This document shows, piece after piece, positions 1-64,000 of a DNA stretch of 64,000 bases. The stretch's first letter is position 1. Each line of letters starts with the position of its first letter. The translations under genes were made by a program, and so were the position numbers. The stretch lies in the NCBI RefSeq assembly GCF_028649655.1, contig NZ_JAQSLN010000003.1, positions 1,054,001 through 1,118,000 of the forward strand, read 5' to 3'. The notes beneath the pieces were generated by a model that saw only the letters and a list, made by a program, of their open reading frames with translations, did no database searches and had not been told where the DNA came from. Source of the DNA: Halobacteriovorax sp. GB3. Its GTDB lineage: Bacteria; Bdellovibrionota; Bacteriovoracia; Bacteriovoracales; Bacteriovoracaceae.

Positions 1-2571
1 CTCGTTTTAAAATCCGGTGTCTCAACAGGAACTGGCAGCAGTAGTATTCTTTTTCAAACCGCACCTTCTGGTTCAAGTGGAACGAGTGATAATGCTTTAT
101 CAACAGCAATGATCATTAATGGTTCTGGAAATGTAGGAATTGGAACCTCTACTCCTAATTCACTTTTATCTTTGACAGGTGTTGATCAAACGGTTTCCCT
201 AGCAGCTTCTAGAAATTTTCCAGCTATGCTCGAAATTAGTTCAACAGATCCATCTGCTGGAGCAGAATCAAATATCTTATTTACTTCGACTTATTCGGGC
301 ACATCAAAAGTAGCTAATGCTTCAATAGCTTCTATTCAAGAGACATCCGGAAGTAATGCAGACTATGGAAAATCATCGCTGGTTTTTAGAACGAGTGGTC
401 CAATCATTGCCGATCTTAACAAAGAACGAATGAGAATTAATGGCAATGGAATGGTTGGAATCGGAGAAAGTAACCCGACAACCCTTCTCTCTCTTGCAGG
501 AACTGATGATAAATTTATAAGCTTAGACAGAACGGCCAATGCCAATGTCGACGACATCCTAACAATGGGAGTTGCCTACTCCGCAGGCGGTGGTGCTGAC
601 GATTACTTTTACACAGGTTTTTCAGCTCATCAATTTGTATTAAGACCATCTGGAAATGTTGGTATTGGTGTAACAAACCCAAGTGCAAAACTCCATGTCA
701 ATGGAACTTTCATCGCCGACAATATGGGTCTCTCCCTTCCTCCAAGTAACACATTTGATGATAAAACTTTGCCGGCCGGACTCTATATGTCCAACACAAG
801 TTCGACAGGAAGCCCGACTCCCGGAAATAGTGGAGCAGTGCTTAATATGCAAAGTGGTGTCGCTTCAGGTGCTGTTGCTCAATTGCATATTCGCTCAAAC
901 AATACAGAAATTCCTGAGGCCTATATCCGTCACAGTGATAACACTGGAGATTTCAAGCCATGGTACAAATTGGTCACAGAAAATGACTCAGGAAATGTGG
1001 GAATTGGCACGAATACTCCATCCTCCGTACTTAATGTAAAAGGTCCTTCTGATACTCCAAGTTCTTTTGGGATTGCAAATTTTGATACGATTACAGGAAC
1101 GAATGATGTTGGAGTAAAGATAGGAGCAGTGGCCGGGGCAGGAACAGCTGGATATGGCTTCATTCAAGCTAAACATGTTGGTTCAACAAATGATGGAAAC
1201 CTCATTTTAAATTCGGCCGGAGGTAATGTCGGAATTGGAACAACCTCTCCTATCGGTGGACTTCATATACAAAAGGCCCGTTGGACAGAAGGTGGAGTGT
1301 CAGGACCACAAATTACAGTGCAAGGTTCGAGAGCGGCCATTGGGTTATACGATGATAATGAAACAGGAGAAAATGTCTTTGCCATTCAAAATGGTGAAGG
1401 AAACTTTCATATATACTCAACGGCCTATACAAGTGATGACCTAGGTTTTGATGAAAAAGTTTCTAGAATGATGATTCAAAAAACAACAGGTAATGTTGCC
1501 ATTGGAACAACAGGAAGTCCTGTCGATAAACTAACAGTTTACGGTGATGGAGAAAGTCTAAGACTTCAAGCTGCCACCGCAAATATTGCTGATTCTTCTT
1601 CTATCATTTTCGCCGAGAATGCTACTGTTGACCATTTTAAAATTGGCTATAGTGGTAGTGATAGTGAGTCAGGTAGTGGTGCACTAACTTTTAGCACTCC
1701 TGAAAGTTCAACTATCTTAAAAATGAATCGCTTGGGGAAAGTTGGAGTTGGAGTAAATCCTAGTGGAGCAAAGCTTCACATTAATAACAGTACGACATTT
1801 GACCCCGCTTCTAATAGCAACGCTGCTCTTCTTCTTGATGGCTCATCAGGTGGAGGTATTGTGTTTAAAGATTCAGGATACGGTGGTATTTGGATGTCTG
1901 GTTCTGGTACGACAATGAACTTTAAAACAAATGGGGCAAGTTCAGGATTTGGATCAACAGAGGGATCGCTTGTACTCAATGATTCAGGAAATCTTGGAGT
2001 CGGAACAGCTCTTCCAGAAGCGCGACTACAGGTTTCAGGTGGAGGACTTTGTGTTGGAAACAATGCAACTTGTAACACTGATAATAATACTGAAGGTGTC
2101 ATCTATGCTGTAAGCTCAAGTGTAACAGCTGCTGACTACGCGGAATACTTTCACAGTGAGGGAGAACTCTCTCCAGGAGATCTTGTAGGATTAAATCCAG
2201 AAAATGGACTCGCTCGACTTTATAAGACCGGAGATAAATTGTTAGGAATTGTTTCTACCAAACCTGGAATTGTAGGAAATAGATTACTCGCTAATCAAAA
2301 AGATACTGTTCTTGTCGCTTTGATGGGTCAAGTCCCCGTAAACGCCGATCAAGTTCTTGAAGAAAAAAGAATTGTAAAAACTCTTGATGGAAAAGTGATT
2401 GGTCACCGCCTTGCTAGCGGAGATATTTATTTAAATATCAGTTCAAGAGACGAGCAGCAAAGTCGTGAGATTGCTTCATTGAAAGATGAAAATGAGCAGC
2501 TAAAATCACAGCTTATCGAAGTTCAGAGTGTGGTTTGTGAAATAAAACCAGACGCCTCTTTTTGCCAATAA
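1..2571 (+). CDS. Giant fibre-like surface protein with GNVGIGT repeats (5' end outside window)
   Basis: The reading frame is open from base 1, so the gene starts upstream and about 856 C-terminal residues are visible. The first in-window ATG at 109 is internal. At least eight repeats of the form G-N-V-G-I-G-T-x-x-P, often followed by K-L-x-V-x-G, recur every 50-110 residues with variable beta-rich stretches between them. Such repeats are typical of trimeric tail-fibre-like surface proteins. Near the C-terminus a D-Y-A-E-Y-F segment and P-G-D-L-V-G resemble a domain often found at the end of this family, possibly a G2-type autoproteolytic assembly domain. A short coiled coil follows, then a tail with two cysteines. 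A second giant gene of the same style follows 151 bp downstream. The role as an adhesive fibre is inferred, and no phage structural genes are nearby. Confidence 0.8.
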   Translation, partial: LVLKSGVSTGTGSSSILFQTAPSGSSGTSDNALSTAMIINGSGNVGIGTSTPNSLLSLTGVDQTVSLAASRNFPAMLEISSTDPSAGAESNILFTSTYSGTSKVANASIASIQETSGSNADYGKSSLVFRTSGPIIADLNKERMRINGNGMVGIGESNPTTLLSLAGTDDKFISLDRTANANVDDILTMGVAYSAGGGADDYFYTGFSAHQFVLRPSGNVGIGVTNPSAKLHVNGTFIADNMGLSLPPSNTFDDKTLPAGLYMSNTSSTGSPTPGNSGAVLNMQSGVASGAVAQLHIRSNNTEIPEAYIRHSDNTGDFKPWYKLVTENDSGNVGIGTNTPSSVLNVKGPSDTPSSFGIANFDTITGTNDVGVKIGAVAGAGTAGYGFIQAKHVGSTNDGNLILNSAGGNVGIGTTSPIGGLHIQKARWTEGGVSGPQITVQGSRAAIGLYDDNETGENVFAIQNGEGNFHIYSTAYTSDDLGFDEKVSRMMIQKTTGNVAIGTTGSPVDKLTVYGDGESLRLQAATANIADSSSIIFAENATVDHFKIGYSGSDSESGSGALTFSTPESSTILKMNRLGKVGVGVNPSGAKLHINNSTTFDPASNSNAALLLDGSSGGGIVFKDSGYGGIWMSGSGTTMNFKTNGASSGFGSTEGSLVLNDSGNLGVGTALPEARLQVSGGGLCVGNNATCNTDNNTEGVIYAVSSSVTAADYAEYFHSEGELSPGDLVGLNPENGLARLYKTGDKLLGIVSTKPGIVGNRLLANQKDTVLVALMGQVPVNADQVLEEKRIVKTLDGKVIGHRLASGDIYLNISSRDEQQSREIASLKDENEQLKSQLIEVQSVVCEIKPDASFCQ

Positions 2572-2722
2572 ACCCCTGCCCTATTTTTTAGTCGAAATCA
2601 GAATCCCTCAATATTTAGTTAGAAAATCATTTCAAATAGTTAAGCTATTACAAGGGTATTTCTCTAACTATTCGATAAGATGGACAATATAAGAATTTGT
2701 TAACTTTTCTCAAAGATATCAA

Positions 2723-5700
2723 ATGTTTTTTAAAAAGAGTCTCTTCTATTGCCTATTTATCTTAAGCTTTTGCTCGCTTGCAGAAACCATCTCCTATTCT
2801 GGAAGACTCGTCCAACCGTCCACAGGTATACCATTAACAGGACCAGTCGATCTTTCAATAAAGATCTATCAGGAGACAACTCCAGGCAATCCAGTCGTTC
2901 AATGCGATAAAGCAATTAACGGAGTCACTCTAAATAATGGTGTCTTTAATCTCAACTTAAATTACGCAAGCTCTTGTGACTCGAATACGAGAGATCTCTC
3001 GGAGATTATCGAGTCGGCCATGGCCAGTAATCAAGCAATTTACATCGAAGTCACAGATGCGACAAATGCGAAGATCTATCCTATGCAAGTCATTAACTTC
3101 GCTCCCATGGCCCTCTATGCAAAAAGAGCTGCAAGTGTAGCGCTTGCCGATAAAAGTTTAGACGTTGCAAAACTCACATCGACTTGTACAAACAATCAAG
3201 TAATCAAATCAGATGGCGCCGGTGGATTTATATGTGCCAATGATGAAACGGGACTTACGAGTGCGATCGAAAATGTATCGAGTGGAGAGGCCATCAATGT
3301 GTCGATTTCTTCCAATGATGCTACAATTAATGTTCTCTATGACAATACAACAATAGGACTTAACTCTAACCAACTTGAAGTTAAAGATGCTTCGATTGGC
3401 ACGACGAAATTATCAGACAATGCAGTCTCTACTTTAAAGATACAAGATAATAGTGTTACTTCCACTAAAATACCTGCAAATACAATTAGTGCCACTCATA
3501 TTCAAGACGGAGTAATCAGCGATGTCAAAATCTCAAGTGTCTCTGCTACTAAAATCAGTGGGGTTATTGCCGATGTAAATCTTCCGGCCATAACGACGAC
3601 TCACATTCAAGATGGAACCATAACAAATGACGATCTAGCAGATTCGACAATTGCTCTGACAAAGCTTGATCCAAGTTCTTGTAGCTCAGATCAAGTCGTA
3701 AAATTTGATCTTATTCTCAATCAATTTATCTGTGCCGACTCATCATCTCTTTCAACAAATGCTTGGACAGAAAATGGTGGAGACATCTATAGAAGTAGCG
3801 GGAACGTTGGAATTGGAACGAACTCTCCAGGGGCCCTATTACATGTTGCTAATGGTTCAGCGAAATCTTCAGTGAGTATCGATGGGCTCAATGGTGGAAC
3901 ATTAAACTTTCTCCACTCCGGTGCCCAACGAGCATCTATTGATTATACCAATTCCACAGGCATGATGACTCTTGAAACGCTTTACAGTGGAATTATTTTT
4001 AAAACAGGTTCAGGTGGTAGTTCGATTGAAGTCATGCGCATGAGTGGAAATGGAAATATTGCTATTGGAAAAACAACTGGAACTGAAAAGCTAGATGTAA
4101 ATGGGAATATTAAAGGAACTCAACTTTGTATTGGTTCAGATTGCCGTTCATCATGGCCAAGTAGTAATGCAGGAACAGTGACAAGTGTTACAGGCGCTTC
4201 AACCGGAGCAATTGATGTAGCAAATACGAGTACAACACCCGAGATATCTGTTCGCACAGATGGAGCATCCCTTGAAGTAAACGGATCAAATAACCTACAA
4301 GTTAAAGACAGTGGAATCACAAATTCAAAAATTGCAACGGGACTTGATGCAAGTAAAGTTTCAACAGGAACTCTTCCCGATGCTGTTTTAAGTTCAACTG
4401 TCACTAAGCTTGGTCAAACAATCGAAAGCGCTGAAATTACCGATGGAACTATTGCTGATGCAGACATTAGTTCAACGGCCTCGATTACTTGGACAAAAAT
4501 TGATAAGTCAGGAGCGAGTGCTTCAGACATTGGAGCAGTTTCGACATCTCGTCTTGTCAATACAGGAACGGGACTATTAGGAGGAGGAGCTCTTTCTAGT
4601 GATCTCACACTCAGTGCCGATGTCGATGCCATTAACTTTTGGACTAAAACGACGAATGATCTCTCTTATAGCACTGGAAATGTCATGGTTGGATCGAGCA
4701 CTCCGACTGATAAGTTAGAAATTGAAACGGGAAATATTAGATTTAGAAATATTGGTGATGCGGCCTCTAGAGGACTCATTTTTTCTGAAAATGATACGGT
4801 CTACCATTCGATGTCATTGGTCTATGATGGAAGACTTTCAGGAGTAAATAATAAGATGCACATTATGGGTGATGAGGGAACTCTTGATGAAGATGAACTT
4901 GTTACAATTACTCGCGATGGTAGAGTTGGTATTGGGACAACCTCACCTAGTCTTTCACTAGATGTTCAAGGACCAGCTAGCTTTTCTGGTTTCTATACAA
5001 ACTCTCAAATTACCTATGCAAATTATGACTATACGGATTTAAGCTATCTCCTACTCGCTAAAACATCGAGTAATGATAAAGTCTACGGGCGAATCTATGG
5101 ACATAGAGGAAGTGATTCAGCGATTCCTAGGCCATACTATGTCGATGTCATCATCGATACTTCTTCGGCCTATACTGATGTTGGAGAAATTTCTAAAATT
5201 TATCGTGTTGATCAAAAGGTCTCTCTTGCACAAATCACTTATAAGGGCGAGAACTGGTGGGCCTTAAAGTTTGATACTGGAAGTGATTTTCACGCTAATA
5301 ACATTGGTTTTCAAGGTTACAAACTTAATACAGACGCTGAGGCCTTCACTTTTATTGATCAGGACAACGCTGATTTAACTGCGGAAGTTAGTGTAAAAGA
5401 ATACACTCGCCTAGCGGGAACTCTTTATTCAACAAAGAGTAACAATATTGGAATCGGAACAATTGCACCGACTGAAAAACTTGAAGTTTCGGGAAATATC
5501 AAAGCGACTTCATTTATTGGAGATGGCTCTTCATTGACAGGAATCAATGCTTCTAGTTCAAGCAATACAACTGATGCTATTATTAATGCTGATAGTGATG
5601 GCAACTCTAGTGGTGCCGTCCTCTTTCAAACGGGTGGTTCGACAAAAGCGACTTTAACAAATAATGGCTCATTTGGACTTGGGACTTCTACCCCAGAAAG

Positions 5701-7660
5701 TCTATTCAACTTAGTCGGTGGCAATCTTCAACTAGGGCAAACAACTGATTCCTACTACTCGACTTTAAGTAGCAATATTTTAACTTTCAATAGAAATGGA
5801 GTGAGCTATATTGATAATGCTGATGCCAACGGTGAGATCGCCATTAGAACTGGAGGGACAGGAAATATAGATTTTCTCGTCAGTTCCACTGGTAAAGTTG
5901 GTATTGGTACAAGCACTCCAAGCGGTAACCTTCACGTTAAATCAACTGATACAATTGGCCTTAGTACTGACCCGAATGCAGCAAAAGAAAAAGCGGCCAT
6001 TCATATCGAAGGGAATACTTCTGATCATAGAATTTTAATGGACGGAAATGAGATTATTCACTACGATAATAATTTTCTCATTGGTTCTTACAACTCTAAA
6101 TCAACCACAAATGGTTCCATCGAATTTAAAACGGGAAATACCGCCAATACATTCAACACGAAAATGAACATCAAGGCCGATGGAACAATTGGAATGGGTG
6201 TGACAGATCAAATCTATCCTCTCGTTGTAAAAAATGATTCCGTATCAAATGCAGGTATCGCCCTTGAAGCTTCTACTAGTACTAACCTCCTTGCCTTTTT
6301 TCACGAGGGAGCGGGTAACGACGGGGAAATATTTATTCGCGATGAAACCAATACCAATAAAGTAAAATTGGACTCTAATGGAGTTAGCTACTTTAATGGA
6401 GGAAATCTTGGTATTGGAGTTTCGGCTCCAGATCAAAAACTAGACGTCGCGGGAAATATTGAAGTGAGTGATAACAATTCATTTGGTCGCGCTATTGCCA
6501 GCACGACAGATCGATACGCTTTTACACCTTACAGTGCGAATGTAAACACTTTGACGGGACTAGGCCCTAGTGCTCCATTTGGAAATGGAATGTTAATAGA
6601 GTCTGATGCCTTAATAGGTTTTGTAGAAAGTGATGCCAATTCTCTTGTTGGGTATATGAATCTCAATGACAAGAACTTCATATGGGATGGTAATATTGGG
6701 CTTGGAACGACTACCCCTCAGGCCAAGCTCACAGTTACAAGTAGTAGTAAGGACTACTTTGTTAATATGCCTCTTGGTGGCCAAACAAGCACTGAGGATG
6801 CTGGAGGCTATAATTACATCCTTCTTCATAGGGCCTATGAAGGAACGGCGTTAAATGAGCACTATGTAAATGGAAAAATCCACTTTGTTAGGGGGGGAAC
6901 AGCTGCATGGAATAGGAAGTTTACTGTTGAAGTTAATTCATCATGTTCTTATACAAAATGCAGAGGTTCTTATGTCGCCCATAACGAAGATACTCTTCTC
7001 GTTTATGTAACCTATAATGGCATCAAGTACATGGCCTTAAGGATTTTGAGCAACTCAAGACTTTATTCGGGAACGTTTACTGGTTTTATGAAAAATACTT
7101 CGTCTGGATCAGCAGAGAGTCTTACACTTGTTTACGACGACGATGTTACAAGTGTTGAATCTTTTGGACTTGATGGTACAACTGAAATAGAAGATGCAAT
7201 TTCGACTGCTCGTATTTATGCAAAACGAGGTGTAAAAAATTCTAATCACGGAAAGCTTGTGGCCAATTATGATGGTACAACAAGAACAGTTGATATCCCG
7301 TGGACAGGTGATGATGTTCTCCAACTAGTGGGCTATACAAAAAACTGGTCTGCACAAGGACCAGACTTGAGAGATACTAGTGGATGTGGTTCAGGTGACA
7401 ACCCCTCTCACCGCTTTGTTGACACATCAAATGAATGGAATGGAGCTTATACGGTCCATTTTTCTAAAAGAGTCTCCGATAGTGCACCCCTAATAAGACT
7501 TGAGTGGAACGGTTGGAATACAACACTCTACAATGCTGCAAATACTTCAGTTGCAACAGGGCTTGGACAAGTCAGTGCAACTCTTTACTGGACAGGCTCA
7601 CATTGGGAAATCCAACACATGATGGGAAGAGTCGGAAATACAAATTTCAACTGCTACTAA
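2723..7660 (+). CDS. Giant secreted fibre-like protein, 1645 aa, GNVGIGT repeats
   Basis: An N-terminal signal peptide (M-F-F-K-K-S start, about 20 residues) is followed by a domain opening Y-S-G-R-L, with N-G-V-F-N-L and P-M-A-L-Y-A-K motifs. This is the usual first domain of large bacterial surface fibres. Residues about 210-340 contain I-Q-D-G / D-L-A-D repeats. About ten G-N-x-G-I-G-T-x-x-P modules follow. Two related beta-rich insert domains seem to occur at residues about 761-903 and 1344-1490. The last about 155 residues (H-G-K-L-V-A to the C-terminal N-C-Y) form a tip unlike the preceding gene's end. The family is exported and probably trimeric, and I infer an adhesin or prey-binding fibre. 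The start lacks a strong ribosome-binding site but the signal peptide supports it. Confidence 0.85.
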   Translation: MFFKKSLFYCLFILSFCSLAETISYSGRLVQPSTGIPLTGPVDLSIKIYQETTPGNPVVQCDKAINGVTLNNGVFNLNLNYASSCDSNTRDLSEIIESAMASNQAIYIEVTDATNAKIYPMQVINFAPMALYAKRAASVALADKSLDVAKLTSTCTNNQVIKSDGAGGFICANDETGLTSAIENVSSGEAINVSISSNDATINVLYDNTTIGLNSNQLEVKDASIGTTKLSDNAVSTLKIQDNSVTSTKIPANTISATHIQDGVISDVKISSVSATKISGVIADVNLPAITTTHIQDGTITNDDLADSTIALTKLDPSSCSSDQVVKFDLILNQFICADSSSLSTNAWTENGGDIYRSSGNVGIGTNSPGALLHVANGSAKSSVSIDGLNGGTLNFLHSGAQRASIDYTNSTGMMTLETLYSGIIFKTGSGGSSIEVMRMSGNGNIAIGKTTGTEKLDVNGNIKGTQLCIGSDCRSSWPSSNAGTVTSVTGASTGAIDVANTSTTPEISVRTDGASLEVNGSNNLQVKDSGITNSKIATGLDASKVSTGTLPDAVLSSTVTKLGQTIESAEITDGTIADADISSTASITWTKIDKSGASASDIGAVSTSRLVNTGTGLLGGGALSSDLTLSADVDAINFWTKTTNDLSYSTGNVMVGSSTPTDKLEIETGNIRFRNIGDAASRGLIFSENDTVYHSMSLVYDGRLSGVNNKMHIMGDEGTLDEDELVTITRDGRVGIGTTSPSLSLDVQGPASFSGFYTNSQITYANYDYTDLSYLLLAKTSSNDKVYGRIYGHRGSDSAIPRPYYVDVIIDTSSAYTDVGEISKIYRVDQKVSLAQITYKGENWWALKFDTGSDFHANNIGFQGYKLNTDAEAFTFIDQDNADLTAEVSVKEYTRLAGTLYSTKSNNIGIGTIAPTEKLEVSGNIKATSFIGDGSSLTGINASSSSNTTDAIINADSDGNSSGAVLFQTGGSTKATLTNNGSFGLGTSTPESLFNLVGGNLQLGQTTDSYYSTLSSNILTFNRNGVSYIDNADANGEIAIRTGGTGNIDFLVSSTGKVGIGTSTPSGNLHVKSTDTIGLSTDPNAAKEKAAIHIEGNTSDHRILMDGNEIIHYDNNFLIGSYNSKSTTNGSIEFKTGNTANTFNTKMNIKADGTIGMGVTDQIYPLVVKNDSVSNAGIALEASTSTNLLAFFHEGAGNDGEIFIRDETNTNKVKLDSNGVSYFNGGNLGIGVSAPDQKLDVAGNIEVSDNNSFGRAIASTTDRYAFTPYSANVNTLTGLGPSAPFGNGMLIESDALIGFVESDANSLVGYMNLNDKNFIWDGNIGLGTTTPQAKLTVTSSSKDYFVNMPLGGQTSTEDAGGYNYILLHRAYEGTALNEHYVNGKIHFVRGGTAAWNRKFTVEVNSSCSYTKCRGSYVAHNEDTLLVYVTYNGIKYMALRILSNSRLYSGTFTGFMKNTSSGSAESLTLVYDDDVTSVESFGLDGTTEIEDAISTARIYAKRGVKNSNHGKLVANYDGTTRTVDIPWTGDDVLQLVGYTKNWSAQGPDLRDTSGCGSGDNPSHRFVDTSNEWNGAYTVHFSKRVSDSAPLIRLEWNGWNTTLYNAANTSVATGLGQVSATLYWTGSHWEIQHMMGRVGNTNFNCY

Positions 7661-7705
7661 ATAATCACCCTTTCATTCCTATTCATTATCCTTGATAATA
7701 GCTCC

Positions 7706-8677
7706 ATGGACACACTTAAAGAGCTAAAAACAATTTATGAGTTACAAGAGATAAAAGATGACATCATTGAAACTGAGGTCTTAAGTCACGTTGAGTATAA
7801 AGGAAAGAAGTTTCCACTCATCTCCTTTTCAATCGGATCAAAAGACCCTAAAGCACCAACTCTAGGACTTTTTGGTGGCGTTCACGGCCTTGAGCGAATT
7901 GGTACTCACGTCGTTCTTAGTTATTTAAGTAGCATTATGACTCAGCTAAAGTGGGATGAAGAACTAAGAGAGAGTTTTAAAAATTATCGCCTTGTTTCTA
8001 TTCCCCTCATTAACCCTGCTGGGATGGCCTATTTTAAAAGAGCAAATCCAAGAGGCGTTGATCTTATGAGAAATGCTCCGACGAAAGCGAATATAGAAAA
8101 TGCAATGCCCCTACTTTCAGGTCAAAGCTATAGTAAAAAGATCCCCTGGTTTAGAGGCGATCCCAATGAAATGGAAATTGAATCCCGCTCAGTTGTCGAA
8201 TTTGTAGAGAGAAAACTCTTTCAATCACAAATGTCACTATCTGTGGACTTCCACTCTGGCTTTGGGTTAAAAGATAGACTTTGGTACCCTTATGGTTACA
8301 CGAAGTCGGCCTCTATTCGACAACCAGAAATTGATAAACTAACAAACCTTTTTAATGAGACGATTCCCCACCACGTCTATAAAATAGAACCTCAATGTGC
8401 TTCCTATGCTATTCAGGGAGATCTTTGGGATTATCTACTTGATGAACATATTTCAAGAGGCCAAGGGGTCTACCTTCCATGGACGCTAGAGATGGGTTCT
8501 TGGAGTTGGGTAAAAAAGAATCCTCTTCAAATTTTTTCAGCAGAAGGACTCTTTAATCCTATTAAAGACCATCGCTACCAAAGAACAATGAGAAGACATT
8601 TTCTTCTTATAGACTTTCTCTCTAAAGCAGTTCGAAATCATAAAAATTGGATTGGCCATGAAAGCGCAACAATATAA
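7706..8677 (+). CDS. M14-like zinc carboxypeptidase/deacylase
   Basis: The 323-residue protein carries G-G-V-H-G-L-E-R at about residues 52-60, giving the His and Glu zinc ligands. D-F-H-S-G near residue 180 gives the third ligand. W-T-L-E-M-G near residue 270 could supply the catalytic Glu. This layout is that of M14-type carboxypeptidases and the related succinylglutamate desuccinylase and DUF2817 groups. I see no signal peptide, so it is probably cytoplasmic. The substrate cannot be read from the sequence; a peptide or amide is likely. The gene overlaps the following alpha/beta hydrolase by about 20 bp, so the two are probably co-transcribed. Confidence 0.75.
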   Translation: MDTLKELKTIYELQEIKDDIIETEVLSHVEYKGKKFPLISFSIGSKDPKAPTLGLFGGVHGLERIGTHVVLSYLSSIMTQLKWDEELRESFKNYRLVSIPLINPAGMAYFKRANPRGVDLMRNAPTKANIENAMPLLSGQSYSKKIPWFRGDPNEMEIESRSVVEFVERKLFQSQMSLSVDFHSGFGLKDRLWYPYGYTKSASIRQPEIDKLTNLFNETIPHHVYKIEPQCASYAIQGDLWDYLLDEHISRGQGVYLPWTLEMGSWSWVKKNPLQIFSAEGLFNPIKDHRYQRTMRRHFLLIDFLSKAVRNHKNWIGHESATI

Positions 8678-9410
8678 TTGGTTACTCCTTCGAGGACTAG
8701 CAACAGAGCAAGCGCAATGGAGTCGTTTTAAAACAATGATTGAAGGCGAAGCGGAAGAAAAAGACGTTCTCTGCCTCGATATTCCTGGAGCAGGAGATCA
8801 CTTCCAAGAGAAGTCCCCTCTTTCTATTGATCACTATGTCTATTTTTTAAGAGAGAAATTCTTAGCAAAGAAAAAGCAAGGCCCCTATGCACTTGTTGCC
8901 ATTAGCATGGGTGCAATGATTGGAATGAGATGGAAAGAACTCTTTCCAAAAGACTTTGAGAAGTCGATCTTTCTCAATACTAGTTCTAAAGATATTGCTC
9001 CATTTTATAAAAGAGCAAAACCAAGTGGGATTAAATTCTTTTTAAATGTCGCAACTAAAACAACAATGCACGAACGAGTAAAAACAATTCTTAATTTCAC
9101 GACAAATCTCTTAGATGAAAAGAAGAAAGAAGAACTCACAAATCAATTGAGTGAAACATATACAAAAAGACCTATTAGCAAAGAGAATCAACTAAGACAG
9201 CTTCTTAGCGCCTCTCTTTTTAAGGCACCAAAACGCATTGATGGTGACCTTCTCTTTTTAGTAGGTAAAAAAGATAGACTTGTCGACTACCATTGCTCTG
9301 TTAAGCTTTCTCAACGATTCCAAGCTAAAGTCTTCATACATGAAGAAGCTGGACACGACCTTCCTCTCGATGATCCCGAATGGATTCTCGAAAAAATTCA
9401 TCAATGGTAA
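8658..9410 (+). CDS. Alpha/beta hydrolase
   Basis: A 250-residue alpha/beta-hydrolase-fold protein. The nucleophile elbow is A-I-S-M-G around residue 88. A late G-K-K-D-R and E-A-G-H-D supply the acid and histidine of a Ser-Asp-His triad. I start it at the ATG at 8658. An in-frame TTG at 8652 would add two residues and has no better ribosome-binding site. The start lies inside the end of the M14-like gene, so translation is probably coupled. No signal peptide is seen. The substrate is unknown; the cap region (K-F-F-L-N-V) gives no specific clue. Esterase or thioesterase activity is the most likely general role. Confidence 0.8.
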   Translation: MKAQQYNWLLLRGLATEQAQWSRFKTMIEGEAEEKDVLCLDIPGAGDHFQEKSPLSIDHYVYFLREKFLAKKKQGPYALVAISMGAMIGMRWKELFPKDFEKSIFLNTSSKDIAPFYKRAKPSGIKFFLNVATKTTMHERVKTILNFTTNLLDEKKKEELTNQLSETYTKRPISKENQLRQLLSASLFKAPKRIDGDLLFLVGKKDRLVDYHCSVKLSQRFQAKVFIHEEAGHDLPLDDPEWILEKIHQW

Positions 9411-9471
9411 TTTATCTTAATGAAGGGATTCTCTGCTCAACAAAAATATAATCATTCGCTATATTGCGAGC

Positions 9472-10221
9472 ATGAAGAAGCTCATTTTTATCTTCACATT
9501 TATTTCATTAGAGATTCACGCTGAGAGCATTTGCCGCGTTGGAACTTTTAGTAGCCCTCCCGCCCTTGCAGATGCAAAGAGCGTTCATGGAGCACCGGCC
9601 AATGCGATTATTAAGGAAGCTCTCTTCTTAGAGGGATTTAAAACACAATGGATTGACTACAATCATTACCAGGCCGACAGTGATCTCTTAAATAATAAAA
9701 TGGATCTGGCCTTTGGTGCACTTTTAGAACTTCCTTCAAGAACGAGAAGAAAATTAAGCTTCATTCCTCTTCTTAGTTATCGCTACTCGATGATCTCTCT
9801 TCATAAAAAGAAAAAAGAGAAGAAGCAAATCATTGGAATGCTGCCTTACCACAAACTTGTCGTTAAGAAGTATACTCAAGAAGGACAATCTATCATTCAC
9901 GGCACAAGAGAGAAGCTTCTCACAAAACTCATAAGCGGTGAAATTGATTCTATGCTCGATATCTACACCAATTTCCTCTTTGAAATTAAAACTCTGAAAT
10001 ACCCTAAAGATAAATTCGACTATCTTTCAGGTAACGACGACATTAACTTTGGAGGGGTCATATCAGCTAAAAACTCTCCATGTTTTCAAGCCTTTAAGAG
10101 AGGTCTTCACAAATTGACCCTCAAATATTCTCTTTCAACCTTCTCTTCGAACAATTGGCCAAAATGGTTGCCTTCGATCTTTCTTTCTAAAGATGAAATT
10201 ATAAGACACAGCTTAAATTAA
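9472..10221 (+). CDS. Periplasmic solute-binding-like protein (family 3 style)
   Basis: The 249-residue protein has a signal peptide (K-K-L-I-F-I-F, cleavage after H-A). The mature part has a two-lobed binding-protein look: R-V-G-T-F near the start, M-D-L-A-F-G-A in the middle, and S-R-T-R-R-K-L-S-F, a pattern seen in extracellular family 3 solute-binding proteins. It is a paralogue of the next gene: both share T-R-R-K-L-S-F, N-F-G-G-V and a C-terminal P-K-W-x-P-x-I-F-L-S. No permease or ATPase gene is nearby, so transport is not supported by context. A sensory or scavenging role is possible. Confidence 0.7.
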   Translation: MKKLIFIFTFISLEIHAESICRVGTFSSPPALADAKSVHGAPANAIIKEALFLEGFKTQWIDYNHYQADSDLLNNKMDLAFGALLELPSRTRRKLSFIPLLSYRYSMISLHKKKKEKKQIIGMLPYHKLVVKKYTQEGQSIIHGTREKLLTKLISGEIDSMLDIYTNFLFEIKTLKYPKDKFDYLSGNDDINFGGVISAKNSPCFQAFKRGLHKLTLKYSLSTFSSNNWPKWLPSIFLSKDEIIRHSLN

Positions 10222-10314
10222 TCCCTTTTATTCATTTTCGAATGCTTTATTGAGTAAGAAATCTTAACTAACAAAATCACCAAGTATAAAGAAAAATTAA
10301 TTATAATGAGAAAT

Positions 10315-11070
10315 ATGAAGATCATCATTCTTTTAACTTTTTTCCTATCTTCGCAGACATACGCTTGCCGTGTGGCCACCTTTGATATGCCTCCTTGGGT
10401 AAAAGCGCAAAAGACCAATACTCCAGCATATATGAATGACATTGTGGCCATGGCCTTTGAAGAGATGGGTCAGAAAGTAGAATGGATTACTCATCAATAT
10501 AATCTTGGCCCAGAAACTCTATTTAAGAAAAAGGCAGATCTTTTTATTGGTGCAGTTCTAGATTTTGATTCCAACACGAGAAGAAAACTTTCATTCACTC
10601 CCTTTGTTCGTTTTAACTATGTTTTAATTGAACAGAAAAATCACCCCAATGCCTCTCATCAATTATCTTCTGATGTCAGTGTGGGAATTATGAAAAACTA
10701 CAAATCAGCTCGCATGAACCTAGAGAAATTCGGTGTCAATATTATTGAAGCACAAAGGCATGAGCTCTTAAACTTATTAAATAAAAAGAAGATCAATTAC
10801 ATTATTGATGTCCATGCAACTTATCTTTACTTTCTAGGAGAAAAGCTTCGAATCGAAAATAAATTTAATTATATAAAAGATGACCAAGATACCAACTTTG
10901 GTGGTGTTGTTGGACTTAGAAAGTCTCAGTGCCAAGAAACATTTAGAAAGGGACTAAGTAAACTCTTTCAGAAAAAGAAAGGCCTTAAAAACTCAGTTTC
11001 TCTCTATCCAAAATGGATGCCTGAGATTTTTCTCTCAGACAAAGATATTATCATCAATCAAATTAACTAA
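10315..11070 (+). CDS. Periplasmic solute-binding-like protein, paralogue of the upstream gene
   Basis: Signal peptide (K-I-I-I-L-L-T-F-F-L, cleavage near T-Y-A) followed by C-R-V-A-T-F, a mid A-D-L-F-I-G-A and N-T-R-R-K-L-S-F, then N-F-G-G-V and P-K-W-M-P-E-I-F-L-S. The whole length of about 251 residues aligns with the preceding gene, so the two arose by tandem duplication and divergence. I choose the ATG at 10315. The ATG at 10306 adds M-R-N and has no ribosome-binding site, although either is possible. The gene ends a few bases before a strong bidirectional terminator. Ligand unknown, and no transporter partners are present. Confidence 0.7.
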   Translation: MKIIILLTFFLSSQTYACRVATFDMPPWVKAQKTNTPAYMNDIVAMAFEEMGQKVEWITHQYNLGPETLFKKKADLFIGAVLDFDSNTRRKLSFTPFVRFNYVLIEQKNHPNASHQLSSDVSVGIMKNYKSARMNLEKFGVNIIEAQRHELLNLLNKKKINYIIDVHATYLYFLGEKLRIENKFNYIKDDQDTNFGGVVGLRKSQCQETFRKGLSKLFQKKKGLKNSVSLYPKWMPEIFLSDKDIIINQIN

Positions 11071-11100
11071 AAAAAAAGGCTCCTTATAGGAGCCTTTTTC
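11071..11100. terminator. Bidirectional intrinsic terminator
   Basis: Nine-pair stem (arms 11076-11084 and 11088-11096, 3-nt loop) with an A tract before it and a T tract after it. It sits between the convergent solute-binding gene and nuoI and can serve both strands. Confidence 0.85.
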
Positions 11101-11108
11101 ATTAAGAA

Positions 11109-11645
11109 TTATTTTACGATACGATCACGCCAAGCTCTAATATCTGGAGCAAGGTAGTCATACTTCATGTCAGAAAGTGTGTATTGTGCAAATTCGTAAT
11201 CTGTCGTGTGAGTTAGACACTCAGTAGGACAAACCGTTGTACAAAGACCACAGTAACAACATAGAGCTGTATCGATTGTGTACTGTTGTAGATCAAGTCT
11301 AATTGGCGTTCCGTTAGAAGCCTTAAGGGCCGGAGCTTCTTTTGGTCTCTTTGTCGCTGTAATATAAATACAGTCAACTGGACAAGCAACAGCACATTGA
11401 TAACAAGAAATACAGTTTTCAGCATCGTTGAAAAGTCTTGAACGAGAGTTCGCTGGAAGCTCTTCACGTACTTCTGGGTATTCAATTGTTACAGGCTTAA
11501 CCCCATAAACATAACGGAAAGTAATGGCCATTCCCTTGAGAACAGTTGAAACACCATCCCAAATATTTTTAAACCACTTTCCTACCGTCAGAGTTTCTTG
11601 CTCTCTATTTACAGTAAGGACACTTACTTCGTTATTTGCGCTCAT
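11109..11645 (-). CDS. nuoI: NADH-quinone oxidoreductase subunit I
   Basis: The 178-residue subunit carries two [4Fe-4S] clusters that lead electrons toward the quinone site of complex I. Two C-x2-C-x2-C-x3-C-P motifs are visible: C-I-S-C-Y-Q-C-A-V-A-C-P and, about 40 residues later, C-C-Y-C-G-L-C-T-T-V-C-P. The N-terminal stretch G-M-A-I-T-F-R-Y resembles the membrane-contacting helix of NuoI. It is the last gene of the nuoB-C-D-I operon. Its start overlaps the nuoD stop by 4 bp, implying coupled translation. The terminator at 11071-11100 ends the transcript, so nuoJ and later genes are not here. Confidence 0.93.
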   Translation of the reverse strand: MSANNEVSVLTVNREQETLTVGKWFKNIWDGVSTVLKGMAITFRYVYGVKPVTIEYPEVREELPANSRSRLFNDAENCISCYQCAVACPVDCIYITATKRPKEAPALKASNGTPIRLDLQQYTIDTALCCYCGLCTTVCPTECLTHTTDYEFAQYTLSDMKYDYLAPDIRAWRDRIVK

Positions 11646-12778
11646 CGGTCAACCTCTCCAAGAACGATATCGATACTACCAATTGATGCTACGAAGTCAG
11701 CAATAAGCTGTCCTGGAGCCATATCTGGAAGCATAGATACGTGTGTAAAACATGATGACTTAACTTTAAGTCTGTATGGAGTCTTTCCACCATCTGAAAT
11801 AAGGTGGTATCCAAGCTCTCCACGTGGACATTCAGTTCTCATATAAATTTCACCAGCAGGTACCTTGATAATTTTAGGTACTTTCCCCATAACAGGACCT
11901 TCTTCGATCCCTTCTAGAGCTTGTCTGATGATCTTAATTGATTCGTAAATTTCTAGAACACGTACGTGGTAACGATCCCAACAATCTCCTAGAGTTCCCA
12001 TCTCACCTTTACCAGTGATAACGTCGAAATCAAATTGATCATAGATTCCGTATGGTCTCTCTTTTCTTAGATCCCACTCAACTCCCGAACCACGTAGAAC
12101 TGGTCCAGTAGCTCCGTAATCGAAGGCCATTTCTTTAGAGATTACACCAACGTTTGCCGTTCTAGCACGGAAGATTTTATTCATACCAACAAGATTGTGG
12201 TACTTCTTCATATTTTCTTCCATCTCATCAACAAATTTATCAATTCTTCTTAGGTGATCATCTGATAGATCATTCCAAACACCACCAATCCAAACATAGT
12301 TATAAAGAAGACGAGCACCAGAAACTTCTTCGAAGATTCTTAGAATTGTCTCTCTATCTTGGAAAGCATAGAGGAATGGAGAGAAAGCACCAAGGTCAAT
12401 TGCGTACGTTCCAAAGAACATCAAGTGTGATGCGACTCTTTGAAGTTCTGCAATAATGATTCTTACGTACTCTGCTCTTTTAGGAACTTCTGTTCCCAGC
12501 ATCTTTTCAACAGCGAGGGCATAACCCCACTCCATTGACATAGAAGCAAGATAATCAAGTCTATCTGTAAAAGGAATAACACCGCGGTAATCTAAATTTT
12601 CCGAGTGCTTCTCCATACATCTGTGGAGATATCCTAGGTGTGGTTTCGCATGGGCAACAACCTCAGAGTCTGTCTTAATTTCGACACGAAGAACCCCGTG
12701 AGTTGCAGGGTGCTGAGGACCCATGTTCAACGTCAGTAGATCAGTATGTAGCTTTTCTTGTTCTTTATTGTGATCCAT
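11642..12778 (-). CDS. nuoD: NADH-quinone oxidoreductase subunit D
   Basis: The 378-residue 49-kDa-type subunit forms the quinone pocket of complex I together with NuoB. The family hallmark N-M-G-P-Q-H-P-A-T-H-G-V-L-R is near residue 18. R-T-A-N-V-G-V-I, the G-S-G-V-E-W-D-L segment and the C-terminal F-V-A-S-I-G-S-I-D-I-V-L-G-E-V-D-R are also present. The length is slightly short of the usual about 400 residues but complete. It begins 15 bp after nuoC and overlaps nuoI by 4 bp. NuoC and NuoD are separate here, unlike the fused form of enteric bacteria. Confidence 0.95.
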   Translation of the reverse strand: MDHNKEQEKLHTDLLTLNMGPQHPATHGVLRVEIKTDSEVVAHAKPHLGYLHRCMEKHSENLDYRGVIPFTDRLDYLASMSMEWGYALAVEKMLGTEVPKRAEYVRIIIAELQRVASHLMFFGTYAIDLGAFSPFLYAFQDRETILRIFEEVSGARLLYNYVWIGGVWNDLSDDHLRRIDKFVDEMEENMKKYHNLVGMNKIFRARTANVGVISKEMAFDYGATGPVLRGSGVEWDLRKERPYGIYDQFDFDVITGKGEMGTLGDCWDRYHVRVLEIYESIKIIRQALEGIEEGPVMGKVPKIIKVPAGEIYMRTECPRGELGYHLISDGGKTPYRLKVKSSCFTHVSMLPDMAPGQLIADFVASIGSIDIVLGEVDR

Positions 12779-12793
12779 GATGAACGCTATCCT

Positions 12794-13438
12794 TTATTCG
12801 CCTTTACTCTCAGCAAGGCTTGCCATTTTTTTATTCAGTTGATCTTCAAGGTCAGATGACACATTCCCACTCCAAGAACCAGATACTAGCTTTGGATTTT
12901 CCATTTCAAGCTTAAGCTTAGTCATGAAGTCAAAGTCATCTTGGTTAATTTTGTGTGCAGGGTTTACCTCAAGTCCTTGCCATTCTTTTTGAACAACATA
13001 GTCTTTTCTTAGAGGGTAACCTTCCCAGTCATCAGGACAAAGAATTCTTTCAAGCTCAGGGTGTCCAACAAAGTCTACACCAAGCATATCGTAACACTCT
13101 CTCTCTTGATAATTAGCCGCTTTCCAAACATCAACAACTGAATCAAGTTTTGGAAGAGCTTCACCATCTTTTGAAAGCTTAACTTTTAGAATTAACTCTA
13201 GGTTTTTTGTGAATGAAGCAAGAATGTAAGAAACTTCTAGTCTATCTTCATAATCACAACCAGTGATTGCTTGAAGAACATTGAAGTTAAACTCATCACT
13301 ATCTCTTAGAGCAAAACAAACTTTCTTAATTTCAGAAGCTTCTACAGTAATTGAAGAATCACCGATTTCAGCTTCATTGAAAGTTGCTTTAGCTGCAGCA
13401 ATTTCTTTATTTAAAAATTCAATAATTTGATTATGCAT
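12794..13438 (-). CDS. nuoC: NADH-quinone oxidoreductase subunit C
   Basis: The 214-residue 30-kDa-type subunit of the peripheral arm of complex I. The signature [16 protein letters not shown] followed by [17 protein letters not shown] is clear in the middle of the protein. The C-terminal about 40 residues are a less conserved, charged tail. The start overlaps the end of nuoB by 8 bp, and nuoD follows after a 15-bp gap, so the gene is an internal member of one operon. NuoC is a structural subunit without cofactors. Confidence 0.93.
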
Positions 13439-13913
13439 TCTTCACCCACTTGTCTCTAAGAAGTCTTTCATTTGCGACTTTCTTTTGAAGAGTCATTAGA
13501 CCTTCAATAAGGGCTTCTGGTCTTGGAGGACAACCTGGAACATAAACGTCAACAGGAACGATCTCATCAACACCTTTAAGTACGTGATAACCGTGTTGCC
13601 AGTAAGGCCCACCCTTGTTCGCACATGAACCCATTGAGATAACATATTTCGGCTCGGCCATTTGCTCATAGAGAGTCTGGATTCTTGGAGCCATTTTTAA
13701 AGTAACAGTACCCGCTACGATCATAAGATCGGCACGTCTTGGAGTGGCCATGAATGCCCCACACCCGAAACGCTCGAGGTCGTACTTAGCAGCACCAGTT
13801 GCCATCATCTCAATAGCACAACAAGCGAGACCAAATGTCATTGGCCATAGTGAATTCTTTCTTCCCCAGTTGAGGAAGTCATCAACCTTCATTAAAACAA
13901 CGCCATCTTGCAT
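13431..13913 (-). CDS. nuoB: NADH-quinone oxidoreductase subunit B
   Basis: The 160-residue subunit carries the terminal N2 [4Fe-4S] cluster that reduces quinone. Visible motifs are L-A-C-C-A-I-E-M (tandem cysteines), S-M-G-S-C-A-N and P-G-C-P-P-R-P-E-A, which together supply the four cluster cysteines. An A-A-A-G-G-A element just before the ATG supports the start. It is the first gene of the nuoB-C-D-I unit. nuoA, which usually precedes nuoB, is absent: the next gene upstream on this strand is an unrelated secreted metallopeptidase. Confidence 0.95.
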
Positions 13914-14075
13914 TAGCGCAATCCTTTAAGTTTTAGAGTTAAATCATGATGTTATTATGCCTTATTTTTACCTTTCTGGCGATTCATAGTCAATGAAAGC
14001 CGAGAAAAAAGTACTGGATAAGTCACCTATTTCACAGGTGCCACTGCGTTATAGGCCAACGCATCGTAGATAAAC

Positions 14076-15041
14076 TTATTTAGAAGAAATGTGAGAACAA
14101 CGCTTTAGATAGCTCATTTCGAGTTTTTCAACAGCGCGTAAAGAGCTTGGAGAACGCTTCTTTGACGCAGGCGCTCTGCCTAAAGTTTGTCTGGCATAGG
14201 CCATTCTCTTGCGGTCATTTTCGCAAGCTTTGCCCATTATTGTGTAGTATTCTTTCACTGCGGCAAGAGGATATGGCAAACTATAGGCCGAAGAGACAAA
14301 GACAACTTGCTTAGGACTCACAAAGCTAAACTCTTTTTCATTAATTTCGAGTTCTTTTAAAACCTTTGAAAATTCTTCGTGAAAAGCCCCTACTTTATAA
14401 AATTCATTGATCGCCATCTTTCTAGAATATTTATTCTTCTCTTTAACAAGCTCACAATTATTCTTTTTGCCAAGACGACTTCTAAAGACTTCATCATAGA
14501 CACGACATTCAATAAGGTAGGCATCCACCTCTCCACCGCGCCCTTCAATAGTTGAAGTGACAAAGTTTTTCATATCAAAGTGACCGACATAAGGATTGAA
14601 AGGACTTCGAAAAGCAAAGTGAGCAAGCTCATGGGCCAGGTCAAGAGTGGCATCGAGAACGCTCAAGTCCCTATTTAGAAAGACCTTCGTTCGAGATTCA
14701 TAGGCAACGTGTTCAGGTGTTGATGGATTGAACTTTCGAATGAGTGTCGTATCAGTTAATGAACCACCACTTGGAATAATCACATCAGTTAGTGTCATCC
14801 CCTGTTCAGCTGCGACACTTCTTGCTCTTGTAATAAGCTTCACTCCCGTATCAGAGCTTTTGATCATTTTTAAAAGTTCTAAAATGGCCTCATTTTCACT
14901 GGCCGCAAGAAATCTCCACTTCATCTTTTGATAATTGATATTCTCAGTATAAATTGTTTGAATCTCACGCTTGTACATTTCATGTGCAAGTGATGTTAGC
15001 GATAAAGAGAATAATGTCATTGATATAAGTAGAATCTTCAT
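14076..15041 (-). CDS. Secreted HExxH metallopeptidase-like protein
   Basis: A signal peptide (K-I-L-L-I-S-M-T-L-F, cleavage near S-L-A) begins at the ATG at 15041, which I prefer to the in-frame start six codons upstream. The mature protein has L-A-H-E-L-A-H-F, a zinc HExxH site, near residue 140. A downstream E-G-R-G-G-E-V-D-A-Y offers possible third-ligand glutamates. The family is not one I can name. The role is probably a periplasmic or exported gluzincin-type protease. It is monocistronic in appearance, with weak inverted repeats (CACCT/AGGTG and TGCGTT/AACGCA) downstream of the stop that lack a T tract. Confidence 0.65.
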   Translation of the reverse strand: MKILLISMTLFSLSLTSLAHEMYKREIQTIYTENINYQKMKWRFLAASENEAILELLKMIKSSDTGVKLITRARSVAAEQGMTLTDVIIPSGGSLTDTTLIRKFNPSTPEHVAYESRTKVFLNRDLSVLDATLDLAHELAHFAFRSPFNPYVGHFDMKNFVTSTIEGRGGEVDAYLIECRVYDEVFRSRLGKKNNCELVKEKNKYSRKMAINEFYKVGAFHEEFSKVLKELEINEKEFSFVSPKQVVFVSSAYSLPYPLAAVKEYYTIMGKACENDRKRMAYARQTLGRAPASKKRSPSSLRAVEKLEMSYLKRCSHISSK

Positions 15042-15132
15042 TGCTAGACTTCTCGGCACGATATCCGAGGTGAATTAGTCTTTTATATCTGACAATACGC
15101 GTCTGGAATACTCTTCCTTGAAGCGAAGTGAC

Positions 15133-15161
15133 TTGCAGTTAAGTGGCGAAAATTTTATAAA
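15133..15161 (+). promoter_or_regulatory. Predicted sigma70-type promoter of sodB
   Basis: TTGCAG at 15133-15138 and TATAAA at 15156-15161 are separated by exactly 17 bp. Transcription from here would give a leader of about 70 nt carrying a hairpin before the sodB ribosome-binding site. Confidence 0.6.
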
Positions 15162-15203
15162 GTAAGGGCGAAAACATGTTTAACCTAAACCCAATTCGGA
15201 TAA

Positions 15204-15222
15204 CCGTCTCGCTTATAGACGG
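15204..15222 (+). promoter_or_regulatory. Leader hairpin upstream of sodB
   Basis: A perfect six-pair stem, CCGTCT/AGACGG, with a 7-nt loop ends 1 nt before the purine-rich AAAAGGAG ribosome-binding site. It could affect mRNA stability or translation start. No function is known. Confidence 0.5.
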
Positions 15223-15238
15223 CAAAAGGAGAAAAAAA

Positions 15239-15814
15239 ATGGAACATAAATTACCAGAACTCCCATGGGCAAAAGACGCACTTGCTCCACTAATCTCAGC
15301 AGAAACAATTGAATTCCACTACGGAAAGCACCACAATGCTTACGTAACAAAGCTAAACGCAGGAATCCAAGGAACTGAATTTGAAAATATGACACTTGAA
15401 GAAATCATCATGAAAGCTAAGGGTGGTCTTTTCAACAATGCAGCTCAAGTTTGGAACCACACTTTCTACTGGAACTGTCTTGCACCAAACGCTGGTGGAG
15501 AAGCAACAGGAACTGTAGCTGAAGCAATCAACGCGAAATGGGGATCTTTTGATAAATTTAAAGAAGAATTCACAAACAGCGCTGCTACAAACTTCGCTTC
15601 AGGTTGGACATGGCTAGTTAAGAACTCTGCAGGAGAGCTTGAAATCGTTAACACTGACGATGCTCAAACTCCAATGACAGACGGAAAAACAGCTCTTCTT
15701 ACAATCGACGTATGGGAACATGCCTACTACGTTGATTACAGAAATGCTCGTCCAAGCTACATTGACGCTTTCTGGAAGCTAGTTAATTGGGAATTTGTTA
15801 ACTCAAATATGTAA
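15239..15814 (+). CDS. sodB: Superoxide dismutase, iron type
   Basis: The 191-residue enzyme converts superoxide to oxygen and hydrogen peroxide. The iron-type signature A-A-Q-V-W-N-H-T-F-Y-W is present; the early Gln is characteristic of Fe rather than Mn enzymes. D-V-W-E-H-A-Y-Y supplies the late Asp and His metal ligands, and H-Y-G-K-H-H-N-A-Y the first. The ATG at 15239 follows AAAAGGAG at good spacing; an in-frame ATG at 15176 would add an unrelated N-terminus and is rejected. There is no signal peptide, so it is cytoplasmic. It has its own promoter and a strong terminator, so it is probably a single-gene unit. Confidence 0.95.
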   Translation: MEHKLPELPWAKDALAPLISAETIEFHYGKHHNAYVTKLNAGIQGTEFENMTLEEIIMKAKGGLFNNAAQVWNHTFYWNCLAPNAGGEATGTVAEAINAKWGSFDKFKEEFTNSAATNFASGWTWLVKNSAGELEIVNTDDAQTPMTDGKTALLTIDVWEHAYYVDYRNARPSYIDAFWKLVNWEFVNSNM

Positions 15815-15821
15815 TTCCAAT

Positions 15822-15849
15822 AAGGGGCCTTTTCGGGCCCCTTTTTTTT
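15822..15849 (+). terminator. Intrinsic terminator of sodB
   Basis: GC-rich stem GGGGCC/GGCCCC (15824-15829 with 15836-15841), extended by A-T pairs and followed by eight T residues. Confidence 0.9.
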
Positions 15850-15932
15850 GCTCTTCACTAAACTTTTCTTCTCCATTAACCGATAAGACTAATAAGGTTT
15901 AACAACTGGTTTCAATCAGTTAAGGAATAATA

Positions 15933-16763
15933 ATGAAGAAAATGACGACGACTCTGCTCTTTGGAGCCCTTTGTATTTCAAGTTTTGCAAAAAGTGAAAA
16001 ACCAAAAGATCCCGCTGCTTCGATCTACTTACAAAAGCAATCGAACCATATGCAAAAGATGCTTGGAAAACTAAGACAGGCCGAAGGACTACTCGATCAA
16101 AATAAAATTGTTCTCAACAATAAAGAACAAGAAATTTTTAAGCTCCAGTCTATGAATGACCAACTGGTTGCAGAGATGAACTTATCTAATATAGAAGTTC
16201 AAAAGAAAGAGCTAGAAATAACTAAACTTTCACAGAGATTTGAAGAAGTAAAAAATAACTACGTTGCTCTTTCTACTGGAACAAAAACCCAGTCAAGAAT
16301 GCCAGCGAGTGTGAAACAGAAGTCTTTCCACCTGACGATCAGCTCAGACTTTTTTACAAATGATGGAATGACAATTCAGCCATCGAAGAAAAAAGAATTA
16401 AAAGAATTGATATCAAAATATATTAATGAAAATTACATTTCTTCAACGGCATCAACGATATCAATTATCGGTCACAGTAGCCCCCTTTACAAAGGACACT
16501 TCATTGCAACAGAAGAAGCCACAGACGAACTCATAGAAAAAGAAATGGAAATGAGTTTCAAAAGAGCTCACGCCGTATCTAAATTGATGCTAGGAACGAA
16601 TTTCAACTCAACAGATTTTAATAAAGATTTGAAATCTAAAATGAGAGTTTCAGGAAATTCTTTTTTGAGCCCAATTCGTCAAACGAGAGCACCGGCGAGT
16701 GTCGACTCATGTGAGACAATTGATTGTAAAGGCTCACAAAGAGTCGAAATACATTTCAATTAA
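15933..16763 (+). CDS. Secreted coiled-coil protein with OmpA-like C-terminal domain
   Basis: The 276-residue protein has a signal peptide (K-K-M-T-T-T-L-L-F, cleavage near S-F-A) and a helical, Gln/Lys/Glu-rich coiled-coil region to about residue 110. A C-terminal domain follows with I-S-I-I-G-H-S-S, S-F-K-R-A-H-A-V-S, R-V-S-G-N-S and a final R-V-E-I-H-F. That order matches the peptidoglycan-binding OmpA/MotB fold, although the usual N-x-x-L-S-x-x-R-A motif is altered. It probably sits in the periplasm and may link to the cell wall. A good ribosome-binding site (AAGGA) precedes the ATG. Its stop codon abuts that of the convergent pdxH. Confidence 0.7.
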   Translation: MKKMTTTLLFGALCISSFAKSEKPKDPAASIYLQKQSNHMQKMLGKLRQAEGLLDQNKIVLNNKEQEIFKLQSMNDQLVAEMNLSNIEVQKKELEITKLSQRFEEVKNNYVALSTGTKTQSRMPASVKQKSFHLTISSDFFTNDGMTIQPSKKKELKELISKYINENYISSTASTISIIGHSSPLYKGHFIATEEATDELIEKEMEMSFKRAHAVSKLMLGTNFNSTDFNKDLKSKMRVSGNSFLSPIRQTRAPASVDSCETIDCKGSQRVEIHFN

Positions 16764-17381
16764 TTATGGACTAAGGCGTTTGATTTGCCATGAAGAATCA
16801 TTCGCCTTAGAAAACTCAAAGCGATCATTCAATCGAAACTCTCCATAAACAAAGAATTCAATTGTTGAAACTTCAATCAAATATCCTCCCCAGTTTTCTG
16901 GGTAGTCAATAACATCTTGATCGGCGAATCTTTCTAAGCATTCGTTATATTTTTTTACCAATTCATCACGATCTGAAACGACAGAAGACTGGCGTGAAAT
17001 GGCACTGGCGGCTTGACTCTCTTTTGCTCTAGAGTGGAAATAAATCTTAGAATCTTCCTGTTTCATTTTTGTAGCAATTCCTCGTAAGCTCACCTGTCTT
17101 TCACTTTTATGCCAATAAAAAGAGAGAGCAACATGAGGATTCTCACTAATATCTTGCCCTTTTCGACTTTCATAATTTGTAACAAATGAGAAGTACTTCA
17201 CACCATCTTGTTCTTTAATTCCTTTAAAAAGAACTGTACGAACAGTTGGGACCCCGTCTTTTGTCGATGTCGCAAGGGCCATCGCATGCGGGTTTTCCTC
17301 GAGAGTTAAGGCCTTTTGAAACCAGGTTTCAAATGTTTGATAAGGGTCACTTGTAATTTCATATTTTTCTAAATTATCCAT
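16764..17381 (-). CDS. pdxH: Pyridoxamine 5'-phosphate oxidase
   Basis: The FMN enzyme oxidises pyridoxamine or pyridoxine 5'-phosphate to pyridoxal 5'-phosphate, the last step of B6 cofactor supply. The 205 residues show V-R-T-V-L-F-K-G (FMN binding), N-Y-E-S-R-K-G, F-Y-W-H-K-S-E-R-Q-V, S-R-Q-S-S-V, and the C-terminal R-L-N-D-R with W-Q-I-K-R-L-S-P, all typical. It is a little shorter than the about 218 residues of the E. coli enzyme. The gene appears to stand alone. Downstream it meets the convergent OmpA-like gene with no spacer, so no terminator separates them. Confidence 0.92.
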   Translation of the reverse strand: MDNLEKYEITSDPYQTFETWFQKALTLEENPHAMALATSTKDGVPTVRTVLFKGIKEQDGVKYFSFVTNYESRKGQDISENPHVALSFYWHKSERQVSLRGIATKMKQEDSKIYFHSRAKESQAASAISRQSSVVSDRDELVKKYNECLERFADQDVIDYPENWGGYLIEVSTIEFFVYGEFRLNDRFEFSKANDSSWQIKRLSP

Positions 17382-17460
17382 GACTTAAAAATAATATGCT
17401 TTAAAAGACCTTAGCAAGGGAAAAAAAGGAGATCTGTATCAGATAGAAGGGTGATAAAAA

Positions 17461-17484
17461 AGGCCCTTAAAAAAGGGCCATTTT
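17461..17484 (-). terminator. Intrinsic terminator of the 641-aa secreted protein gene
   Basis: Stem GGCCCTT/AAGGGCC (17462-17468 with 17473-17479, 4-nt loop). Read on the minus strand it is followed by a run of T residues. Confidence 0.75.
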
Positions 17485-17486
17485 AT

Positions 17487-19412
17487 TTAGTGTAATTGAA
17501 TTTTTGGACCTTTTACTCTCATATCGTAAGAGCGATCATTAATCGCACTATGGATTTGAAGAAGTTCATTATAAATGTCACTAAAAGGTCTCTCTCCAAA
17601 TTTAATCTCAAGAGGCTCAACATCCGTTGCCATGAGTTTAAATTCAAAATAAACAGAATCATTTAAGTCTTTATCTTCCAAAAGAGAAGCAAGGAAACCA
17701 ACTCCCATCTGACGAAAAATGGTTTGGTCATTAAGATCAAGAATCTTTTCGATTTTCTCTTTTCCTTTAAGGCCTTTATCTGAAATTATAGCATGAATTT
17801 TCTTTGCGAGACGCTTGGCCTCCATTTTATTAATTCTTACTAAATTTCTAAATCGTCTCCACACCTGAGTAAGGACTCCACCAATTTTCCCTGCGTATAG
17901 TCTCTTTCTCTCTTTTAGATAAGCAAGCATTCGCGCTTCGACTTGAGCGTAAGTGAGGTTTTCAATTTTCTCAAAGGCATCACCTTTGAAGATAACTTGA
18001 AAAAAGATTCTTGCATTTCTTTTTCTATTGAATTCTTTCCACTGATCCCAGTCGATATTCTTATAAAGAGTTGTCGGAAGATTATCAATGAGGATCTGAT
18101 GAACCTTCGCCTGCTCTTCCCCACTGAAGTTCTTATCTTTTCTCCAGTAGTTGAAACCGAAGTCTGTATAATGATCTCCAAGATCTTGATCATCAACAGG
18201 AACCAGTCCAAATAGTTGTGATTCAGTTTCTTCTTTATATTTAAATGGCCACGTTCTTAACTTTGATTGCTTGTATCTTGTGTAAACAGGATAGTAGTAT
18301 CGTCTTCTTTCACCTGTTTCATCTTCATAGGTAATTGTACTTTTTTTGAATGAATTATTCTTTTTAAAGCTTGCGAGAATAAGTCCCAATTTTAGATTCG
18401 ACTTTTTAATCTTATAATCATTAAGACCTTTGAAAAGACGATCGACTCTTCTGTGATCTTCTCCAAGATCTGCCAAGGCAAGTTTGTCAGCACCTTCAAA
18501 CGTCGAAACCATCGTTTTTTCTAAACTTCCACTGTTGAAATTGTCTGCGAAAATAGAAAGGTCTTTAAATTTATAAGTCGAGCTTAAAATTTTATCATAG
18601 GCCTCTCTTGCATCTTGGTCATTTAAATCAAAAATATAGTCGAGAATGAATTGGTGTCTTACCCCTTTTGAAGTATTGGATTCAAATAGATTTAAATCAA
18701 GAATCCTTTCAATGGCCTTATCGACAACGCGAACTCCTGCGATCTCAAAATCAACACCCGCTTTACCTGTAATTCCACCTTCGCGTCCTCTATCAGCAAT
18801 AAGCTTCATACGAACTCTATTATTGGCCATTCTAAAAATATTAACGATGAACTGTCCACTCACCAGGTAGTAGATCTTACCTTCAACAGGTACGTCTGTA
18901 GGGCCTAGATTTGTTTTTGCTCCTACGACCACACTTAATGTAGCAGGTAAACTTACGAAGTCACCGACTTCTAATTTACGGGCCATTTTTGCAGTAAGCG
19001 GTAACTGAGCGAGAGTATAAGGAAGGGCCTTTAAGGCTTCTTTTTGTGATTTAAATTGTCTGACAAATTTAACGTGAGCTTCGCGGTTCATATTAAAATA
19101 AACAGGAGAGCTCGACTCGATAATATCGCCAACATTAATATTTGTTTTTAAAGACCAGTCATCGATTCTTGAATAGAACTGAGCTTCATAAGAAGGCTCG
19201 ACTTCATAGCGGTAGCGATTAGAAAGAGAAATCCCTTCAAAGAGGTCAATATCCAAAAAGTCTAATTTAAACTTAACATCTAAGTCAGCGACTTCTTGCT
19301 TTAGTCTTGTTACAACTTTTGACTTCTCAAGTGAATCCGTAATTCCAGCTTGAGTATTAAAAGCTGTCGCACTAAAGACAACTAGGAATATTAACTTCAA
19401 CATTACTCTCAT
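17487..19412 (-). CDS. Large secreted protein of unknown function
   Basis: I do not recognise this protein of about 641 residues. The ATG at 19412 is preceded by GGGAAGGG at good spacing and begins a clear signal peptide (M-L-K-L-I-F-L-V-V-F-S, cleavage near T-Q-A). An ORF start further upstream at 19517 has no such support. The mature protein is rich in charged and aromatic residues with no internal repeats. It alternates probable beta stretches in the first half (V-G-D-F-V-S-L-P-A-T-L-S-V-V-V-G-A) with Lys/Asp-rich helical segments in the second half. A long, unique periplasmic or outer-membrane-associated protein is the most I can say. Confidence 0.6.
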   Translation of the reverse strand: MRVMLKLIFLVVFSATAFNTQAGITDSLEKSKVVTRLKQEVADLDVKFKLDFLDIDLFEGISLSNRYRYEVEPSYEAQFYSRIDDWSLKTNINVGDIIESSSPVYFNMNREAHVKFVRQFKSQKEALKALPYTLAQLPLTAKMARKLEVGDFVSLPATLSVVVGAKTNLGPTDVPVEGKIYYLVSGQFIVNIFRMANNRVRMKLIADRGREGGITGKAGVDFEIAGVRVVDKAIERILDLNLFESNTSKGVRHQFILDYIFDLNDQDAREAYDKILSSTYKFKDLSIFADNFNSGSLEKTMVSTFEGADKLALADLGEDHRRVDRLFKGLNDYKIKKSNLKLGLILASFKKNNSFKKSTITYEDETGERRRYYYPVYTRYKQSKLRTWPFKYKEETESQLFGLVPVDDQDLGDHYTDFGFNYWRKDKNFSGEEQAKVHQILIDNLPTTLYKNIDWDQWKEFNRKRNARIFFQVIFKGDAFEKIENLTYAQVEARMLAYLKERKRLYAGKIGGVLTQVWRRFRNLVRINKMEAKRLAKKIHAIISDKGLKGKEKIEKILDLNDQTIFRQMGVGFLASLLEDKDLNDSVYFEFKLMATDVEPLEIKFGERPFSDIYNELLQIHSAINDRSYDMRVKGPKIQLH

Positions 19413-19582
19413 AACCCTTCCCTCAATTCTTAACTTTTCTGGCCTTCTTATACTGTAATTATTGAAACTTAGGGGGATTTTCTCTGACAAAATAGCGCTA
19501 AAAGTGTCAACGACCAATATTTAAGGACTTATCTAGATCTTTTATCGAAGCTCACTGCACAAAAACAAGAACTTTTTACAAA

Positions 19583-20539
19583 CTAATTATTAGTTAATAA
19601 ATCATTGTGAACATCACTGATTTCAACTTGAAGTTTCGGATCATAGTAACGAACCGGCTCTTCATCGAGACCGATGAGTTCTTTGAGTTTTCTAATTGAA
19701 ACGAGATTGCGATCTTGAAAACGCCAAAGAGCAAAGAGTTGAATAACAAAGCGCTCGGGTAGCTCAAAAGAGACCACCTCTTCATTGTCGGCAATAATGC
19801 GATCTTCCTGGGCTAGAGCGAGTACACACCTTCCCCTCAAGCACAATCGCCAAAGGTAGTTAATGTGATCACTTTCTATAAACTCTTTTGGCTGTACTTC
19901 ATTTCGAAGAAGATAGTTTTGAAGGTGCTTATTAAATCTTGATGCCGAAGCATTCCTCGCCATGGGAATTGATCTCAATAGATCTCTTGGATCTCGAAAG
20001 AGATTATAGAGTTCTTTAGAGACAAAAAAGCGAAGTGAATACTCTCCAATTTTTTTTGAATTAATTCCCTCTCTTTGGAGATCTTCAAAAGAGATGGCCC
20101 AATCAATAAGACCGCTATGCAAGTTATTCATAAGAAGATCAGCATCTTTAAAGCTCTTCGTATTTACAGTTCCAAAGGGCGTAAAGAGATCCCAATATTG
20201 AGAAGTAAACTCAGTGACGATATCATCGGCCAGAGATTCTTCAATCCCAACGGTCACAGGATATCCTCCAACCTCTTTATCAGAAAGAGAGTCCATCAAG
20301 CGCGTTCCCGTTTCAAACATCCTCTTGGAGTAAGTAAAAATCCTTCTCCCTTCGGCCGTTAGAATCATAAGTCTAGACTTCCTAACAAAGAGCTTTGCCC
20401 CAATAGATTTTTCAAGTTTTTTAATCTGCTCACTAATTGTTGAAGGGGCCAAGTCCATGGCGATCGATGCATCTTTTAAAGAGCTGGCCTTGGCCACTTG
20501 ATAGAAACAATGAAGATGGTTCCAATTTAGATTGAGCAT
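19583..20539 (-). CDS. LysR-family transcriptional regulator (NhaR-like)
   Basis: The 318-residue protein has an N-terminal winged helix-turn-helix (L-N-W-N-H-L-H-C-F, then A-P-S-T-I-S-E-Q-I-K-K-L-E) typical of LysR regulators. F-V-R-K-S-R and L-T-A-E-G-R-R follow. The effector domain is L-M-N-N-L-H-S-G-L-I-D-W and so on. The opening resembles the NhaR subgroup, which responds to sodium or stress, but the ligand cannot be assigned. It is divergent from the pentapeptide-repeat gene, with two inverted repeats in the shared region, so that gene is a candidate target. LysR proteins often also repress their own promoter. Confidence 0.85.
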   Translation of the reverse strand: MLNLNWNHLHCFYQVAKASSLKDASIAMDLAPSTISEQIKKLEKSIGAKLFVRKSRLMILTAEGRRIFTYSKRMFETGTRLMDSLSDKEVGGYPVTVGIEESLADDIVTEFTSQYWDLFTPFGTVNTKSFKDADLLMNNLHSGLIDWAISFEDLQREGINSKKIGEYSLRFFVSKELYNLFRDPRDLLRSIPMARNASASRFNKHLQNYLLRNEVQPKEFIESDHINYLWRLCLRGRCVLALAQEDRIIADNEEVVSFELPERFVIQLFALWRFQDRNLVSIRKLKELIGLDEEPVRYYDPKLQVEISDVHNDLLTNN

Positions 20540-20568
20540 GAAAACTCCTTAAAGATTGCCCTTGAAAA

Positions 20569-20602
20569 TTCGGTAATACCGAAAAAACGAGAATAAGTCT
20601 CG
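20569..20602. promoter_or_regulatory. Two inverted repeats in the LysR/pentapeptide divergent region
   Basis: TTCGGTA-A-TACCGAA at 20569-20583 is a perfect 7+1+7 palindrome that also fits the LysR T-N11-A pattern. CGAGA-N5-TCTCG at 20588-20602 follows. They lie between the divergent starts and are candidate operator sites. Confidence 0.5.
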
Positions 20603-20655
20603 AAAAAATAAAACTAAGTTAGTATGATTGAACGACCTAAACAAGGATGGTTGAA

Positions 20656-21210
20656 ATGACAATGAATAATCAAGCATTTACAGCGATAAGACGTAAGAAT
20701 GCCAAGGGTTCAAACCTTGAAAATAACGATCGCTTAAAATTAATCAGTGCGTCGAACCTCCCTTCGGCCAACGTGGAATCTTCCTCTTTGAATAATTTGA
20801 ATATTGAAAATTCTAATTTAACGAAAGCAAATTTTAATAAATGCAACATCAAGGGTGCGACTTTTACTCATTCAAATTTTGAGAAAACAAGTTTTACTTG
20901 GTCTAACCTTTCTAGAAATAAATTTATTAAGAACAACTTTCAAAAAGCTGACCTTCAATTTTCAAATATGCGCTCAAGCCATATCAAAGAAAGTAACTTA
21001 AAAGGTGCAAACTTAAGTTGGTCAAAACTTGATAAGGCCGTCTTTGAAAAATGTGATCTTAGAAAAGCCAACTTTTCAGGATGTGATCTTTCAAAAGTTC
21101 GCTTTGTAGAATGTAATTTGAAGGGTGCGATTATTGATATTAATACCAAACTGCCTTTTGGACATGAGACGGCCAAAAAGCTTGGTATCCAAAATATAGG
21201 ACTCCACTAA
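20656..21210 (+). CDS. Pentapeptide-repeat protein
   Basis: Of about 184 residues, roughly 45-165 are built from five-residue repeats centred on Leu or Phe with Asn/Asp/Ser before it (for example N-L-T-K-A, N-F-N-K-C, D-L-R-K-A, N-L-K-G-A). These fold into a right-handed quadrilateral beta-helix. Known members include DNA mimics that shield gyrase, but most have unknown roles. I start at 20656, eight bases after AAGGA; the ATG at 20647 overlaps that element. There is no signal peptide, so it is probably cytoplasmic. It lies divergent from a LysR gene and 1 bp before the end of a convergent kinase gene. Confidence 0.85.
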   Translation: MTMNNQAFTAIRRKNAKGSNLENNDRLKLISASNLPSANVESSSLNNLNIENSNLTKANFNKCNIKGATFTHSNFEKTSFTWSNLSRNKFIKNNFQKADLQFSNMRSSHIKESNLKGANLSWSKLDKAVFEKCDLRKANFSGCDLSKVRFVECNLKGAIIDINTKLPFGHETAKKLGIQNIGLH

Positions 21211-21211
21211 A

Positions 21212-22705
21212 TTAATTTTTAGGAAGCTTAATAACGAAGCAAGTATTGGAGGAGCTCTCATCAAGATAAAGATCTCCTCCATGAGCTTTCATAATTTTCT
21301 TTGATAAACTTAGACCCAGCCCAGTTCCTTTACCCATTTCTTTTGTTGTAAAACAAGTTTCAAAAATCTTTTCACTATTTTCTTTTGAAATTCCTGCACC
21401 GCTATCGATAACTTTAATTAAAAGTTCATCACGGCTATCTTCAATTTCAATACGAATCCACTTGCGCTCTAATTGCTCAACGGCATCTTTTGCGTTTATC
21501 ACAAGATTTAAAAGAACTTGGCACAGCTGAACGTGACGGGCCAAAATATGTTGGTCTTCATCGTAGGGAGCTATTTGAAGTGTTACTCCACTTCTTTTGA
21601 GCTTGGCCTTAGTAAAAGAGATTGTATCGTCTATAATTGATCTTAGAAGAACGAGCTTCTTTGATTCAAGCTCATCATTACGTGCAATTCTTTTAAGGCC
21701 CATGATAATCTTATCTATTCTTTCAACTGCCCACGAAGCCTTTTCAATATCGCTCTTATAAGGCTCTGGAATTTTCCTTAAAGAGCGCTTTAAGTAACCA
21801 TCAACAATAGAAAGTGGGTTTGAAATCTCGTGCCCAATTCCAGCAGTCATCTCCCCTAGAGAAGCAAGCTTAGCTCTAGAAACAGCATTCTCTTGCTCTT
21901 TAGCAAGTTCAATTTGGGTCTTTCTAAGTTCGGTATTATCAATTCCAATAAGGACAATCCCCTTACCATTATTGAAGAGATTGAGAGTAAGAATATAATT
22001 TCTCTGACCTTGAGAAGGTGTATTTACGAGCATTTCTACTTGATAGTAGTTTTCAATTTCACCATCAAATAATTTCTGACAAAGTACCTCTAGATCGAGA
22101 TCACTTTGAATTTCTTGAAAACCAATTTTCTTTCCGACAAATTGATCTGGTTCAAGATCATAGAGTTCTGCCAATCGCGAGTTAACCCCTAAGTAGCGAT
22201 AGTCTTTTCCAATCCAAGAAACGAGTCCAGGAATCCCATCGAGAATCGCTTGAATATAACTATTTTTTTCTTCGAGTTCGCGGGAGATAAGTAATTCTTT
22301 AGAGATATCTTTTACAAAGGCCTGAAGAATCCAAGACTCTTCGACTTCAAAAGCATTCAGTGTTACTTCAGCTTCAAAGAGAACACCGTTAATCTTCTGG
22401 TGAGTCCAGTTAAAATGGTTATGTCCCTCTTTGACCGCCTTTTCAATCATCTCTTTTGCTTTCACTTCTGATCTTGAACCATCTGGTTGAAATTCTGGAG
22501 AGAGATCACTAGGACCGTAATTAGAAAAATCAGACTTAGAATCAAGACCAAATAATTCGACTGTCGCTTGGTTACATTCAAAAAAGCCATCCTCATCCAA
22601 AAGCATAATAGGACTTTTAGTATTATCAAAAAGAGAGCGATAAAATTTAACGCCTTCTTTTAATTTTGGATGTTTTTGCGATTGGTCTGGTTTATTCATA
22701 TTCAT
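21212..22705 (-). CDS. PAS-PAS sensor histidine kinase (soluble, orphan)
   Basis: The 497-residue protein has two PAS domains (about residues 20-140 and 145-265). A dimerisation/phosphoacceptor helix follows, with L-A-S-L-G-E-M-T-A-G-I-G-H-E-I-S-N-P-L (His near 290). An ATPase domain has N-A-K-D-A-V-E (N box), D-S-G-A-G-I-S (G1) and G-K-G-T-G-L-G-L-S-L (G2). No transmembrane helices are seen, so it senses a cytoplasmic signal. No receiver domain or neighbouring response regulator is present. It closely resembles the two other kinases in this window. Confidence 0.92.
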   Translation of the reverse strand: MNMNKPDQSQKHPKLKEGVKFYRSLFDNTKSPIMLLDEDGFFECNQATVELFGLDSKSDFSNYGPSDLSPEFQPDGSRSEVKAKEMIEKAVKEGHNHFNWTHQKINGVLFEAEVTLNAFEVEESWILQAFVKDISKELLISRELEEKNSYIQAILDGIPGLVSWIGKDYRYLGVNSRLAELYDLEPDQFVGKKIGFQEIQSDLDLEVLCQKLFDGEIENYYQVEMLVNTPSQGQRNYILTLNLFNNGKGIVLIGIDNTELRKTQIELAKEQENAVSRAKLASLGEMTAGIGHEISNPLSIVDGYLKRSLRKIPEPYKSDIEKASWAVERIDKIIMGLKRIARNDELESKKLVLLRSIIDDTISFTKAKLKRSGVTLQIAPYDEDQHILARHVQLCQVLLNLVINAKDAVEQLERKWIRIEIEDSRDELLIKVIDSGAGISKENSEKIFETCFTTKEMGKGTGLGLSLSKKIMKAHGGDLYLDESSSNTCFVIKLPKN

Positions 22706-22759
22706 CTATTGTCACTTATCCTCTTACGCCTTTAAAGTGTGAACATTTTGCCACCAAAT

Positions 22760-24064
22760 TTATTTAGCGCTCGCTTTACTAACGGCTAGAAAAGGGATGT
22801 CGTAGCGATATTGATCGACCCATCTTTCACTAAGACAAGCATGGCCACCTTTTCCCCAACCACTACCCCAGCTATTGGCCGTAAGGTAGCAAAAGCGTCC
22901 TTCTTTGCTTTCTAAGCTTTTAGGCAATTTCATATATCCGACTAAAACGATTGCATGCCCCTTGGCATGTGAATCATTTGCAAGCTTTGTTTGATTTGTA
23001 CTAAAGACATACCCATCATTGTTATAGAAACTATCCGAGAGCTTAAACCCACTAACGACAGGGTGATCATCCTTTAGGGCCTTTAGAATAGAATCATGAT
23101 TTCTAACTTCATAAAAAGAATCCAGCTTCGCAACTCCCCTCTGGCAACCAGTTGCTAGAGGAATCTGCGTATCATTTGAACTCTTTTGTGTTTTAACATA
23201 AGGGCAACTTTTTCTAAGAGGAATATCATAGTCACCAGAAGACTTTGATCTCATAAAACCATTATAAACCCAAGAGCCACCTCTTTGGCATGGACTTGTT
23301 TGGCACTGTGGCTTACTTGAAAAATAAAAGTATTGTTCTGATAAAGAGAGGTTTTTATTTTGTTTCGCTAAAACAATTTCAATGGCCCTAACCCCAGCAA
23401 ATGAAGCACAAGTAGGCCTTTGGCCTTGATCTTTAATATCCAGATCGAGACTCCCCTTTACAACGTGGTAGTCCTTGAAATTTTCAACTTTAATCTTTGT
23501 TTTTTTGACTTGTTTAACTTTAATGGTCTTTGTTTTTGGTACAGGAATTTCTTCTAGCGACTGCTTATACTGAGGGATCTCTTTTTGGTATCTCTTTTTA
23601 TCAACTTTCCAATTATTTAAAATTTTCTTCTTCTCTTCTTCCCAACTCTTAATTTGAGCTTTCTTCTTTTCTTGCCAATTTTGTTGCTCATCAATTTTTG
23701 AATCCATCCAATTTGAGCTTTTAGCAAGGCCCTTCTTTTGAGCTTGTTCTTTATTCGCTTTAATCTTTTGACGATTTATTTCTTTAAGTAATTCAACTCT
23801 CTCTTTTCCACTTAAAGGACGATCTGTTGGGAGTCCAAGTTTTTTCTGTGCCTGTATCCTAATTTGATCTAATTGAATTTCAACTTTATTTTTAGCAACG
23901 ACTTTATCCACATACTCAACTTCTTCAACAATCTTCAATTCATTAGAGATATTAAAATCTCGAGCAATAGATTTTTGGATTTCACTTAGTATTAAATTCG
24001 ATTTATTAGAAAGTCCGTATGAACTAAATGATAAAGAGAATAAGAGAATGAGTGTACTTTTCAT
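22760..24064 (-). CDS. Secreted papain-like cysteine protease (C1 family)
   Basis: A signal peptide opens the 434-residue protein. A long Lys/Glu-rich helical stretch follows (residues about 50-185), perhaps a propeptide or spacer. The protease domain then shows D-Q-G-Q-R-P-T-C-A-S-F-A (oxyanion Gln and catalytic Cys), K-G-H-A-I-V-L-V-G-Y (catalytic His) and T-A-N-S-W-G-S-G-W-G-K-G-G (catalytic Asn). Several extra cysteines suggest disulfides, consistent with export. An SD-like AAGGT precedes the ATG. In a predator such an enzyme could digest prey protein, but that is inference. Neighbours do not indicate a specific target. Confidence 0.85.
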   Translation of the reverse strand: MKSTLILLFSLSFSSYGLSNKSNLILSEIQKSIARDFNISNELKIVEEVEYVDKVVAKNKVEIQLDQIRIQAQKKLGLPTDRPLSGKERVELLKEINRQKIKANKEQAQKKGLAKSSNWMDSKIDEQQNWQEKKKAQIKSWEEEKKKILNNWKVDKKRYQKEIPQYKQSLEEIPVPKTKTIKVKQVKKTKIKVENFKDYHVVKGSLDLDIKDQGQRPTCASFAGVRAIEIVLAKQNKNLSLSEQYFYFSSKPQCQTSPCQRGGSWVYNGFMRSKSSGDYDIPLRKSCPYVKTQKSSNDTQIPLATGCQRGVAKLDSFYEVRNHDSILKALKDDHPVVSGFKLSDSFYNNDGYVFSTNQTKLANDSHAKGHAIVLVGYMKLPKSLESKEGRFCYLTANSWGSGWGKGGHACLSERWVDQYRYDIPFLAVSKASAK

Positions 24065-24075
24065 TTTGATACCTT

Positions 24076-24095
24076 GAATAATGAATTAGCATTAT
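24076..24095. other. AT-rich inverted repeat before the papain-like gene
   Basis: AATAATG/CATTATT with a 6-nt loop lies between the S1/P1 nuclease end and the papain-like gene start region. It is a weak hairpin; a processing or operator role is possible but unproven. Confidence 0.25.
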
Positions 24096-24128
24096 TTTAA
24101 GGCCCAATGAAAGTACACTCAACTTAAT

Positions 24129-24902
24129 TTACAAAGATTTATTTAGGATTCCAGCGAGGCGAATACCCGCTTGTAAGAGTCTCTTATTAAGGTCGTTAAT
24201 ATTAACAAAATTATAAGTGTACTCTTTGTATTTACCGTATTTCTTTTTATTTTTTACGATTTCATAAACTTGTTCACGAAGTGACATTGATTCTTTAACC
24301 CAAACTTGAATCCCATCTTTTTGCCAAGATTTGATATCTTTTTTTGAAGCATGATTAATGAAGCTTGTATATTCTGTGAAACTAAGTTTTTGCATTTCAA
24401 TGAGATCTTCATCCCAAACTTTATGAAGGTTAGAATCTTCTCCAAACCACTCAACTTCAACACTATTTCCACCACGGTCATGTGCATGTCCAACGTGTAG
24501 AGGCTGGTGAATATCACCAACGAGGTGAACGAGAAATTTCAAAGCTTCATTTCTCTCTTTCTTACTCGCTTTCTTATTCGCTAAAGTTTTCGTAAATTTT
24601 TCAATAGCTGAAACGACATCACCCTTTTTATTTTTATCGATACTTTTATAAGTTTTTCCATCGGGAATACTTACATAGTGCCAAGGATTAGCATGTCTCC
24701 AATTAGGATCTGATTTAATGAAGTCGGCCCATACGGCAACTTGCGCGAGAGTCTCGGTTCCTAGAATTTTTCTGACTTCCTTTTGTGCTTTAGCACTTAG
24801 GTGTTTTGAGGCAATTTCTCCAACAATTCTGTGACCATTCGGTCCCCAAGCAAATGACTGCATAGAAAAGGCTACGGCCAGTGTTGTAACTAATAACTTC
24901 AT
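24129..24902 (-). CDS. Secreted S1/P1-type nuclease
   Basis: The 257-residue zinc-dependent nuclease cleaves single-stranded nucleic acid and often has 3'-nucleotidase activity. The signal peptide ends at S-F-A and the mature protein starts W-G-P-N-G-H-R, giving the N-terminal Trp ligand of the trinuclear zinc site. H-A-N-P-W-H-Y, H-L-V-G-D-I-H-Q-P-L-H, H-D-R-G-G-N and H-K-V-W-D supply the remaining ligands. It is preceded by GGGGA and overlaps the upstream histidine kinase gene by 4 bp, so the two are co-translated. An exported nuclease fits digestion of DNA and RNA from lysed cells. Confidence 0.9.
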   Translation of the reverse strand: MKLLVTTLAVAFSMQSFAWGPNGHRIVGEIASKHLSAKAQKEVRKILGTETLAQVAVWADFIKSDPNWRHANPWHYVSIPDGKTYKSIDKNKKGDVVSAIEKFTKTLANKKASKKERNEALKFLVHLVGDIHQPLHVGHAHDRGGNSVEVEWFGEDSNLHKVWDEDLIEMQKLSFTEYTSFINHASKKDIKSWQKDGIQVWVKESMSLREQVYEIVKNKKKYGKYKEYTYNFVNINDLNKRLLQAGIRLAGILNKSL

Positions 24903-26308
24903 GATTTTAATTCCCCTTCTCTTTTAGAGTTATCTAATTTAGCTAGTGGTAAAGTAACAATAAATTGAGTGTTCTGGCCATTTGGATTGTAGCTAATACT
25001 TCCACCATAGCTTTTGATAATTTGAGAAGAAAGACTTAAACCAATTCCCGTCCCTTTTGTATCTTTAGTTGTATAGAAGAGTTCAAAAAGGTGCTTACGC
25101 ACATTTTCAGGAATCCCCTCTCCACTATCAGTGACAAAAATCTTAATCTTTCTCGACTCTAATACCCACTCAACGCGAACCCACTTCTTTTCAATCTCAC
25201 TAATTGCATCGATAGAATTATTGATGAGATTAGTGAGAACCTGGATCAGCTGTACAGGCTTACCATAGAGAAGGGCCTTTGGCCTGTCATGAATTAATTC
25301 GAAATCGAAGTCATTTGTTAGGGATTTGTTAAGAACAATCTCATGGAGCTCTTCAAGAGTGTCGTAGACGCTGTAGAGTTTATCTTCTTGATGCTCTGTG
25401 TTTCTGGAAAGTGTCTTGACTCCTTTTATAATCGAGTCGACACGATGGGCCTGTTCATCAATCGATTTAATGGCCTTATCGATCTCTTCGTCCCCCACTT
25501 TTTGAATAATTCTTTTAAGGGATTTTAGTCGCCATAAAATGATCGTCAAAGGATTGTTAATCTCATGAGCAACAGAAGCAGCAAACTCACCAAGACTCGC
25601 CATTCTCGAACTTGAAATCATTTGTAAGCGGTTTCTCTCTAATCGAACTTCAAGTTGTGTTCTTCTCCAAAGAGCAAAGGAGATATAAATGAGCAGCATT
25701 AGAAGGACAACACAAAGAATGATAAAAGTTCTCTTTGTTACTTGGTTCTGATTTCTAAGACCATCAAAGTCAACAGCGCGACTTTCCCAGTACTCCGACT
25801 CTTGAAAAGCAAGAACACTCGTAATGCGAACAATCTTATTTTCGAGCTTCGCCAATTCAACAGCGACCTCTTTTCGAGACAAGCTCTTCTCTTCTAATCC
25901 ATCGAGTATCTCTAAAAAAGAATTGGCCAATAAAGAGTACTCATTAAGAAGAGACTCTGATTCATTGAGGTCTCGAACAATTTGGCCAGAATTTGTTCTT
26001 TGAGCTTCTCTTAAAAGAACTGAAAAAAGGCCCTTCCCTGACATAAGGCGAATATAGGCGCCTTCTAAATCTTCAAAGTCCTCGGTTCTCTTATAATCAC
26101 TGAGATGCTTTAATGTTGCGTTGTTAGCAGAGATAGCTTGAAAGTAGCCCCTTGATAAAAGGCGGTAAGAGTAAACTTTCAACTGAGCTTTCTCTAGTCG
26201 GCTGACACCTTCATCATATGATATGTAGACGATCATAGCGATGATCGTAAAGATCAATCCAATGACTGAAGTTCCTTTTAAATACCGTTTTAACCATTCC
26301 TTATTCAT
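24899..26308 (-). CDS. Membrane sensor histidine kinase
   Basis: The 469-residue kinase has a transmembrane helix near residues 14-32 (I-G-L-I-F-T-I-I-A-M-I-V), a periplasmic sensing region of about 160 residues rich in helices, and a second transmembrane segment (I-I-L-C-V-V-L-L-M-L-L). Then come A-S-L-G-E-F-A-A-S-V-A-H-E-I-N-N-P-L with the phospho-His, and an ATPase domain with N-N-S-I-D-A, D-S-G-E-G-I-P and G-T-G-I-G-L-S-L. No HAMP domain is obvious. It starts 2 bp after a molybdopterin-fold gene and overlaps the S1/P1 nuclease by 4 bp, forming one operon without a response regulator. Confidence 0.9.
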   Translation of the reverse strand: MNKEWLKRYLKGTSVIGLIFTIIAMIVYISYDEGVSRLEKAQLKVYSYRLLSRGYFQAISANNATLKHLSDYKRTEDFEDLEGAYIRLMSGKGLFSVLLREAQRTNSGQIVRDLNESESLLNEYSLLANSFLEILDGLEEKSLSRKEVAVELAKLENKIVRITSVLAFQESEYWESRAVDFDGLRNQNQVTKRTFIILCVVLLMLLIYISFALWRRTQLEVRLERNRLQMISSSRMASLGEFAASVAHEINNPLTIILWRLKSLKRIIQKVGDEEIDKAIKSIDEQAHRVDSIIKGVKTLSRNTEHQEDKLYSVYDTLEELHEIVLNKSLTNDFDFELIHDRPKALLYGKPVQLIQVLTNLINNSIDAISEIEKKWVRVEWVLESRKIKIFVTDSGEGIPENVRKHLFELFYTTKDTKGTGIGLSLSSQIIKSYGGSISYNPNGQNTQFIVTLPLAKLDNSKREGELKS

Positions 26309-26310
26309 AT

Positions 26311-26799
26311 TTATTTAAAAATAAAATCCCTTACCATCCAAACCCAATCAACACCCTCTTTAGCAAGTTCAGCTGCAGAAATCGCTTTATTTGATGGTTT
26401 TACTATACGAACAGGTCCCATTTTATCAGCTGAAAAAAAGTGTCCAGACTCCTCAAAGGCAATAAAGATATTCGACTTCTCACAGCTCGATCTTTCAAAT
26501 TCTCTCGTGTAATCATTGATGGCAACGATGACGAGTTTCTTTGCCTTCTTTATTGAGAATTGATCGAAAACATTACAAAGACTGAAAGCTGAAAAAGTTA
26601 CTAATTTATCTTCTTGATAAGGATCGAAGACATTAATTTTTTGATGAGTAAATGTTTTGAGATAATCAACTTTGAAGTTAGATTTTACTGAGCTTTTTAC
26701 AAGCCCTTTCATATAAATCTTTTGGCGTGGAAGTTTCGAACTCGAAAATGAATTCACACACCAGAAAGCCAGAGAAAAAAGAATAATGATTTTTTTCAT
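26311..26799 (-). CDS. Periplasmic protein with molybdopterin-oxidoreductase-like fold (COG3915 style)
   Basis: The 162-residue protein has a signal peptide (K-K-I-I-I-L-F-S-L-A-F). The pattern I-V-A-I-N-D-Y near the middle, M-G-P-V-R-I-V, and a C-terminal W-V-W-M-V-R-D-F resembles small secreted proteins of the sulfite-oxidase molybdopterin fold. I recall these as commonly encoded next to histidine kinases. I see no clear cofactor-binding cysteine, so catalysis is uncertain. The adjacent kinase gene begins 2 bp downstream. A sensory partner that presents a periplasmic signal to the kinase is a reasonable inference. The family assignment is from motif memory and moderately sure. Confidence 0.55.
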   Translation of the reverse strand: MKKIIILFSLAFWCVNSFSSSKLPRQKIYMKGLVKSSVKSNFKVDYLKTFTHQKINVFDPYQEDKLVTFSAFSLCNVFDQFSIKKAKKLVIVAINDYTREFERSSCEKSNIFIAFEESGHFFSADKMGPVRIVKPSNKAISAAELAKEGVDWVWMVRDFIFK

Positions 26800-26885
26800 A
26801 AAACAACTCGAAGCTAAGCAGATTAATCTCTATATTTTGCCTATGCAAAAGACATTAATCAACTAATACTTCGAATAATTTCTGT

Positions 26886-27182
26886 TTAGTTCGATCGTTC
26901 GACGAGTACCACATCTAAATCAGTACAGCTTGTTTTAACGACAACTTCATAAGTTAGTACTAATTTATTGAAACGATTGAATGGTTCCCAAACAACAATT
27001 TGAGCTTCATAGAAACCATCGCCCAAATATTCGATATCGATTGTTTTATCGCCTCTTTGATCAACGATCGTACCATAGGCCTTGGCAGAGTCTTCAACTG
27101 CAGCACTCACCTGATCATGACAAGCGAATGATGAAATATTTAAAAGAAGTGTAAATAAAGTAATAACAGAAAAAAGTTTCAT
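26886..27182 (-). CDS. Small secreted protein of unknown function
   Basis: About 98 residues starting at the ATG at 27182, with a signal peptide (K-L-F-S-V-I-T-L-F-T-L-L, cleavage near S-F-A) and then C-H-D-Q-V. The mature protein of about 80 residues has alternating beta-like stretches (T-I-D-I-E-Y-L, A-Q-I-V-V-W, T-Y-E-V-V-V-K) and a second cysteine (S-C-T-D), so one disulfide is possible. An in-frame ATG four codons upstream is less likely. I do not recognise the family. The gene stands alone between a convergent-direction operon and the divergent transglycosylase gene. Confidence 0.5.
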   Translation of the reverse strand: MKLFSVITLFTLLLNISSFACHDQVSAAVEDSAKAYGTIVDQRGDKTIDIEYLGDGFYEAQIVVWEPFNRFNKLVLTYEVVVKTSCTDLDVVLVERSN

Positions 27183-27358
27183 AAAAATCCCCATGGCATC
27201 GTATTGCGCTACTTCTTTAGCATAAAGATATTAAAACCGGCCCTACTCATCGAGTCATACCTGTCAAAAATATCTCCATCAACTGATTATTTAAAGAATT
27301 CTTAAGAAAAAGCTCGAACCCCTGTTAATAAAAGGTCAAAAGAACCGATAGAGTCCCT

Positions 27359-29176
27359 ATGAGAGCAAAAACACTAGGAATTATAGGACTTATCTTATCA
27401 ACATGCCTATCAATAAAGGCCTTCGCTTACAATGATACTCCCAATTATTGGCGCTGCTATAACCGGCAAGGTGGCCAGTGGATTTTTGGACGGGCCCCAC
27501 AGATTTGTGATGGCCATGAGTTTATCGATATGGAATTTGTCGAGCGCGACTATGCTGAATTGATTTTTTCAGATGCAATCGATCACCAAGAAGAAAGACG
27601 CCGCTACATGAGTGAGATGTACGCACTCATCGTTCAAACATCTGAATACTTTATTCGCTCTAAAAAAAGTGAGGTAAGTGAAGAAGAGGTAGAACAATTT
27701 ATTCACGCCTCTTTGGCCATCGCTCATCAAGAGAGTTACTGGAGTCACTACCGACAGGCCCAAAGTGGTCACACTCAATTTATGAGAGGAGACTACGGTC
27801 ATGGACATGGGATTATGCAAGTCGATGATCGCTGGCACTTTGAAGCAGTCACATCAGGTAAGGCGACCAATATCGTTCTCAATATGATCTACTCGCTTGA
27901 AGAATATTATCACGCTTGGAAAAGTGCACCTTCTAAAAGTTGTGTCCGTTCACAAACCGACTGGGTAGCAAGAGCAAGGTCGGCCTATAGTGCCTATAAT
28001 GGTGGCCCTTCTAAAATTTGTCGCTGGACAAATTCAGGAGATCGCTGGGCGAGAAATGACCGCGGATACTACGACAAGTATCGAAACAAAGACTGGGAAA
28101 AGTATGTTGATGATTTTAATACCCTAGCAAAAGTTGATATAGCTTGCTTGGCAGAGGGTGGTGAAAATTGTCGAATGGAACCAACAGCGCCAGTTGCAGT
28201 GGTTGAAAAACGATTTTACAAAATGGAAGATGCTAGCGTCTGCGTATTTAAAGATGATCAACTTCACTGTATCGATTCAACAGAAGATCGAATCTGTCTC
28301 GCTCAAGAAGTTTATGAAACAACGAGTATATCTGAAAAGCTTTATCAAAGCACTCGCATTGATATGGATCAATATGAAAAGAAAACATATGACCGTCATC
28401 AATCATGCTCCAAAGTTCCAGGACTCTACTCTATAGGCGATACCATCGATCTTGGAAAAAATATTAATGTCAGAGAAACACCAGGCGGAAAACTTCTTAC
28501 GACATCAAAAAAGGATATAAACTATCAGGTCTTAGATTTCATTATTCAAGAAGCTCCAGAATACAAACGTTACTACAAAGTGATCCACTCTAATAAAGAG
28601 GGTTATATCTACGCAGGAAATAAAGATGATTCTCTTCAATGGGCAAAGAAAACAACAAAGGCACCAAATGAGAGGATCATTGTGGCCCTTGAAAGTGAAA
28701 TTAAAACAAAAAAGGAAACGGTCTTACTAGATGAACTTTTAAGACCTATTCGAAACCTGCAAAAAGAAGAAATTCTCATAGTGAAGGCCTATCGCCTTCA
28801 AGGCCAAGAAAATAGCTTCTTTTTCAAAGTTCAGACTGATTCCGATTCAGGTTATATTTATGTTGGTTCAACAAGACCGACAACGAACCTAGATGAGTTT
28901 GTCGAAAACTATGTTGAAGAGAATTCAACAACCGAGACAGGCAAAGAGGAAAAGCCTGAAAAAATTGAAAAGAAATATGGAAAGCTTAAGTCATCTACTT
29001 GGTATCGATCAATGAAAAGTTGCGCTTCCAGTCGCTGTTCCCATATTCGCTATATTCGTGGACCTAGGCTTGGAGGGAAGAGCTTTGAGATCATCTACAA
29101 AGAAAATAGTTGGTACTTAATTAAGTCAAATGGCAAACGTGGATTCATTAAAGAAAAGGATGTTCAGTTTCTATGA
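27359..29176 (+). CDS. Secreted lytic-transglycosylase-like protein with SH3-type domains
   Basis: The 605-residue protein has a signal peptide (cleavage near A-F-A). A lysozyme-like domain spans residues about 80-240: A-I-A-H-Q-E-S-Y-W supplies the likely catalytic Glu, followed by G-H-G-I-M-Q-V-D-D-R and A-Y-S-A-Y-N-G-G-P, typical of SLT-type peptidoglycan cleavage. Cysteines cluster near residues 270-350. Bacterial SH3-like domains follow: N-I-N-V-R-E-T-P-G-G-K-L, V-I-H-S-N-K-E-G-Y-I-Y-A-G, then Y-I-Y-V-G and a final one ending K-R-G-F-I-K. SH3b domains often bind cell wall. A role in cutting its own or prey peptidoglycan is inferred. It is co-transcribed with the next gene through a 4-bp overlap. 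Confidence 0.8.
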   Translation: MRAKTLGIIGLILSTCLSIKAFAYNDTPNYWRCYNRQGGQWIFGRAPQICDGHEFIDMEFVERDYAELIFSDAIDHQEERRRYMSEMYALIVQTSEYFIRSKKSEVSEEEVEQFIHASLAIAHQESYWSHYRQAQSGHTQFMRGDYGHGHGIMQVDDRWHFEAVTSGKATNIVLNMIYSLEEYYHAWKSAPSKSCVRSQTDWVARARSAYSAYNGGPSKICRWTNSGDRWARNDRGYYDKYRNKDWEKYVDDFNTLAKVDIACLAEGGENCRMEPTAPVAVVEKRFYKMEDASVCVFKDDQLHCIDSTEDRICLAQEVYETTSISEKLYQSTRIDMDQYEKKTYDRHQSCSKVPGLYSIGDTIDLGKNINVRETPGGKLLTTSKKDINYQVLDFIIQEAPEYKRYYKVIHSNKEGYIYAGNKDDSLQWAKKTTKAPNERIIVALESEIKTKKETVLLDELLRPIRNLQKEEILIVKAYRLQGQENSFFFKVQTDSDSGYIYVGSTRPTTNLDEFVENYVEENSTTETGKEEKPEKIEKKYGKLKSSTWYRSMKSCASSRCSHIRYIRGPRLGGKSFEIIYKENSWYLIKSNGKRGFIKEKDVQFL

Positions 29177-29925
29177 AAAAGAAAAAACTCATTATATCAG
29201 CAACTGGTTTTACTTTTCTTCTCGTAGGTTCTTTTTATTCGTTTAAAGAGCAACTTAATTATGGTGCTCATCAAAGAGCAAATTACATGAGAAGCCCTGC
29301 AAGTATTGATCATGTGGAAATTTCACTAATAGAGAAAAAACGCGAAGACGTTGCAAAGATCTCCCTAAGGCTTGAAATGCTTGAGCAATGTTACAACGAA
29401 CAAGTTTGTGGTTTTGATCAATCTGATTCAAGAAGCTATGCTTTAGCCGTTGGTTCTGCTATTTCAAAAGAGTTAAATGAAATCTATGATAAAATTCAAG
29501 AGGGAGAACTCGTTGACTCTCGTTACGAAGATTTAGCAAATCATTATCTGAAAATTCCCGATGGTCACGTCAAAGAAGAGGCCTTAAATATTCTCTCGAC
29601 TCAACCTCCTTCGCAAAAGAGCTTTGAAACAATTGTCGACTATGCCCTTCTCTATCATGATGATGCTCTTATAGAGCAGTCAATGACTGAGCTTTTAAAG
29701 TATAAAGAAACGCATGAAAATGAAATTATGAATAGTTTTTCTAAGGTCTTGAGCACAAGTTCTCCCATGGTAAGAGAAAAGCTTGGCAGTCACATTTTCC
29801 CTTTCCTTAATGAGAGAACGTATGATCAATTCATTACATTCTCAACTCGTCTACCGAAGGGTTCAAAGACTCAGATTGCTCTAAAGGCCGCAATCAGAAA
29901 GTATCGATACACCAATCGATTATAA
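29173..29925 (+). CDS. Membrane-anchored or exported helical protein, unknown
   Basis: The 250-residue protein begins K-K-K-K-L followed by a hydrophobic stretch (I-I-S-A-T-G-F-T-F-L-L-V-G) that is either a signal anchor or signal peptide. The rest is helical with regularly spaced hydrophobic residues, suggesting a HEAT- or TPR-like repeat fold. One pair of cysteines (C-Y-N-E-Q-V-C) lies near residue 75. I do not recognise the family. Its start overlaps the transglycosylase gene by 4 bp (ATGA), which suggests a shared function at the cell wall. Its stop overlaps the convergent pseudo-receiver gene by 6 bp. Confidence 0.6.
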   Translation: MKKKKLIISATGFTFLLVGSFYSFKEQLNYGAHQRANYMRSPASIDHVEISLIEKKREDVAKISLRLEMLEQCYNEQVCGFDQSDSRSYALAVGSAISKELNEIYDKIQEGELVDSRYEDLANHYLKIPDGHVKEEALNILSTQPPSQKSFETIVDYALLYHDDALIEQSMTELLKYKETHENEIMNSFSKVLSTSSPMVREKLGSHIFPFLNERTYDQFITFSTRLPKGSKTQIALKAAIRKYRYTNRL

Positions 29926-31224
29926 TTTAAAACCTGGATATAACTTCTTTGCTTCGTACTCAATGTCTTCACGTTGAGACGAAGTAATATTTAATCGTTC
30001 CATAGCACTTAGAACAATTTTAAAAATCGATTCATCTTTGTTCCCTGCGCGTATTAACTTCACTCCTTCCTCGATTCTCTTTCCATCTGTTAAATTGAAT
30101 GAGTTAATCTGAAACTCTAAAGCATCGTATAAATCAATGTCTGTCTCATCTGTTTTATTGATAGAGATCGCTTGATAAGCTTCATCTGGTCTTCCGGCCA
30201 TGAGATAACTCTTCACTAAACTCTCAAAGATCTGTGCCTTTCCATTACTTAGTTGGGCCGATTTATTTAAAATATTAATCGCCTCATCAATTTTCTCTTC
30301 ACCAACAAAGAAGCGTCCACAGATGGCCAAACCAGCAGAGAGATAATTTTGAATGTGAGAGTTCGCATACTTTACTTCAGAAAAGATTTTACTGTAGTTC
30401 ATTATATCTTCATAACGAGAGTTAATAATACTTAGTCTCGTATAATCTGGAATATGATCAGGATTAAGAGGATGATGCTTCAAAATATCACAAGCAATAT
30501 TGTATTGTTCACTAAATCTCTTAGTCTCTCCGTAGAGAAGAAAGAGTTCTCGAAGAGCTGGATAATGACTCTCCATAATAGAAAGAACTTCTATGAGAAG
30601 GTTTTCGGCCTTTTGAAAATTTCTGTCTTCACGATAAATCTTTCCAAGTAAACTCTTAGCGAGAAGCGGACTTTTTGTTAAGTTAATTGATTCTTCCAAC
30701 AAGCTTAAGGCCTGGTCTCGATCTTTTTGACTAAGACATGCTCGTGCCTTCTCTACAGTTTGATGATAAGGAGAGGGCCTAATCTTTACTTTAATCGATT
30801 TAATAATTGTCTCTTCTAAAGACTTAATGGTGAAAGGTGTCACTAGAACAGCATCAACATCTAAGTCTAAGGCCATACAACCTGAAGATGGAGAATTGTC
30901 ATCTGTGACAACAAAGAAGCAAGCTTCCATTCGGTTAGGATGATATTGAATATGATCTTCTAAAAGCTCAAGTCCATCTCTTTTTCCAAGAGTAATATTT
31001 GTTATAACAATATTAGGTCGCGTCTGTTCGATGTGAGATTTTGCCTCTTGAAACGATTCACAGATATGAACTTTTTGTCCATTCATACCAAATTGAACCA
31101 GTAGCTTCTTAAGAGAAGTTCTATTCATGCTATCAGGCGTAACAATAAGGGCCGTCTTCTTAGAAAAGAATTTCTCGCAATATTCTTTAATTTTCTTTTC
31201 TTGCGCACTCAACTTACTGCTCAT
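29920..31224 (-). CDS. Pseudo-receiver domain plus TPR repeat protein
   Basis: The N-terminal about 130 of 434 residues keep the CheY-like outline (A-L-I-V-T-P-D; I-V-I-T-N-I-T-L-G-K-R-D-G-L; F-F-V-V-T-D; V-L-V-T-P-F). However, the acidic pair is T-P, the phospho-Asp is Asn, and the conserved Lys before Pro-Phe is Thr. Phosphotransfer is therefore unlikely and the domain is probably a protein-interaction module. The rest is helical with tetratricopeptide-like repeats (A-L-S-L-L-E-E-S, A-E-N-L-L-I-E-V-L, A-I-N-I-L-N-K-S). It is co-transcribed with the upstream small gene (4-bp overlap) and convergent with the preceding gene. GAGGAAGAG before the ATG supports the start. TPR and receiver pairings of this kind occur in predatory bacteria, but the partner is unknown. 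Confidence 0.8.
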   Translation of the reverse strand: MSSKLSAQEKKIKEYCEKFFSKKTALIVTPDSMNRTSLKKLLVQFGMNGQKVHICESFQEAKSHIEQTRPNIVITNITLGKRDGLELLEDHIQYHPNRMEACFFVVTDDNSPSSGCMALDLDVDAVLVTPFTIKSLEETIIKSIKVKIRPSPYHQTVEKARACLSQKDRDQALSLLEESINLTKSPLLAKSLLGKIYREDRNFQKAENLLIEVLSIMESHYPALRELFLLYGETKRFSEQYNIACDILKHHPLNPDHIPDYTRLSIINSRYEDIMNYSKIFSEVKYANSHIQNYLSAGLAICGRFFVGEEKIDEAINILNKSAQLSNGKAQIFESLVKSYLMAGRPDEAYQAISINKTDETDIDLYDALEFQINSFNLTDGKRIEEGVKLIRAGNKDESIFKIVLSAMERLNITSSQREDIEYEAKKLYPGFKL

Positions 31225-31694
31225 AGCTCTTCCTCTTCAGCATCATCTAGCTCAACATCATAATCAGGAGATATGGGAGAGGAAATCGAAGTAACTTTAT
31301 TTTGAATATTCTTATAGAGTGCAATAAAGCGGCGCCATTTACTCTCTTCAAACTCTAAAAAACTAAATTCGGCCATCATAGAATCTTCATCAACTTCAGT
31401 TCTTACAACTTTCGCGAAAATACTAAAGACACCTTGGAAAGTATTCTTGGCCATCTTTAATTCAATTGTTTTCTTAGGAACTTTAGAATCAAAAATATAG
31501 ATAACAAATTTCTGTCCTTCTCTAGCACTATTGAGTGGTAGTGAAAGACAAATTTTATTTTTATCCAATTCTCCAGGGTGGATACATTGATACTCTTCAA
31601 TGAAAAGCCCTGAAGTTTCATTTTTTAAAACAAAGGTATGCTTGAGAGTTTTAAAGTCCTCATGGCATAGGTATTCACTTAGATCTTTTTCCAT
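31221..31694 (-). CDS. Conserved hypothetical, possible PilZ-like fold
   Basis: The 157-residue protein has no signal peptide or membrane helix. The middle (I-C-L-S-L-P-L, F-V-I-Y-I-F-D, G-V-F-S-I-F-A-K-V-V-R-T-E) looks like a beta-barrel, and the segment A-E-F-S-F-L-E-F-E-E followed by a C-terminal helix recalls PilZ domains. The R-x3-R c-di-GMP motif is not seen, so the assignment is weak. The C-terminus is strongly acidic. It ends in a 4-bp overlap with the pseudo-receiver/TPR gene, so the two products probably work together. A GAGG element lies before the start. Confidence 0.55.
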   Translation of the reverse strand: MEKDLSEYLCHEDFKTLKHTFVLKNETSGLFIEEYQCIHPGELDKNKICLSLPLNSAREGQKFVIYIFDSKVPKKTIELKMAKNTFQGVFSIFAKVVRTEVDEDSMMAEFSFLEFEESKWRRFIALYKNIQNKVTSISSPISPDYDVELDDAEEEEL

Positions 31695-31919
31695 TCAACA
31701 ATCCTCTACTCTCTATTATAGATTGCAATCAAAGTGGCCTAAATACTTGAAAGTTAAAATTAATTCTTAAGATTTTTCCGGCCATAAGTCATCGAAATTA
31801 CTAACAATTTAAATATGAAGCGAATCAATTAAATTCGAACAAGGAAATAAACTCCCCGTTTGGAAATTGAGTGCCTATAAAAAGCCTAATCTCGATCATA
31901 AAAACGCGATTTTATCAAT

Positions 31920-31948
31920 TTGACGATCTTTGAAGAAAGGCCTTAAAA
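31920..31948 (+). promoter_or_regulatory. Possible promoter of the acetyltransferase gene
   Basis: TTGACG at 31920-31925 with TTAAAA 17 bp downstream; the -10 element is poor. An 18-bp near-palindrome (one mismatched pair, centred on CGCG) at 31898-31915 lies just upstream and could be an operator. The rest of this 286-bp gap shows nothing else I can call. Confidence 0.35.
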
Positions 31949-31980
31949 GAACAAAGTAAGGCCAAAAAAAGGAATAAAAT

Positions 31981-32385
31981 ATGTTAATTCAATACAGCAC
32001 GAATCTAGATCTCCTAGAAAAATTGAATATCGAAGGCTTCTTTGTTGGATGGCCAAGTCCACCATCGAGCACTGTTTTTAGAAAGCTCTTAGAAGGAAGT
32101 TACAAAGCTGTTTTGGCCTTTGAAGATCATAAACTTGTAGGATTTGTAAACTCTATTTCAGATGGTGTTTTATCGGCCTACATTCCCCTACTAGAAGTAC
32201 TTCCAACTCATCATAATAAGGGAATAGGAAAAGAGCTAATCAAGAGAATTCAAAAAGAATTAGAGCACCTTTACATGGTCGACTTACTCTGTGACCAAGA
32301 GCTTATTAGTTACTATGAAAAGCTCGGTATGATGAAAGCTCAAGGAGCCTGTATGAGAAACTATGACAGGCAATCAGGTAATTAA
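31981..32385 (+). CDS. GNAT-family N-acetyltransferase
   Basis: The 134-residue protein shows the GNAT fold. A central A-Y-I-P-L-L-E-V-L-P is followed by the acetyl-CoA loop H-H-N-K-G-I-G-K-E-L, then L-L-C-D and Y-Y-E-K-L-G-M near the C-terminus. Family members move an acetyl group from acetyl-CoA to an amine; the substrate here cannot be read. The ATG has a good AAAGGA ribosome-binding site. It stands alone downstream of a long intergenic region with a possible promoter. Some related small GNATs modify small amines or proteins. No toxin-antitoxin features are visible. Confidence 0.85.
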   Translation: MLIQYSTNLDLLEKLNIEGFFVGWPSPPSSTVFRKLLEGSYKAVLAFEDHKLVGFVNSISDGVLSAYIPLLEVLPTHHNKGIGKELIKRIQKELEHLYMVDLLCDQELISYYEKLGMMKAQGACMRNYDRQSGN

Positions 32386-32470
32386 TTCATAAAGTTATAT
32401 TAAACACTGCGCGAAAAACTTTTATCCTATAAACAATGGTTACTGATGAAACAACACCAGGATGAAAAAA

Positions 32471-32767
32471 ATGAAAATAACTCTTTTAGTACTTACTTTA
32501 ATTTGTTCAACTAGTTTTGCTAATCAAAAGTCGAATAGTCCTATTCAACCAAAAATGAATGTAGAATCAGGATTTCTTTTAAAAGATATTTCTTCAACAA
32601 GTCTTTTAAAGAAGCTTGGACTTGAATCAAGTGATAAGATCACTCACATCAATGGTAAGAAAATTAAGACTCTTTCTGAATTAATGAGCGAAGCCCCTAA
32701 CATCAAGAGTCTAACGATTATCCGCAATGGAAAAGCTAAGACTCTTAACTACAATTTCGAAAAATAA
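32471..32767 (+). CDS. Small secreted PDZ-like protein
   Basis: About 98 residues from the ATG at 32471, which lies at the right distance from AGGA; the ATG at 32462 overlaps that element and would add three residues. A signal peptide (K-I-T-L-L-V-L-T-L, cleavage near S-F-A) precedes a single compact domain: G-F-L-L-K-D, S-L-L-K-K-L-G-L, D-K-I-T-H-I-N-G-K-K-I, then L-T-I-I-R-N-G-K. This order is that of PDZ domains as in HtrA or GspC. No protease domain is attached. It may be a periplasmic scaffold or inhibitor. It is adjacent to the tRNA-Arg repeat region. Confidence 0.65.
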   Translation: MKITLLVLTLICSTSFANQKSNSPIQPKMNVESGFLLKDISSTSLLKKLGLESSDKITHINGKKIKTLSELMSEAPNIKSLTIIRNGKAKTLNYNFEK

Positions 32768-32775
32768 AATGGCGG

Positions 32776-33039
32776 GCGTCAGCGCCAAGCGAGCGACGAA
32801 TATTCGAATCCCGGTAACTCTCGTAGAAAACCTAAAATGACTAAAATAAATCCAAAGAAGTGGCGGGGCGTGAGGGACAAATTTGCGGTAATTTGCATCG
32901 CAAATTAATGCAAAGTTTGTGAGGAGTCCGCGCCGAAGCGTCAGCGCCAAGCGAGCGACGAATATTCGAATCCCGGTAACTCTCGTAGAAAACCTAAAAT
33001 GACTAAAATAAATCCAAAGAAGTGGCGGGGCGTGAGGGA
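32776..33039. repeat. 102-bp direct repeat (two copies, period 162) including the tRNA-Arg 3' end
   Basis: Copy 1 is 32776-32877 and copy 2 is 32938-33039, identical by eye over 102 bp. The last 17 bp of copy 2 (33023-33039) are the CCA end and acceptor/T-stem edge of the tRNA-Arg gene, so copy 1 ends in a tRNA fragment (32861-32877). The 60 bp between copies (32878-32937) are unique. A shared stretch TTCGAATCCCGG within each copy also resembles the T-arm of another tRNA on the plus strand. Confidence 0.85.
32877..32920. repeat. Imperfect palindrome in the unique spacer of the direct repeat
   Basis: AATTTGC (32890-32896) and GCAAATT (32900-32906) form a perfect stem with a 3-nt loop. Outer arms ACAAA/TTTGT and TTGC/GCAA extend it with interruptions, giving a 44-nt hairpin. 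Confidence 0.7.
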
Positions 33040-33099
33040 TTCGAACCCCCGACCAAGAGGTTCGAAGCCTCCTACTCTATCCAGCTGAGCTAACGCCCC
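33023..33099 (-). tRNA. tRNA-Arg (anticodon UCG), CCA encoded
   Basis: Seventy-seven bases on the minus strand fold as a cloverleaf. Acceptor arms GGGGCGT/ACGCCCC are fully paired. The anticodon stem GGAGG/CCTCT encloses loop CTTCGAA with anticodon TCG, and the T arm is GGGGG-TTCGAAT-CCCTC. The discriminator is G and the 3' CCA is genomically encoded. It reads CGA codons. The 3' end is duplicated nearby (see the 102-bp repeat). Confidence 0.95.
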
Positions 33100-33242
33100 C
33101 GAGAAATTCCATTATAGCTGGCCCCCAACCAAATGAAAAGCATGTAAAGTTTTGAAATAGCGTCTCTTTACAGGCCATTTTTACAGATTTTACTTTCCCA
33201 GAATTAAGTTTTCGACTATACAATGAGACACAGGAGTTATTT

Positions 33243-34640
33243 ATGAGTATCAGTGTTTTCGATCTTTATTCGGTGGGAATTGGGCCTTCAAGCTCACATA
33301 CAGTTGGACCAATGCGAGCTGCCAGAGAGTTCATTTTAACTCTCAAAGAGAAAGATCTTTTGGGAAAAACTGAAAAACTCAATCTAGAGCTCTACGGATC
33401 TCTTGCTCTTACGGGTAAGGGACACGGAACAGATAAGGCGCTCATTCTTGGAATTGAAGGTCATAAACCTGAATCTGTTGATCCCGATCACATCGATGAA
33501 ATTTTAGAGAGTGCTTATCGCGATTTGAAAATTGAACTTTTAAAAGGCGATGATCAAGCGAAGATTGTTTCATTTGATCCAAGAGAGGATATCAAATTTC
33601 ATCGATCAGAAACTCTTCCCTACCATAGTAATGGAATGTGCTTTCAGGCCATCGATGAGTCTGGAAATGAGCTCTTTAAAAAGACTCTCTACTCCATTGG
33701 TGGAGGATTTATTGTTGAAGAGGAAGTTGTTAAAAGTGATGATCACTTTCATGGGCCTAGAACTTTAAAAGTTCCTCATCCCTACTCTACAGCAGAAGAA
33801 CTTCTTGAGCTTGGGCAGACTCTCAATATGACCATCGCCCAAATTGTTCTGGCCAATGAACTTGTTTGGCGAAGTGAAGAAGAAATTAAAAAAGGACTAC
33901 TCGATATTTGGCATGTGATGCAAAAATGTGTTCAGCGAGGGTGCACTCAAGAGGGAACTCTTCCAGGTGGACTCAAGGTAAGAAGAAGGGCCCATTCAAT
34001 TTTCAAAGGTCTTTTAGAAAAGCCAGAGGCCTCTCTAACTGATCCTCTTACCATTATGGATTGGGTTAATCTCTATGCTATTGCCGTTAATGAAGAAAAT
34101 GCTGCTGGTGGACGAGTTGTTACAGCTCCAACAAATGGTGCAGCTGGAATCATTCCGGCCGTGCTTCATTACTATGATCGCTTTTGTCCAAAAAGTAATG
34201 ATGATGGAATTGTAGACTTCTTATTAACTGCAGGGGCAATTGGAATTCTCTATAAAACGAACGCTTCAATCTCAGGAGCTGAAGTTGGCTGTCAGGGCGA
34301 AGTTGGTGTTGCTTGTTCTATGGCGGCCGGTGGACTTACTCAGGCCATGGGTGGTTCAAATGAGCAAATTGAAAATGCAGCAGAAATAGCAATGGAGCAC
34401 AACCTTGGGTTAACATGTGATCCAATTGGTGGACTCGTTCAGATTCCTTGTATTGAAAGAAATGCCATGGGTTCAATTAAAGCGATCAATGCTTCAAGAA
34501 TGGCCTTACGCGGAGATGGTAAGCACTATGTCTCTCTTGATAAAGTCATGAAGACAATGAAAGATACAGGGGCTGACATGGAAACCAAATATAAGGAGAC
34601 AAGCCGCGGAGGGCTTGCCGTCAATGTTCCAGAATGTTAA
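33243..34640 (+). CDS. sdaA: L-serine ammonia-lyase (single-chain, iron-sulfur)
   Basis: The 465-residue enzyme deaminates L-serine to pyruvate and ammonia using an oxygen-sensitive [4Fe-4S] cluster. The opening [21 protein letters not shown] is characteristic. Later come [16 protein letters not shown], the [15 protein letters not shown] segment with cluster cysteines, and [12 protein letters not shown]. Alpha and beta domains are fused, as in the E. coli type. ACAGGAG lies before the ATG. It shares its stop codon (TTAA) with the convergent kinase gene. It allows serine use as carbon source, plausible for an amino-acid-consuming predator. Confidence 0.95.
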
Positions 34641-36139
34641 GCAACAGCTTCGCAGTCAAACATAGGGATCTCTAAGACAAAAGTTGTCTTCTTAGCATGC
34701 TTATCTAAAAAGACTTTTCCATTTAAATTCTTTGCCAGATTAGAACAGAGGCTTAAACCAACTCCTGTTCCTTTCCCCTTACCTTTTGTCGTCACAAATG
34801 GCTCCATAATCTTATCTTGGATTTCAACAGGAACACCCTTTCCCGTATCTTCGACGAGAATCTGAACGTTAGGGCCATTTTCTTGCAAGGATAAATTGAT
34901 GTGACGTTCAGGACACTTCTCAAGAGCATCACAGGCATTGCTTATTAAGTTAATGAGAATCTGTGACATCTCTACTGGTTTCGTATAGATATCTGAATCT
35001 TTTAGTTTATTGACGATGCGAACAGAAACTCCATTTTTTTGAAGCTTCACAAGACTCATTTCAACACTATCTTTAACGACTTTAAAAAGGCTCACCTTTT
35101 CAAGGCCCTCAGAGAAATCAACGTGAGAGAGGTCGCGAATATTTTTAGAAATAATACCAATTCTTTTTAAGGCCTCTTCCATGCGAAAGAGACTGTCTTG
35201 AATTTTTGTTTTATCAAGATACTTACTTTCAAGTTCTTTGCTAATCTGCTCAATATGAAGGCCAGCGACAGTTAATGGATTATTAATCTCATGAACAATC
35301 CCTGTCGACATTTCACCAACAAGAGCAAGTTGTGAAGAGAGTTTGGAAATTTGTTTTTCCTTTTCAACTTTATCTTCCAAAAGTTTTCTCTCAGTTACAT
35401 CAAAGCGAATGGCCATATAGTGTGTGATTTTACCATTTGTTTTATAAGGAATAATTGTCGTATCAACCCAGTAAAGTTCACCGCTTTTCTTTCTATTGCA
35501 AACTTCACCTTTCCAAATTTTTCCACTACCAATTGTGGCCCACATATCTTTAAAAAATTCTTTTGGATGAAGTCCCGAATTAACAAGCTGGTGCGTACTT
35601 CCAATGACTTCTTTTTCACTGTAACCAGAGATCTCATAGAATTTATCATTAGCGTAGTTAATGATTCCTTTTCGATCCGTGGAAGCAACAATAGCGACTT
35701 TATCGAGCATGACCTTATATTGCTTTTTAATATCACGAGCAACAGCAACCTCAGCACTTTGTTCTTTAAATTCTGTGATATCAATGAGAACACCGTGAAG
35801 ACTCTTCACCTGATTTCTTCTATCTCTTTCAACGATAACTTTATCTTTTACCCAGATAAGCTCTCTATTCTTTTTATAAATTCGATACTCAAATTCGATG
35901 AAGTCCATTTTATTAGCAAGGGCAAATTCATATTCTTCAGTTACTCTATCTATATCTTCTTCATAAATGAGATGTTGAAATCCCATTTGTCCATGTTCAA
36001 ACTCATTCTTATCGTAACCAATACTTGAGATGTTTTTCGAGATCTGAACAATTGGCCATCCTTTATTCGGAGAACAAACATAATAAAATGTTGGACTCTC
36101 CTGTTTAAGCTTATCGATATATTCAAGTAGCTTACTCAT
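34637..36139 (-). CDS. PAS-PAS sensor histidine kinase (soluble, orphan)
   Basis: The 500-residue kinase has a first PAS domain (about residues 15-130, with a PAC-like Y-R-I-Y-K-K-N-R-E). A second PAS domain (about 140-255) shows [14 protein letters not shown] and G-E-L-Y-W-V-D-T. The phosphoacceptor motif [19 protein letters not shown] is followed by [14 protein letters not shown] and [10 protein letters not shown]. No membrane helices or receiver are seen. GGGGA before the ATG supports the start. An unusual perfect 12-bp inverted repeat lies 90-117 bp upstream. No response regulator is adjacent. Confidence 0.92.
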
Positions 36140-36228
36140 AAAAATATATTCCCCGTTACATAATTTCCGTCATGTTTTTTTTCGGATAAAACAGGGTAAT
36201 TCTAAACGCATCTTGGACTTTTTCTGGG

Positions 36229-36256
36229 CGAAATGTGAATTTTTATTCACATTTCG
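36229..36256. promoter_or_regulatory. Perfect 12-bp inverted repeat upstream of a kinase gene
   Basis: CGAAATGTGAAT (36229-36240) and ATTCACATTTCG (36245-36256) are exact complements with a TTTT spacer. It resembles a TGTGA/TCACA operator but with an 8-bp instead of 6-bp gap, or a stable hairpin. Confidence 0.55.
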
Positions 36257-36287
36257 TTTACAAATGTAAGGATTTTTATTTAAAGAA

Positions 36288-36315
36288 TGAAAAAGGCCAA
36301 TAAAATTGGCCTTTT
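36288..36315 (-). terminator. Intrinsic terminator of the topA-DUF368 operon
   Basis: An 11-pair stem AAAAGGCCAAT/ATTGGCCTTTT (36291-36301 with 36305-36315) and a T run on the minus strand lie just after the DUF368 stop. Confidence 0.85.
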
Positions 36316-36320
36316 ATAAG

Positions 36321-37298
36321 TTAATTCATAAGACGTTTTTTAGACGAATAATTTTCCATCCACATGACGGCGATGAAGCCAAGGATGATTAGAGTGAAGG
36401 CAACAACCGTTTCGCCATCAATTGTTGACGGTAGAATATTAGCATCGCGAATCACTTTAACTTTTCCGCGAATCACTTTTGATTCAACAATCACTTTCCA
36501 AGGCCACACTTTCTTCATCGACCCAATGAGGATTCCTGTTAGAAAGGCCATTGTAAGATTATGGTAATGCTTCATAAACCAGTTGAGGATTTTAGAAAAT
36601 CCAAGAAGTCCAGTTACAGTTCCACAAAGAAAGACTCCAATCGTTGCAAGATTCGAGACGAGAAATGGATTTTTAATGGCACCCGTAATGAATTCATACT
36701 TTCCTAAAATAAGAAGGAGAAAAGACCCACTTAGACCAGGAAGAATCATGGCCGTAATTCCAATGACACCACAAAGATAGATAAACCACCAATCGTTTGG
36801 AGTATCAACAGGGATAAGAGAGACCATCATCCAAGCAAAAACAGCTCCAATCACAATCATCCCCATATTCTTAGCAGAAAATGGAGCATCAAGTTGTTTC
36901 CAAATAACGAGGATAGAAGCAGCTATTAAACCAAAGAAGCTTCCCCATGTTGGAATTGGATGTTCATTTAAAAGAAAGTGCATTAAGCGGGCCAGTCCAA
37001 GAATGGCCACAGCAATACCAAGTCCAAGAGGAATGATAAATCTTAAATGAAGTCTTTCAAAAGCACTCTTTAAACGCAATGACAGAAGGTCTTTGAAAAA
37101 GTCTTTATTAATTGAAGCAATCGCCTCTAATAAACCTTCATAAATACCTGTGATAAAAGCAATCGTTCCACCAGAAACACCTGGTATAAGATCAGCTGTT
37201 CCCATGGCAAGACCTTTTGTAAAGAGAGTTGTCATCTCTTTAGTTCCAACAGGTCCCGGTCCAGCATTCCAAACATCTTTCCAAGTCTTTTTACTCAC
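36321..37298 (-). CDS. DUF368 membrane protein, undecaprenyl-phosphate translocase type
   Basis: A polytopic membrane protein of about 325 residues. The family signature K-G-L-A-M-G-T-A-D-L-I-P-G-V-S-G-G-T-I-A is near residue 30, and a second P-G-L-S-G-S-F is in the middle, with about 8-9 membrane segments. DUF368 proteins have been described as translocating the lipid carrier undecaprenyl phosphate back across the membrane for envelope synthesis. The likely start is GTG at 37298, six bases after AGGAGG, giving M-S-K-K-T-W. The TTG at 37319 and ATG at 37304 are poorly placed. It overlaps the end of topA by 8 bp, so translation is coupled. A terminator follows. Confidence 0.85.
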   Translation of the reverse strand: MSKKTWKDVWNAGPGPVGTKEMTTLFTKGLAMGTADLIPGVSGGTIAFITGIYEGLLEAIASINKDFFKDLLSLRLKSAFERLHLRFIIPLGLGIAVAILGLARLMHFLLNEHPIPTWGSFFGLIAASILVIWKQLDAPFSAKNMGMIVIGAVFAWMMVSLIPVDTPNDWWFIYLCGVIGITAMILPGLSGSFLLLILGKYEFITGAIKNPFLVSNLATIGVFLCGTVTGLLGFSKILNWFMKHYHNLTMAFLTGILIGSMKKVWPWKVIVESKVIRGKVKVIRDANILPSTIDGETVVAFTLIILGFIAVMWMENYSSKKRLMN

Positions 37299-39783
37299 CT
37301 GCATCCTCCTCTTTTGCAAAAGGAGTTAACTCCCACTCAACTTTGTGACGACACTTAGGACATGAAAGGTGCTTCCCATCACGCTTTGTTTCTTTTTCAC
37401 ACATAATCGCGCTTCCACAAGATGGACAATCGTAAATATATGGCTTCGTCCAAACAGCGGTTTCACAATCTGGATAGTTCGTACATCCATAAAAGATTTT
37501 ACCGTAACGTGATTTCTTTTCTGCAAACTTTCCTTTTTTACAATTTGGACATGTCACATCAATTGTATAAGGAAGAGTTGTTTCACATTTTGGATAATCT
37601 TCACAACGAACGAAACGTCCATATTTTCCCTTCTTCTCTTCAAGTTTCTTTCCACATGTTGGACATGGGTCTCTAAACCATTTTTTAGGAAGAAGGTGAA
37701 TGTTACCTTCAAGATCTTTTTTGAAGTCATGTGTCGAAGTACAGTCTGGGTAATTAGAACAAGCTAGAAACTGCCCGTTTCTTCCCCACTTAATAAGGTA
37801 TTCCCCATCAGTACATTTATGACATTTAATTCCAGTTGGGATTTCTTGTTTTTTGAGGTTTTTCATTTCCTCTTTTGCTTTTTCAAGCGTAACTTCAAAC
37901 CCCTTCCAAAATTCAGATAATACTTTTTTCCACTTAATTTCGCCGTCTTCAATCTTATCCAAGAGTTTTTCAATATTGGCCGTAAATCCAATATCCATGA
38001 CATCTGGGAATGATTCGATAAGCATACGACAAACAACCATTCCAAGCTCAGTAGGCATGAAACGATTTTCAATCTTTTCAACATATCCGCGGTCTTGGAT
38101 GTTTGAAATAATTGAAGCATAAGTTGATGGACGTCCAATTCCCTCTTCCTCGAGTGTCTTAACAAGAGAAGCTTCATTGAAGCGAGGAGGCGGAGAAGTC
38201 CAGTGCTCTAGCTCAGCAGGATCTTTAATTGGCTTAATCTTCTCACCTTCACTAATATCCGGTAGAAGACCTGACTTTACATCATTTGATTGTTCCTCAT
38301 CATCGCCTCCACGTCTTGATCTCTTTTCAGCAGCAGCTTCAAGATAAACGTGACGGAAACCAGGGAATTTAATGATCGATCCATTGGCCCTAAAATAGTG
38401 GCCTTCACAAATAAAGCTTACAGTCGTTTGATCGATGACAGCTTGACTCATTTGCGAAGAAATAAATTTATTCCAGATAAGTTCATAGAGCTTTTGCTCA
38501 TCAGGAGAAAGGTCTCCACGAACTTCATCAGGAGTGAATTCTAAACTAGTTGGTCTGATGGCCTCGTGGGCATCTTGAACCTTTCCATCATTCTTTTTCT
38601 TTTTAGAATAATTAATCTCTTCACTAGCAAGATATTCTTTTCCATACTTATCAGTGATAAAAGAGCGAAGCTCTTGCATCGCCTCAGGAGCGGTACGAAC
38701 AGAGTCCGTTCTCATATAAGTGATAAGACCTTGTTGACCATGATTTGTAAGCGCAATCCCTTCATATAGTTTTTGCGCAATCATCATTGTCTTTTTAGCA
38801 GTATATCCTAACTTATTTGCAGCTTCCTGCTGAAGCTTAGATGTCGTAAAAGGAGGCGTTGGGTTTTGTTTTCTTTCACGCTTCTTAACTTCAGTAACTT
38901 CAAAATCTTTTCCCTTAACATCATTAACAATCTGTTGAGTGAATTCAATATCTGTTAGATCAGTTTTCTTCTTGGCCTCTTCTCCATAATACTTAATTTC
39001 AAATTTAGTATTACTTTTTTCCATTTCTCCGTGGATAGAGAACCACTGCTCAGGAACGAAGGCCTTTACCTCATCCTCACGCTCAACGATAACTCTAAGA
39101 GCAACCGACTGAACACGACCAGCAGAAATACCTCTTTGTACTTTATCCCAAAGAATTGGAGAAATCTTATAACCCACAAGTCTATCGAGTACTCTTCTCG
39201 TCTTTTGAGAATCGTACATACTACGATTCAACTCAGTAGGAGTTGCAATGGCAGCTTGAACAGCATTCTTTGTTACAGCGTTAAAAACGACACGGTGAAT
39301 ATTCTTTTTTCTCACACCAATTTCTTCAGCTAAGTGAAAAGCAATGGCCTCTCCTTCACGGTCGGGGTCAGGTGCCAGGAAAATTTCAGTAGCGTCTTTA
39401 GCAAGCTCTTGAATTCTTTCAATCTTAGATTTCTTCCCAGTGATAGGAACGAGATCAATTTCAAAGTTATCTTTGATATCAACACCAAGCTTTGACTTAG
39501 GAAGGTCCTTAATATGCCCATTTGAAGCGACGACCTGATAGCCTTTACCGAGGTACTTTTTAATTGTCTTCGCCTTTGAAGGAGACTCCACAACAACTAA
39601 GTTATATTCACCAAGACTTCTTTTAGACACTTTTTTAGCGGTCTTCTTAGTGGACTTTTCTTCTGCTGTTTTAGTCGTTTTCTTCTTCGCCGTCTTTTTT
39701 GAGACTTTTTTCTTAGCAGTCTTCTTCTTCGCAGTTTTCTTCTTAGCCGTTTTCTTCGCTGTTTTTTCTTCAGCTGCGCTCAT
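37291..39783 (-). CDS. topA: DNA topoisomerase I with Lys/Ala-rich N-terminal extension
   Basis: The 830-residue type IA enzyme relaxes negative supercoils. About 55 N-terminal residues are K-K-T-A-K-K-like repeats resembling a histone-H1-type tail. The Toprim domain follows (V-V-V-E-S-P-S-K-A-K-T-I; P-D-P-D-R-E-G-E-A-I), with the catalytic Tyr in L-I-T-Y-M-R-T-D-S. The C-terminus holds four C4-type zinc ribbons (C-H-K-C, C-P-T-C, C-P-N-C and C-P-S-C starts, each with a later C-x-x-x-x-x-C-like partner). AAAGGA lies before the ATG. The next gene starts inside its last codons. The Lys-rich tail may increase non-specific DNA binding. Confidence 0.95.
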   Translation of the reverse strand: MSAAEEKTAKKTAKKKTAKKKTAKKKVSKKTAKKKTTKTAEEKSTKKTAKKVSKRSLGEYNLVVVESPSKAKTIKKYLGKGYQVVASNGHIKDLPKSKLGVDIKDNFEIDLVPITGKKSKIERIQELAKDATEIFLAPDPDREGEAIAFHLAEEIGVRKKNIHRVVFNAVTKNAVQAAIATPTELNRSMYDSQKTRRVLDRLVGYKISPILWDKVQRGISAGRVQSVALRVIVEREDEVKAFVPEQWFSIHGEMEKSNTKFEIKYYGEEAKKKTDLTDIEFTQQIVNDVKGKDFEVTEVKKRERKQNPTPPFTTSKLQQEAANKLGYTAKKTMMIAQKLYEGIALTNHGQQGLITYMRTDSVRTAPEAMQELRSFITDKYGKEYLASEEINYSKKKKNDGKVQDAHEAIRPTSLEFTPDEVRGDLSPDEQKLYELIWNKFISSQMSQAVIDQTTVSFICEGHYFRANGSIIKFPGFRHVYLEAAAEKRSRRGGDDEEQSNDVKSGLLPDISEGEKIKPIKDPAELEHWTSPPPRFNEASLVKTLEEEGIGRPSTYASIISNIQDRGYVEKIENRFMPTELGMVVCRMLIESFPDVMDIGFTANIEKLLDKIEDGEIKWKKVLSEFWKGFEVTLEKAKEEMKNLKKQEIPTGIKCHKCTDGEYLIKWGRNGQFLACSNYPDCTSTHDFKKDLEGNIHLLPKKWFRDPCPTCGKKLEEKKGKYGRFVRCEDYPKCETTLPYTIDVTCPNCKKGKFAEKKSRYGKIFYGCTNYPDCETAVWTKPYIYDCPSCGSAIMCEKETKRDGKHLSCPKCRHKVEWELTPFAKEEDAGE

Positions 39784-39799
39784 ATAAATCCTTTTTACT

Positions 39800-39830
39800 T
39801 AAAAAAATAAAGGCTCCAAAGGAGCCTTTA
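39800..39830 (-). terminator. Intrinsic terminator of the LysM gene
   Basis: Nine-pair stem AAAGGCTCC/GGAGCCTTT (39809-39817 with 39821-39829); on the minus strand it is followed by a T-rich tract. It lies about 20 nt before the topA ribosome-binding site, so it could also sit in a topA leader. Confidence 0.8.
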
Positions 39831-39866
39831 CTTGCTAAGCACTACCTTATATATAGATTTGTTTCT

Positions 39867-41996
39867 TTATTCTTCAGTATTCAATAACTCGTCTATTTCT
39901 TCAAGATCAAATTCAGTAAGACCGTAAGGGTTTTCCTTTTCATTGAGGTCTTGATCAAGATACTTGCGTCCAATCTCTTTTTCAATATCATTTACTGATT
40001 CAAACGCGTTAGCATCCTGTTTTTTCTGATTGTTCTCAATCGTATCGAGGTCTTGTTGCTCAAGGAACTTGTCTTCATCGACCTTTGCTTCATTCAGAGA
40101 TTTCTCAGCATCGATGATTTCACCTTCTAATCTCTCGAGTTCCTTAAGATCCTTCTCATGCTCTTTAATAACTGATTTTTCGCGCTCTTGACGCTCAAGC
40201 TCCTGTAGCTCGTCTTCAGTTAATTGAATCTTATCGACGCGATCAAGAAGATCATCACCAAGATTATTCAGGTTAAGTTCAACGTCAAGCTCTTCAAGAG
40301 ACCTTGCTTCCATGTTCTCAACTTGACCTGCGAAGCCCTTCCCCTTGAGTTTTGCTTCGCGCAATGCTTGCTCTTCTGTCTTGGCCAGAGCAAGTGAACC
40401 CATAGGAATTTCAACGCGGCTATTGGTAACGAGTGCGGTAGCGAAGTTATCTGTAAGTGTAATTACTGTCAACTCACCTATTTTATATGTTGGGTCTGGT
40501 GTAATTCTTTTATCCGTTCCCTTATCTACAAACGAGTAAATTTCAAACACATTACCCATTTCAACACCATCTGCTCTACCACGATCAATGTAGACAACAT
40601 CACCAAAAGAAATTCCATCGGCCGTTTGACGATAGCTGTCAATAATCGCCGCTTCAATCGAGCGTCTATTAAAAGTCTGTAAAATCTTATCGATCTTAGG
40701 CGTAAAAATAGTGACTCGCGCACCGCGCTGAACAAGACCAGTGAGATTTGTTACCAAACACTCCCACTTATTATTCTGTTTTCTAACAGCTTTTATTTGC
40801 GCTGCAATATTATACTTGTAACCTGTTCTATCGGAGATCGGATGAGAGCTCTTTCCTTCAGGCGTATAAATAGAAAATCTATCACCTGGCTTTACTTTGA
40901 CACCCTTATCAAATTCGACAAAAACCTTCTCATGGCTTTTAACAAAAATTGATTCATCTTTTTTATCTGTCAGCGTACCAAGATCCTGAACAACGTTTGT
41001 CGTTAAAAAAGAGTTTAAAAAGAAACCTTCTTTAACTTCATATTCAATTTTTGAGGCCCTATCAAAACCAGAAGCATCATATTCATCCCCCGGCTCCTGA
41101 ATCAAGATTTCAGGCACAGGTGGTTCATACTTTCTATACTCATCACGAATAGCAAATTCACCAAGCTCACGAAGATCGTCAAAAGTCTCTTCGGAAGCAA
41201 ATTGAAAGAAGACACCTTGATCAATGAGCTTTTGTCTCTCTTCTAACCAACCAGGCTTTGATTCGTCACCAAAGCGATCGAGGTTAAATCCTCTCGTAGA
41301 TTTTTTTGAAATATTTTTTTCCGCTGGAGCATTTTCAAACTCTCCAAAAGAAACATTTGGAAATTCATCACTCGTTCCCGAATTGAAAACGAGGACCATA
41401 CCTGGCTCGATCTCGTGTGGGTTAGTAATATGTGGGTTCATGGCCCAAATTTTAGAATAATAAAACCCTGATCCAAAGAGACTCTCAGAAATTTTCCAAA
41501 GATAATCACCCTCTTGGACAACATATTTTTCTTCTTTAGATTGATTACTAATTTCTTCCCATTCAGTGTCTGGAATTTTAGTTTCTAAGAATTTAGAAAT
41601 TTCAAGAAGCTTCTTCTCTTCTTGACCAACATCAAAGATAAGAGGTGCTCTAGGAGATTGCCCCTTCTCTTTTTCACCTTCATTAACAATGGCCGAGTTT
41701 TCTTTATCAAAAACAAAATCAACATCGTCATTGATATAGATTGCGTTATCTTTTTTTATTTCTTCATTCTTTTCTTTTTTCTCATTAAAAACATTTTCGC
41801 CAACATCATTTTTGAGCGATTCAAGATCATCCACTTCTTCGATTTCAGAAATGTCCAGATCAGGAGTCCCCTGCTCCAGCAATTCGAGATCTTTAGCATC
41901 AAGCAGCTCAAGATCACTACTCCCCTGAGAAAAACTCAATTGAGAACTTACCAGAGAACAAAAAATGAGAGGTAAAAACCATTTCTTATTGGCCAA
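39867..41996 (-). CDS. Secreted LysM-domain protein
   Basis: About 709 residues from a TTG start at 41996, placed six bases after GGAG; an earlier TTG at 42008 has no such element. A signal peptide (F-L-P-L-I-F-C-S-L-V, cleavage near S-F-S) precedes an acidic region. A LysM domain lies at about residues 150-200 (Y-V-V-Q-E-G-D-Y-L-W-K-I-S, then N-P-H-E-I-E-P-G). The long central part is beta-rich and unassigned, with repeated F-x-I-Y-x-P-like strands. The last 130 residues are a charged, Glu/Lys-rich coiled coil. LysM binds peptidoglycan, so it is probably a periplasmic or cell-wall-associated protein. It follows a TPR-like lipoprotein gene by 21 bp. Confidence 0.75.
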   Translation of the reverse strand: MANKKWFLPLIFCSLVSSQLSFSQGSSDLELLDAKDLELLEQGTPDLDISEIEEVDDLESLKNDVGENVFNEKKEKNEEIKKDNAIYINDDVDFVFDKENSAIVNEGEKEKGQSPRAPLIFDVGQEEKKLLEISKFLETKIPDTEWEEISNQSKEEKYVVQEGDYLWKISESLFGSGFYYSKIWAMNPHITNPHEIEPGMVLVFNSGTSDEFPNVSFGEFENAPAEKNISKKSTRGFNLDRFGDESKPGWLEERQKLIDQGVFFQFASEETFDDLRELGEFAIRDEYRKYEPPVPEILIQEPGDEYDASGFDRASKIEYEVKEGFFLNSFLTTNVVQDLGTLTDKKDESIFVKSHEKVFVEFDKGVKVKPGDRFSIYTPEGKSSHPISDRTGYKYNIAAQIKAVRKQNNKWECLVTNLTGLVQRGARVTIFTPKIDKILQTFNRRSIEAAIIDSYRQTADGISFGDVVYIDRGRADGVEMGNVFEIYSFVDKGTDKRITPDPTYKIGELTVITLTDNFATALVTNSRVEIPMGSLALAKTEEQALREAKLKGKGFAGQVENMEARSLEELDVELNLNNLGDDLLDRVDKIQLTEDELQELERQEREKSVIKEHEKDLKELERLEGEIIDAEKSLNEAKVDEDKFLEQQDLDTIENNQKKQDANAFESVNDIEKEIGRKYLDQDLNEKENPYGLTEFDLEEIDELLNTEE

Positions 41997-42017
41997 TCCT
42001 AACTCCAAGTTTCAATT

Positions 42018-42767
42018 CTAAGCTTCAAAGAAGTCATGAAGAATTGAGTAATATCTATCTCTTTTCTTAGAGAGTTTTAATTTTTCACAGCAAACAATGA
42101 GCCTACCGAGCGACTTAATAACAACGCCACTATAGGCATGACTTCCGATGATCTCTTCAAAAAGCTGCATCGAAAGATCATATTCCTTTTGCATAAAAAG
42201 CATTTCTGCCAAATAGTACTTCGCTCTTACTTTTATTTGAATGACCGGAGATTTTTCTAAGTCTTTTAAAAGACCAAGGGCCTGATCAAAGCGATTTGAG
42301 TTCACAAGGTTAATCGCTTTTTTAAGTCTTAAAATTTGATTTTCAATAGCATTTTCACTCATCATCGGCTGATTTGCTAAGAGTGACTCATTAACATCAC
42401 TACTTGCTTTTGCCTTTACAGAGAAAGCATCAACGGTTTCGACAAGTTCACTAGGAGGTTGAACTTTGCTCAATTCATTAACTAAATTTGATGGATCTTT
42501 TCCATTGAATGGGCTCTCGACAGATTTCTTCTTCTCCATCTCAGCATCTTTAACTTGGTTTAAAAGTGTTTCATATTTTCCAAGTAGCTGATCATATTGA
42601 GTTTTAGGAACCATCTGAGCAGTCTGATTCATTTTCTCGTCATGCTTATCAAAGAGAGCTTGCCTCTGCTCTAACCACGCACAAGAAGTTAACATCGATA
42701 ATGACAATACGGTACAAATACTCTTTAGACCAAGTATTCGCTTCAAGTTCAGTGAATTCCTTTTCAC
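42018..42767 (-). CDS. TPR-like lipoprotein
   Basis: About 249 residues from a GTG at 42767, eight bases after GGAGG; a TTG at 42794 would add nine residues and is less likely. A lipobox L-S-M-L-T-S-C near residue 29 marks a lipoprotein. A linker rich in Lys/Gln is followed by helical repeats (A-I-N-L-V-N-S-N-R-F-D-Q-A-L-G-L-L and A-E-M-L-F-M-Q-K-E-Y-D-L-S-M-Q-L-F), consistent with two or three TPR units. It is the upstream gene of a two-gene operon with the LysM protein, which suggests a joint cell-wall role. Confidence 0.75.
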   Translation of the reverse strand: MKRNSLNLKRILGLKSICTVLSLSMLTSCAWLEQRQALFDKHDEKMNQTAQMVPKTQYDQLLGKYETLLNQVKDAEMEKKKSVESPFNGKDPSNLVNELSKVQPPSELVETVDAFSVKAKASSDVNESLLANQPMMSENAIENQILRLKKAINLVNSNRFDQALGLLKDLEKSPVIQIKVRAKYYLAEMLFMQKEYDLSMQLFEEIIGSHAYSGVVIKSLGRLIVCCEKLKLSKKRDRYYSILHDFFEA

Positions 42768-42882
42768 TTTTTGTCCTCCATGACATAAACTCAAAAGCGG
42801 AAACTTTTGATATATATTACTTATTTTAGTAGAGATCGAATCTAAGTCAATGATAATTGGCTTGCCGGCTCTCGAGGGATCT

Positions 42883-43131
42883 ATGATAGAACAAAAAATC
42901 TTTCATTATATTATTCGCGTACCTAAAGAAGAATCTGCCTTCACTTACTTTCAACTAGAGGCCAATGAAAACCTATGTTTCTACTCAACTTTAGAGTCCT
43001 CTGTTAAAGAGGGGTTTCGCGATATTATGATCAAGGGTACACTAGAGATGAAAGAAGAAGTCACGAGAATCATCGGTAAGCTCAAAGAACAATACCCGAT
43101 TGAAATTCTTGTCGATGAAATTATAGAGTAA
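42883..43131 (+). CDS. DUF4911-like small protein
   Basis: Eighty-two residues from the ATG at 42883 preceded by GAGGG; an upstream in-frame ATG at 42850 has no ribosome-binding site. The pattern I-R-V-P-K-E-E-S-A-F-T-Y-F-Q-L-E-A, C-F-Y-S-T, and D-I-M-I-K-G-T-L-E-M followed by a helix recalls DUF4911, a small cytoplasmic family of unknown function. The assignment is from pattern memory and moderately uncertain. It is followed after 1 bp by a small lipoprotein gene, so the pair is probably co-transcribed. Confidence 0.6.
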   Translation: MIEQKIFHYIIRVPKEESAFTYFQLEANENLCFYSTLESSVKEGFRDIMIKGTLEMKEEVTRIIGKLKEQYPIEILVDEIIE

Positions 43132-43132
43132 G

Positions 43133-43453
43133 ATGATGAGAAAAATTTGCCTGTTTATTTCTATTAATCTTCTGGCCTCTTGTGCTATGACTCCAACAGT
43201 TCCTGATGGTGAAAAAATATTTGTTCACAAGAATCACCCAATTGGTGGAGAAGTTATTTACTCCATCGATGGTACAGATAAAGAAAAGCGCTACCGTCGA
43301 AAGAAAACTCTCGAGCGCATATCAAAAATTTGTAGCCCAAATCTTTATTACATTGAAGAAGAAAATGTTTGTTCGACAGAAAAGGGTGGAGAGAAAATTA
43401 AACTCTTTGGAAAGAACGTTCGCCAAATTCGCTTTAAATGCAAAGTTCAATAA
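43133..43453 (+). CDS. Small lipoprotein of unknown function
   Basis: The 106-residue protein begins with a lipoprotein signal (I-N-L-L-A-S-C at the lipobox, Cys near residue 17). Acylation and export to the envelope are likely. The remaining about 90 residues contain three more cysteines (K-I-C-S-P, N-V-C-S-T, F-K-C-K) and a Lys-rich section. I do not recognise the domain. It lies 1 bp after the DUF4911-like gene. Two adjacent ATG codons (43133 and 43136) are possible starts. Confidence 0.6.
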   Translation: MMRKICLFISINLLASCAMTPTVPDGEKIFVHKNHPIGGEVIYSIDGTDKEKRYRRKKTLERISKICSPNLYYIEEENVCSTEKGGEKIKLFGKNVRQIRFKCKVQ

Positions 43454-43460
43454 GATAAGT

Positions 43461-43479
43461 ACTCCCCTTTTGGGGGAGC
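43461..43479. terminator. Possible weak hairpin terminator between convergent genes
   Basis: CTCCCC/GGGGAG (43462-43467 with 43473-43478) sits between convergent stops but lacks a clear T tract, so termination is uncertain. Confidence 0.4.
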
Positions 43480-43489
43480 ACTCAATTCA

Positions 43490-44596
43490 TTATTTTACAT
43501 TTACTTTAAATAGAACAGGAAAGTGATCAGAGTATCCAGCATCACCAGTGTTTTTAGCACTATGATTGTAACGACGTGGAACACCTCTTACTTTAGAACC
43601 ATTTAAATACTTCTTACGACTTCTGTACTCATAAGTATCAGTTAAGAAGTTAGGTGCATAAATAGAATAAGAATCGTTTTTAACACTCATTCCTTTTTTA
43701 TCTTTAAAATTCTTAGATAGGAAAATTCTATCGAGGATATTCCAACTCATTTCAGGAGCAAAGAAATGTGTTCCAGGAGGCATTGAGTTCTTCTCATCCC
43801 AAGAGATACTTCTATCACTTCTATAAGACTCATGTAGATCAAACATTGTCTCATCTTTCAAAAGAACATCTTTAAATGGATGTGGATGATCTTTGTCATT
43901 CGTATTGAAATCTCCAAGGGCCATGATGTAGTGATTCTTATTCTTTTTTAGTAGCTCATCAATTCTCTTTTTAAGAGCTGTCGCCACACGAATTCTATTG
44001 ATCGTTGGATTTGCTAAACTCGGCCAGTGGTTAACGAAAACAGTAAGCGGATATTTTTTCTTATAAAGGAACTCTACTTCTAAAATATTTCTTGTAGGCC
44101 ATTTCTTAAACTCTTCAGTTTCAATTTTGATTTCTTTTTTAGATATTAATTTGAAACCCTTCTCTTCTTTATAAAGGAGAGCGAGATCAATTCCCCTATT
44201 ATCTGGACCATTTGATACGACAAAGCTCTTATACTTTAAAGAGTCAGCAAGGGCCTTAACTGCATTTTCGTTCTCAACTTCAACAAGGGCCAAAAGATCT
44301 GGAGTCTTTCCTCTTTCTTTAACAATCGCATCAGTGATTTGACCAATTTTGATATCAAATTTTTCTTTCGTCCAATCTCCATCAAGACATTCATTACGTC
44401 TTCTTCTACTTTTAACTTTCTTACACTCTTTAGTCTTGCCTTCCGTGTCTTTTGGAAGATAGGCCCAGTCGAGTTTCCCTTCATCGTGTTTTGTATCAAA
44501 GAGGTTTTCAACGTTATAAGACATAACTTCTAATGTTCTTGCGTGAGAGCAAGAGAACAAAAGAAAAATAAAACATAGAGGAGCAAATTTTTTCAC
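43490..44596 (-). CDS. Secreted endonuclease/exonuclease/phosphatase-family protein
   Basis: The 368-residue protein starts at a GTG eight bases after AAGGA. The signal region ends in L-L-F-S-C-S-H-A, so it may be a lipoprotein. The enzyme domain shows E-V-M-S-Y-N-V-E-N-L-F-D, L-V-E-V-E-N-E, V-F-V-N-H-W-P-S, M-A-L-G-D-F-N-T-N-D and C-terminal Y-S-D-H-F-P-V. These are the metal-binding and catalytic residues of the DNase I/Exo III-type superfamily. Whether it cuts nucleic acid or another phosphoester is unknown. It is the last of a three-gene operon after gloB and bcp. Confidence 0.8.
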   Translation of the reverse strand: MKKFAPLCFIFLLFSCSHARTLEVMSYNVENLFDTKHDEGKLDWAYLPKDTEGKTKECKKVKSRRRRNECLDGDWTKEKFDIKIGQITDAIVKERGKTPDLLALVEVENENAVKALADSLKYKSFVVSNGPDNRGIDLALLYKEEKGFKLISKKEIKIETEEFKKWPTRNILEVEFLYKKKYPLTVFVNHWPSLANPTINRIRVATALKKRIDELLKKNKNHYIMALGDFNTNDKDHPHPFKDVLLKDETMFDLHESYRSDRSISWDEKNSMPPGTHFFAPEMSWNILDRIFLSKNFKDKKGMSVKNDSYSIYAPNFLTDTYEYRSRKKYLNGSKVRGVPRRYNHSAKNTGDAGYSDHFPVLFKVNVK

Positions 44597-44610
44597 TTCA
44601 TTAATCCTTA

Positions 44611-45087
44611 TTACTCGAGGTTTTCTTTAATCCAATTAATAACATCATCATGGTGCGACTTTGTTTTAACTTTATCCATAACAAGTTTAAGACGACCATC
44701 TTTACCAATGATAAAAGTCGTTCTTAAAATTCCCATATATTCACGACCCATAAATTTCTTAAGGCCCCATGATCCATACTTCTCTGCAATTTTGTGTTCT
44801 GGATCAGATAGGAGATCAAAGTTGAGTCCATCTCTTTCGATAAACTTAACAAGTCGCTTCTCTTCATCTGGGCTGACACCAAGAACAACTGTATCGAGTT
44901 TAGCAAATTCTTTTTTTGTATCTCTAATCCCACAAGCTTGTACTGTACACCCTGGTGTCATCGCTTTTGGATAAAAATAGAGAACAACATTTTTCTCACC
45001 TTTAAAATCTTTAAGTGAAACTTTCTCACCGTCTTGGTTTTTCAAAGTAAATGCCGGCGCCATATTGCCAACTTTTGGAAAACTCAT
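44611..45087 (-). CDS. bcp: Thiol peroxidase, Bcp/PrxQ-type peroxiredoxin
   Basis: The 158-residue peroxidase reduces hydrogen and alkyl peroxides. F-Y-P-K-A-M-T-P-G-C-T-V-Q-A-C contains the peroxidatic cysteine and, five residues on, the resolving one, the PrxQ arrangement. D-T-V-V-L-G-V-S, D-L-L-S-D-P and T-F-I-I-G are typical thioredoxin-fold segments. AAAAGGAG before the ATG supports the start. It is cytoplasmic, with no signal. It lies between gloB (16-bp gap) and the nuclease-family gene (14-bp gap), so detoxification enzymes are grouped. Confidence 0.92.
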   Translation of the reverse strand: MSFPKVGNMAPAFTLKNQDGEKVSLKDFKGEKNVVLYFYPKAMTPGCTVQACGIRDTKKEFAKLDTVVLGVSPDEEKRLVKFIERDGLNFDLLSDPEHKIAEKYGSWGLKKFMGREYMGILRTTFIIGKDGRLKLVMDKVKTKSHHDDVINWIKENLE

Positions 45088-45103
45088 AGGAAACTCCTTT
45101 TCA

Positions 45104-45883
45104 TTACCAATGATTTCTCTTTTCTCTTAACTTAATAAAAATATCTTTCTCACTGCACTCAAGGGCACTAAGATTTTTCTTTATCTCACTATTACTTAAA
45201 CGAAAGAAAGTATTAATCTCCCTCTCCTCTCCAATCGTTGTCACGACAAATTGACCGTCTGGAAAATCCTGAACTTCTTCAAGTTTCTTTTTGGCCATCT
45301 CATTTCCAGGCTCTCTATCGAGAGTAAACAACAAATTATTCTTTAAATAATCGTGCCCAGGATAAACGAGAACATGGTCATCAAGCGTAAAGATATGATC
45401 GCGAAATGTTTCGTAGAGAACACTTGGATCTCCGCCATTGTGACAATTTCCCACTCCAGCATTAAAAAGCGTATCACCACAAATGAGAGAGCTCTGCTTC
45501 CCCTCATCACTTAAAACGAGAAGACAAAGATGACCCAATGTGTGCCCTGGAGTGTAGAGAACCTTAACACAATGATTACCTTTTGTTTTTAAGATTTGAT
45601 TATCATTTAAATAATTATCAACATTTTTAATTCTGCCACGCGCCTTTTCGTGGGCCCAAACTTCACAGCCACAAAGTCGCTGCAGCTCGTCATTGCCCAT
45701 GACATGGTCGTGATGCTCGTGCGTATTAATAATGGCCTTCACTTTCTTTCCAAGTTTTTCACATCGTTGAAAAACATCTGCACCATCGAAAGGGTCGATC
45801 ACATAAAGTTCATCACTAGAATCCTCTAAAATATAGCAAAAATTTCGAAGGGGACTAAATGTATAAAATTGATGGACTTTCAT
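45104..45883 (-). CDS. gloB: Hydroxyacylglutathione hydrolase-like metallo-beta-lactamase protein
   Basis: About 259 residues from the ATG at 45883 (a TTG at 45904 is less likely). The metal-binding motif N-T-H-E-H-H-D-H-V-M-G-N is followed by T-P-G-H-T-L-G-H-L, L-I-C-G-D-T-L-F and V-Y-P-G-H-D-Y. A C-terminal segment E-P-G-N-E-M is typical of glyoxalase II, which hydrolyses S-lactoylglutathione. The symbol is a family-level call; other thiol esters are possible. First gene of a three-gene operon with bcp and a nuclease-family gene. Confidence 0.8.
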   Translation of the reverse strand: MKVHQFYTFSPLRNFCYILEDSSDELYVIDPFDGADVFQRCEKLGKKVKAIINTHEHHDHVMGNDELQRLCGCEVWAHEKARGRIKNVDNYLNDNQILKTKGNHCVKVLYTPGHTLGHLCLLVLSDEGKQSSLICGDTLFNAGVGNCHNGGDPSVLYETFRDHIFTLDDHVLVYPGHDYLKNNLLFTLDREPGNEMAKKKLEEVQDFPDGQFVVTTIGEEREINTFFRLSNSEIKKNLSALECSEKDIFIKLREKRNHW

Positions 45884-45975
45884 TTCTTCACCGACCTTTT
45901 GCAAGGAGACATCATTATAAGTTATGATTATTAAAGTTTTATTTTATCTACAATAGAAAAACAAAGAGGAACTCC

Positions 45976-47232
45976 ATGGTCAATACATACCTGGTCACTA
46001 AGATTTTTTTAATCTTTTTGTGTTTAAAGGCCTTAATCGAAGCCTATCTTGATGCCAGAAATAAAAAACATATTCTCACGCACAGAAATGAAGTGCCTGA
46101 GAAGTTCAAAGACTCAATCACTCTAGAAGATCATCAGAAGGCAGCTGATTACAGTCTTGCAAAAATTAAGGCCTCAAAGTTCTTTAACCTTATTGAATTT
46201 ATTGTCCTTCTTCTTTGGACGATTGGTGGAGGGTTGGAATCACTTAACCAACTAACTAAGGCCATCTATCCACAGGGAGGACTCACAGGTGGAGTTGTCT
46301 TCTTTCTTCTCTTTATGGCCATCTCTTTTTTCCTCTCTCTTCCACAAAGTATTTATTCTACTTTTGTTTTAGAGGAAAAATTTGGTTTCAATAAAACGAC
46401 ACCGAAAGTATTTATTATCGATATCATTAAATCGACACTCGTCGGCTTAGTTATCCTCATCCCTATCCTTTATGGAATTTTATGGATTATGAGCGCGCTT
46501 GGGAATCAGTGGTGGATCTATGCCTGGGCCTTCTTTATTGGTATTCAGCTCATATTAATGTGGGCCTATCCAACATTTATCGCTCCAATTTTTAATAAAT
46601 TCACACCACTCGAAGAGGGAGAAGTGAAAGATAAAATTCTAGCGTTACTAAAGCGTACAGAATTTGAATCAAATGGGCTTTTTGTCATGGATGGATCTCG
46701 TCGTTCTAGCCACGGAAATGCCTATTTTACAGGCTTTGGTAAAAACAAGAGAATTGTCTTCTTTGATACGTTGATCAACAGTCTCAACGCCGAGGAAATT
46801 GAAGCTGTTCTCGCCCATGAGCTTGGACACTTTAAGAAAAAACATATTATCAAAATGCTCGCAAAAACCGTTGTCATGACACTTGTTGCTTTTTTTGTTC
46901 TTGGACAACTTATGAATTGGGATCAATTTTATCTCGGTCACGGTGTAAAGAGTATGGAAACTCATATGGGGCTTATTCTCTTTATGCTCCTAAGTGGGAT
47001 CTATACATTCTTCTTAACACCACTAAGTTCACTTCAATCGAGAAAGTATGAATTCGAAGCTGATGAATTTGCTGCCAACCACTCTAACGCTCAGGATCTC
47101 ATCACGGCCCTCGTTAAAATGTATAAAGATAACGCTAGTACGCTAACTCCAGATCCAACTTACAGTGCTTGGTATCACTCTCACCCACCAGCACTCATTC
47201 GTGTTAAATTTCTAGAAAAATTTCTTAAATAA
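45976..47232 (+). CDS. M48 membrane metallopeptidase, Ste24/CAAX-protease type
   Basis: The 418-residue protein has several membrane helices (L-V-T-K-I-F-L-I-F-L-C-L, F-F-L-L-F-M-A-I-S-F-F, T-L-V-G-L-V-I-L-I-P). The zinc motif A-H-E-L-G-H-F lies near residue 280, with the third ligand in F-E-A-D-E-F. D-G-S-R-R-S-S-H-G-N-A-Y-F-T-G near residue 240 is typical of the Ste24 branch. In bacteria these membrane proteases probably act in quality control. An AAGAGGAACTCC element precedes the ATG and a terminator follows. It is a single-gene unit divergent from the gloB operon. Confidence 0.9.
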   Translation: MVNTYLVTKIFLIFLCLKALIEAYLDARNKKHILTHRNEVPEKFKDSITLEDHQKAADYSLAKIKASKFFNLIEFIVLLLWTIGGGLESLNQLTKAIYPQGGLTGGVVFFLLFMAISFFLSLPQSIYSTFVLEEKFGFNKTTPKVFIIDIIKSTLVGLVILIPILYGILWIMSALGNQWWIYAWAFFIGIQLILMWAYPTFIAPIFNKFTPLEEGEVKDKILALLKRTEFESNGLFVMDGSRRSSHGNAYFTGFGKNKRIVFFDTLINSLNAEEIEAVLAHELGHFKKKHIIKMLAKTVVMTLVAFFVLGQLMNWDQFYLGHGVKSMETHMGLILFMLLSGIYTFFLTPLSSLQSRKYEFEADEFAANHSNAQDLITALVKMYKDNASTLTPDPTYSAWYHSHPPALIRVKFLEKFLK

Positions 47233-47236
47233 TCGT

Positions 47237-47264
47237 GAGGGCCAATTTGGCCCTCTCTTTCTTT
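47237..47264 (+). terminator. Intrinsic terminator of the M48 protease gene
   Basis: Stem GAGGGCC/GGCCCTC (47237-47243 with 47249-47255, 5-nt loop) followed by a T-rich tract. Confidence 0.75.
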
Positions 47265-47339
47265 AAATTCTTTCACTTTAGAAAAATTCTTACACAACTA
47301 AAGCCAACCTCTTGATTTCTCGTAATTTTACTAAAAATT

Positions 47340-47351
47340 GAGATGCATCTC
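47340..47351. promoter_or_regulatory. Perfect 12-bp palindrome beside a promoter
   Basis: GAGATGCATCTC reads the same on both strands and ends 3 bp before the -35 element at 47355, a good place for an activator or repressor site. Confidence 0.45.
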
Positions 47352-47354
47352 GTT

Positions 47355-47383
47355 TTGACAGGATTCACCTTCATCCCTAATCA
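47355..47383 (+). promoter_or_regulatory. Strong predicted promoter of a small secreted peptide gene
   Basis: A consensus TTGACA (47355-47360) and TAATCA (47378-47383) are spaced by 17 bp. The leader would be about 25 nt. Confidence 0.6.
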
Positions 47384-47414
47384 TTAATGTACACACAACT
47401 ATTATGAGGAAATT

Positions 47415-47627
47415 ATGAAACTTGCATTAACGATGATCCTACTTGCCTTCTTTGCTGGTTCTTCTATCCAAACTCTAACAACACTAGAGCACTCAACAAC
47501 AATTCTAGCGAGCCAAAAGAAAAACCCTTTCCCAACTGATCCGCCAAAAGGTGGTAAAGGTGAAAAAGATAAACCTAAGTCTGGAAAAGATAAAATTGAC
47601 GAGATTCTTCAATCTCTTATTGGTTAA
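47415..47627 (+). CDS. Small secreted peptide, Lys/Gly/Pro-rich
   Basis: Seventy residues with a clear signal peptide (L-A-L-T-M-I-L-L-A-F-F-A-G). The mature part is short and basic, with P-T-D-P-P-K-G-G-K-G-E-K and K-S-G-K-D-K-I-D-E-I-L. No cysteines are present. GAGG lies before the ATG, and the gene has its own promoter with a nearby palindrome, so it is probably expressed and regulated. I do not recognise it. It shares its stop codon with the convergent 139-residue gene. A secreted peptide of this kind could be a signal, an envelope protein or a bacteriocin-like factor, but that is guesswork. Confidence 0.6.
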   Translation: MKLALTMILLAFFAGSSIQTLTTLEHSTTILASQKKNPFPTDPPKGGKGEKDKPKSGKDKIDEILQSLIG

Positions 47628-48043
47628 GCTGATTTTTTAAGAGGGTCTTTATCCATAATCTTCTTAATATCGGAATGATCGGCCAGTAGCTTTTTCATGC
47701 GAAGTAAGTACGGCTTTAGTTCGGGATTTTGTGCGAAAACTTTTTTAATAAGCACATCCATCTGTTGTTCTAATAGTTTCGCTTCTTGAGCATAAAGAGC
47801 TACAATCTCAGTCTTTGCTTCGGCCACTTGAGCACGAACTTCAGCTTCATTTAACTGAGCTTCAGCTACAGCATTACCTATCGGCAATACATTACCTTCA
47901 TTCTCTTTTGCGACAGGAGCATCAACTTTTGCTTTCTCAGCAATTTCTCCATGCACTAAATGAGTCGCAGAAAACTCTAGCTCGAACATGTCGTGCTTCT
48001 TTTCTTTCTGCTCTGAATGTTTTTTAGGCTTACCTACACTCAT
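47624..48043 (-). CDS. Hypothetical coiled-coil protein
   Basis: The 139-residue protein has no signal peptide or transmembrane segment. The N-terminus is Lys/His-rich. The centre is an Ala/Glu-rich helix (A-V-A-E-A-Q-L-N-E-A-E-V-R-A-Q-V-A-E-A-K) that looks like a coiled coil, followed by L-L-E-Q-Q-M-D-V-L-I-K-K-V and a charged tail. Low complexity makes family assignment impossible here. It converges on the small secreted peptide gene, sharing a TTAA stop site. It is probably cytoplasmic. Start choice is weakly supported. Confidence 0.55.
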   Translation of the reverse strand: MSVGKPKKHSEQKEKKHDMFELEFSATHLVHGEIAEKAKVDAPVAKENEGNVLPIGNAVAEAQLNEAEVRAQVAEAKTEIVALYAQEAKLLEQQMDVLIKKVFAQNPELKPYLLRMKKLLADHSDIKKIMDKDPLKKSA

Positions 48044-48179
48044 AAATTCCGTTGCTCATTTTAATACTCTACCAACCCTATCGGGTATTTCACAAATAAA
48101 CTTGAGGAAATGGTCACTAAATATAAAAGATTTTTAAGAACTTTTTATGATGAATCTTATTTCAACGAGATAGAGAAAA

Positions 48180-49337
48180 TTACTTAAGAGTTGGGACCTT
48201 CGAAATCCTTAAAACCTTTTCATCTCCCTTAGAACGGGAAAGAACATTTGTTTTACGGCAAGAAATATCGTCACTCTTATCTTCTATGTAATCATTTTCT
48301 CCATCAAAGAGAAGGCCTTCAACTTCACCGGTTTTCAAATTAATAACGGGAGAACCTGAGTTTCCAAAGAAAGTGTCTAAATTCGTTTTAAAATATGACC
48401 AGTGAAATGAACTCGTCACTTCACCTGTGGCAATCTTCATAGGAAGCCCAAGAGGATGTCCAATAACGGCGAGCTTCTCACCTTTTAAAGGGCCTCTTCC
48501 CTTAGTTCTAATCTTCAAGGGCTTTCTTCCTTTGGCCTTTCGATCGAGACGAACCAATGTGTAATCACGAACAGAGAGAGTTAACTTGCTTGTGAAGATT
48601 TTTTTCAACGATTCTTTATGAGCAAGGATTTCTTTGCATTTAAAGACGTTTCTAGCAGGGATTGCATTAGCGCCTTTATAGTATTCAAATACCCACAGAG
48701 AGTTTCTACAATCATCTACCGTTTTAAGGCAGTGACCGGCCGTTAAAAGAACATCATCTTTTACAAGGAATCCCGTACACTGAGGTAAGACCGTTTGCTC
48801 GGCAAACCTTTCATTTGGGCACGCATTAAAGACACTCGTTACAGATTGGTTATCATCGAATTTAAAAACATCACCATTGTAATCTCCACGAGTCAAACGA
48901 TAGAGAAAATAACGTAATAAATTTTTAGAACGCCCTTTAAGCTTTTTAATTGATTTTAGTCTTGAAAGAGCAAGGATCTGCTCTTCGTCCTCTTTCTTTT
49001 GCTCTTCATTTTCTTCACTTTCTAAAAGTGATAGAAGAAAGTTATAAGTCTCACGATCGACTTTTCCGCGAAGCTTTTCAACCTCTTCTTTCAAGTCTTC
49101 TTCTAGTTCAAAACTTCCCTTTCCCTGAGCTGGAAAAAGATCATATTCGCGCACAAGGCCAGCGACAGAGAAACTATAATCAACAAGCATAGGATCATGA
49201 GACTCAAGGGCCTCGACACGAGTGTCAGAGCCATAAATAACTGTTTTCCTCTGCTCACGAGCGAGTGCAGGTGTCGAAATCACGCACAAAAGAAACATAA
49301 CTATCTGAAAATATTGTTTTGAAATAGACTTTCTCAC
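48180..49337 (-). CDS. Secreted trypsin/V8-like serine protease
   Basis: The 385-residue protein starts with GTG and a signal peptide (Q-I-V-M-F-L-L-C-V-I-S, cleavage near A-L-A). A helical, acidic region to about residue 160 may be a propeptide. The protease domain shows V-L-L-T-A-G-H-C (catalytic His), V-R-D-Y-T-L-V-R-L-D (Asp) and F-F-G-N-S-G-S-P-V (Ser). The layout resembles glutamyl-endopeptidase-type enzymes. Cysteine pairs (C-T-G-F, D-D-C) fit disulfides of an exported protein. Digestion of extracellular or prey protein is plausible. The upstream region shows no clear ribosome-binding site. Confidence 0.85.
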   Translation of the reverse strand: MRKSISKQYFQIVMFLLCVISTPALAREQRKTVIYGSDTRVEALESHDPMLVDYSFSVAGLVREYDLFPAQGKGSFELEEDLKEEVEKLRGKVDRETYNFLLSLLESEENEEQKKEDEEQILALSRLKSIKKLKGRSKNLLRYFLYRLTRGDYNGDVFKFDDNQSVTSVFNACPNERFAEQTVLPQCTGFLVKDDVLLTAGHCLKTVDDCRNSLWVFEYYKGANAIPARNVFKCKEILAHKESLKKIFTSKLTLSVRDYTLVRLDRKAKGRKPLKIRTKGRGPLKGEKLAVIGHPLGLPMKIATGEVTSSFHWSYFKTNLDTFFGNSGSPVINLKTGEVEGLLFDGENDYIEDKSDDISCRKTNVLSRSKGDEKVLRISKVPTLK

Positions 49338-49377
49338 ACAGAGAACTATGAACTATTCTAGGATTTTGTACAGGCCA

Positions 49378-49839
49378 TCATGCATTTTTTTCACGACTTA
49401 GAAGCCAGATCTTAACATTTTGTCCAAGCGCAAAGCCACCAATTGAGTTCTTTGCAACAACTCGGTGACAAGGGACGATAATAGGTAGAGGGTTTTTATT
49501 ATTGGCCCCACCGACGGCCCTTTGCCCCTTTGGATTTCCAATCGCCTTTGCAAGCTGACCATAAGTTCTGGTTTCACCAAAAGGGATCTCTAAAAGCCCT
49601 CTCCAAACTTTTTGTTGAAACTCGCTCCCCCTAGAGAGATCAAGCGGTAAATCAAAGCTCTTTCTCTTTCCTTCAAAATACTCTGTAAGCTGAGTCTTCG
49701 CCTTTTTTAATATGACATTGTTTTCTAGGTCTTCCTCAAAGTTCTTAGGCATCGATTTTTGAAATTCTACAGCTTGTAAAGCCGATTCATTTGCGATTAT
49801 TCTAAGTACTCCTATTGGAGTAGAGAGGAATGTTTCCAT
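49378..49839 (-). CDS. ogt: Methylated-DNA--protein-cysteine methyltransferase
   Basis: The 153-residue repair protein transfers alkyl groups from O6-alkylguanine to its own cysteine. The active-site motif I-V-P-C-H-R-V is present, with F-Q-Q-K-V-W, P-F-G-E-T-R-T-Y-G-Q-L-A and G-G-A-N-N-K-N-P as expected. The usual C-terminal L-L-x-H-E is L-L-S-R-E here. It lacks the N-terminal Ada regulatory domain, so it is the Ogt type. Its start codon overlaps the start of the divergent amidotransferase gene by 2 bp (CATG). Confidence 0.92.
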   Translation of the reverse strand: METFLSTPIGVLRIIANESALQAVEFQKSMPKNFEEDLENNVILKKAKTQLTEYFEGKRKSFDLPLDLSRGSEFQQKVWRGLLEIPFGETRTYGQLAKAIGNPKGQRAVGGANNKNPLPIIVPCHRVVAKNSIGGFALGQNVKIWLLSREKNA

Positions 49840-50485
49840 GACTAAACCTATTGCTATAATTGATTGCTCAATTCAAACGCCCGCCCATCAATGCTTTAAC
49901 AGACTGGTTGATTACTTTGATATGCCATTTACATATCATCTTCCCTCTCTCTATGGAATGGAGTCGTTAAAAAAATGTGACTTTAACAAGGCCATTATTC
50001 TCGGTTCTTTATCAAATGTTGAAGATCGTCTGCCTTGGCAAATAGAATTGGCCGACTTTTCCTATGAAAAAATAAAAGAGGGCCATGCCTTTCTTGGAAT
50101 CTGCTTTGGTCACCAGCTAATGGCCGATCGCTTTGGTGGACAAGTCAGCTCAATCAGCGATAATAACCTACCTCAAAATGGAACCCGCCAATTTGAAATT
50201 CTCAGTGATACTCCCCTTTTTCAAAAAGGAGAAAGTTTCAAAACCGTTATCACTCATAGCTATGAAGTTACAGTGTTGCCAAAAGATTTTATTCACCTTG
50301 CAACATCAAAATCCTGTCACTATGAAGCATTGGCCCACAAGGCCCTTCCCTACTATAGTTTCCAAGGTCACCCAGAAGCTTCCATGGCGTTCATTCAAAG
50401 ACAGGTCAAAATAATAAAAGAACAAGAAATTCTCAAGGCCCAAGAAGATGGCCTTGAGATTATTAGACGTTTTATAGAACTTTAA
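49838..50485 (+). CDS. Class I glutamine amidotransferase-like protein
   Basis: The 215-residue protein has the nucleophile motif G-I-C-F-G-H-Q-L-M-A near residue 92 and a C-terminal G-H-P-E, which gives a Cys-His-Glu triad. Such enzymes release ammonia from glutamine for a partner synthetase; single-domain forms can also cleave gamma-glutamyl compounds. No partner gene is nearby. GAGGAA lies at good spacing before the ATG, yet that element is inside the divergent ogt gene. Its stop is shared with the convergent lipase gene. The substrate is uncertain. Confidence 0.85.
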   Translation: MTKPIAIIDCSIQTPAHQCFNRLVDYFDMPFTYHLPSLYGMESLKKCDFNKAIILGSLSNVEDRLPWQIELADFSYEKIKEGHAFLGICFGHQLMADRFGGQVSSISDNNLPQNGTRQFEILSDTPLFQKGESFKTVITHSYEVTVLPKDFIHLATSKSCHYEALAHKALPYYSFQGHPEASMAFIQRQVKIIKEQEILKAQEDGLEIIRRFIEL

Positions 50486-51342
50486 GAATCAGGATAGAGA
50501 CAGCTATGAAAGACTTCTTTTAAATATTTGAAGTAAGGTCTTTTAAATTTATCAATCTCATTGTGAATCTCGTGGTAAGCACCTTCGAAGCACTTCACTT
50601 TAAATCCCTTCTCAGTGTGTTTAAAGTAATTCTCAATGGCCTCAACTCCAACAACCTTATCTTCTGAACCATAGCTGCAATAGGCCTTAAAATCGACTCG
50701 TAAAGGTCTTGAATAGACATACTTCGAGGCCTTCACAAGCTCTAAAAGAAGTTTAGAATGAAGTTTCACATGATTGAGTTCATCGTGAATATAGTCGTCT
50801 TTAACTTGGATATTATGAGAGAGAAAACTCAAATCAACTAAACCACCAAGTTTAAGAGATAGAGGCAACTTTACCAACTGTCTAAAGAGTGACTTTGGTG
50901 CGAGATCTAAGACATCTCCCATTGGCCCAGGCATTCCTATTGGTGGAGCATTTAAGTAAACTAATTCAGGATTTGTAACGTTACTTAAACGTTCTTGTAA
51001 AAATCCTGATGTAATGAGGGCACCCATAGAGTGACCAAAAAGAATGTAGCGAGACATCTTATACTTTGACTGCAAATAGAGGATCACTTCTTCTAGGTCT
51101 TCATAGAAGTGCTCAAAAGAGTCGACATAAGCGCCTTCTCCACCACTTTTTCCATGTCCTCGAAGATCGTATTGGCAAATATTGAAGTCACTTCCAAAGA
51201 GCTTCGTTAAATAACTATGTCTTTCTAAATGCTCCCCTATTCCATGTGTGGCAACGATCCATATTGGACTACCAACTTCCTTAACCTTAAGATGGAGGTC
51301 TGTTCCATCTCTTAAGCACAACGTTTGATATTCAGCTTTCAT
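50482..51342 (-). CDS. Alpha/beta hydrolase, monoacylglycerol-lipase type
   Basis: About 286 residues from the ATG at 51342 (GAGGTG seven bases upstream; the ORF's first codon at 51351 is a GTG without such an element). The protein shows A-T-H-G-I-G-E-H-L-E-R-H, Q-Y-D-L-R-G-H-G-K-S-G-G and the nucleophile F-G-H-S-M-G-A-L. C-terminal C-S-Y-G-S-E-D-K and E-G-A-Y-H-E supply acid and histidine. The order is that of lysophospholipase/monoacylglycerol-lipase-like hydrolases. It probably cleaves fatty-acyl esters in the cytoplasm; no signal peptide is seen. Convergent with the amidotransferase gene. Confidence 0.85.
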   Translation of the reverse strand: MKAEYQTLCLRDGTDLHLKVKEVGSPIWIVATHGIGEHLERHSYLTKLFGSDFNICQYDLRGHGKSGGEGAYVDSFEHFYEDLEEVILYLQSKYKMSRYILFGHSMGALITSGFLQERLSNVTNPELVYLNAPPIGMPGPMGDVLDLAPKSLFRQLVKLPLSLKLGGLVDLSFLSHNIQVKDDYIHDELNHVKLHSKLLLELVKASKYVYSRPLRVDFKAYCSYGSEDKVVGVEAIENYFKHTEKGFKVKCFEGAYHEIHNEIDKFKRPYFKYLKEVFHSCLYPDS

Positions 51343-51453
51343 AAATTTCACCTCAATTAGTATTAGAATAGCATGGAGAGAATAAAGATTTTAGAGGAAA
51401 CTAATATTCGTAAAAAAAAATCCGATAAGACATTAACAACAAAAGGATTCTCT

Positions 51454-51840
51454 ATGTATTGCCCGGTGTGTATGAACAACACTCTCAATTTTAGTGCAAG
51501 TGGCGTGGTTCACGTTATTCTTAATGATAAGCAAATGGATGCGGGAAGATTCTATTACAACCTTGATGATATTGATGATCCTCATTTTCTAGAGGAACTC
51601 ACAAAGAAGCTCGAAGAATTTTTCAGATGGTACTCTAATTTTCAAAATAAAGAGGCCATCACAAAAATTCAGCTTTGTACTTCAGATGTTGTTTGCGAAG
51701 AAAAATGCAATGTTCCTATGGCCAATCGCTTTTCAATTCTAGACGTAATGGTCAGTAGAACAAAAATTGAGGGCATTTTAGAAAAGCTTTCTAAGAAATA
51801 TAGCGTTCAAGTTCATCTTGGACCTAAGACTTCTTCTTAA
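51454..51840 (+). CDS. Hypothetical protein with C-x-x-C motif
   Basis: I do not recognise it. The likely start is the ATG at 51454, six bases after AAGGA, which gives about 128 residues beginning M-Y-C-P-V-C-M-N-N; a longer ORF from 51373 lacks a ribosome-binding site. The C-P-V-C pair, a later L-C-T-S-D-V-V-C-E-E-K-C-N and a central D-D-I-D-D-P acidic stretch suggest a small zinc-binding domain. It overlaps the convergent DUF4442-like gene by 17 bp. A cytoplasmic zinc-ribbon-like protein is the best description. Confidence 0.55.
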   Translation: MYCPVCMNNTLNFSASGVVHVILNDKQMDAGRFYYNLDDIDDPHFLEELTKKLEEFFRWYSNFQNKEAITKIQLCTSDVVCEEKCNVPMANRFSILDVMVSRTKIEGILEKLSKKYSVQVHLGPKTSS

Positions 51841-52279
51841 CCCAAAGCTTCTTCTCGATAGTCGCAACGAGTTTATCGTTTTCATCTAAAACATCGACAT
51901 TGAAAATGGGTTCGCACTTTCCGAGCTCATTCACTTCATCAATTATACTTTTGATTCTATCTTTACTTATTTTGAAATGGGCCTTCACTTTTGTTCTACC
52001 AGGGCGCCTAAAATCAATCGAGGCACTCTTGTCCCAAACAAGATAATCTCGCCCCAAGTGCTGCATTAGAATGAGCATATAAAAGGGATCACACATAGAA
52101 TATAAAGACCCACCAAAGTGAGTACCGACGTAATTTTTATTAAAACGAGTGAGCTTCATGCTCACCTCTAATTCTGAACACTCATCATTTAAAACCCTAA
52201 CCTTGACCCCTGCGCCAATGAAAGGTGGGTAAAAATTAATAAATCGGTAGAGCATTTTCTTAGATATTAACTTTTTCAA
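51824..52279 (-). CDS. DUF4442/hotdog thioesterase-like protein
   Basis: The 151-residue protein shows the hotdog pattern: N-K-N-Y-V-G-T-H-F-G-G-S-L-Y (often the acyl-binding His and Gly), L-V-W-D-K-S-A-S-I, and a C-terminal V-A-T-I-E-K-K. The DUF4442 group probably hydrolyses acyl-CoA or acyl-ACP. It starts at TTG (AAGGGG five bases upstream); the ATG 24 bp further in has none. It ends inside the neighbouring hypothetical gene. A fatty-acid-related role is inferred from the family. Confidence 0.8.
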   Translation of the reverse strand: MKKLISKKMLYRFINFYPPFIGAGVKVRVLNDECSELEVSMKLTRFNKNYVGTHFGGSLYSMCDPFYMLILMQHLGRDYLVWDKSASIDFRRPGRTKVKAHFKISKDRIKSIIDEVNELGKCEPIFNVDVLDENDKLVATIEKKLWVKKKS

Positions 52280-52356
52280 TCTAACCCCTTAAAGGTACGT
52301 TCTCTTGAGAATTAATTAAAATATTTCTTTCCCATTCTCTTTCATAATATTAAATA

Positions 52357-53007
52357 ATGAAAGTCCTAATCATCGATGACGATCTTGATTTTAGAAAGAG
52401 CGTCGAACACATTTTTATCACTGATCAAATGACAATTCTCCATGCTGAAGATGGTGGCTCGGCCTTTATGGCCATAGAACAATTTCCCATTGATCTCATT
52501 ATTATTGATGACAAATTACCAGGACAAAATGGAAAAGAGCTGATCCCTAAAATACGTGAAAGCTTTGATAAGAATGAACTCCCCATCATTGTTGGAACCT
52601 CCACCATGGAAGATGAAACGATCATCCACTATTTGAGATTAGGGGCCAATGACTACTTAATTAAACCTATTAATAAAGAAGTTCTAAGAGCGCGAGTTCA
52701 ATCCCTTTTAAAGATTAGGGAGCTTTATATGCTCAATCTTAAAAAGCGTGAGATCCAAACGATCAATCGAATCATCTCGACTTATAACGGAAGAATTAAA
52801 GAACCACTTTCTGTTGCCAGAAAGCAGCTCGAGCGTTCAATCAATGAACAAAATTTAGAGCAATGTTCACAGATCATAAATAAACTTAATGAAATCACTT
52901 CTATCGTTAGAGAAGTTAGTGAAATTTCAGAGAAACAATTCAACGAACTTTGTAAGGGAGCCCTTATCGATGATAAATCCCACAATACAGATCATTTAAA
53001 GACCTAG
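52357..53007 (+). CDS. Response regulator with DHp-like helical output lacking the histidine
   Basis: The first about 120 of 216 residues form an intact receiver: L-I-I-D-D-D (acidic pair), I-I-I-D-D-K-L-P-G-Q-N-G (phospho-Asp), V-G-T-S-T and Y-L-I-K-P-I (Lys). Residues about 130-200 are helical with I-I-S-T-Y-N-G-R-I-K-E-P-L, which looks like a kinase dimerisation helix whose His is now Gly. There is no DNA-binding domain. It may bind a kinase or another protein when phosphorylated. It precedes the ZAS-motif gene by 48 bp. Confidence 0.85.
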   Translation: MKVLIIDDDLDFRKSVEHIFITDQMTILHAEDGGSAFMAIEQFPIDLIIIDDKLPGQNGKELIPKIRESFDKNELPIIVGTSTMEDETIIHYLRLGANDYLIKPINKEVLRARVQSLLKIRELYMLNLKKREIQTINRIISTYNGRIKEPLSVARKQLERSINEQNLEQCSQIINKLNEITSIVREVSEISEKQFNELCKGALIDDKSHNTDHLKT

Positions 53008-53055
53008 CTTTGAATTCAAAAGATAAGTATACTATCAGCGAACTTGAGGTGATCT

Positions 53056-53313
53056 ATGCTTATGCCAACATGTAAACAATTAACGATGAGAAAAATGAGA
53101 GGAATTGAAAAGAAGGGTCCTCTATCGCGTTTAATGACTAAACTACACATGGCCATGTGTCCTAATTGCCGTCACAATGAGAAAAATCTCGCTCTCATTT
53201 CTAATGGAATTGAGTTAGCTCTTTTAAAGAAATCTCTCAGTACTCAACATGCAAAAGATATAAAAATTAGCGAAATTGAGCAGCTCATTATAAAAAAAGA
53301 AACGAGGCAATAA
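53056..53313 (+). CDS. Small ZAS-motif (zf-HC2-like) protein
   Basis: Eighty-five residues preceded by GAGGTG at good spacing. The motif H-M-A-M-C-P-N-C (His-x3-Cys-x2-Cys), with an early P-T-C-K, is that of zinc-binding anti-sigma factors, here without a membrane segment or other domain. No sigma factor gene is adjacent, so partner and role are unknown. The C-terminal half is helical (I-K-I-S-E-I-E-Q-L-I-I). It follows a response regulator gene on the same strand, so the two may share a transcript. Confidence 0.6.
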   Translation: MLMPTCKQLTMRKMRGIEKKGPLSRLMTKLHMAMCPNCRHNEKNLALISNGIELALLKKSLSTQHAKDIKISEIEQLIIKKETRQ

Positions 53314-53314
53314 T

Positions 53315-54118
53315 TTAATTTGCCTCTATCTTAATATAATAACCTTGATGTTTTCTCATATTGATAACACCGTTATCAAAAATCAGGTACTGCCCTTTGA
53401 TCCCCATAAGAGTCCCTTCAACAATAGGCTTTTTATCAAGTGACATCGAAGTTACTTTTTCTGGATATTCTAAAACAGGGTACTTAATTTCAGTTAGGTC
53501 ATCATCCAAATCGAGAGCATCAAACTCATCAAAGAGGTCGCCAAATTGCTCAAAGACTCTCTCTCTTTCTTCATAGAGATCAATCTCTGGCACTTCGTTT
53601 TTTAGCATCTTTCGCCAATTTGTTTTATCACTCATGATCGACTTAATTTCCGTTTCAATCAGACCTGAAATCTTTCTCGTAGAAACTTCAGCTATAGGAA
53701 GGGCATAACTCGCCCCTTGATCGATCCATCTTGTAGGCAATTGAGTGTGACGAGTGATCCCCACTTTCATTTGATCAGTTACAGAGAGATAAATATAGTG
53801 CGGAATAAGACAATTCTCTTCTCCCCACTTTGGCTCACGACAAGTCCCCTCCTCGTAATGACAAAGCTCGGGCTTTACAATACAGGAATCACAACGTGCA
53901 AGAGTAATAAACGATTTATATGAAAACCCTTGGCCATAGGACTTTTTAATTAACTCACCATTATAGATATCATTAATACGCCCCTCGAAAGTAATCTTCA
54001 CTTTTTTACCTATTAAAGGGTTCATCTCCAATAGCTCATCTCCAAGTGGTAGAGAGTATTGAACGACCTCTTCAAGAGAGCTCTTCATCTTTAAAATATT
54101 ACCTTCCATTTGAATCAT
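53315..54118 (-). CDS. DUF2797 protein
   Basis: The 267-residue protein contains C-D-S-C-I, a cysteine pair, then Y-L-S-V-T, V-G-I-T-R-H-T-Q-L-P-T-R-W and D-Q-G-A-S-Y-A-L. These are hallmarks of DUF2797 (a GIY-YIG-like pattern without an assigned function). A Cys/His cluster (C-H-Y-E-E-G-T-C) suggests metal binding. The gene is the last in an operon with nth and a carboxylesterase (3-bp gap), so a nucleic-acid link is possible but unproven. GGG before the ATG supports the start. Confidence 0.75.
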   Translation of the reverse strand: MIQMEGNILKMKSSLEEVVQYSLPLGDELLEMNPLIGKKVKITFEGRINDIYNGELIKKSYGQGFSYKSFITLARCDSCIVKPELCHYEEGTCREPKWGEENCLIPHYIYLSVTDQMKVGITRHTQLPTRWIDQGASYALPIAEVSTRKISGLIETEIKSIMSDKTNWRKMLKNEVPEIDLYEERERVFEQFGDLFDEFDALDLDDDLTEIKYPVLEYPEKVTSMSLDKKPIVEGTLMGIKGQYLIFDNGVINMRKHQGYYIKIEAN

Positions 54119-54121
54119 CTC

Positions 54122-54799
54122 TTACCCTTTTAAAAAGCTCTGAAGTTTATTTAAAATTGGCATTGGGATCTCATGCCCGCCTTGAAACTCATAGTACTCA
54201 TGAAATTGATCATTTTCTTTTAGAAAATCTCGAAGCCTTTGCGCTTCACTGACAGGAAGTACCGGATCAGCTGTTCCATGACTTTGAAAGATTGGTAATT
54301 TAATTCCCTTTGAAAGTAGATCTCTCCAATGAGTCTCATTAACAAAAGTACTTGAAAGTAAAAACAATTTAGAAACAAGACCTTCATTTGAAAAGGCAAC
54401 ATTAGAACTTATCATCGAGCCTTGTGAAAAACCTCCAAGTAAGATTTCATCAAACTCGTCCTCAATTGTTTGTAAAAAGTTCTTTACTTTATGAGTTGAA
54501 AGATCAAATCCCTCAGGGAGCTCTTTAAAAAAACTAGCAAAGTGCCCACTCATAATCGCCTGTTGCAAGCCAATCATATCAATAGGAAACCATGCTCTGC
54601 CCTGCATTCCATATCCCAAATCCACCGATAAAGGAGCATCTAAAAAGTACCAATGATACTCTTGATCTGGATCAATATAATTGCCAATAGGCGCTAAATC
54701 CTGGCAACTTGCTCCATAGCCATGAAGAACAACGATAGCCTTTTTTGACGAACCTTTTTCTACTAAACAATCAATATCTGCTATTCTTTTCATTTCCAT
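54122..54799 (-). CDS. Phospholipase/carboxylesterase-type alpha/beta hydrolase
   Basis: The 225-residue protein shows V-V-L-H-G-Y-G-A-S, L-G-G-F-S-Q-G-S-M (nucleophile serine), S-H-G-T-A-D-P-V-L-P (acid) and G-G-H-E-I (His), the pattern of acyl-protein thioesterase and phospholipase/carboxylesterase enzymes. They cleave short-chain esters or acyl groups. Cytoplasmic, no signal. It lies between nth (2-bp gap) and the DUF2797 gene (3-bp gap), a tight operon with no obvious shared substrate. Confidence 0.82.
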   Translation of the reverse strand: MEMKRIADIDCLVEKGSSKKAIVVLHGYGASCQDLAPIGNYIDPDQEYHWYFLDAPLSVDLGYGMQGRAWFPIDMIGLQQAIMSGHFASFFKELPEGFDLSTHKVKNFLQTIEDEFDEILLGGFSQGSMISSNVAFSNEGLVSKLFLLSSTFVNETHWRDLLSKGIKLPIFQSHGTADPVLPVSEAQRLRDFLKENDQFHEYYEFQGGHEIPMPILNKLQSFLKG

Positions 54800-54801
54800 A
54801 A

Positions 54802-55455
54802 TTAAGCCTTTTTATACTTTCTTGGTCGCTTTCTATCGGGAAAACAAGTTTGGCAAAGTTCACACTGAAGGCCATCACACTGACGAGCACTACAGAATTT
54901 TCTTCCAAAGAAAATAATTTGTAAGTGAAGTCGATTCCACGCTTCCTTTGGAAAAAGTCTTTTAAGATCTTTCTCGGTCTGCTCTACATTTTTTCCACTT
55001 GTTAATTGCCACTGCTGTGCCAGACGGTGAATATGTGTATCAACAGGAAAGGCCGGAACATCGAAGGCCTGGGCCATAACAACACCAGCTGTTTTATGAC
55101 CAACCCCAGGAAGCTCCTCTAAATGCTCAAAGCTTGCAGGGACTTCACCGTTGTGCTTATCAATAAGAATTTGAGAAAGATTCCAAATCGCTTTTGCCTT
55201 CCTAGGAGCAAGCCCACATGGCTTTACAATCGCCTCAATTTCTTCAATTGATAGCTTAACCATATCAAAAGGATTGTCAGCGTGTTTAAAGAGATTTGGC
55301 GTCACTTTATTCACTCTCTCATCTGTACATTGAGCTGAAAGCAAAACAGCAATGAGTAAAGTGAAAGCATTTGTGTGGTCTAGCGGAACTGGAGTCTCAG
55401 GAAATAAGTCATCCAGACGCTCGTGAATATAAGCAACTCTCTCTAGTTTTTTCAT
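54802..55455 (-). CDS. nth: Endonuclease III
   Basis: The 217-residue base-excision repair enzyme removes oxidised pyrimidines and nicks abasic sites. L-L-S-A-Q-C-T-D-E, L-P-G-V-G-H-K-T-A-G-V (helix-hairpin-helix with catalytic Lys) and F-P-V-D-T-H-I-H-R (catalytic Asp) are present. The C-terminal cluster cysteines have spacing C-x4-C-x4-C-x2-C-x2-C, different from the E. coli C-x6-C-x2-C-x5-C. AGGAG precedes the ATG. First gene of a three-gene operon. Confidence 0.95.
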   Translation of the reverse strand: MKKLERVAYIHERLDDLFPETPVPLDHTNAFTLLIAVLLSAQCTDERVNKVTPNLFKHADNPFDMVKLSIEEIEAIVKPCGLAPRKAKAIWNLSQILIDKHNGEVPASFEHLEELPGVGHKTAGVVMAQAFDVPAFPVDTHIHRLAQQWQLTSGKNVEQTEKDLKRLFPKEAWNRLHLQIIFFGRKFCSARQCDGLQCELCQTCFPDRKRPRKYKKA

Positions 55456-55537
55456 AGTTTTCTCCTAAGGGCTACATTTAACAAATTTTGAACCATTTGT
55501 AATTGACGCAAGTCAAAATCCTTCGTATGGTTGCCCT

Positions 55538-55798
55538 ATGAAAAGCTTGGCCCTGCTCCTCATTAAATTTTATCAATACTTTATCTCTCCTCTTCTTGGA
55601 CCGAGGTGCCGCTTCCATCCAACTTGCTCTAATTATGCCAAACAATGTTTCACTACCCTTCCTTGGTATTGGGCCTTATACTATTCGTTAACTCGAATAC
55701 TTAAGTGTCATCCATTTCACGAGGGCGGATATGATCCTATTCCAAAAAAACACAATAAAGATTGCTCTTGCACTCATTCCTCTAATTCTAAACAGTAA
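55538..55798 (+). CDS. yidD: Membrane protein insertion efficiency factor YidD
   Basis: Eighty-six residues with the family pattern F-Y-Q-Y-F-I-S-P-L-L-G-P-R-C-R-F-H-P-T-C-S-N-Y-A and a later R-I-L-K-C-H-P-F-H-E-G-G-Y-D-P. YidD helps YidC insert membrane proteins at the inner membrane. The last 68 bp are shared with the dacB start region, so the C-terminal S-N-S-K-Q tail lies over the dacB signal peptide code. It is not next to rnpA/yidC here, unlike many genomes. Confidence 0.93.
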   Translation: MKSLALLLIKFYQYFISPLLGPRCRFHPTCSNYAKQCFTTLPWYWALYYSLTRILKCHPFHEGGYDPIPKKHNKDCSCTHSSNSKQ

Positions 55799-57212
55799 TT
55801 CACTTGCTCAGGAACTAGAGGCCAGAGGCGGGACTCTTCTTCAAAAAGTTATTAAGGAAAAAGGACTTCAAAAGAATCAACTCGGCTACGCTCTTTACGA
55901 TATTAAAAATAAAAAATTCCTAGATACAGCACACTCTAAAACAGAATTTACACCCGCATCTCTTAATAAGATCCTCTCCATTTATTTTGCACTAAGGGTT
56001 TTAGGACCGAATAGTCGCTACCAAACAAGTCTTTCTTATGATGGTCAAATTCAAAAGGGCGTTTTAAAAGGCAACCTCTATCTAGAAGGTAGTGGCGATC
56101 CGATGCTCATTAGTGGAGATCTCATCAATTTTATGTATGCTTTAAGAGACAAGGGAATTACAAAAGTCGATGGTAACTTCTATTTCGTCTCCAATAGCTT
56201 CCCAGAAATACAGCGTCTCTCCGACTTTGGACTCGATGATCAAACTTACAACCCAGGGCTAGGAAGCTTGAATATTGACTTTAATCGCTTTCAAATCAGA
56301 AGGGTCAATTCAAAATATACAGCAAAAGCTGATTTTGAAATCATTCCGCCTGTCGACTCTCTACAAATAGTAAAAGACTACAAGACCTTTACACCAGGAA
56401 GAACATTTCGTTATGAAGGACTAAAAGAAGGCAAAGAGACCTGGTCAGTCACAACATTAAAAAACTATTCCTATCTTGAAGAAATCCCTATTCGTCACCC
56501 TAGTCTTTTTAGTGCCAATGTCTTTAAAACTGTTGCAAAATTTCACGGACTTGATTTGAAGGCCCCTCTCATAACAAATAAAAGTGGCCTAAAATCAATC
56601 TATACGCACAAAAGCCAAACACATCTGGAGCTTTCTAAATTAGCGATGGAATATTCTAATAATCTCATTACAGAGTCCTTGTTGATTAAAGCGGCTCAAT
56701 CTCTTAACAAGAAAGTCAATTCGATTGAGCAAGCTGCGATTGAGATGAAAAGCTGGTATGAGAAAAACTTGAAAGAACTCGACTGGAAACAAGTTCGCCT
56801 GGCCAATGGTTCTGGGCTTAGTGTTACGAATCAACTGACGCCAGAGTTTCTCTCGAAATTTATCGCCCATACAGCGAAGACAAAATTCTCTGATTCTTAC
56901 TTTCACTCCCTTCTCTCTCTATCTGGCCACAATGGATGGATTCGAAAGAGATTTAACAGCAAAGATACATCTTATCGCGTTTGGGCAAAAACAGGTTCTC
57001 TTGATTATGTTAATAATATTGCTGGTGTACTTACAACTAACACAGGTAAAAATCTAAGTTATACAATTTTCATCAATGATTTTAAAAAGAGAAAAATTCT
57101 TGAAAGTGAAAATAATGACTACGTTAATTCAATTCGCCTAGATTCAAAAAAATGGAACCACCAAACTGATGAAGTAATAGACGCCCTTATCGAGCAGTGG
57201 AGTCATTATTAA
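55731..57212 (+). CDS. dacB: D-alanyl-D-alanine carboxypeptidase/endopeptidase, PBP4 type
   Basis: The 493-residue serine penicillin-binding protein (S13 family) trims or cleaves peptidoglycan cross-links. Motifs: T-P-A-S-L-N-K (SxxK), Y-S-N-N-L-I-T-E (SxN) and W-A-K-T-G-S-L (KTG). A signal peptide (I-A-L-A-L-I-P-L-I-L, cleavage near S-L-A) sends it to the periplasm. GAGGGCGG lies before the ATG, although this start is within yidD. It shares a TTAA stop with the convergent priA gene. Cell-wall remodelling in its own wall or prey's is possible. Confidence 0.93.
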   Translation: MILFQKNTIKIALALIPLILNSNSLAQELEARGGTLLQKVIKEKGLQKNQLGYALYDIKNKKFLDTAHSKTEFTPASLNKILSIYFALRVLGPNSRYQTSLSYDGQIQKGVLKGNLYLEGSGDPMLISGDLINFMYALRDKGITKVDGNFYFVSNSFPEIQRLSDFGLDDQTYNPGLGSLNIDFNRFQIRRVNSKYTAKADFEIIPPVDSLQIVKDYKTFTPGRTFRYEGLKEGKETWSVTTLKNYSYLEEIPIRHPSLFSANVFKTVAKFHGLDLKAPLITNKSGLKSIYTHKSQTHLELSKLAMEYSNNLITESLLIKAAQSLNKKVNSIEQAAIEMKSWYEKNLKELDWKQVRLANGSGLSVTNQLTPEFLSKFIAHTAKTKFSDSYFHSLLSLSGHNGWIRKRFNSKDTSYRVWAKTGSLDYVNNIAGVLTTNTGKNLSYTIFINDFKKRKILESENNDYVNSIRLDSKKWNHQTDEVIDALIEQWSHY

Positions 57213-59212
57213 AGAGTGTGGTAGGGATCGACATCTATTTTATAAGATATGCCTGAAACACGGATATATTGCGACTCAAAGAAATTGAGAAGTCCGTGTA
57301 AATGATTAACATTCTTCCCTTTCAAAAGAATAGTCCAAGTATATTGGTTGGCCCTTTTTTCAATACTTGCTGGTGCAGGGCCTAAAACTTGAACGTCTAG
57401 TGAATTTTTTGAAATAAAATCTTCGAGTGCTCGTGCAACGGCCATTGAGTTTTGGACAACTTTTTCTCTAAATCTAGAAGAGAAGTGAATGACAGCGAGT
57501 TTTGAATAAGGAGGAAATTCGGCAAATTCTCTAATTTGCATTTCATCCTCATAAAAGCCATCAAAAGAATGTTCCTTAATTGTATGAAAGATTCCATTTT
57601 CAGGAACAAGTGTTTGAATGGCCACCTTAGCTTTTTTCGAATAGCGTCCGGCACGTCCAAGAATTTGTGTAATCGTTTGGTAAGTCTTTTCAATGGCCCT
57701 AAAGTCAGGGAAGTTCATCATGCTATCAACACCTAAAATAAGAACGAGGTTAACTTTTGAAAAGTTATGGCCTTTTGATAGCATTTGCGTTCCTACGAGA
57801 ATATCGATATCTCCAGAGTGAAAGCGGTCTAACTTATCTTTTAATTGATCGAGATTTTTAATTTCATCTCGATCAAATCGATCGATGCGACGATCAGAAA
57901 ATCGCGCTTCGAGAACTTCTTGTAACCTCTCAGTTCCATATCCCTTTTGAAGTAAGCTCATATTTCCACAATCAGGACACATCTCAGGCATAGGAATTTC
58001 ATATTCACTATGGGCCGAAGAAAGAACGTTTCTATTTTTAAAATATCTGAGGGCCACACCTGTATTAGGGTCTTCAAACTTATGGCCGCACGAGCGACAC
58101 TGAACATAATTTGCAAATCCAAGTCTATTGACGAAAACGAGAACTTGCTCACCACTATCGAGTGCTCCCTGAATGAGATCAATTGATTTTTGCTCAAAAG
58201 GCCATATATCAAGTTCTCCTTCAGTAATCTTTCTTCCTCCCCTTCTCGCATCGAGAAGTTCGATTTCAGGAAAGCTACCGGCGACTCTTTCTTTTAATGT
58301 AAAGTAGCGATCAGTTTGTTTGAAAGCATGATAATTTTCAACTGATGGTGTCGCCGATCCTAATATGACGGGACAATTGGCTATTTGAGCTTTCTTTATG
58401 GCCACATCACGCCCATTATAAGGACAACGATCACTTTGTTTAAAGGAGTTATCATGCTCTTCATCTACAACGACAAGACCTAAATCTTTCATCGGTAAAA
58501 ACACAGAACTACGTACACCCATAACAATCACGGGACCATCGGCCTCTTTGAGTTTTTTCCAAATCGTGAATTTTTCAGAGTTTGAAACACCGCTATGATA
58601 GGCAAGTACTGGGCAATCTACGAAGTTTAGAAAAGTTTCCGTAAACTGAGGAGTCAGGTTAATTTCAGGTAAGAGAAAGAGGACAGATTTTCCCTTAGAG
58701 AGCGTATCACGAATGAGATTCAGGTATATAAGCGTTTTACCACTTCCTGTTACTCCATGAATATAATAGCGATCAAAATGATCTCCACGTTTAGATATGG
58801 AATCATAGGCCGCTTGTTGGAGAGAGCTCATCTGATGTTCTAAGGCCCTTCCCTCTCCCCTTTGAAGTTCAATTTTCCTTGGTCTCTTTAAGATCTTTGG
58901 AAGGGATTCAAAAATGATCATTCCCAGATTGTAATGATAGTACTTGGCCATCCATCGATAGAGGGAAATTTCAGACACACTAAGAGAGAGGTCTCGATCA
59001 AAGAGCTCAACCACATCTTTTATTTTAAAGCCTTCAATTTCTTTTTGAACTTGCTCATGTGCTAGGTTTGCTTCGAGAACACAGCCTTGAGTTTCTCTTC
59101 TTCCAAGAGGTACTGAGACGAGATCTCCAGTTTGGAGTTCAAACTCTCCTTGTGAATATGTGAGAATCCCTTCTTTACCAGGGTACTTTACTGCGACACG
59201 AGCGTATAACAT
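57209..59212 (-). CDS. priA: Primosomal protein N' (replication restart helicase)
   Basis: The 667-residue 3'-5' helicase restarts stalled replication forks. Walker A is G-V-T-G-S-G-K-T, the DEAH-like box is D-E-E-H-D, and G-S-A-T-P-S and Q-I-L-G-R-A-G-R are helicase motifs. An N-terminal fork-binding domain (G-D-L-V-S-V-P-L-G) is present. Only four cysteines (C-R-S-C and C-P-D-C) remain in the zinc region, against eight in the E. coli protein. AAGGA precedes the ATG. Length is below the E. coli 732. Confidence 0.93.
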   Translation of the reverse strand: MLYARVAVKYPGKEGILTYSQGEFELQTGDLVSVPLGRRETQGCVLEANLAHEQVQKEIEGFKIKDVVELFDRDLSLSVSEISLYRWMAKYYHYNLGMIIFESLPKILKRPRKIELQRGEGRALEHQMSSLQQAAYDSISKRGDHFDRYYIHGVTGSGKTLIYLNLIRDTLSKGKSVLFLLPEINLTPQFTETFLNFVDCPVLAYHSGVSNSEKFTIWKKLKEADGPVIVMGVRSSVFLPMKDLGLVVVDEEHDNSFKQSDRCPYNGRDVAIKKAQIANCPVILGSATPSVENYHAFKQTDRYFTLKERVAGSFPEIELLDARRGGRKITEGELDIWPFEQKSIDLIQGALDSGEQVLVFVNRLGFANYVQCRSCGHKFEDPNTGVALRYFKNRNVLSSAHSEYEIPMPEMCPDCGNMSLLQKGYGTERLQEVLEARFSDRRIDRFDRDEIKNLDQLKDKLDRFHSGDIDILVGTQMLSKGHNFSKVNLVLILGVDSMMNFPDFRAIEKTYQTITQILGRAGRYSKKAKVAIQTLVPENGIFHTIKEHSFDGFYEDEMQIREFAEFPPYSKLAVIHFSSRFREKVVQNSMAVARALEDFISKNSLDVQVLGPAPASIEKRANQYTWTILLKGKNVNHLHGLLNFFESQYIRVSGISYKIDVDPYHTL

Positions 59213-59269
59213 AACTTCCTTAGGTTCAGTTCATTTTAACAGAAACAAACCCATGACACGGAGTGCATT

Positions 59270-59998
59270 TTAATCATCAATTTCAAAATCAAAGAAATTA
59301 TCACTCTTGTGGAAGTATGTTTTCAAGTCTTCTAAATTAATTTCATATTCAACTTCAAACATCTGGATGAAGCTCTCAAGAATATGAAGTGACTCCGATG
59401 AATCAGGCTTCATTTCTCCCTTTAAATCTTTAATACGCTCTAGTATTCCTTGATTGACGACACTCAATTGATCATACGATTTTTTTAAATCTTTAAGGCT
59501 CGCCACTTCTGAAGAGCCACATAAATAGCGATCCATAAGATAGAAGCCAACAGAGCGAATCAAGGTCTCCTCAGCATCAGAGAAAGGCAGATGAGTTTTG
59601 GCCATCGGTTTTAAAAAGTCAAAATGCTCACATTCACTTGTGGCCATAATAAGACCGACAAGGGATGCCAAGGCAACACTAAGTGGAGTCCTCTTGTGAT
59701 ACGTACGATTACGATCTCGCACCATGGCCTCAACTTCCTCAGTTGACTCGTGGCTTTTAAACAGAGTGAGAACGGGAAGAATATTTTCGAAGACAGGACA
59801 ATTCTTAAAATCCTCACTTGAGTAAGGGCAATTTTCACATTGGTGATTTTCTAATTTTGCTATTTCCTCATGTTCAATGGGTGCCGAGGTTTTAGAGATC
59901 AACTCACCTGAGTGTTTATTGAGTGAGACTTTTTTTTCAAAGGTCTCACCGTTTTTGAATTTCAGAAAATAGTCGTAATTAATAATAGGATCTGTCAT
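59270..59998 (-). CDS. Hypothetical cytoplasmic protein (DUF6901-like)
   Basis: The 242-residue protein opens D-Y-F-L-K-F-K-N-G-E-T-F, an edge-strand pattern, followed by H-Q-C-E-N-C-P-Y and C-P-V-F, so three cysteines probably bind a metal. The rest is helical (L-A-S-L-V-G-L-I-M, L-I-R-S-V-G-F-Y-L-M-D-R-Y). The opening and cysteine region recall DUF6901 proteins, but I am only moderately sure. No signal peptide or membrane segments are present. AGAGG lies next to the ATG. It is flanked by priA and a large lipoprotein gene, neither informative. Confidence 0.55.
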   Translation of the reverse strand: MTDPIINYDYFLKFKNGETFEKKVSLNKHSGELISKTSAPIEHEEIAKLENHQCENCPYSSEDFKNCPVFENILPVLTLFKSHESTEEVEAMVRDRNRTYHKRTPLSVALASLVGLIMATSECEHFDFLKPMAKTHLPFSDAEETLIRSVGFYLMDRYLCGSSEVASLKDLKKSYDQLSVVNQGILERIKDLKGEMKPDSSESLHILESFIQMFEVEYEINLEDLKTYFHKSDNFFDFEIDD

Positions 59999-60054
59999 AC
60001 CTCTATTATAAAAAAGCTCTAGAGTAAAAGACCTTAATTTAAATTTAATTCGAT

Positions 60055-61842
60055 CTAAAAGCAGATGTCGCTAACTTGCTGAATATTTTGTGATCCCGCA
60101 CCAGGATCTACCGTGAGTCCTCCATTAATTTCAGTGAGTTGACAATAGCGTCCAAAGATAAGGCCATTTGTCGCGCCAGCATCAAGATGAATCTTGAGCC
60201 CAAGAGTTCCAGATGTTGTGATATTTCTCACGACATAGTGAATATGCCCATTTTCTGTTCCAGATAATCCGCCTGCATCAATGGCGGTATTACTCGTTGA
60301 AGCACTTACTTCTTGTGCCTGTAAGTTCCTTGCAAAAAGTGAAATGAATCCACCTCCCTTATTTGTTCCATCCCCATTTCCAAGAGGAGCACACTTTGTA
60401 TTTGCTGGACACTGGGCCTTTGAATAAGTACTCGTCATACCATATTGATTTGCACTTAAATGAGCAGATGTTGTTCCCTCTTGAAGGGAGAGAATATTTC
60501 GAACTCTAAGCGCGAGTATCCCACCATGTTTATCTGCTTCACTAAAGGCCATCGGTTTAATTGAACTAGAATCATTTAAAGTAATGTTGTCATAATTTAA
60601 AACTTTAACAACTTGGATGCGGCAGCCCGTTCCAGGAGATGGCAGAGAACTTGTTCCAAACAAGCTCGTAAGAGATTTAAAAAAAGTAATAGAAGATGCA
60701 CTCTTGGATTTTACTCTAGCAAATTCATAGCGTCCCGAACCATACCCGCTCCCACAAGTTCCATCATCAACACTCACATGAATCATGACTTCATCATAGT
60801 TATTTATCTGGCTACCAAAAGAAGTTGTATAAGCAAAAGAGTTACTGGCAAGAACACCAGATACCGGAAGAGAATAACTTGAATCGAGAGTTAGGCTCGT
60901 TACCAAATTACCGAGAATTCCATTTCCATAAAGAGGTGCTTGAATAGAACTAGTTAACTCATTGTGCTCAAAAAAGACAGAAATATCAGATGTGTTGATA
61001 TAGTCAGAGGCGAGAAAATAGGACCTTTTATTAACTGTCGTACTATTGACTCTAAGCCCGTCTTTAAAAAAATAACCAACGCCGCTTCCTTGGCAATTAG
61101 GTTCAGAGAATGCTGTTAGAAATGGTTCAATAAAAGCATCACCATTAAAGCCGGTTGGAATTCTAAGGGCCGAGTTACTTTCAATGTCGATACAGCGAGA
61201 ACTTATTCCAGGAAGAGATTGATTAGAACTTCCCGTTCTCAGATTCCCACCATAAGAAATAATATAAGAACGCGTGAGTCCAAGATTTTGACCATTGTGA
61301 GCATAACCAGCACAATCACTTGAACTTAAACTTGTTGGACTAGAGAGGTCTAAACAAGAATAGAAATTTACCGTTTTAAAGCCAAGGCCTGCTGGAGAGA
61401 TGTCGCTAGAATTGCTAAATCGCTCATTTGTAGAGATGACTTCTGCACACTTACTTGTTGAGAGATTAATTGAAACGGTTTCATTATCCGAGAGAAGATT
61501 AACAAAGCCGGTATAAGCACATCTGGCCCTTCCTGTTAAGTTTCCCGTTTCACCACCTTCCCAACCCACTGCCGCAAATTCCCACGTCCCCTTTTCTAAT
61601 TCTAGAATATAATCAGTTCCATCGAGCTTAAGTCCTACCGCAATATCTTGAAAGTCATCGATTCGTCTTCCTAAAAGATAAATTCCTCCCTGCACATGAC
61701 TTGATGGCCCTGTCGTTTTAATTCCACTAACAAGCAAAGTCACGGAAGACCCTCCGCTCGACTTTCCACAAGAGCTACAAAGAGAGCTCAAGACCAATAT
61801 CAAGAGTAGCAAAGGCCATGAATAAAGGGACTTAATTGTCAT
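60055..61842 (-). CDS. Large lipoprotein, beta-rich, unknown function
   Basis: About 595 residues from the ATG at 61842 (AGAGG six bases before). The lipobox L-C-S-S-C-G marks acylation near residue 26. The mature protein is rich in Ser, Gly and Thr with spread-out cysteines (for example A-R-C-A-Y, S-S-D-C-A-G, G-T-G-C-R), probably forming disulfides. Beta-strand-like repeats suggest an extended surface fold. I do not recognise the family. It stands alone before the cysS terminator region. A surface-exposed or outer-membrane lipoprotein is the likely place. Confidence 0.65.
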   Translation of the reverse strand: MTIKSLYSWPLLLLILVLSSLCSSCGKSSGGSSVTLLVSGIKTTGPSSHVQGGIYLLGRRIDDFQDIAVGLKLDGTDYILELEKGTWEFAAVGWEGGETGNLTGRARCAYTGFVNLLSDNETVSINLSTSKCAEVISTNERFSNSSDISPAGLGFKTVNFYSCLDLSSPTSLSSSDCAGYAHNGQNLGLTRSYIISYGGNLRTGSSNQSLPGISSRCIDIESNSALRIPTGFNGDAFIEPFLTAFSEPNCQGSGVGYFFKDGLRVNSTTVNKRSYFLASDYINTSDISVFFEHNELTSSIQAPLYGNGILGNLVTSLTLDSSYSLPVSGVLASNSFAYTTSFGSQINNYDEVMIHVSVDDGTCGSGYGSGRYEFARVKSKSASSITFFKSLTSLFGTSSLPSPGTGCRIQVVKVLNYDNITLNDSSSIKPMAFSEADKHGGILALRVRNILSLQEGTTSAHLSANQYGMTSTYSKAQCPANTKCAPLGNGDGTNKGGGFISLFARNLQAQEVSASTSNTAIDAGGLSGTENGHIHYVVRNITTSGTLGLKIHLDAGATNGLIFGRYCQLTEINGGLTVDPGAGSQNIQQVSDICF

Positions 61843-61984
61843 AAAAACCTCTTCATTCATTTTATCTCTCATTTGAATGAGTGGTTTTTTTAGAGTTTTA
61901 AATGCTTAATAGTTAAGGTCTATTTAAGAACAATCACATTTATGAAGAATGACCTTCTTTTCAAAAGTGGCCGAGATACTTGTC

Positions 61985-62014
61985 AAAAACAAAAAAGGGA
62001 GCTTTCGCTCCCTT
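61985..62014 (-). terminator. Intrinsic terminator of cysS
   Basis: Stem AAGGGAGC/GCTCCCTT (61995-62002 with 62007-62014, 4-nt loop) with a T-rich stretch on the minus strand, starting at the cysS stop codon. Confidence 0.9.
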
Positions 62015-63476
62015 AAATTTTAACATTCCAAACAGGTCCTTCAGGTGTGTCTTGAAAGTCGATCCCCATCTCAATGAGCTTGTCGCGAATTTCATCGGAC
62101 TTAGCAAAATCCTTATCGTCTCTTGCTTTTGAGCGCTCTTGAACAAGTGCATCGACTTCTTCTCTCTTGATGTCTTTCTTCTTAAGAAGGATATCATCCA
62201 TTTCAACTAAAAAGCTCTCCGCTTCTAAGTCAAAAAGAGACATCATCTGTCCATACTTGTGAAGCCACTCTTTAAAGACCTTTGCAGTAGGTACAGTTGA
62301 AGGGTCTTTCTTCTTTTTCATAAGATTTAATGAATTGAAGGCACGAACAGCTTCATAGATTGAAGCAATCACTTCATTTGTAGAGAAGTCATCGTTCATC
62401 GCCTTTTCAATTTTCTTATCAAGCTGCGCAAGAGTTTGAGAGAAACTCTTTAGTACAGTTGCGCCTTCTTTTTCTTCAAAAGTCGCTACAATCGTATTTG
62501 CTGCTTTTAATGAATGATAAACGCGCGCCAGTCCACTGAAGGCCTGATCAATTTTCTCATCACTAATATTGAGAAAACTTCTATAGTGCGCAGAGAGCAT
62601 AAGAAATTTTAAAACTTCTGGGTGATATTCATCCATAAAAGCGCGAGCAGTGATGAAGTTTCCAAGTGATTTACTCATCTTCTCACCTTTAATATTGATG
62701 AATTCATTATGCATCCAGTAGTTTACGTACTTGCAACCAGTGCATCCCTCACCTTGAGCGATTTCATTTTCATGGTGAGGAAAAATAAGATCAATTCCTC
62801 CACCGTGAATATCAATAGAGTCACCTAAGATTGATTTAATCATGGCAGAACATTCAATATGCCATCCTGGACGACCTTCTCCCCATGGAGATTGCCAAGA
62901 AGGCTCACCTTCTTTAGCTGGTTTCCAAAGAACAAAGTCAAAAGGATTCTTCTTTCGCTGATCAACATCGACACGTTGTCCGGCATTCAGGTCTTCCAAT
63001 TTCTTTCCAGAGAGTGCTCCATAGTTATCAAATTTATCTATGGCGTAGAAAACTTCACCATCAATAACATAGGCCTTCTCTTGATCAACAAGTGATTGAA
63101 CGTAATCGATAATTTGAGGCATATACTCAGTTACTTTTGGATTGTGATCATGCTTATCAAGACCGAGACGATTATAATCCTCTTCGAAGATCTTAATAAA
63201 CTTCTCGCTCACTTCACTTGCGCTCGTTCCACTTTCTTTAGCGCGATCAATAATCTTATCATCAACATCTGTGTAGTTATAAACGTAAGTCACATCATAA
63301 CCTAAGTGCTTGAGCCAATTTCTAGCAGCATTAAAAAAGATAGGACCACGAAAGTTTCCAATGTGGAGATAGTCATAAACAGTTGGTCCACACACATACA
63401 TTTTCACCTTATTTTCTTCGATAGGCTTAAATGGGGCTTTTTCTTTGGTCATAGTGTTATAAATTACGAGGCTCAT
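62013..63476 (-). CDS. cysS: Cysteinyl-tRNA synthetase
   Basis: The 487-residue class I synthetase charges tRNA-Cys. C-G-P-T-V-Y-D-Y-L-H-I-G-N carries the first zinc cysteine and HIGH-type motif, V-Y-N-Y-T-D-V-D-D-K-I is conserved, G-W-H-I-E-C-S-A-M has the second zinc ligand, H-H-E-N-E-I-A-Q is present, and G-E-K-M-S-K-S-L-G-N is KMSKS. GGAG precedes the ATG. The gene is divergent from the dihydroorotase-family gene; the 136-bp region between them holds promoters I cannot place exactly and a CAA/CAG run. Confidence 0.96.
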   Translation of the reverse strand: MSLVIYNTMTKEKAPFKPIEENKVKMYVCGPTVYDYLHIGNFRGPIFFNAARNWLKHLGYDVTYVYNYTDVDDKIIDRAKESGTSASEVSEKFIKIFEEDYNRLGLDKHDHNPKVTEYMPQIIDYVQSLVDQEKAYVIDGEVFYAIDKFDNYGALSGKKLEDLNAGQRVDVDQRKKNPFDFVLWKPAKEGEPSWQSPWGEGRPGWHIECSAMIKSILGDSIDIHGGGIDLIFPHHENEIAQGEGCTGCKYVNYWMHNEFINIKGEKMSKSLGNFITARAFMDEYHPEVLKFLMLSAHYRSFLNISDEKIDQAFSGLARVYHSLKAANTIVATFEEKEGATVLKSFSQTLAQLDKKIEKAMNDDFSTNEVIASIYEAVRAFNSLNLMKKKKDPSTVPTAKVFKEWLHKYGQMMSLFDLEAESFLVEMDDILLKKKDIKREEVDALVQERSKARDDKDFAKSDEIRDKLIEMGIDFQDTPEGPVWNVKI

Positions 63477-63561
63477 CTTATTTATTCTCCGTTTAACAAA
63501 ATTTTAACTTATATTTTAAATTGAATTCGTTACAATGATAGGGGGAAGTTGTTTATTCTAA

Positions 63562-63585
63562 CAACAACAGCAACAGCAACAACAA
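63562..63585 (+). repeat. CAA/CAG triplet run upstream of the dihydroorotase-family gene
   Basis: Eight consecutive CAR triplets in frame with the downstream ATG (63613), preceded directly by TAA. They lie outside the coding start and could be a slippage-prone leader element. Confidence 0.8.
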
Positions 63586-63612
63586 GAGTTTGCTGAAAAA
63601 AGGAAGGCAAGA

Positions 63613-64000
63613 ATGGATTTTGAATTTGATCTCGTCATAAAAAACGGAACCCTCATCTTAAAAGATGGTGAAACTATAGCTGATATCGGTGTATCTGGCA
63701 AAAAAATAAAATCTATTTCGAAAAATCTTCAAGGTCATGCTAAAGAGGTCTTTGATGCGACGGGCATGCATATTTTCCCAGGTATTATCGACACTCAGGT
63801 TCATTTTAGAGAGCCAGGGCTCGTTCATAAAGAAGACCTAGAAAGCGGCTCTCGCGCAGCAGCACTTGGAGGCGTTTGCACCTTTCTTGAAATGCCAAAT
63901 ACCAAGCCTCCAACAACGACTATCGAATCAATTAAAGAGAAAGTAAACCTTGCTAAAGAAAAGTCCCATGTCAATTTTGGTTTCTTTATAGGTGCAACAG
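63613..64000 (+). CDS. pyrC: Dihydroorotase-family amidohydrolase (3' end outside window)
   Basis: The first about 129 residues are visible; AGGAAGG lies before the ATG. The protein opens D-L-V-I-K-N-G-T-L, typical of cyclic amidohydrolases. The segment G-I-I-D-T-Q-V-H-F-R-E-P-G follows, then E-D-L-E-S-G-S-R-A-A-A-L-G-G-V and E-M-P-N-T-K-P-P-T, as in class I dihydroorotases of pyrimidine synthesis. The HxH metal motif reads Q-V-H, so the first metal His is Gln. Whether this is the active dihydroorotase or a diverged homologue cannot be told from the part shown. Confidence 0.82.
   Translation, partial: MDFEFDLVIKNGTLILKDGETIADIGVSGKKIKSISKNLQGHAKEVFDATGMHIFPGIIDTQVHFREPGLVHKEDLESGSRAAALGGVCTFLEMPNTKPPTTTIESIKEKVNLAKEKSHVNFGFFIGAT

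What the first reader, a model, noticed from the sequence alone, without database searches (positions are those of the whole stretch)
1..7660. Tandem giant mosaic fibre genes, candidate prey-recognition fibres
Two adjacent genes encode very long secreted proteins with 8 and about 10 GNVGIGT modules, a shared repeat style but different C-terminal ends. The layout resembles the chimeric trimeric fibres (mosaic adhesive trimers) reported for Bdellovibrio, where the tips vary with the target. No phage genes surround them. A pair with different tips could widen the range of cells recognised. This is the most likely undescribed system in the window.
Basis: partly seen in the sequence, partly recalled or inferred. 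Interest (0 to 1): 0.7.

Follow-up and report, generated by a model that had tools for sequence, protein, structure and literature searches.

The report
Predator's swappable-tip surface fibre cluster
A marine bacterium of a bacteria-eating family carries a cluster of giant surface fibres with exchangeable tips, the same kind that Bdellovibrio uses to recognise prey, and beside them lies an undescribed membrane-anchored partner gene that accompanies such fibres throughout this family.

Summary
The locus holds three paralogous fibre genes (1403, 1811, 1645 aa) and a fibrinogen/laminin-G-like gene; the last two fibres are the ones reported. They are mosaic adhesive trimer (MAT) fibres, known from Bdellovibrio: the N-terminal domain is homologous to that of Bd1334 (hhalign E 3e-9), the capping-loop motif repeats, and the third fibre ends in the Bd1334 tip (PDB 8OML, E 2e-25), keeping both cage tryptophans and both tip cysteines. 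The genome is in the genus of Bacteriovorax sp. BSW11_IV, whose syntenic cluster carries an unrelated tip on the middle gene, so tip exchange is seen directly. New here: an undescribed gene just upstream (membrane anchor, 130-200 aa disordered linker, conserved Cys domain, no Pfam family) adjoins MAT genes at 25 loci in nine genera and is present in all 26 MAT-bearing genomes of the family, but was not found in Bdellovibrio. I propose that it holds or exports the fibres at the outer membrane. That step, trimerisation and prey binding are inference; structure predictions failed (pLDDT about 30).

The parts
1..2571 (+). F2, fibre gene 2 (C-terminal 856 of 1811 aa; the gene starts outside the window at about -2864). 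Further parts of the cluster lie upstream of the window, in locus L003 (L003 position 18001 = window position 1), all on the + strand: partner gene L003:5564-6937 (458 aa; TM anchor, disordered linker, Cys domain), F1 L003:7112-11323 (1403 aa, S74 end with SDRRLK), fibrinogen-C-like/laminin-G protein L003:11324-14956 (1210 aa).
   Evidence: F2; 8 capping loops in this part. Partner. F1: Pfam PF13884 E 8e-17, SDxxxK at residue 1276. Fibrinogen-like; 61% identical in BSW11_IV.
2107..2334 (+). Peptidase_G2-like stretch in the end of F2 (residues 703-778 of the window part), followed by a coiled-coil-like C-terminus
   Evidence: Pfam E 4.4e-5, 23.4 bits, just below the cut-off of 25; starts like the phi29 gp12 C-terminal fragment 3gqh (E 0.05); Campylobacter phage tail fibres
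2664..2682 (+). Promoter-like box CTAACTATTCGATAAGATG upstream of F3
   Evidence: similar box in front of 8 of 9 MAT genes of the genus for which the upstream DNA was read
2723..7660 (+). F3, fibre gene 3 (1645 aa)
2783..3172 (+). MAT N-terminal domain of F3 (about 130 aa after the signal-peptide-like stretch)
   Evidence: A4 against the Bd1334-type domain A8: probability 96.2, E 2.7e-9
5015..5437 (+). Exchangeable module of F3 (residues 765-905)
   Evidence: 72% identical to modules in BSW11_IV fibre 2 and in a fibre of another genus
7229..7657 (+). Bd1334-type tip of F3 (residues 1503-1645)
   Evidence: 8OML E 1.8e-25; W1078, W1102, C1061 and C1150 conserved, W1151 replaced by Tyr

Best explanation
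A MAT (mosaic adhesive trimer) fibre cluster of a marine Bacteriovoracaceae, very probably a predator. Shown by sequence: each fibre has a signal-peptide-like start, the MAT N-terminal domain, a long shaft with repeated capping loops and interchangeable modules, and its own end (F1: S74 chaperone-protease; F2: Peptidase_G2-like; F3: Bd1334-type beta-sandwich). Inferred: the fibres are exported, trimerise (F1 and perhaps F2 with a self-cleaving chaperone end), stay on the cell by the N-domain, and bind prey-surface groups with tips and modules. Also inferred, with lower confidence (about 0.4): the partner protein encoded just upstream, anchored in the inner membrane with a linker long enough to cross the periplasm, or lipidated with a short linker in two relatives, holds or exports the fibres at the outer membrane. 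The stated confidence is for the MAT fibre identity and the surface-adhesin role.
For: N-domain homology to Bd1334 type; F3 tip to 8OML/8ON4 with cage Trp and Cys kept; capping loops above chance; S74 with SDxxxK in F1; genus of Bacteriovorax sp. BSW11_IV; different tip on the orthologous middle fibre and chimeric F3; C1q and Collar tips on other MATs of the family. Partner: adjacent at 25 loci in nine genera, present in 26 of 26 MAT-bearing family genomes, linker length follows the kind of anchor.
Against: Trimer, surface display and prey binding untested; AlphaFold runs failed. F2's Peptidase_G2 match is below the Pfam cut-off. The partner was not found in Bdellovibrio, and several partner copies lie away from any recognised MAT. 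Many family genomes lack the MAT N-domain, so it is not essential to the lifestyle of the family as a whole.
Confidence: 0.82

Rival explanations
1. They are tail fibres of a prophage or a domesticated phage tail.
For: PHROG tail-fibre profiles match the shafts; S74, Peptidase_G2 and Collar domains are phage-type.
Against: Secretion-signal-like N-termini; the MAT N-domain; no phage genes in the flanks; the F3 tip has no match in 50,697 phage records or in viral contigs; the N-domain was found in only two viral contigs, near-duplicates with a reverse transcriptase.
Confidence: 0.03
2. They are general surface adhesins (biofilm, self-aggregation or attachment to particles) rather than prey-recognition fibres.
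For: No functional data; N-domain proteins also occur in organisms not known as predators, such as Chloroflexus.
Against: The host genus is predatory; the tip keeps the Bd1334 ligand cage; tips are swapped as in Bdellovibrio MATs, where one MAT tip binds prey glycans (PMC10769870).
Confidence: 0.15
3. The upstream partner gene is a linked gene with an unrelated task, such as an envelope-stress sensor, and not a fibre anchor or export factor.
For: Copies away from MATs exist; linkage can persist without a shared function; no fold could be assigned.
Against: The cytoplasmic part is only a few to about 35 residues; adjacency holds in both orientations and in nine genera; genus-level co-occurrence 9 of 9; linker length tracks the anchor.
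Confidence: 0.4

Closest known systems
MAT superfamily of Bdellovibrio bacteriovorus HD100 (Caulton et al. 2024, PMC10769870), in particular Bd1334 (PDB 8OML, 8ON4)
   Same: N-terminal domain homologous by profile, capping loops, S74 and non-S74 ends, the Bd1334 tip with its two internal cage tryptophans and two cysteines, tip swapping
   Different: Longer fibres (1403-1811 aa against about 1000); C-terminal cage residue Tyr instead of Trp; a Peptidase_G2-like end on F2; several fibres in one cluster with a fibrinogen-like gene; a linked partner gene not found in Bdellovibrio
Fibre cluster of Bacteriovorax sp. BSW11_IV (NZ_AUNE01000002, L030)
   Same: Same order: partner, S74 fibre, fibrinogen-like gene, two more fibres, M14 peptidase
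   Different: Unrelated tip on the middle fibre; shaft modules exchanged
Peptidase_G2 end of phage phi29 gp12 (PDB 3GQH)
   Same: The F2 end aligns from the first residue of the cleaved fragment (D-[YF]-A-E-Y-F)
   Different: Below the Pfam cut-off (23.4 against 25 bits); cleavage untested

Membership tests
MAT superfamily | Signal peptide followed by a conserved domain of about 130 aa | tested here: met
   Signal-like N-termini by eye; the domain is homologous to that of Bd1334, hhalign probability 96.2, E 2.7e-9. Its beta-rich fold was not modelled.
MAT superfamily | Shaft with capping loops V-G-[GN]-x-x-P-x-x-x-L type | tested here: met
   7-11 strict loops per fibre against 0.2 in shuffles
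MAT superfamily | C-terminal S74 domain with SDxxxK, or a non-S74 tip | tested here: met
   F1 S74 with SDRRLK; F3 Bd1334 tip; F2 Peptidase_G2-like end
MAT superfamily | Mosaic architecture with exchanged tips | tested here: met
MAT superfamily | Trimeric fibre | not testable with these tools
   Only single-chain prediction is available; the one fibre-end run gave pLDDT 29
MAT superfamily | Display on the predator surface in attack phase; binding of prey glycans | not testable with these tools
   Needs microscopy and binding assays
Peptidase_G2 (PF11962), end of F2 | Match to the family profile | tested here: inconclusive
   E 4.4e-5, 23.4 bits against a cut-off of 25, over 76 of 228 profile positions
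Peptidase_G2 (PF11962), end of F2 | Self-cleavage after assembly | not testable with these tools
   Needs a recombinant protein
Peptidase_S74 (PF13884), end of F1 | Profile match and SDxxxK motif | tested here: met
   E 8.2e-17; SDRRLK

The most novel reading that the evidence does not exclude
The partner protein is a dedicated anchor or export factor for MAT fibres: the unidentified cell-surface element that binds the conserved MAT N-domain, at least in this branch of predators.
Probability: 0.38. Interest if true: 0.8.

Novelty: new variant of a known kind. Interest (0 to 1): 0.55.

Why it matters
How MAT fibres are held on the predator and cross its outer membrane is unknown; Caulton et al. 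say that the surface element awaits identification (PMC10769870). A gene family that sits beside MAT genes across nine genera of a predator family is a concrete candidate and makes that question testable by deletion and pull-down. The F3 tip is also a natural further example of the Bd1334 fold, for which that paper found few relatives, with its ligand cage kept across two distant lineages.

Tried and rejected
Structure prediction of the partner domain (3 sequences) and the F2 end (2 sequences) gave pLDDT 33 and 29, so no fold search was run. Prophage origin was rejected (gene context). The idea that the box upstream of the MAT genes is the flagellar promoter was dropped: flagellin genes of the same genome carry a different element, and outside the genus the box is only weakly enriched. 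The partner was sought in 19 genomes outside the family, Bdellovibrio included; nothing beyond one weak local hit in a 1327-aa frame. The broad N-domain alignment was too divergent for the named-genome scan, so a narrower one was used. No paper found in the library describes MATs in Bacteriovoracaceae; the supplementary tables of Caulton et al. could not be read and may list some.

Full report
Observation. The two ORFs are present at the stated coordinates and the loop motif is far above chance. The first is truncated by the window edge. Fetching upstream DNA (L003 position 18001 is window position 1) shows the whole arrangement on the + strand: partner gene, F1 (1403 aa, S74 end), a fibrinogen/laminin-G-like protein (1210 aa), F2 (1811 aa), F3 (1645 aa), then an M14 peptidase. 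The first 340 residues of F2 and F3 are 75% and 67% identical to those of F1, so the fibres are paralogues. The genome has exactly these three copies of the N-domain.

Host. A scan of named genomes with the N-domain alignment returned Bacteriovorax sp. BSW11_IV first. Bacteriovorax isolates of four clusters are described as obligate predators (abstract of PMC4511183; that BSW11_IV is among them is from my own knowledge). The host is therefore very probably a marine predator.

Membership in the MAT superfamily. Residues 1503-1645 of F3 align to the C-terminus of PDB 8OML and 8ON4 (E 1.8e-25). This is the Bd1334 tip: the same C-terminal sequence ends a 1151-aa protein in G154, whose 3,782,950-base chromosome fits B. 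bacteriovorus HD100 (own knowledge). In the alignment of five such tips W1078 and W1102 of the phosphate cage and the cysteines at 1061 and 1150 are invariant; the terminal W1151 is Tyr in F3 and BSW11_IV and His in the two others. The tip is rare (5 of 369 genomes of the phylum) yet shared between two distant lineages. The N-domain profile matches the Bd1334-type N-domain. F1 carries S74 with SDxxxK. F2 ends in a Peptidase_G2-like stretch below the Pfam cut-off, similar to the phi29 gp12 C-terminal fragment and to tail fibres of Campylobacter phages.

Mosaic structure. BSW11_IV has the same gene order. Its first fibre has the same S74 end (73% over the last 124 residues) and its third the Bd1334-type tip (42%), but its middle fibre has an unrelated tip, and F2 beyond residue 690 has almost no counterpart there. 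F3 is chimeric: residues 680-1000 match the second BSW11_IV fibre at 64-75%, residues 1320-1645 the third. The F3 module 765-905 is also 72% identical to a module in a fibre of another genus (G012) whose N-domain is only about 35% identical, and two other F3 modules occur in the reverse order in G012. Of the 43 ends examined most are S74; others include C1q, Collar, a weak FGE-like match and unassigned tips. TNF/C1q-like and C-type-lectin-like tips also cap Bdellovibrio MATs (PMC10769870).

The partner gene. Relatives of the gene directly upstream of F1 lie next to MAT genes in other genera. Of 34 distinct partner copies fetched, 25 have a MAT 7-782 bp away, 16 on the same strand with the partner first and 9 divergent. 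Partner and MAT distances correlate (Mantel r 0.91; 0.96 within one genus), as expected of a pair inherited together; this does not by itself show contact. The protein has a short N-terminal tail, a TM segment, an R-x-P-[AS]-S motif in 27 of 34 (0.5 expected), a disordered-looking linker of 133-199 aa in nearly all (one 368; one shorter value is a domain-boundary artefact), and a domain of about 270 aa with ten invariant columns, two of them Cys and two further Cys nearly invariant. Two members from different genera have a lipobox and a linker of only 28-29 aa, and lack the motif. The simplest reading is that the Cys domain works at the outer membrane, reached by a long linker from the inner membrane or by a lipid anchor. 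No Pfam or NCBIfam family matches it beyond a marginal Fn3_assoc hit, and it was not found in Bdellovibrio.

Shown and inferred. Shown: homology, architecture, mosaicism, genomic linkage of the partner. Inferred from the Bdellovibrio work: surface display, trimerisation, glycan recognition. Inferred here only: the role of the partner, and a tip ligand with a phosphate-like group.

Verdict. The fibres are new members of the MAT superfamily in a second predator lineage; the linked partner family, and the Peptidase_G2-like end, are what is new.

Noticed in passing
L002 (G000:C4:246253-247704, outside the window): A 484-aa protein with a type IV prepilin start (GFSLVEIMVAAG) ends in an S74 chaperone-protease domain (SDKRLK): a pilin-S74 fusion. 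Matches covering both halves occur in several other genera of the family.
   Followed up: partly
L102:4884-10294 (IMG/VR contig 3300048589_001426): A protein with the MAT-type N-domain and a lectin-like C-terminus is followed by a reverse transcriptase, which looks like a diversity-generating retroelement acting on a fibre tip.
   Followed up: no
window 2664-2682, and upstream of F1, F2 and the BSW11_IV MAT genes: A shared box (about CTAAC-N2-3-YCGATAWAAT) lies 12-67 bases before 8 of 9 MAT genes of the genus; flagellin genes of the same genome have a different element.
   Followed up: partly
window 9472-10221 and 10306-11070: Two adjacent paralogous secreted proteins of about 250 aa that look like solute-binding proteins by eye but match no Pfam family.
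   Followed up: no
L003:11324-14956 and L030:6142-9777: A fibrinogen-C-like/laminin-G protein is kept between fibre genes 1 and 2 in both genomes of the genus (61% identical) and starts at or inside the end of fibre gene 1.
   Followed up: partly
window 7706-8677: An M14-type zinc carboxypeptidase follows the fibre cluster in both genomes of the genus (68% identical); relation to the fibres unknown.
   Followed up: no

Follow-up and report, generated by a model that had tools for sequence, protein, structure and literature searches.

Two well-known arrangements resemble the tRNA-linked arrays which we report here. Behind the tyrT gene of E. coli lie the rtT repeats, tandem units which each carry the tRNA 3' end and are associated with a structured small RNA. 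Our arrays likewise consist of tandem units of similar size which lie behind a tRNA gene and contain its 3' end, but they gave no Rfam match, occur at several tRNAs and have cargo genes between units. Integron cassette arrays are anchored at one end and consist of repeated structured sites alternating with cargo genes. The present arrays share the structured repeated sites, the cargo and the single anchored end; unlike in integrons, most units here are empty and their motif does not fit the attC core, and an attC-like reading of the motif was rejected on a comparison by eye.

The nearest published parallel, as far as the excerpts of PMC3146451 extend, is provided by the Dehalococcoides ssrA islands, in which the gene 3' end recurs as downstream direct repeats, the surroundings are conserved and elements lie in tandem. 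Integrative elements which decay to cis-mobilizable remnants and then undergo accretion are described in the excerpted text of PMC5704250. With CIMEs and accreted islands at tRNA and tmRNA 3' ends, as presented in those portions of the two sources, our arrays share the 3'-end direct repeats and the tandem elements, some of which have no integration module, and the tRNA arrays do have the attL/attR direct repeats, made of the 3' end of the target gene, by which a CIME is recognized. In contrast to such islands, however, the commonest members here were gene-free units of ~95–184 bp present at several tRNAs per genome, with a motif and hairpin common across tRNAs and no integrase linked to the units. 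As far as our literature searches show, a gene-free unit with a motif common to different tRNAs is new.

The repeated tRNA-Arg 3' end

The window, which is the whole stretch of 64,000 nucleotides of Halobacteriovorax sp. GB3 DNA that was analysed, was compared with itself and the result re-checked. This confirmed a 102-nt direct repeat in the original prediction, with positions 32776–32877 100% identical to 32938–33039 at a period of 162; a perfect repeat of this length is far beyond chance. A tRNA-Arg(TCG) gene occupies 33023–33099 on the minus strand and the repeat therefore takes in 17 nt of the tRNA 3' end, TCCCTCACGCCCCGCCA including CCA, which supports the earlier view of this copy as attachment-site-like. 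Along the tRNA-Arg strand the order is tRNA with its tail (c), an 85-nt trailer, a 60-bp segment (b), the tail copy, the 85-nt trailer again and a terminator-like hairpin. The classic unit, as found at other tRNA genes as well, consists of a T-rich spacer, motif (a) GCNCTRACGYTT, an A/T-rich hairpin (b) and the local tRNA tail (c). The features of the locus are as follows.

33023–33099, minus strand: tRNA-Arg (anticodon TCG), 77 nt, encoded CCA included
33023–33039, minus strand: tail (c), first copy, the final 17 nt of tRNA-Arg
32938–33022, minus strand: trailer copy 1, 85 nt, with motif (a) GCGCTGACGC at its end (32936–32947 with the next TT)
32878–32937, minus strand: segment (b), 60 bp, an A/T-rich hairpin present only between the repeat copies
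32861–32877, minus strand: tail (c), copy 2, an exact copy of the final 17 nt of tRNA-Arg with CCA
32776–32860, minus strand: trailer copy 2, 85 nt, with motif (a) at 32776–32785; the last unit, which has no (b)
32770–32780, minus strand: GACGCCCGCCA, a possible degenerate third tail, read by eye
32770–32787, minus strand: intrinsic-terminator-like hairpin followed by TTTTATTTTT, end of the array (1 found; 0.9 expected in shuffles)

The 60-bp spacer does fold into a hairpin as had been proposed, but taken alone it is unexceptional (z of -1.0 and -1.45); spacer and 17-nt tail together form one 77-nt hairpin on the minus strand with a z of -4.3, and none of 200 shuffles folded as well. Significance had also been attached to the equal 60-bp lengths of the spacer and the remainder of the tRNA, which look like a coincidence, the units of other arrays being 95–270 bp long and unrelated to tRNA length. 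Because these arrays differ in unit length and follow no tRNA-length logic, the reading of the repeat as a pseudo-tRNA whose 5' part was swapped for a hairpin was rejected. The T-arm-like stretch TTCGAATCCCGG exists, but its interpretation as a further tRNA remnant is unsupported, since TTCGAATCCCGGTAACTCTCG was confined to the two repeat copies in the window and the 85-bp trailer had no other strong match in the genome (best other E 0.14). A search of the GB3 genome for further copies found the 162-bp unit at the tRNA-Arg locus alone. The suggestion that the region might be identical and single in all relatives does not apply, as the unit was absent from the other 128 family genomes save for short pieces, chiefly the tRNA tail.

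Tail copies and a common unit at other tRNA genes

The copying of a tRNA 3' end recurs at other tRNA genes. Copies of the gene's own 3' end were found downstream on the same strand at 6 of the 35 tRNA genes of GB3 (Arg-TCG, Glu twice, Leu-TAG, Pro-TGG and Ser-GGA), and Leu-CAA would be a seventh if contigs C6 and C4, the starts of which have a 21-bp end in common, are joined as we infer. The Pro-TGG gene is followed by three tandem units of 149, 149 and 151 bp and Ser-GGA by two of 99 and 119 bp. Relatives in the Bacteriovorax/Halobacteriovorax group also have tail-copy arrays at tRNA genes, among them two (a)(b)(c) units at tRNA-His of genome G003 and, as in the window, one unit plus one truncated unit at Leu-TAG of G083.

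Using the last 11 nt with at most one mismatch, a same-strand tail copy within 800 bp downstream was observed for 14 of 131 CCA-bearing tRNA genes in fetched loci. The same genes gave no copies upstream on the same strand, none downstream on the opposite strand and 2 upstream on the opposite strand, and when tails were swapped a mean of 1.1 and a maximum of 4 were obtained in 50 repeats. Positive loci numbered 4 of 30 for Ser-GGA (fetched by tRNA similarity alone), 2 of 32 for Arg-TCG and 5 of 29 for Pro-TGG, one of the latter being L100, which biases the 131-tRNA count because it was retrieved for its resemblance to the window unit; for all remaining Pro and Ser loci of that count the tRNA alone was used as the query. 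These low counts indicate that most relatives are without units at these tRNAs. A set of 50 tRNA genes, which were picked with some positives already known, had 19 same-strand tail copies and 1 on the opposite strand. The tails follow the local tRNA: one letter of the Ser tail is T in GB3, G001 and G096 and C in G080 and G083, and tRNA and units agree in each. A side observation concerns locus L112 (G000:C6:29942-42755), which contains two tRNA-Lys/tRNA-Glu operons on one strand at a distance of 12.6 kb; their tRNA genes are identical, and a separate tail-copy unit accompanies each operon.

Motif (a) was found 12 times in the GB3 genome, where its reversed form, used as a control, gave one match; 10 of these 12 sites are tRNA trailers or distal units of tRNA arrays. 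Near 133 tRNAs a shorter form of the motif occurred 18 times downstream on the same strand, 0 times downstream on the opposite strand, 0 times upstream on the same strand and twice upstream on the opposite strand. The anatomy of the unit is conserved, with (a)(b)(c) kept in eight Ser units from five genomes while the spacer drifts. Tail copies at Glu, Leu-TAG, G036 Arg, G100 Pro and G084 Pro have no motif (a), and tail copying is therefore wider than the (a)(b) unit. Helix (a) was paired in 72% of cells, and a hairpin with at least 5 spanning pairs was formed by the motif at 17 of 22 tRNA sites versus 33 of 48 mostly coding hits; a role for (a) as a general hairpin at tRNA sites was thus unsupported, being no better than chance hits. 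The Ser-type unit pattern had no matches in viral contigs, and among the five plasmid matches listed only the tRNA end of the query was matched.

Cargo, insertion hotspots and the favoured explanation

Cargo lies between units at several loci: three held 1.2–4.3 kb of unrelated genes between unit copies and a fourth held an integrase-bearing element between the tRNA and a unit. At GB3 tRNA-Pro the three units are followed by 4315 bp of cargo, a fourth unit and then smc, the cargo encoding an iron-dependent repressor, an FTR1 permease with cytochrome c, a cation efflux protein and a 140-aa ORF. Units U1 and U2 at this locus are identical, and U3 and U4 (147/151 identical) are closer to each other. 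Across the presumed contig join at GB3 Leu-CAA an 82-bp exact repeat was found, with ~1.2 kb between the tRNA unit and the second tail and a single 320-aa ORF without a Pfam match as cargo. The 92-bp exact repeats at G096 tRNA-Ser are 2928 bp apart and enclose a GNAT acetyltransferase, an LD-carboxypeptidase and small ORFs. The fourth locus is G083 tRNA-Ser, where the unit beyond the integrase-bearing element is flanked by tails on both sides. No recombinase gene was found inside empty units, no integrase in the three cargoes, where only the 140-aa ORF of GB3 Pro gave a PF07508 match, and no defence genes among five cargo proteins. That ORF (L189:13017-13439, plus strand) has only a partial Recombinase domain and adjoins the distal unit.

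The gene order rdgB–tRNA-Pro–smc is widespread, and the tRNA-Pro–smc interval is a variable insertion hotspot whose length was 135–4320 bp across 13 loci. In GB3 there are 327 nt from the last Pro tail to smc, within which host sequence common to relatives resumes. The tRNA-Ser tail is used by two classical tyrosine-integrase elements, the one in G083 and one in G018, where a tail copy lies 7.3 kb downstream and there is no unit.

We favour, at about an even chance of being right, an explanation in which these are arrays of attachment-like units at tRNA 3' ends which arose by tandem duplication or accretion and resemble miniature elements that carry no integrase. On this view the window contains a complete unit that is anchored at the tRNA and composed of spacer, motif (a), hairpin (b) and tRNA tail (c), together with a second, truncated copy of it; every tail copy would be an attachment-like site that matches the adjacent tRNA 3' end exactly or nearly so. 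Units may multiply when tail copies recombine or slip against each other, or when one integration follows another at the tRNA 3' end (accretion), and would be gained beside the tRNA, as the pairwise similarities of the GB3 Pro units suggest. Decay would affect the far end of the array, as in G001 Ser, G083 Leu and the Arg array of the window, and leave the tRNA intact. Cargo genes and further integrative elements could enter at the tail of the tRNA itself or at one inside the array, such that the arrays may act as landing strips in tRNA hotspots. On these grounds it is plausible that the arrays were built by recombination at the tails and that their units are non-autonomous, being served by a recombinase in trans.

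A more ambitious form of this idea, to which we give little credence, is a tRNA-anchored cassette platform in which tail-bearing units take up, keep and release small gene cassettes at numerous tRNA genes of the predatory Bacteriovoracaceae, served by one trans-acting recombinase which recognises the (a)/(b) structures and not the tRNA sequence. The observations suggest that, throughout this family of predatory bacteria, tRNA genes may be followed by small arrays of their copied 3' ends, at places which are also insertion hotspots. If this is true, the points at which these bacteria acquire new genes would have a simple interpretation, and it could be tested whether minimal gene-free units are able to subsist on integration sites that larger elements use.

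Alternative explanations and dispersed copies

Transcribed trailer repeats in the manner of E. coli tyrT/rtT, that is, tandem units ending in tRNA 3' sequence and yielding a structured small RNA processed at CCA, are a less likely but live alternative, with which several features accord. The motif had the orientation of the tRNA at every tRNA-linked GB3 site, 95% of the cells of helix (b) contained standard pairs, one of them compensatory, segments (b) and (c) of the window fold well together, and the terminator-like site at window tRNA-Arg lies after the array, not before it. The covariation is thin, however, with both sides of the helix changed in 3 cells; only tRNA reached its Rfam gathering score; and genes are inserted between units. 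In addition, a terminator-like site separates the tRNA from its tail copy at Glu, Leu-TAG and G036 Arg, which is evidence against a need for co-transcription. A scan of G084 Pro revealed no terminator-like site on the tRNA strand.

A similarly low standing is given to plain tandem duplication, in which replication slippage or unequal crossing-over would have copied the tRNA 3' end together with its trailer, with neither element nor function involved. Slippage alone could make arrays, which counts against the favoured attachment-like units, as do the lack of recombinase genes in empty units and of integrases in the three cargoes, the (a)(b)-like elements away from tRNAs, the tail copies that have no motif (a) and the many Pro, Ser and Arg loci of relatives at which no unit was found. 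The perfect 102-bp repeat, the identity of GB3 Pro U1 and U2 and the small size of the arrays are all as such a process would leave them. It does not explain, however, why a motif is common to different tRNAs, why an extra segment (b) lies between the copies, why (a)(b)(c) is kept against a drifting spacer or why arrays recur at the same tRNAs in several genera.

Less probable again are REP-like palindromic repeats which settled behind tRNA genes and were possibly spread by a single-copy Y1 (IS200-like/RAYT-like) protein. Among the motif matches listed in fetched loci 72 were inspected, of which 7 had a tRNA on their own strand within 600 nt; the majority of the other inspected sites looked coding and due to chance, but the listed sites included 11 intergenic-looking copies of a similar two-hairpin (a)(b) element in G003, G008 and G086. 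Nine of 10 such dispersed copies fold well; the copies at tRNAs did not surpass chance hits in this respect. Direct repeats flanked 2 of the 11 (44 nt at L293, 22 nt at another) and none of the other 9. The search for a shared recombinase covered PF01797 (IS200-like, Y1-type) in 8 genomes, and all 8 encode one or two such proteins of about 165–220 aa (L309–L318). Full motif (a) was near 0 of 10 PF01797 loci and the core CTRACGY was absent from 9 of 10. With a Y1 protein in every genome searched but no full motif near its genes, a REP-like origin is possible only. As with the REP/RAYT systems covered in the excerpts of PMC3733652, there are putative intergenic hairpins at gene 3' ends and a Y1-family protein in the genome; unlike them, our unit is longer and two-part, its tail is copied from the adjacent tRNA, and it had neither a demonstrable REP tag nor its motif at the Y1 gene. 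REPs in those excerpts are 20–40 bp with a GTAG or CGTC tag, and no tie to tRNA tails is made in that text.

The original prediction had offered an integration scar or a small mobile hairpin element, and of these a small repeated hairpin element is indeed involved, while a lone scar is untenable as the architecture recurs at other tRNA genes. The scar of one excised or decayed island at tRNA-Arg is thus very improbable; a copy of the tRNA 3' end is what att sites carry, but the 102-bp identity runs 85 bp past the tRNA and tail copies occur at six other GB3 tRNA genes. Assembly error, also raised at the outset, can be dismissed for practical purposes, for although one contig break falls inside a similar unit (Leu-CAA), both window copies have unique flanks and a unique spacer and the architecture is present in independent assemblies, including G003 with a chromosome contig of 3.44 Mb.

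Some further observations were made on individual loci. At L293 (G008:C3:51100-53400, near 1151) 44 nt from the 3' end of a protein gene are repeated exactly beyond an (a)(b) hairpin element, which is the architecture found at the tRNA genes. Dispersed intergenic two-hairpin repeats, often starting with GATACTCCGCG, are found at L290, L294, L296 and L298 of G008, and several of this group abut the 3' end of an opposite-strand gene. At L074 (G000:C1:573351-576423) an inverted copy of part of the tRNA-Ala(GGC) 3' end, TGGTGGACC...AGCGGGATCGAA, lies ~70 nt downstream, and the tRNA end could therefore pair with it.
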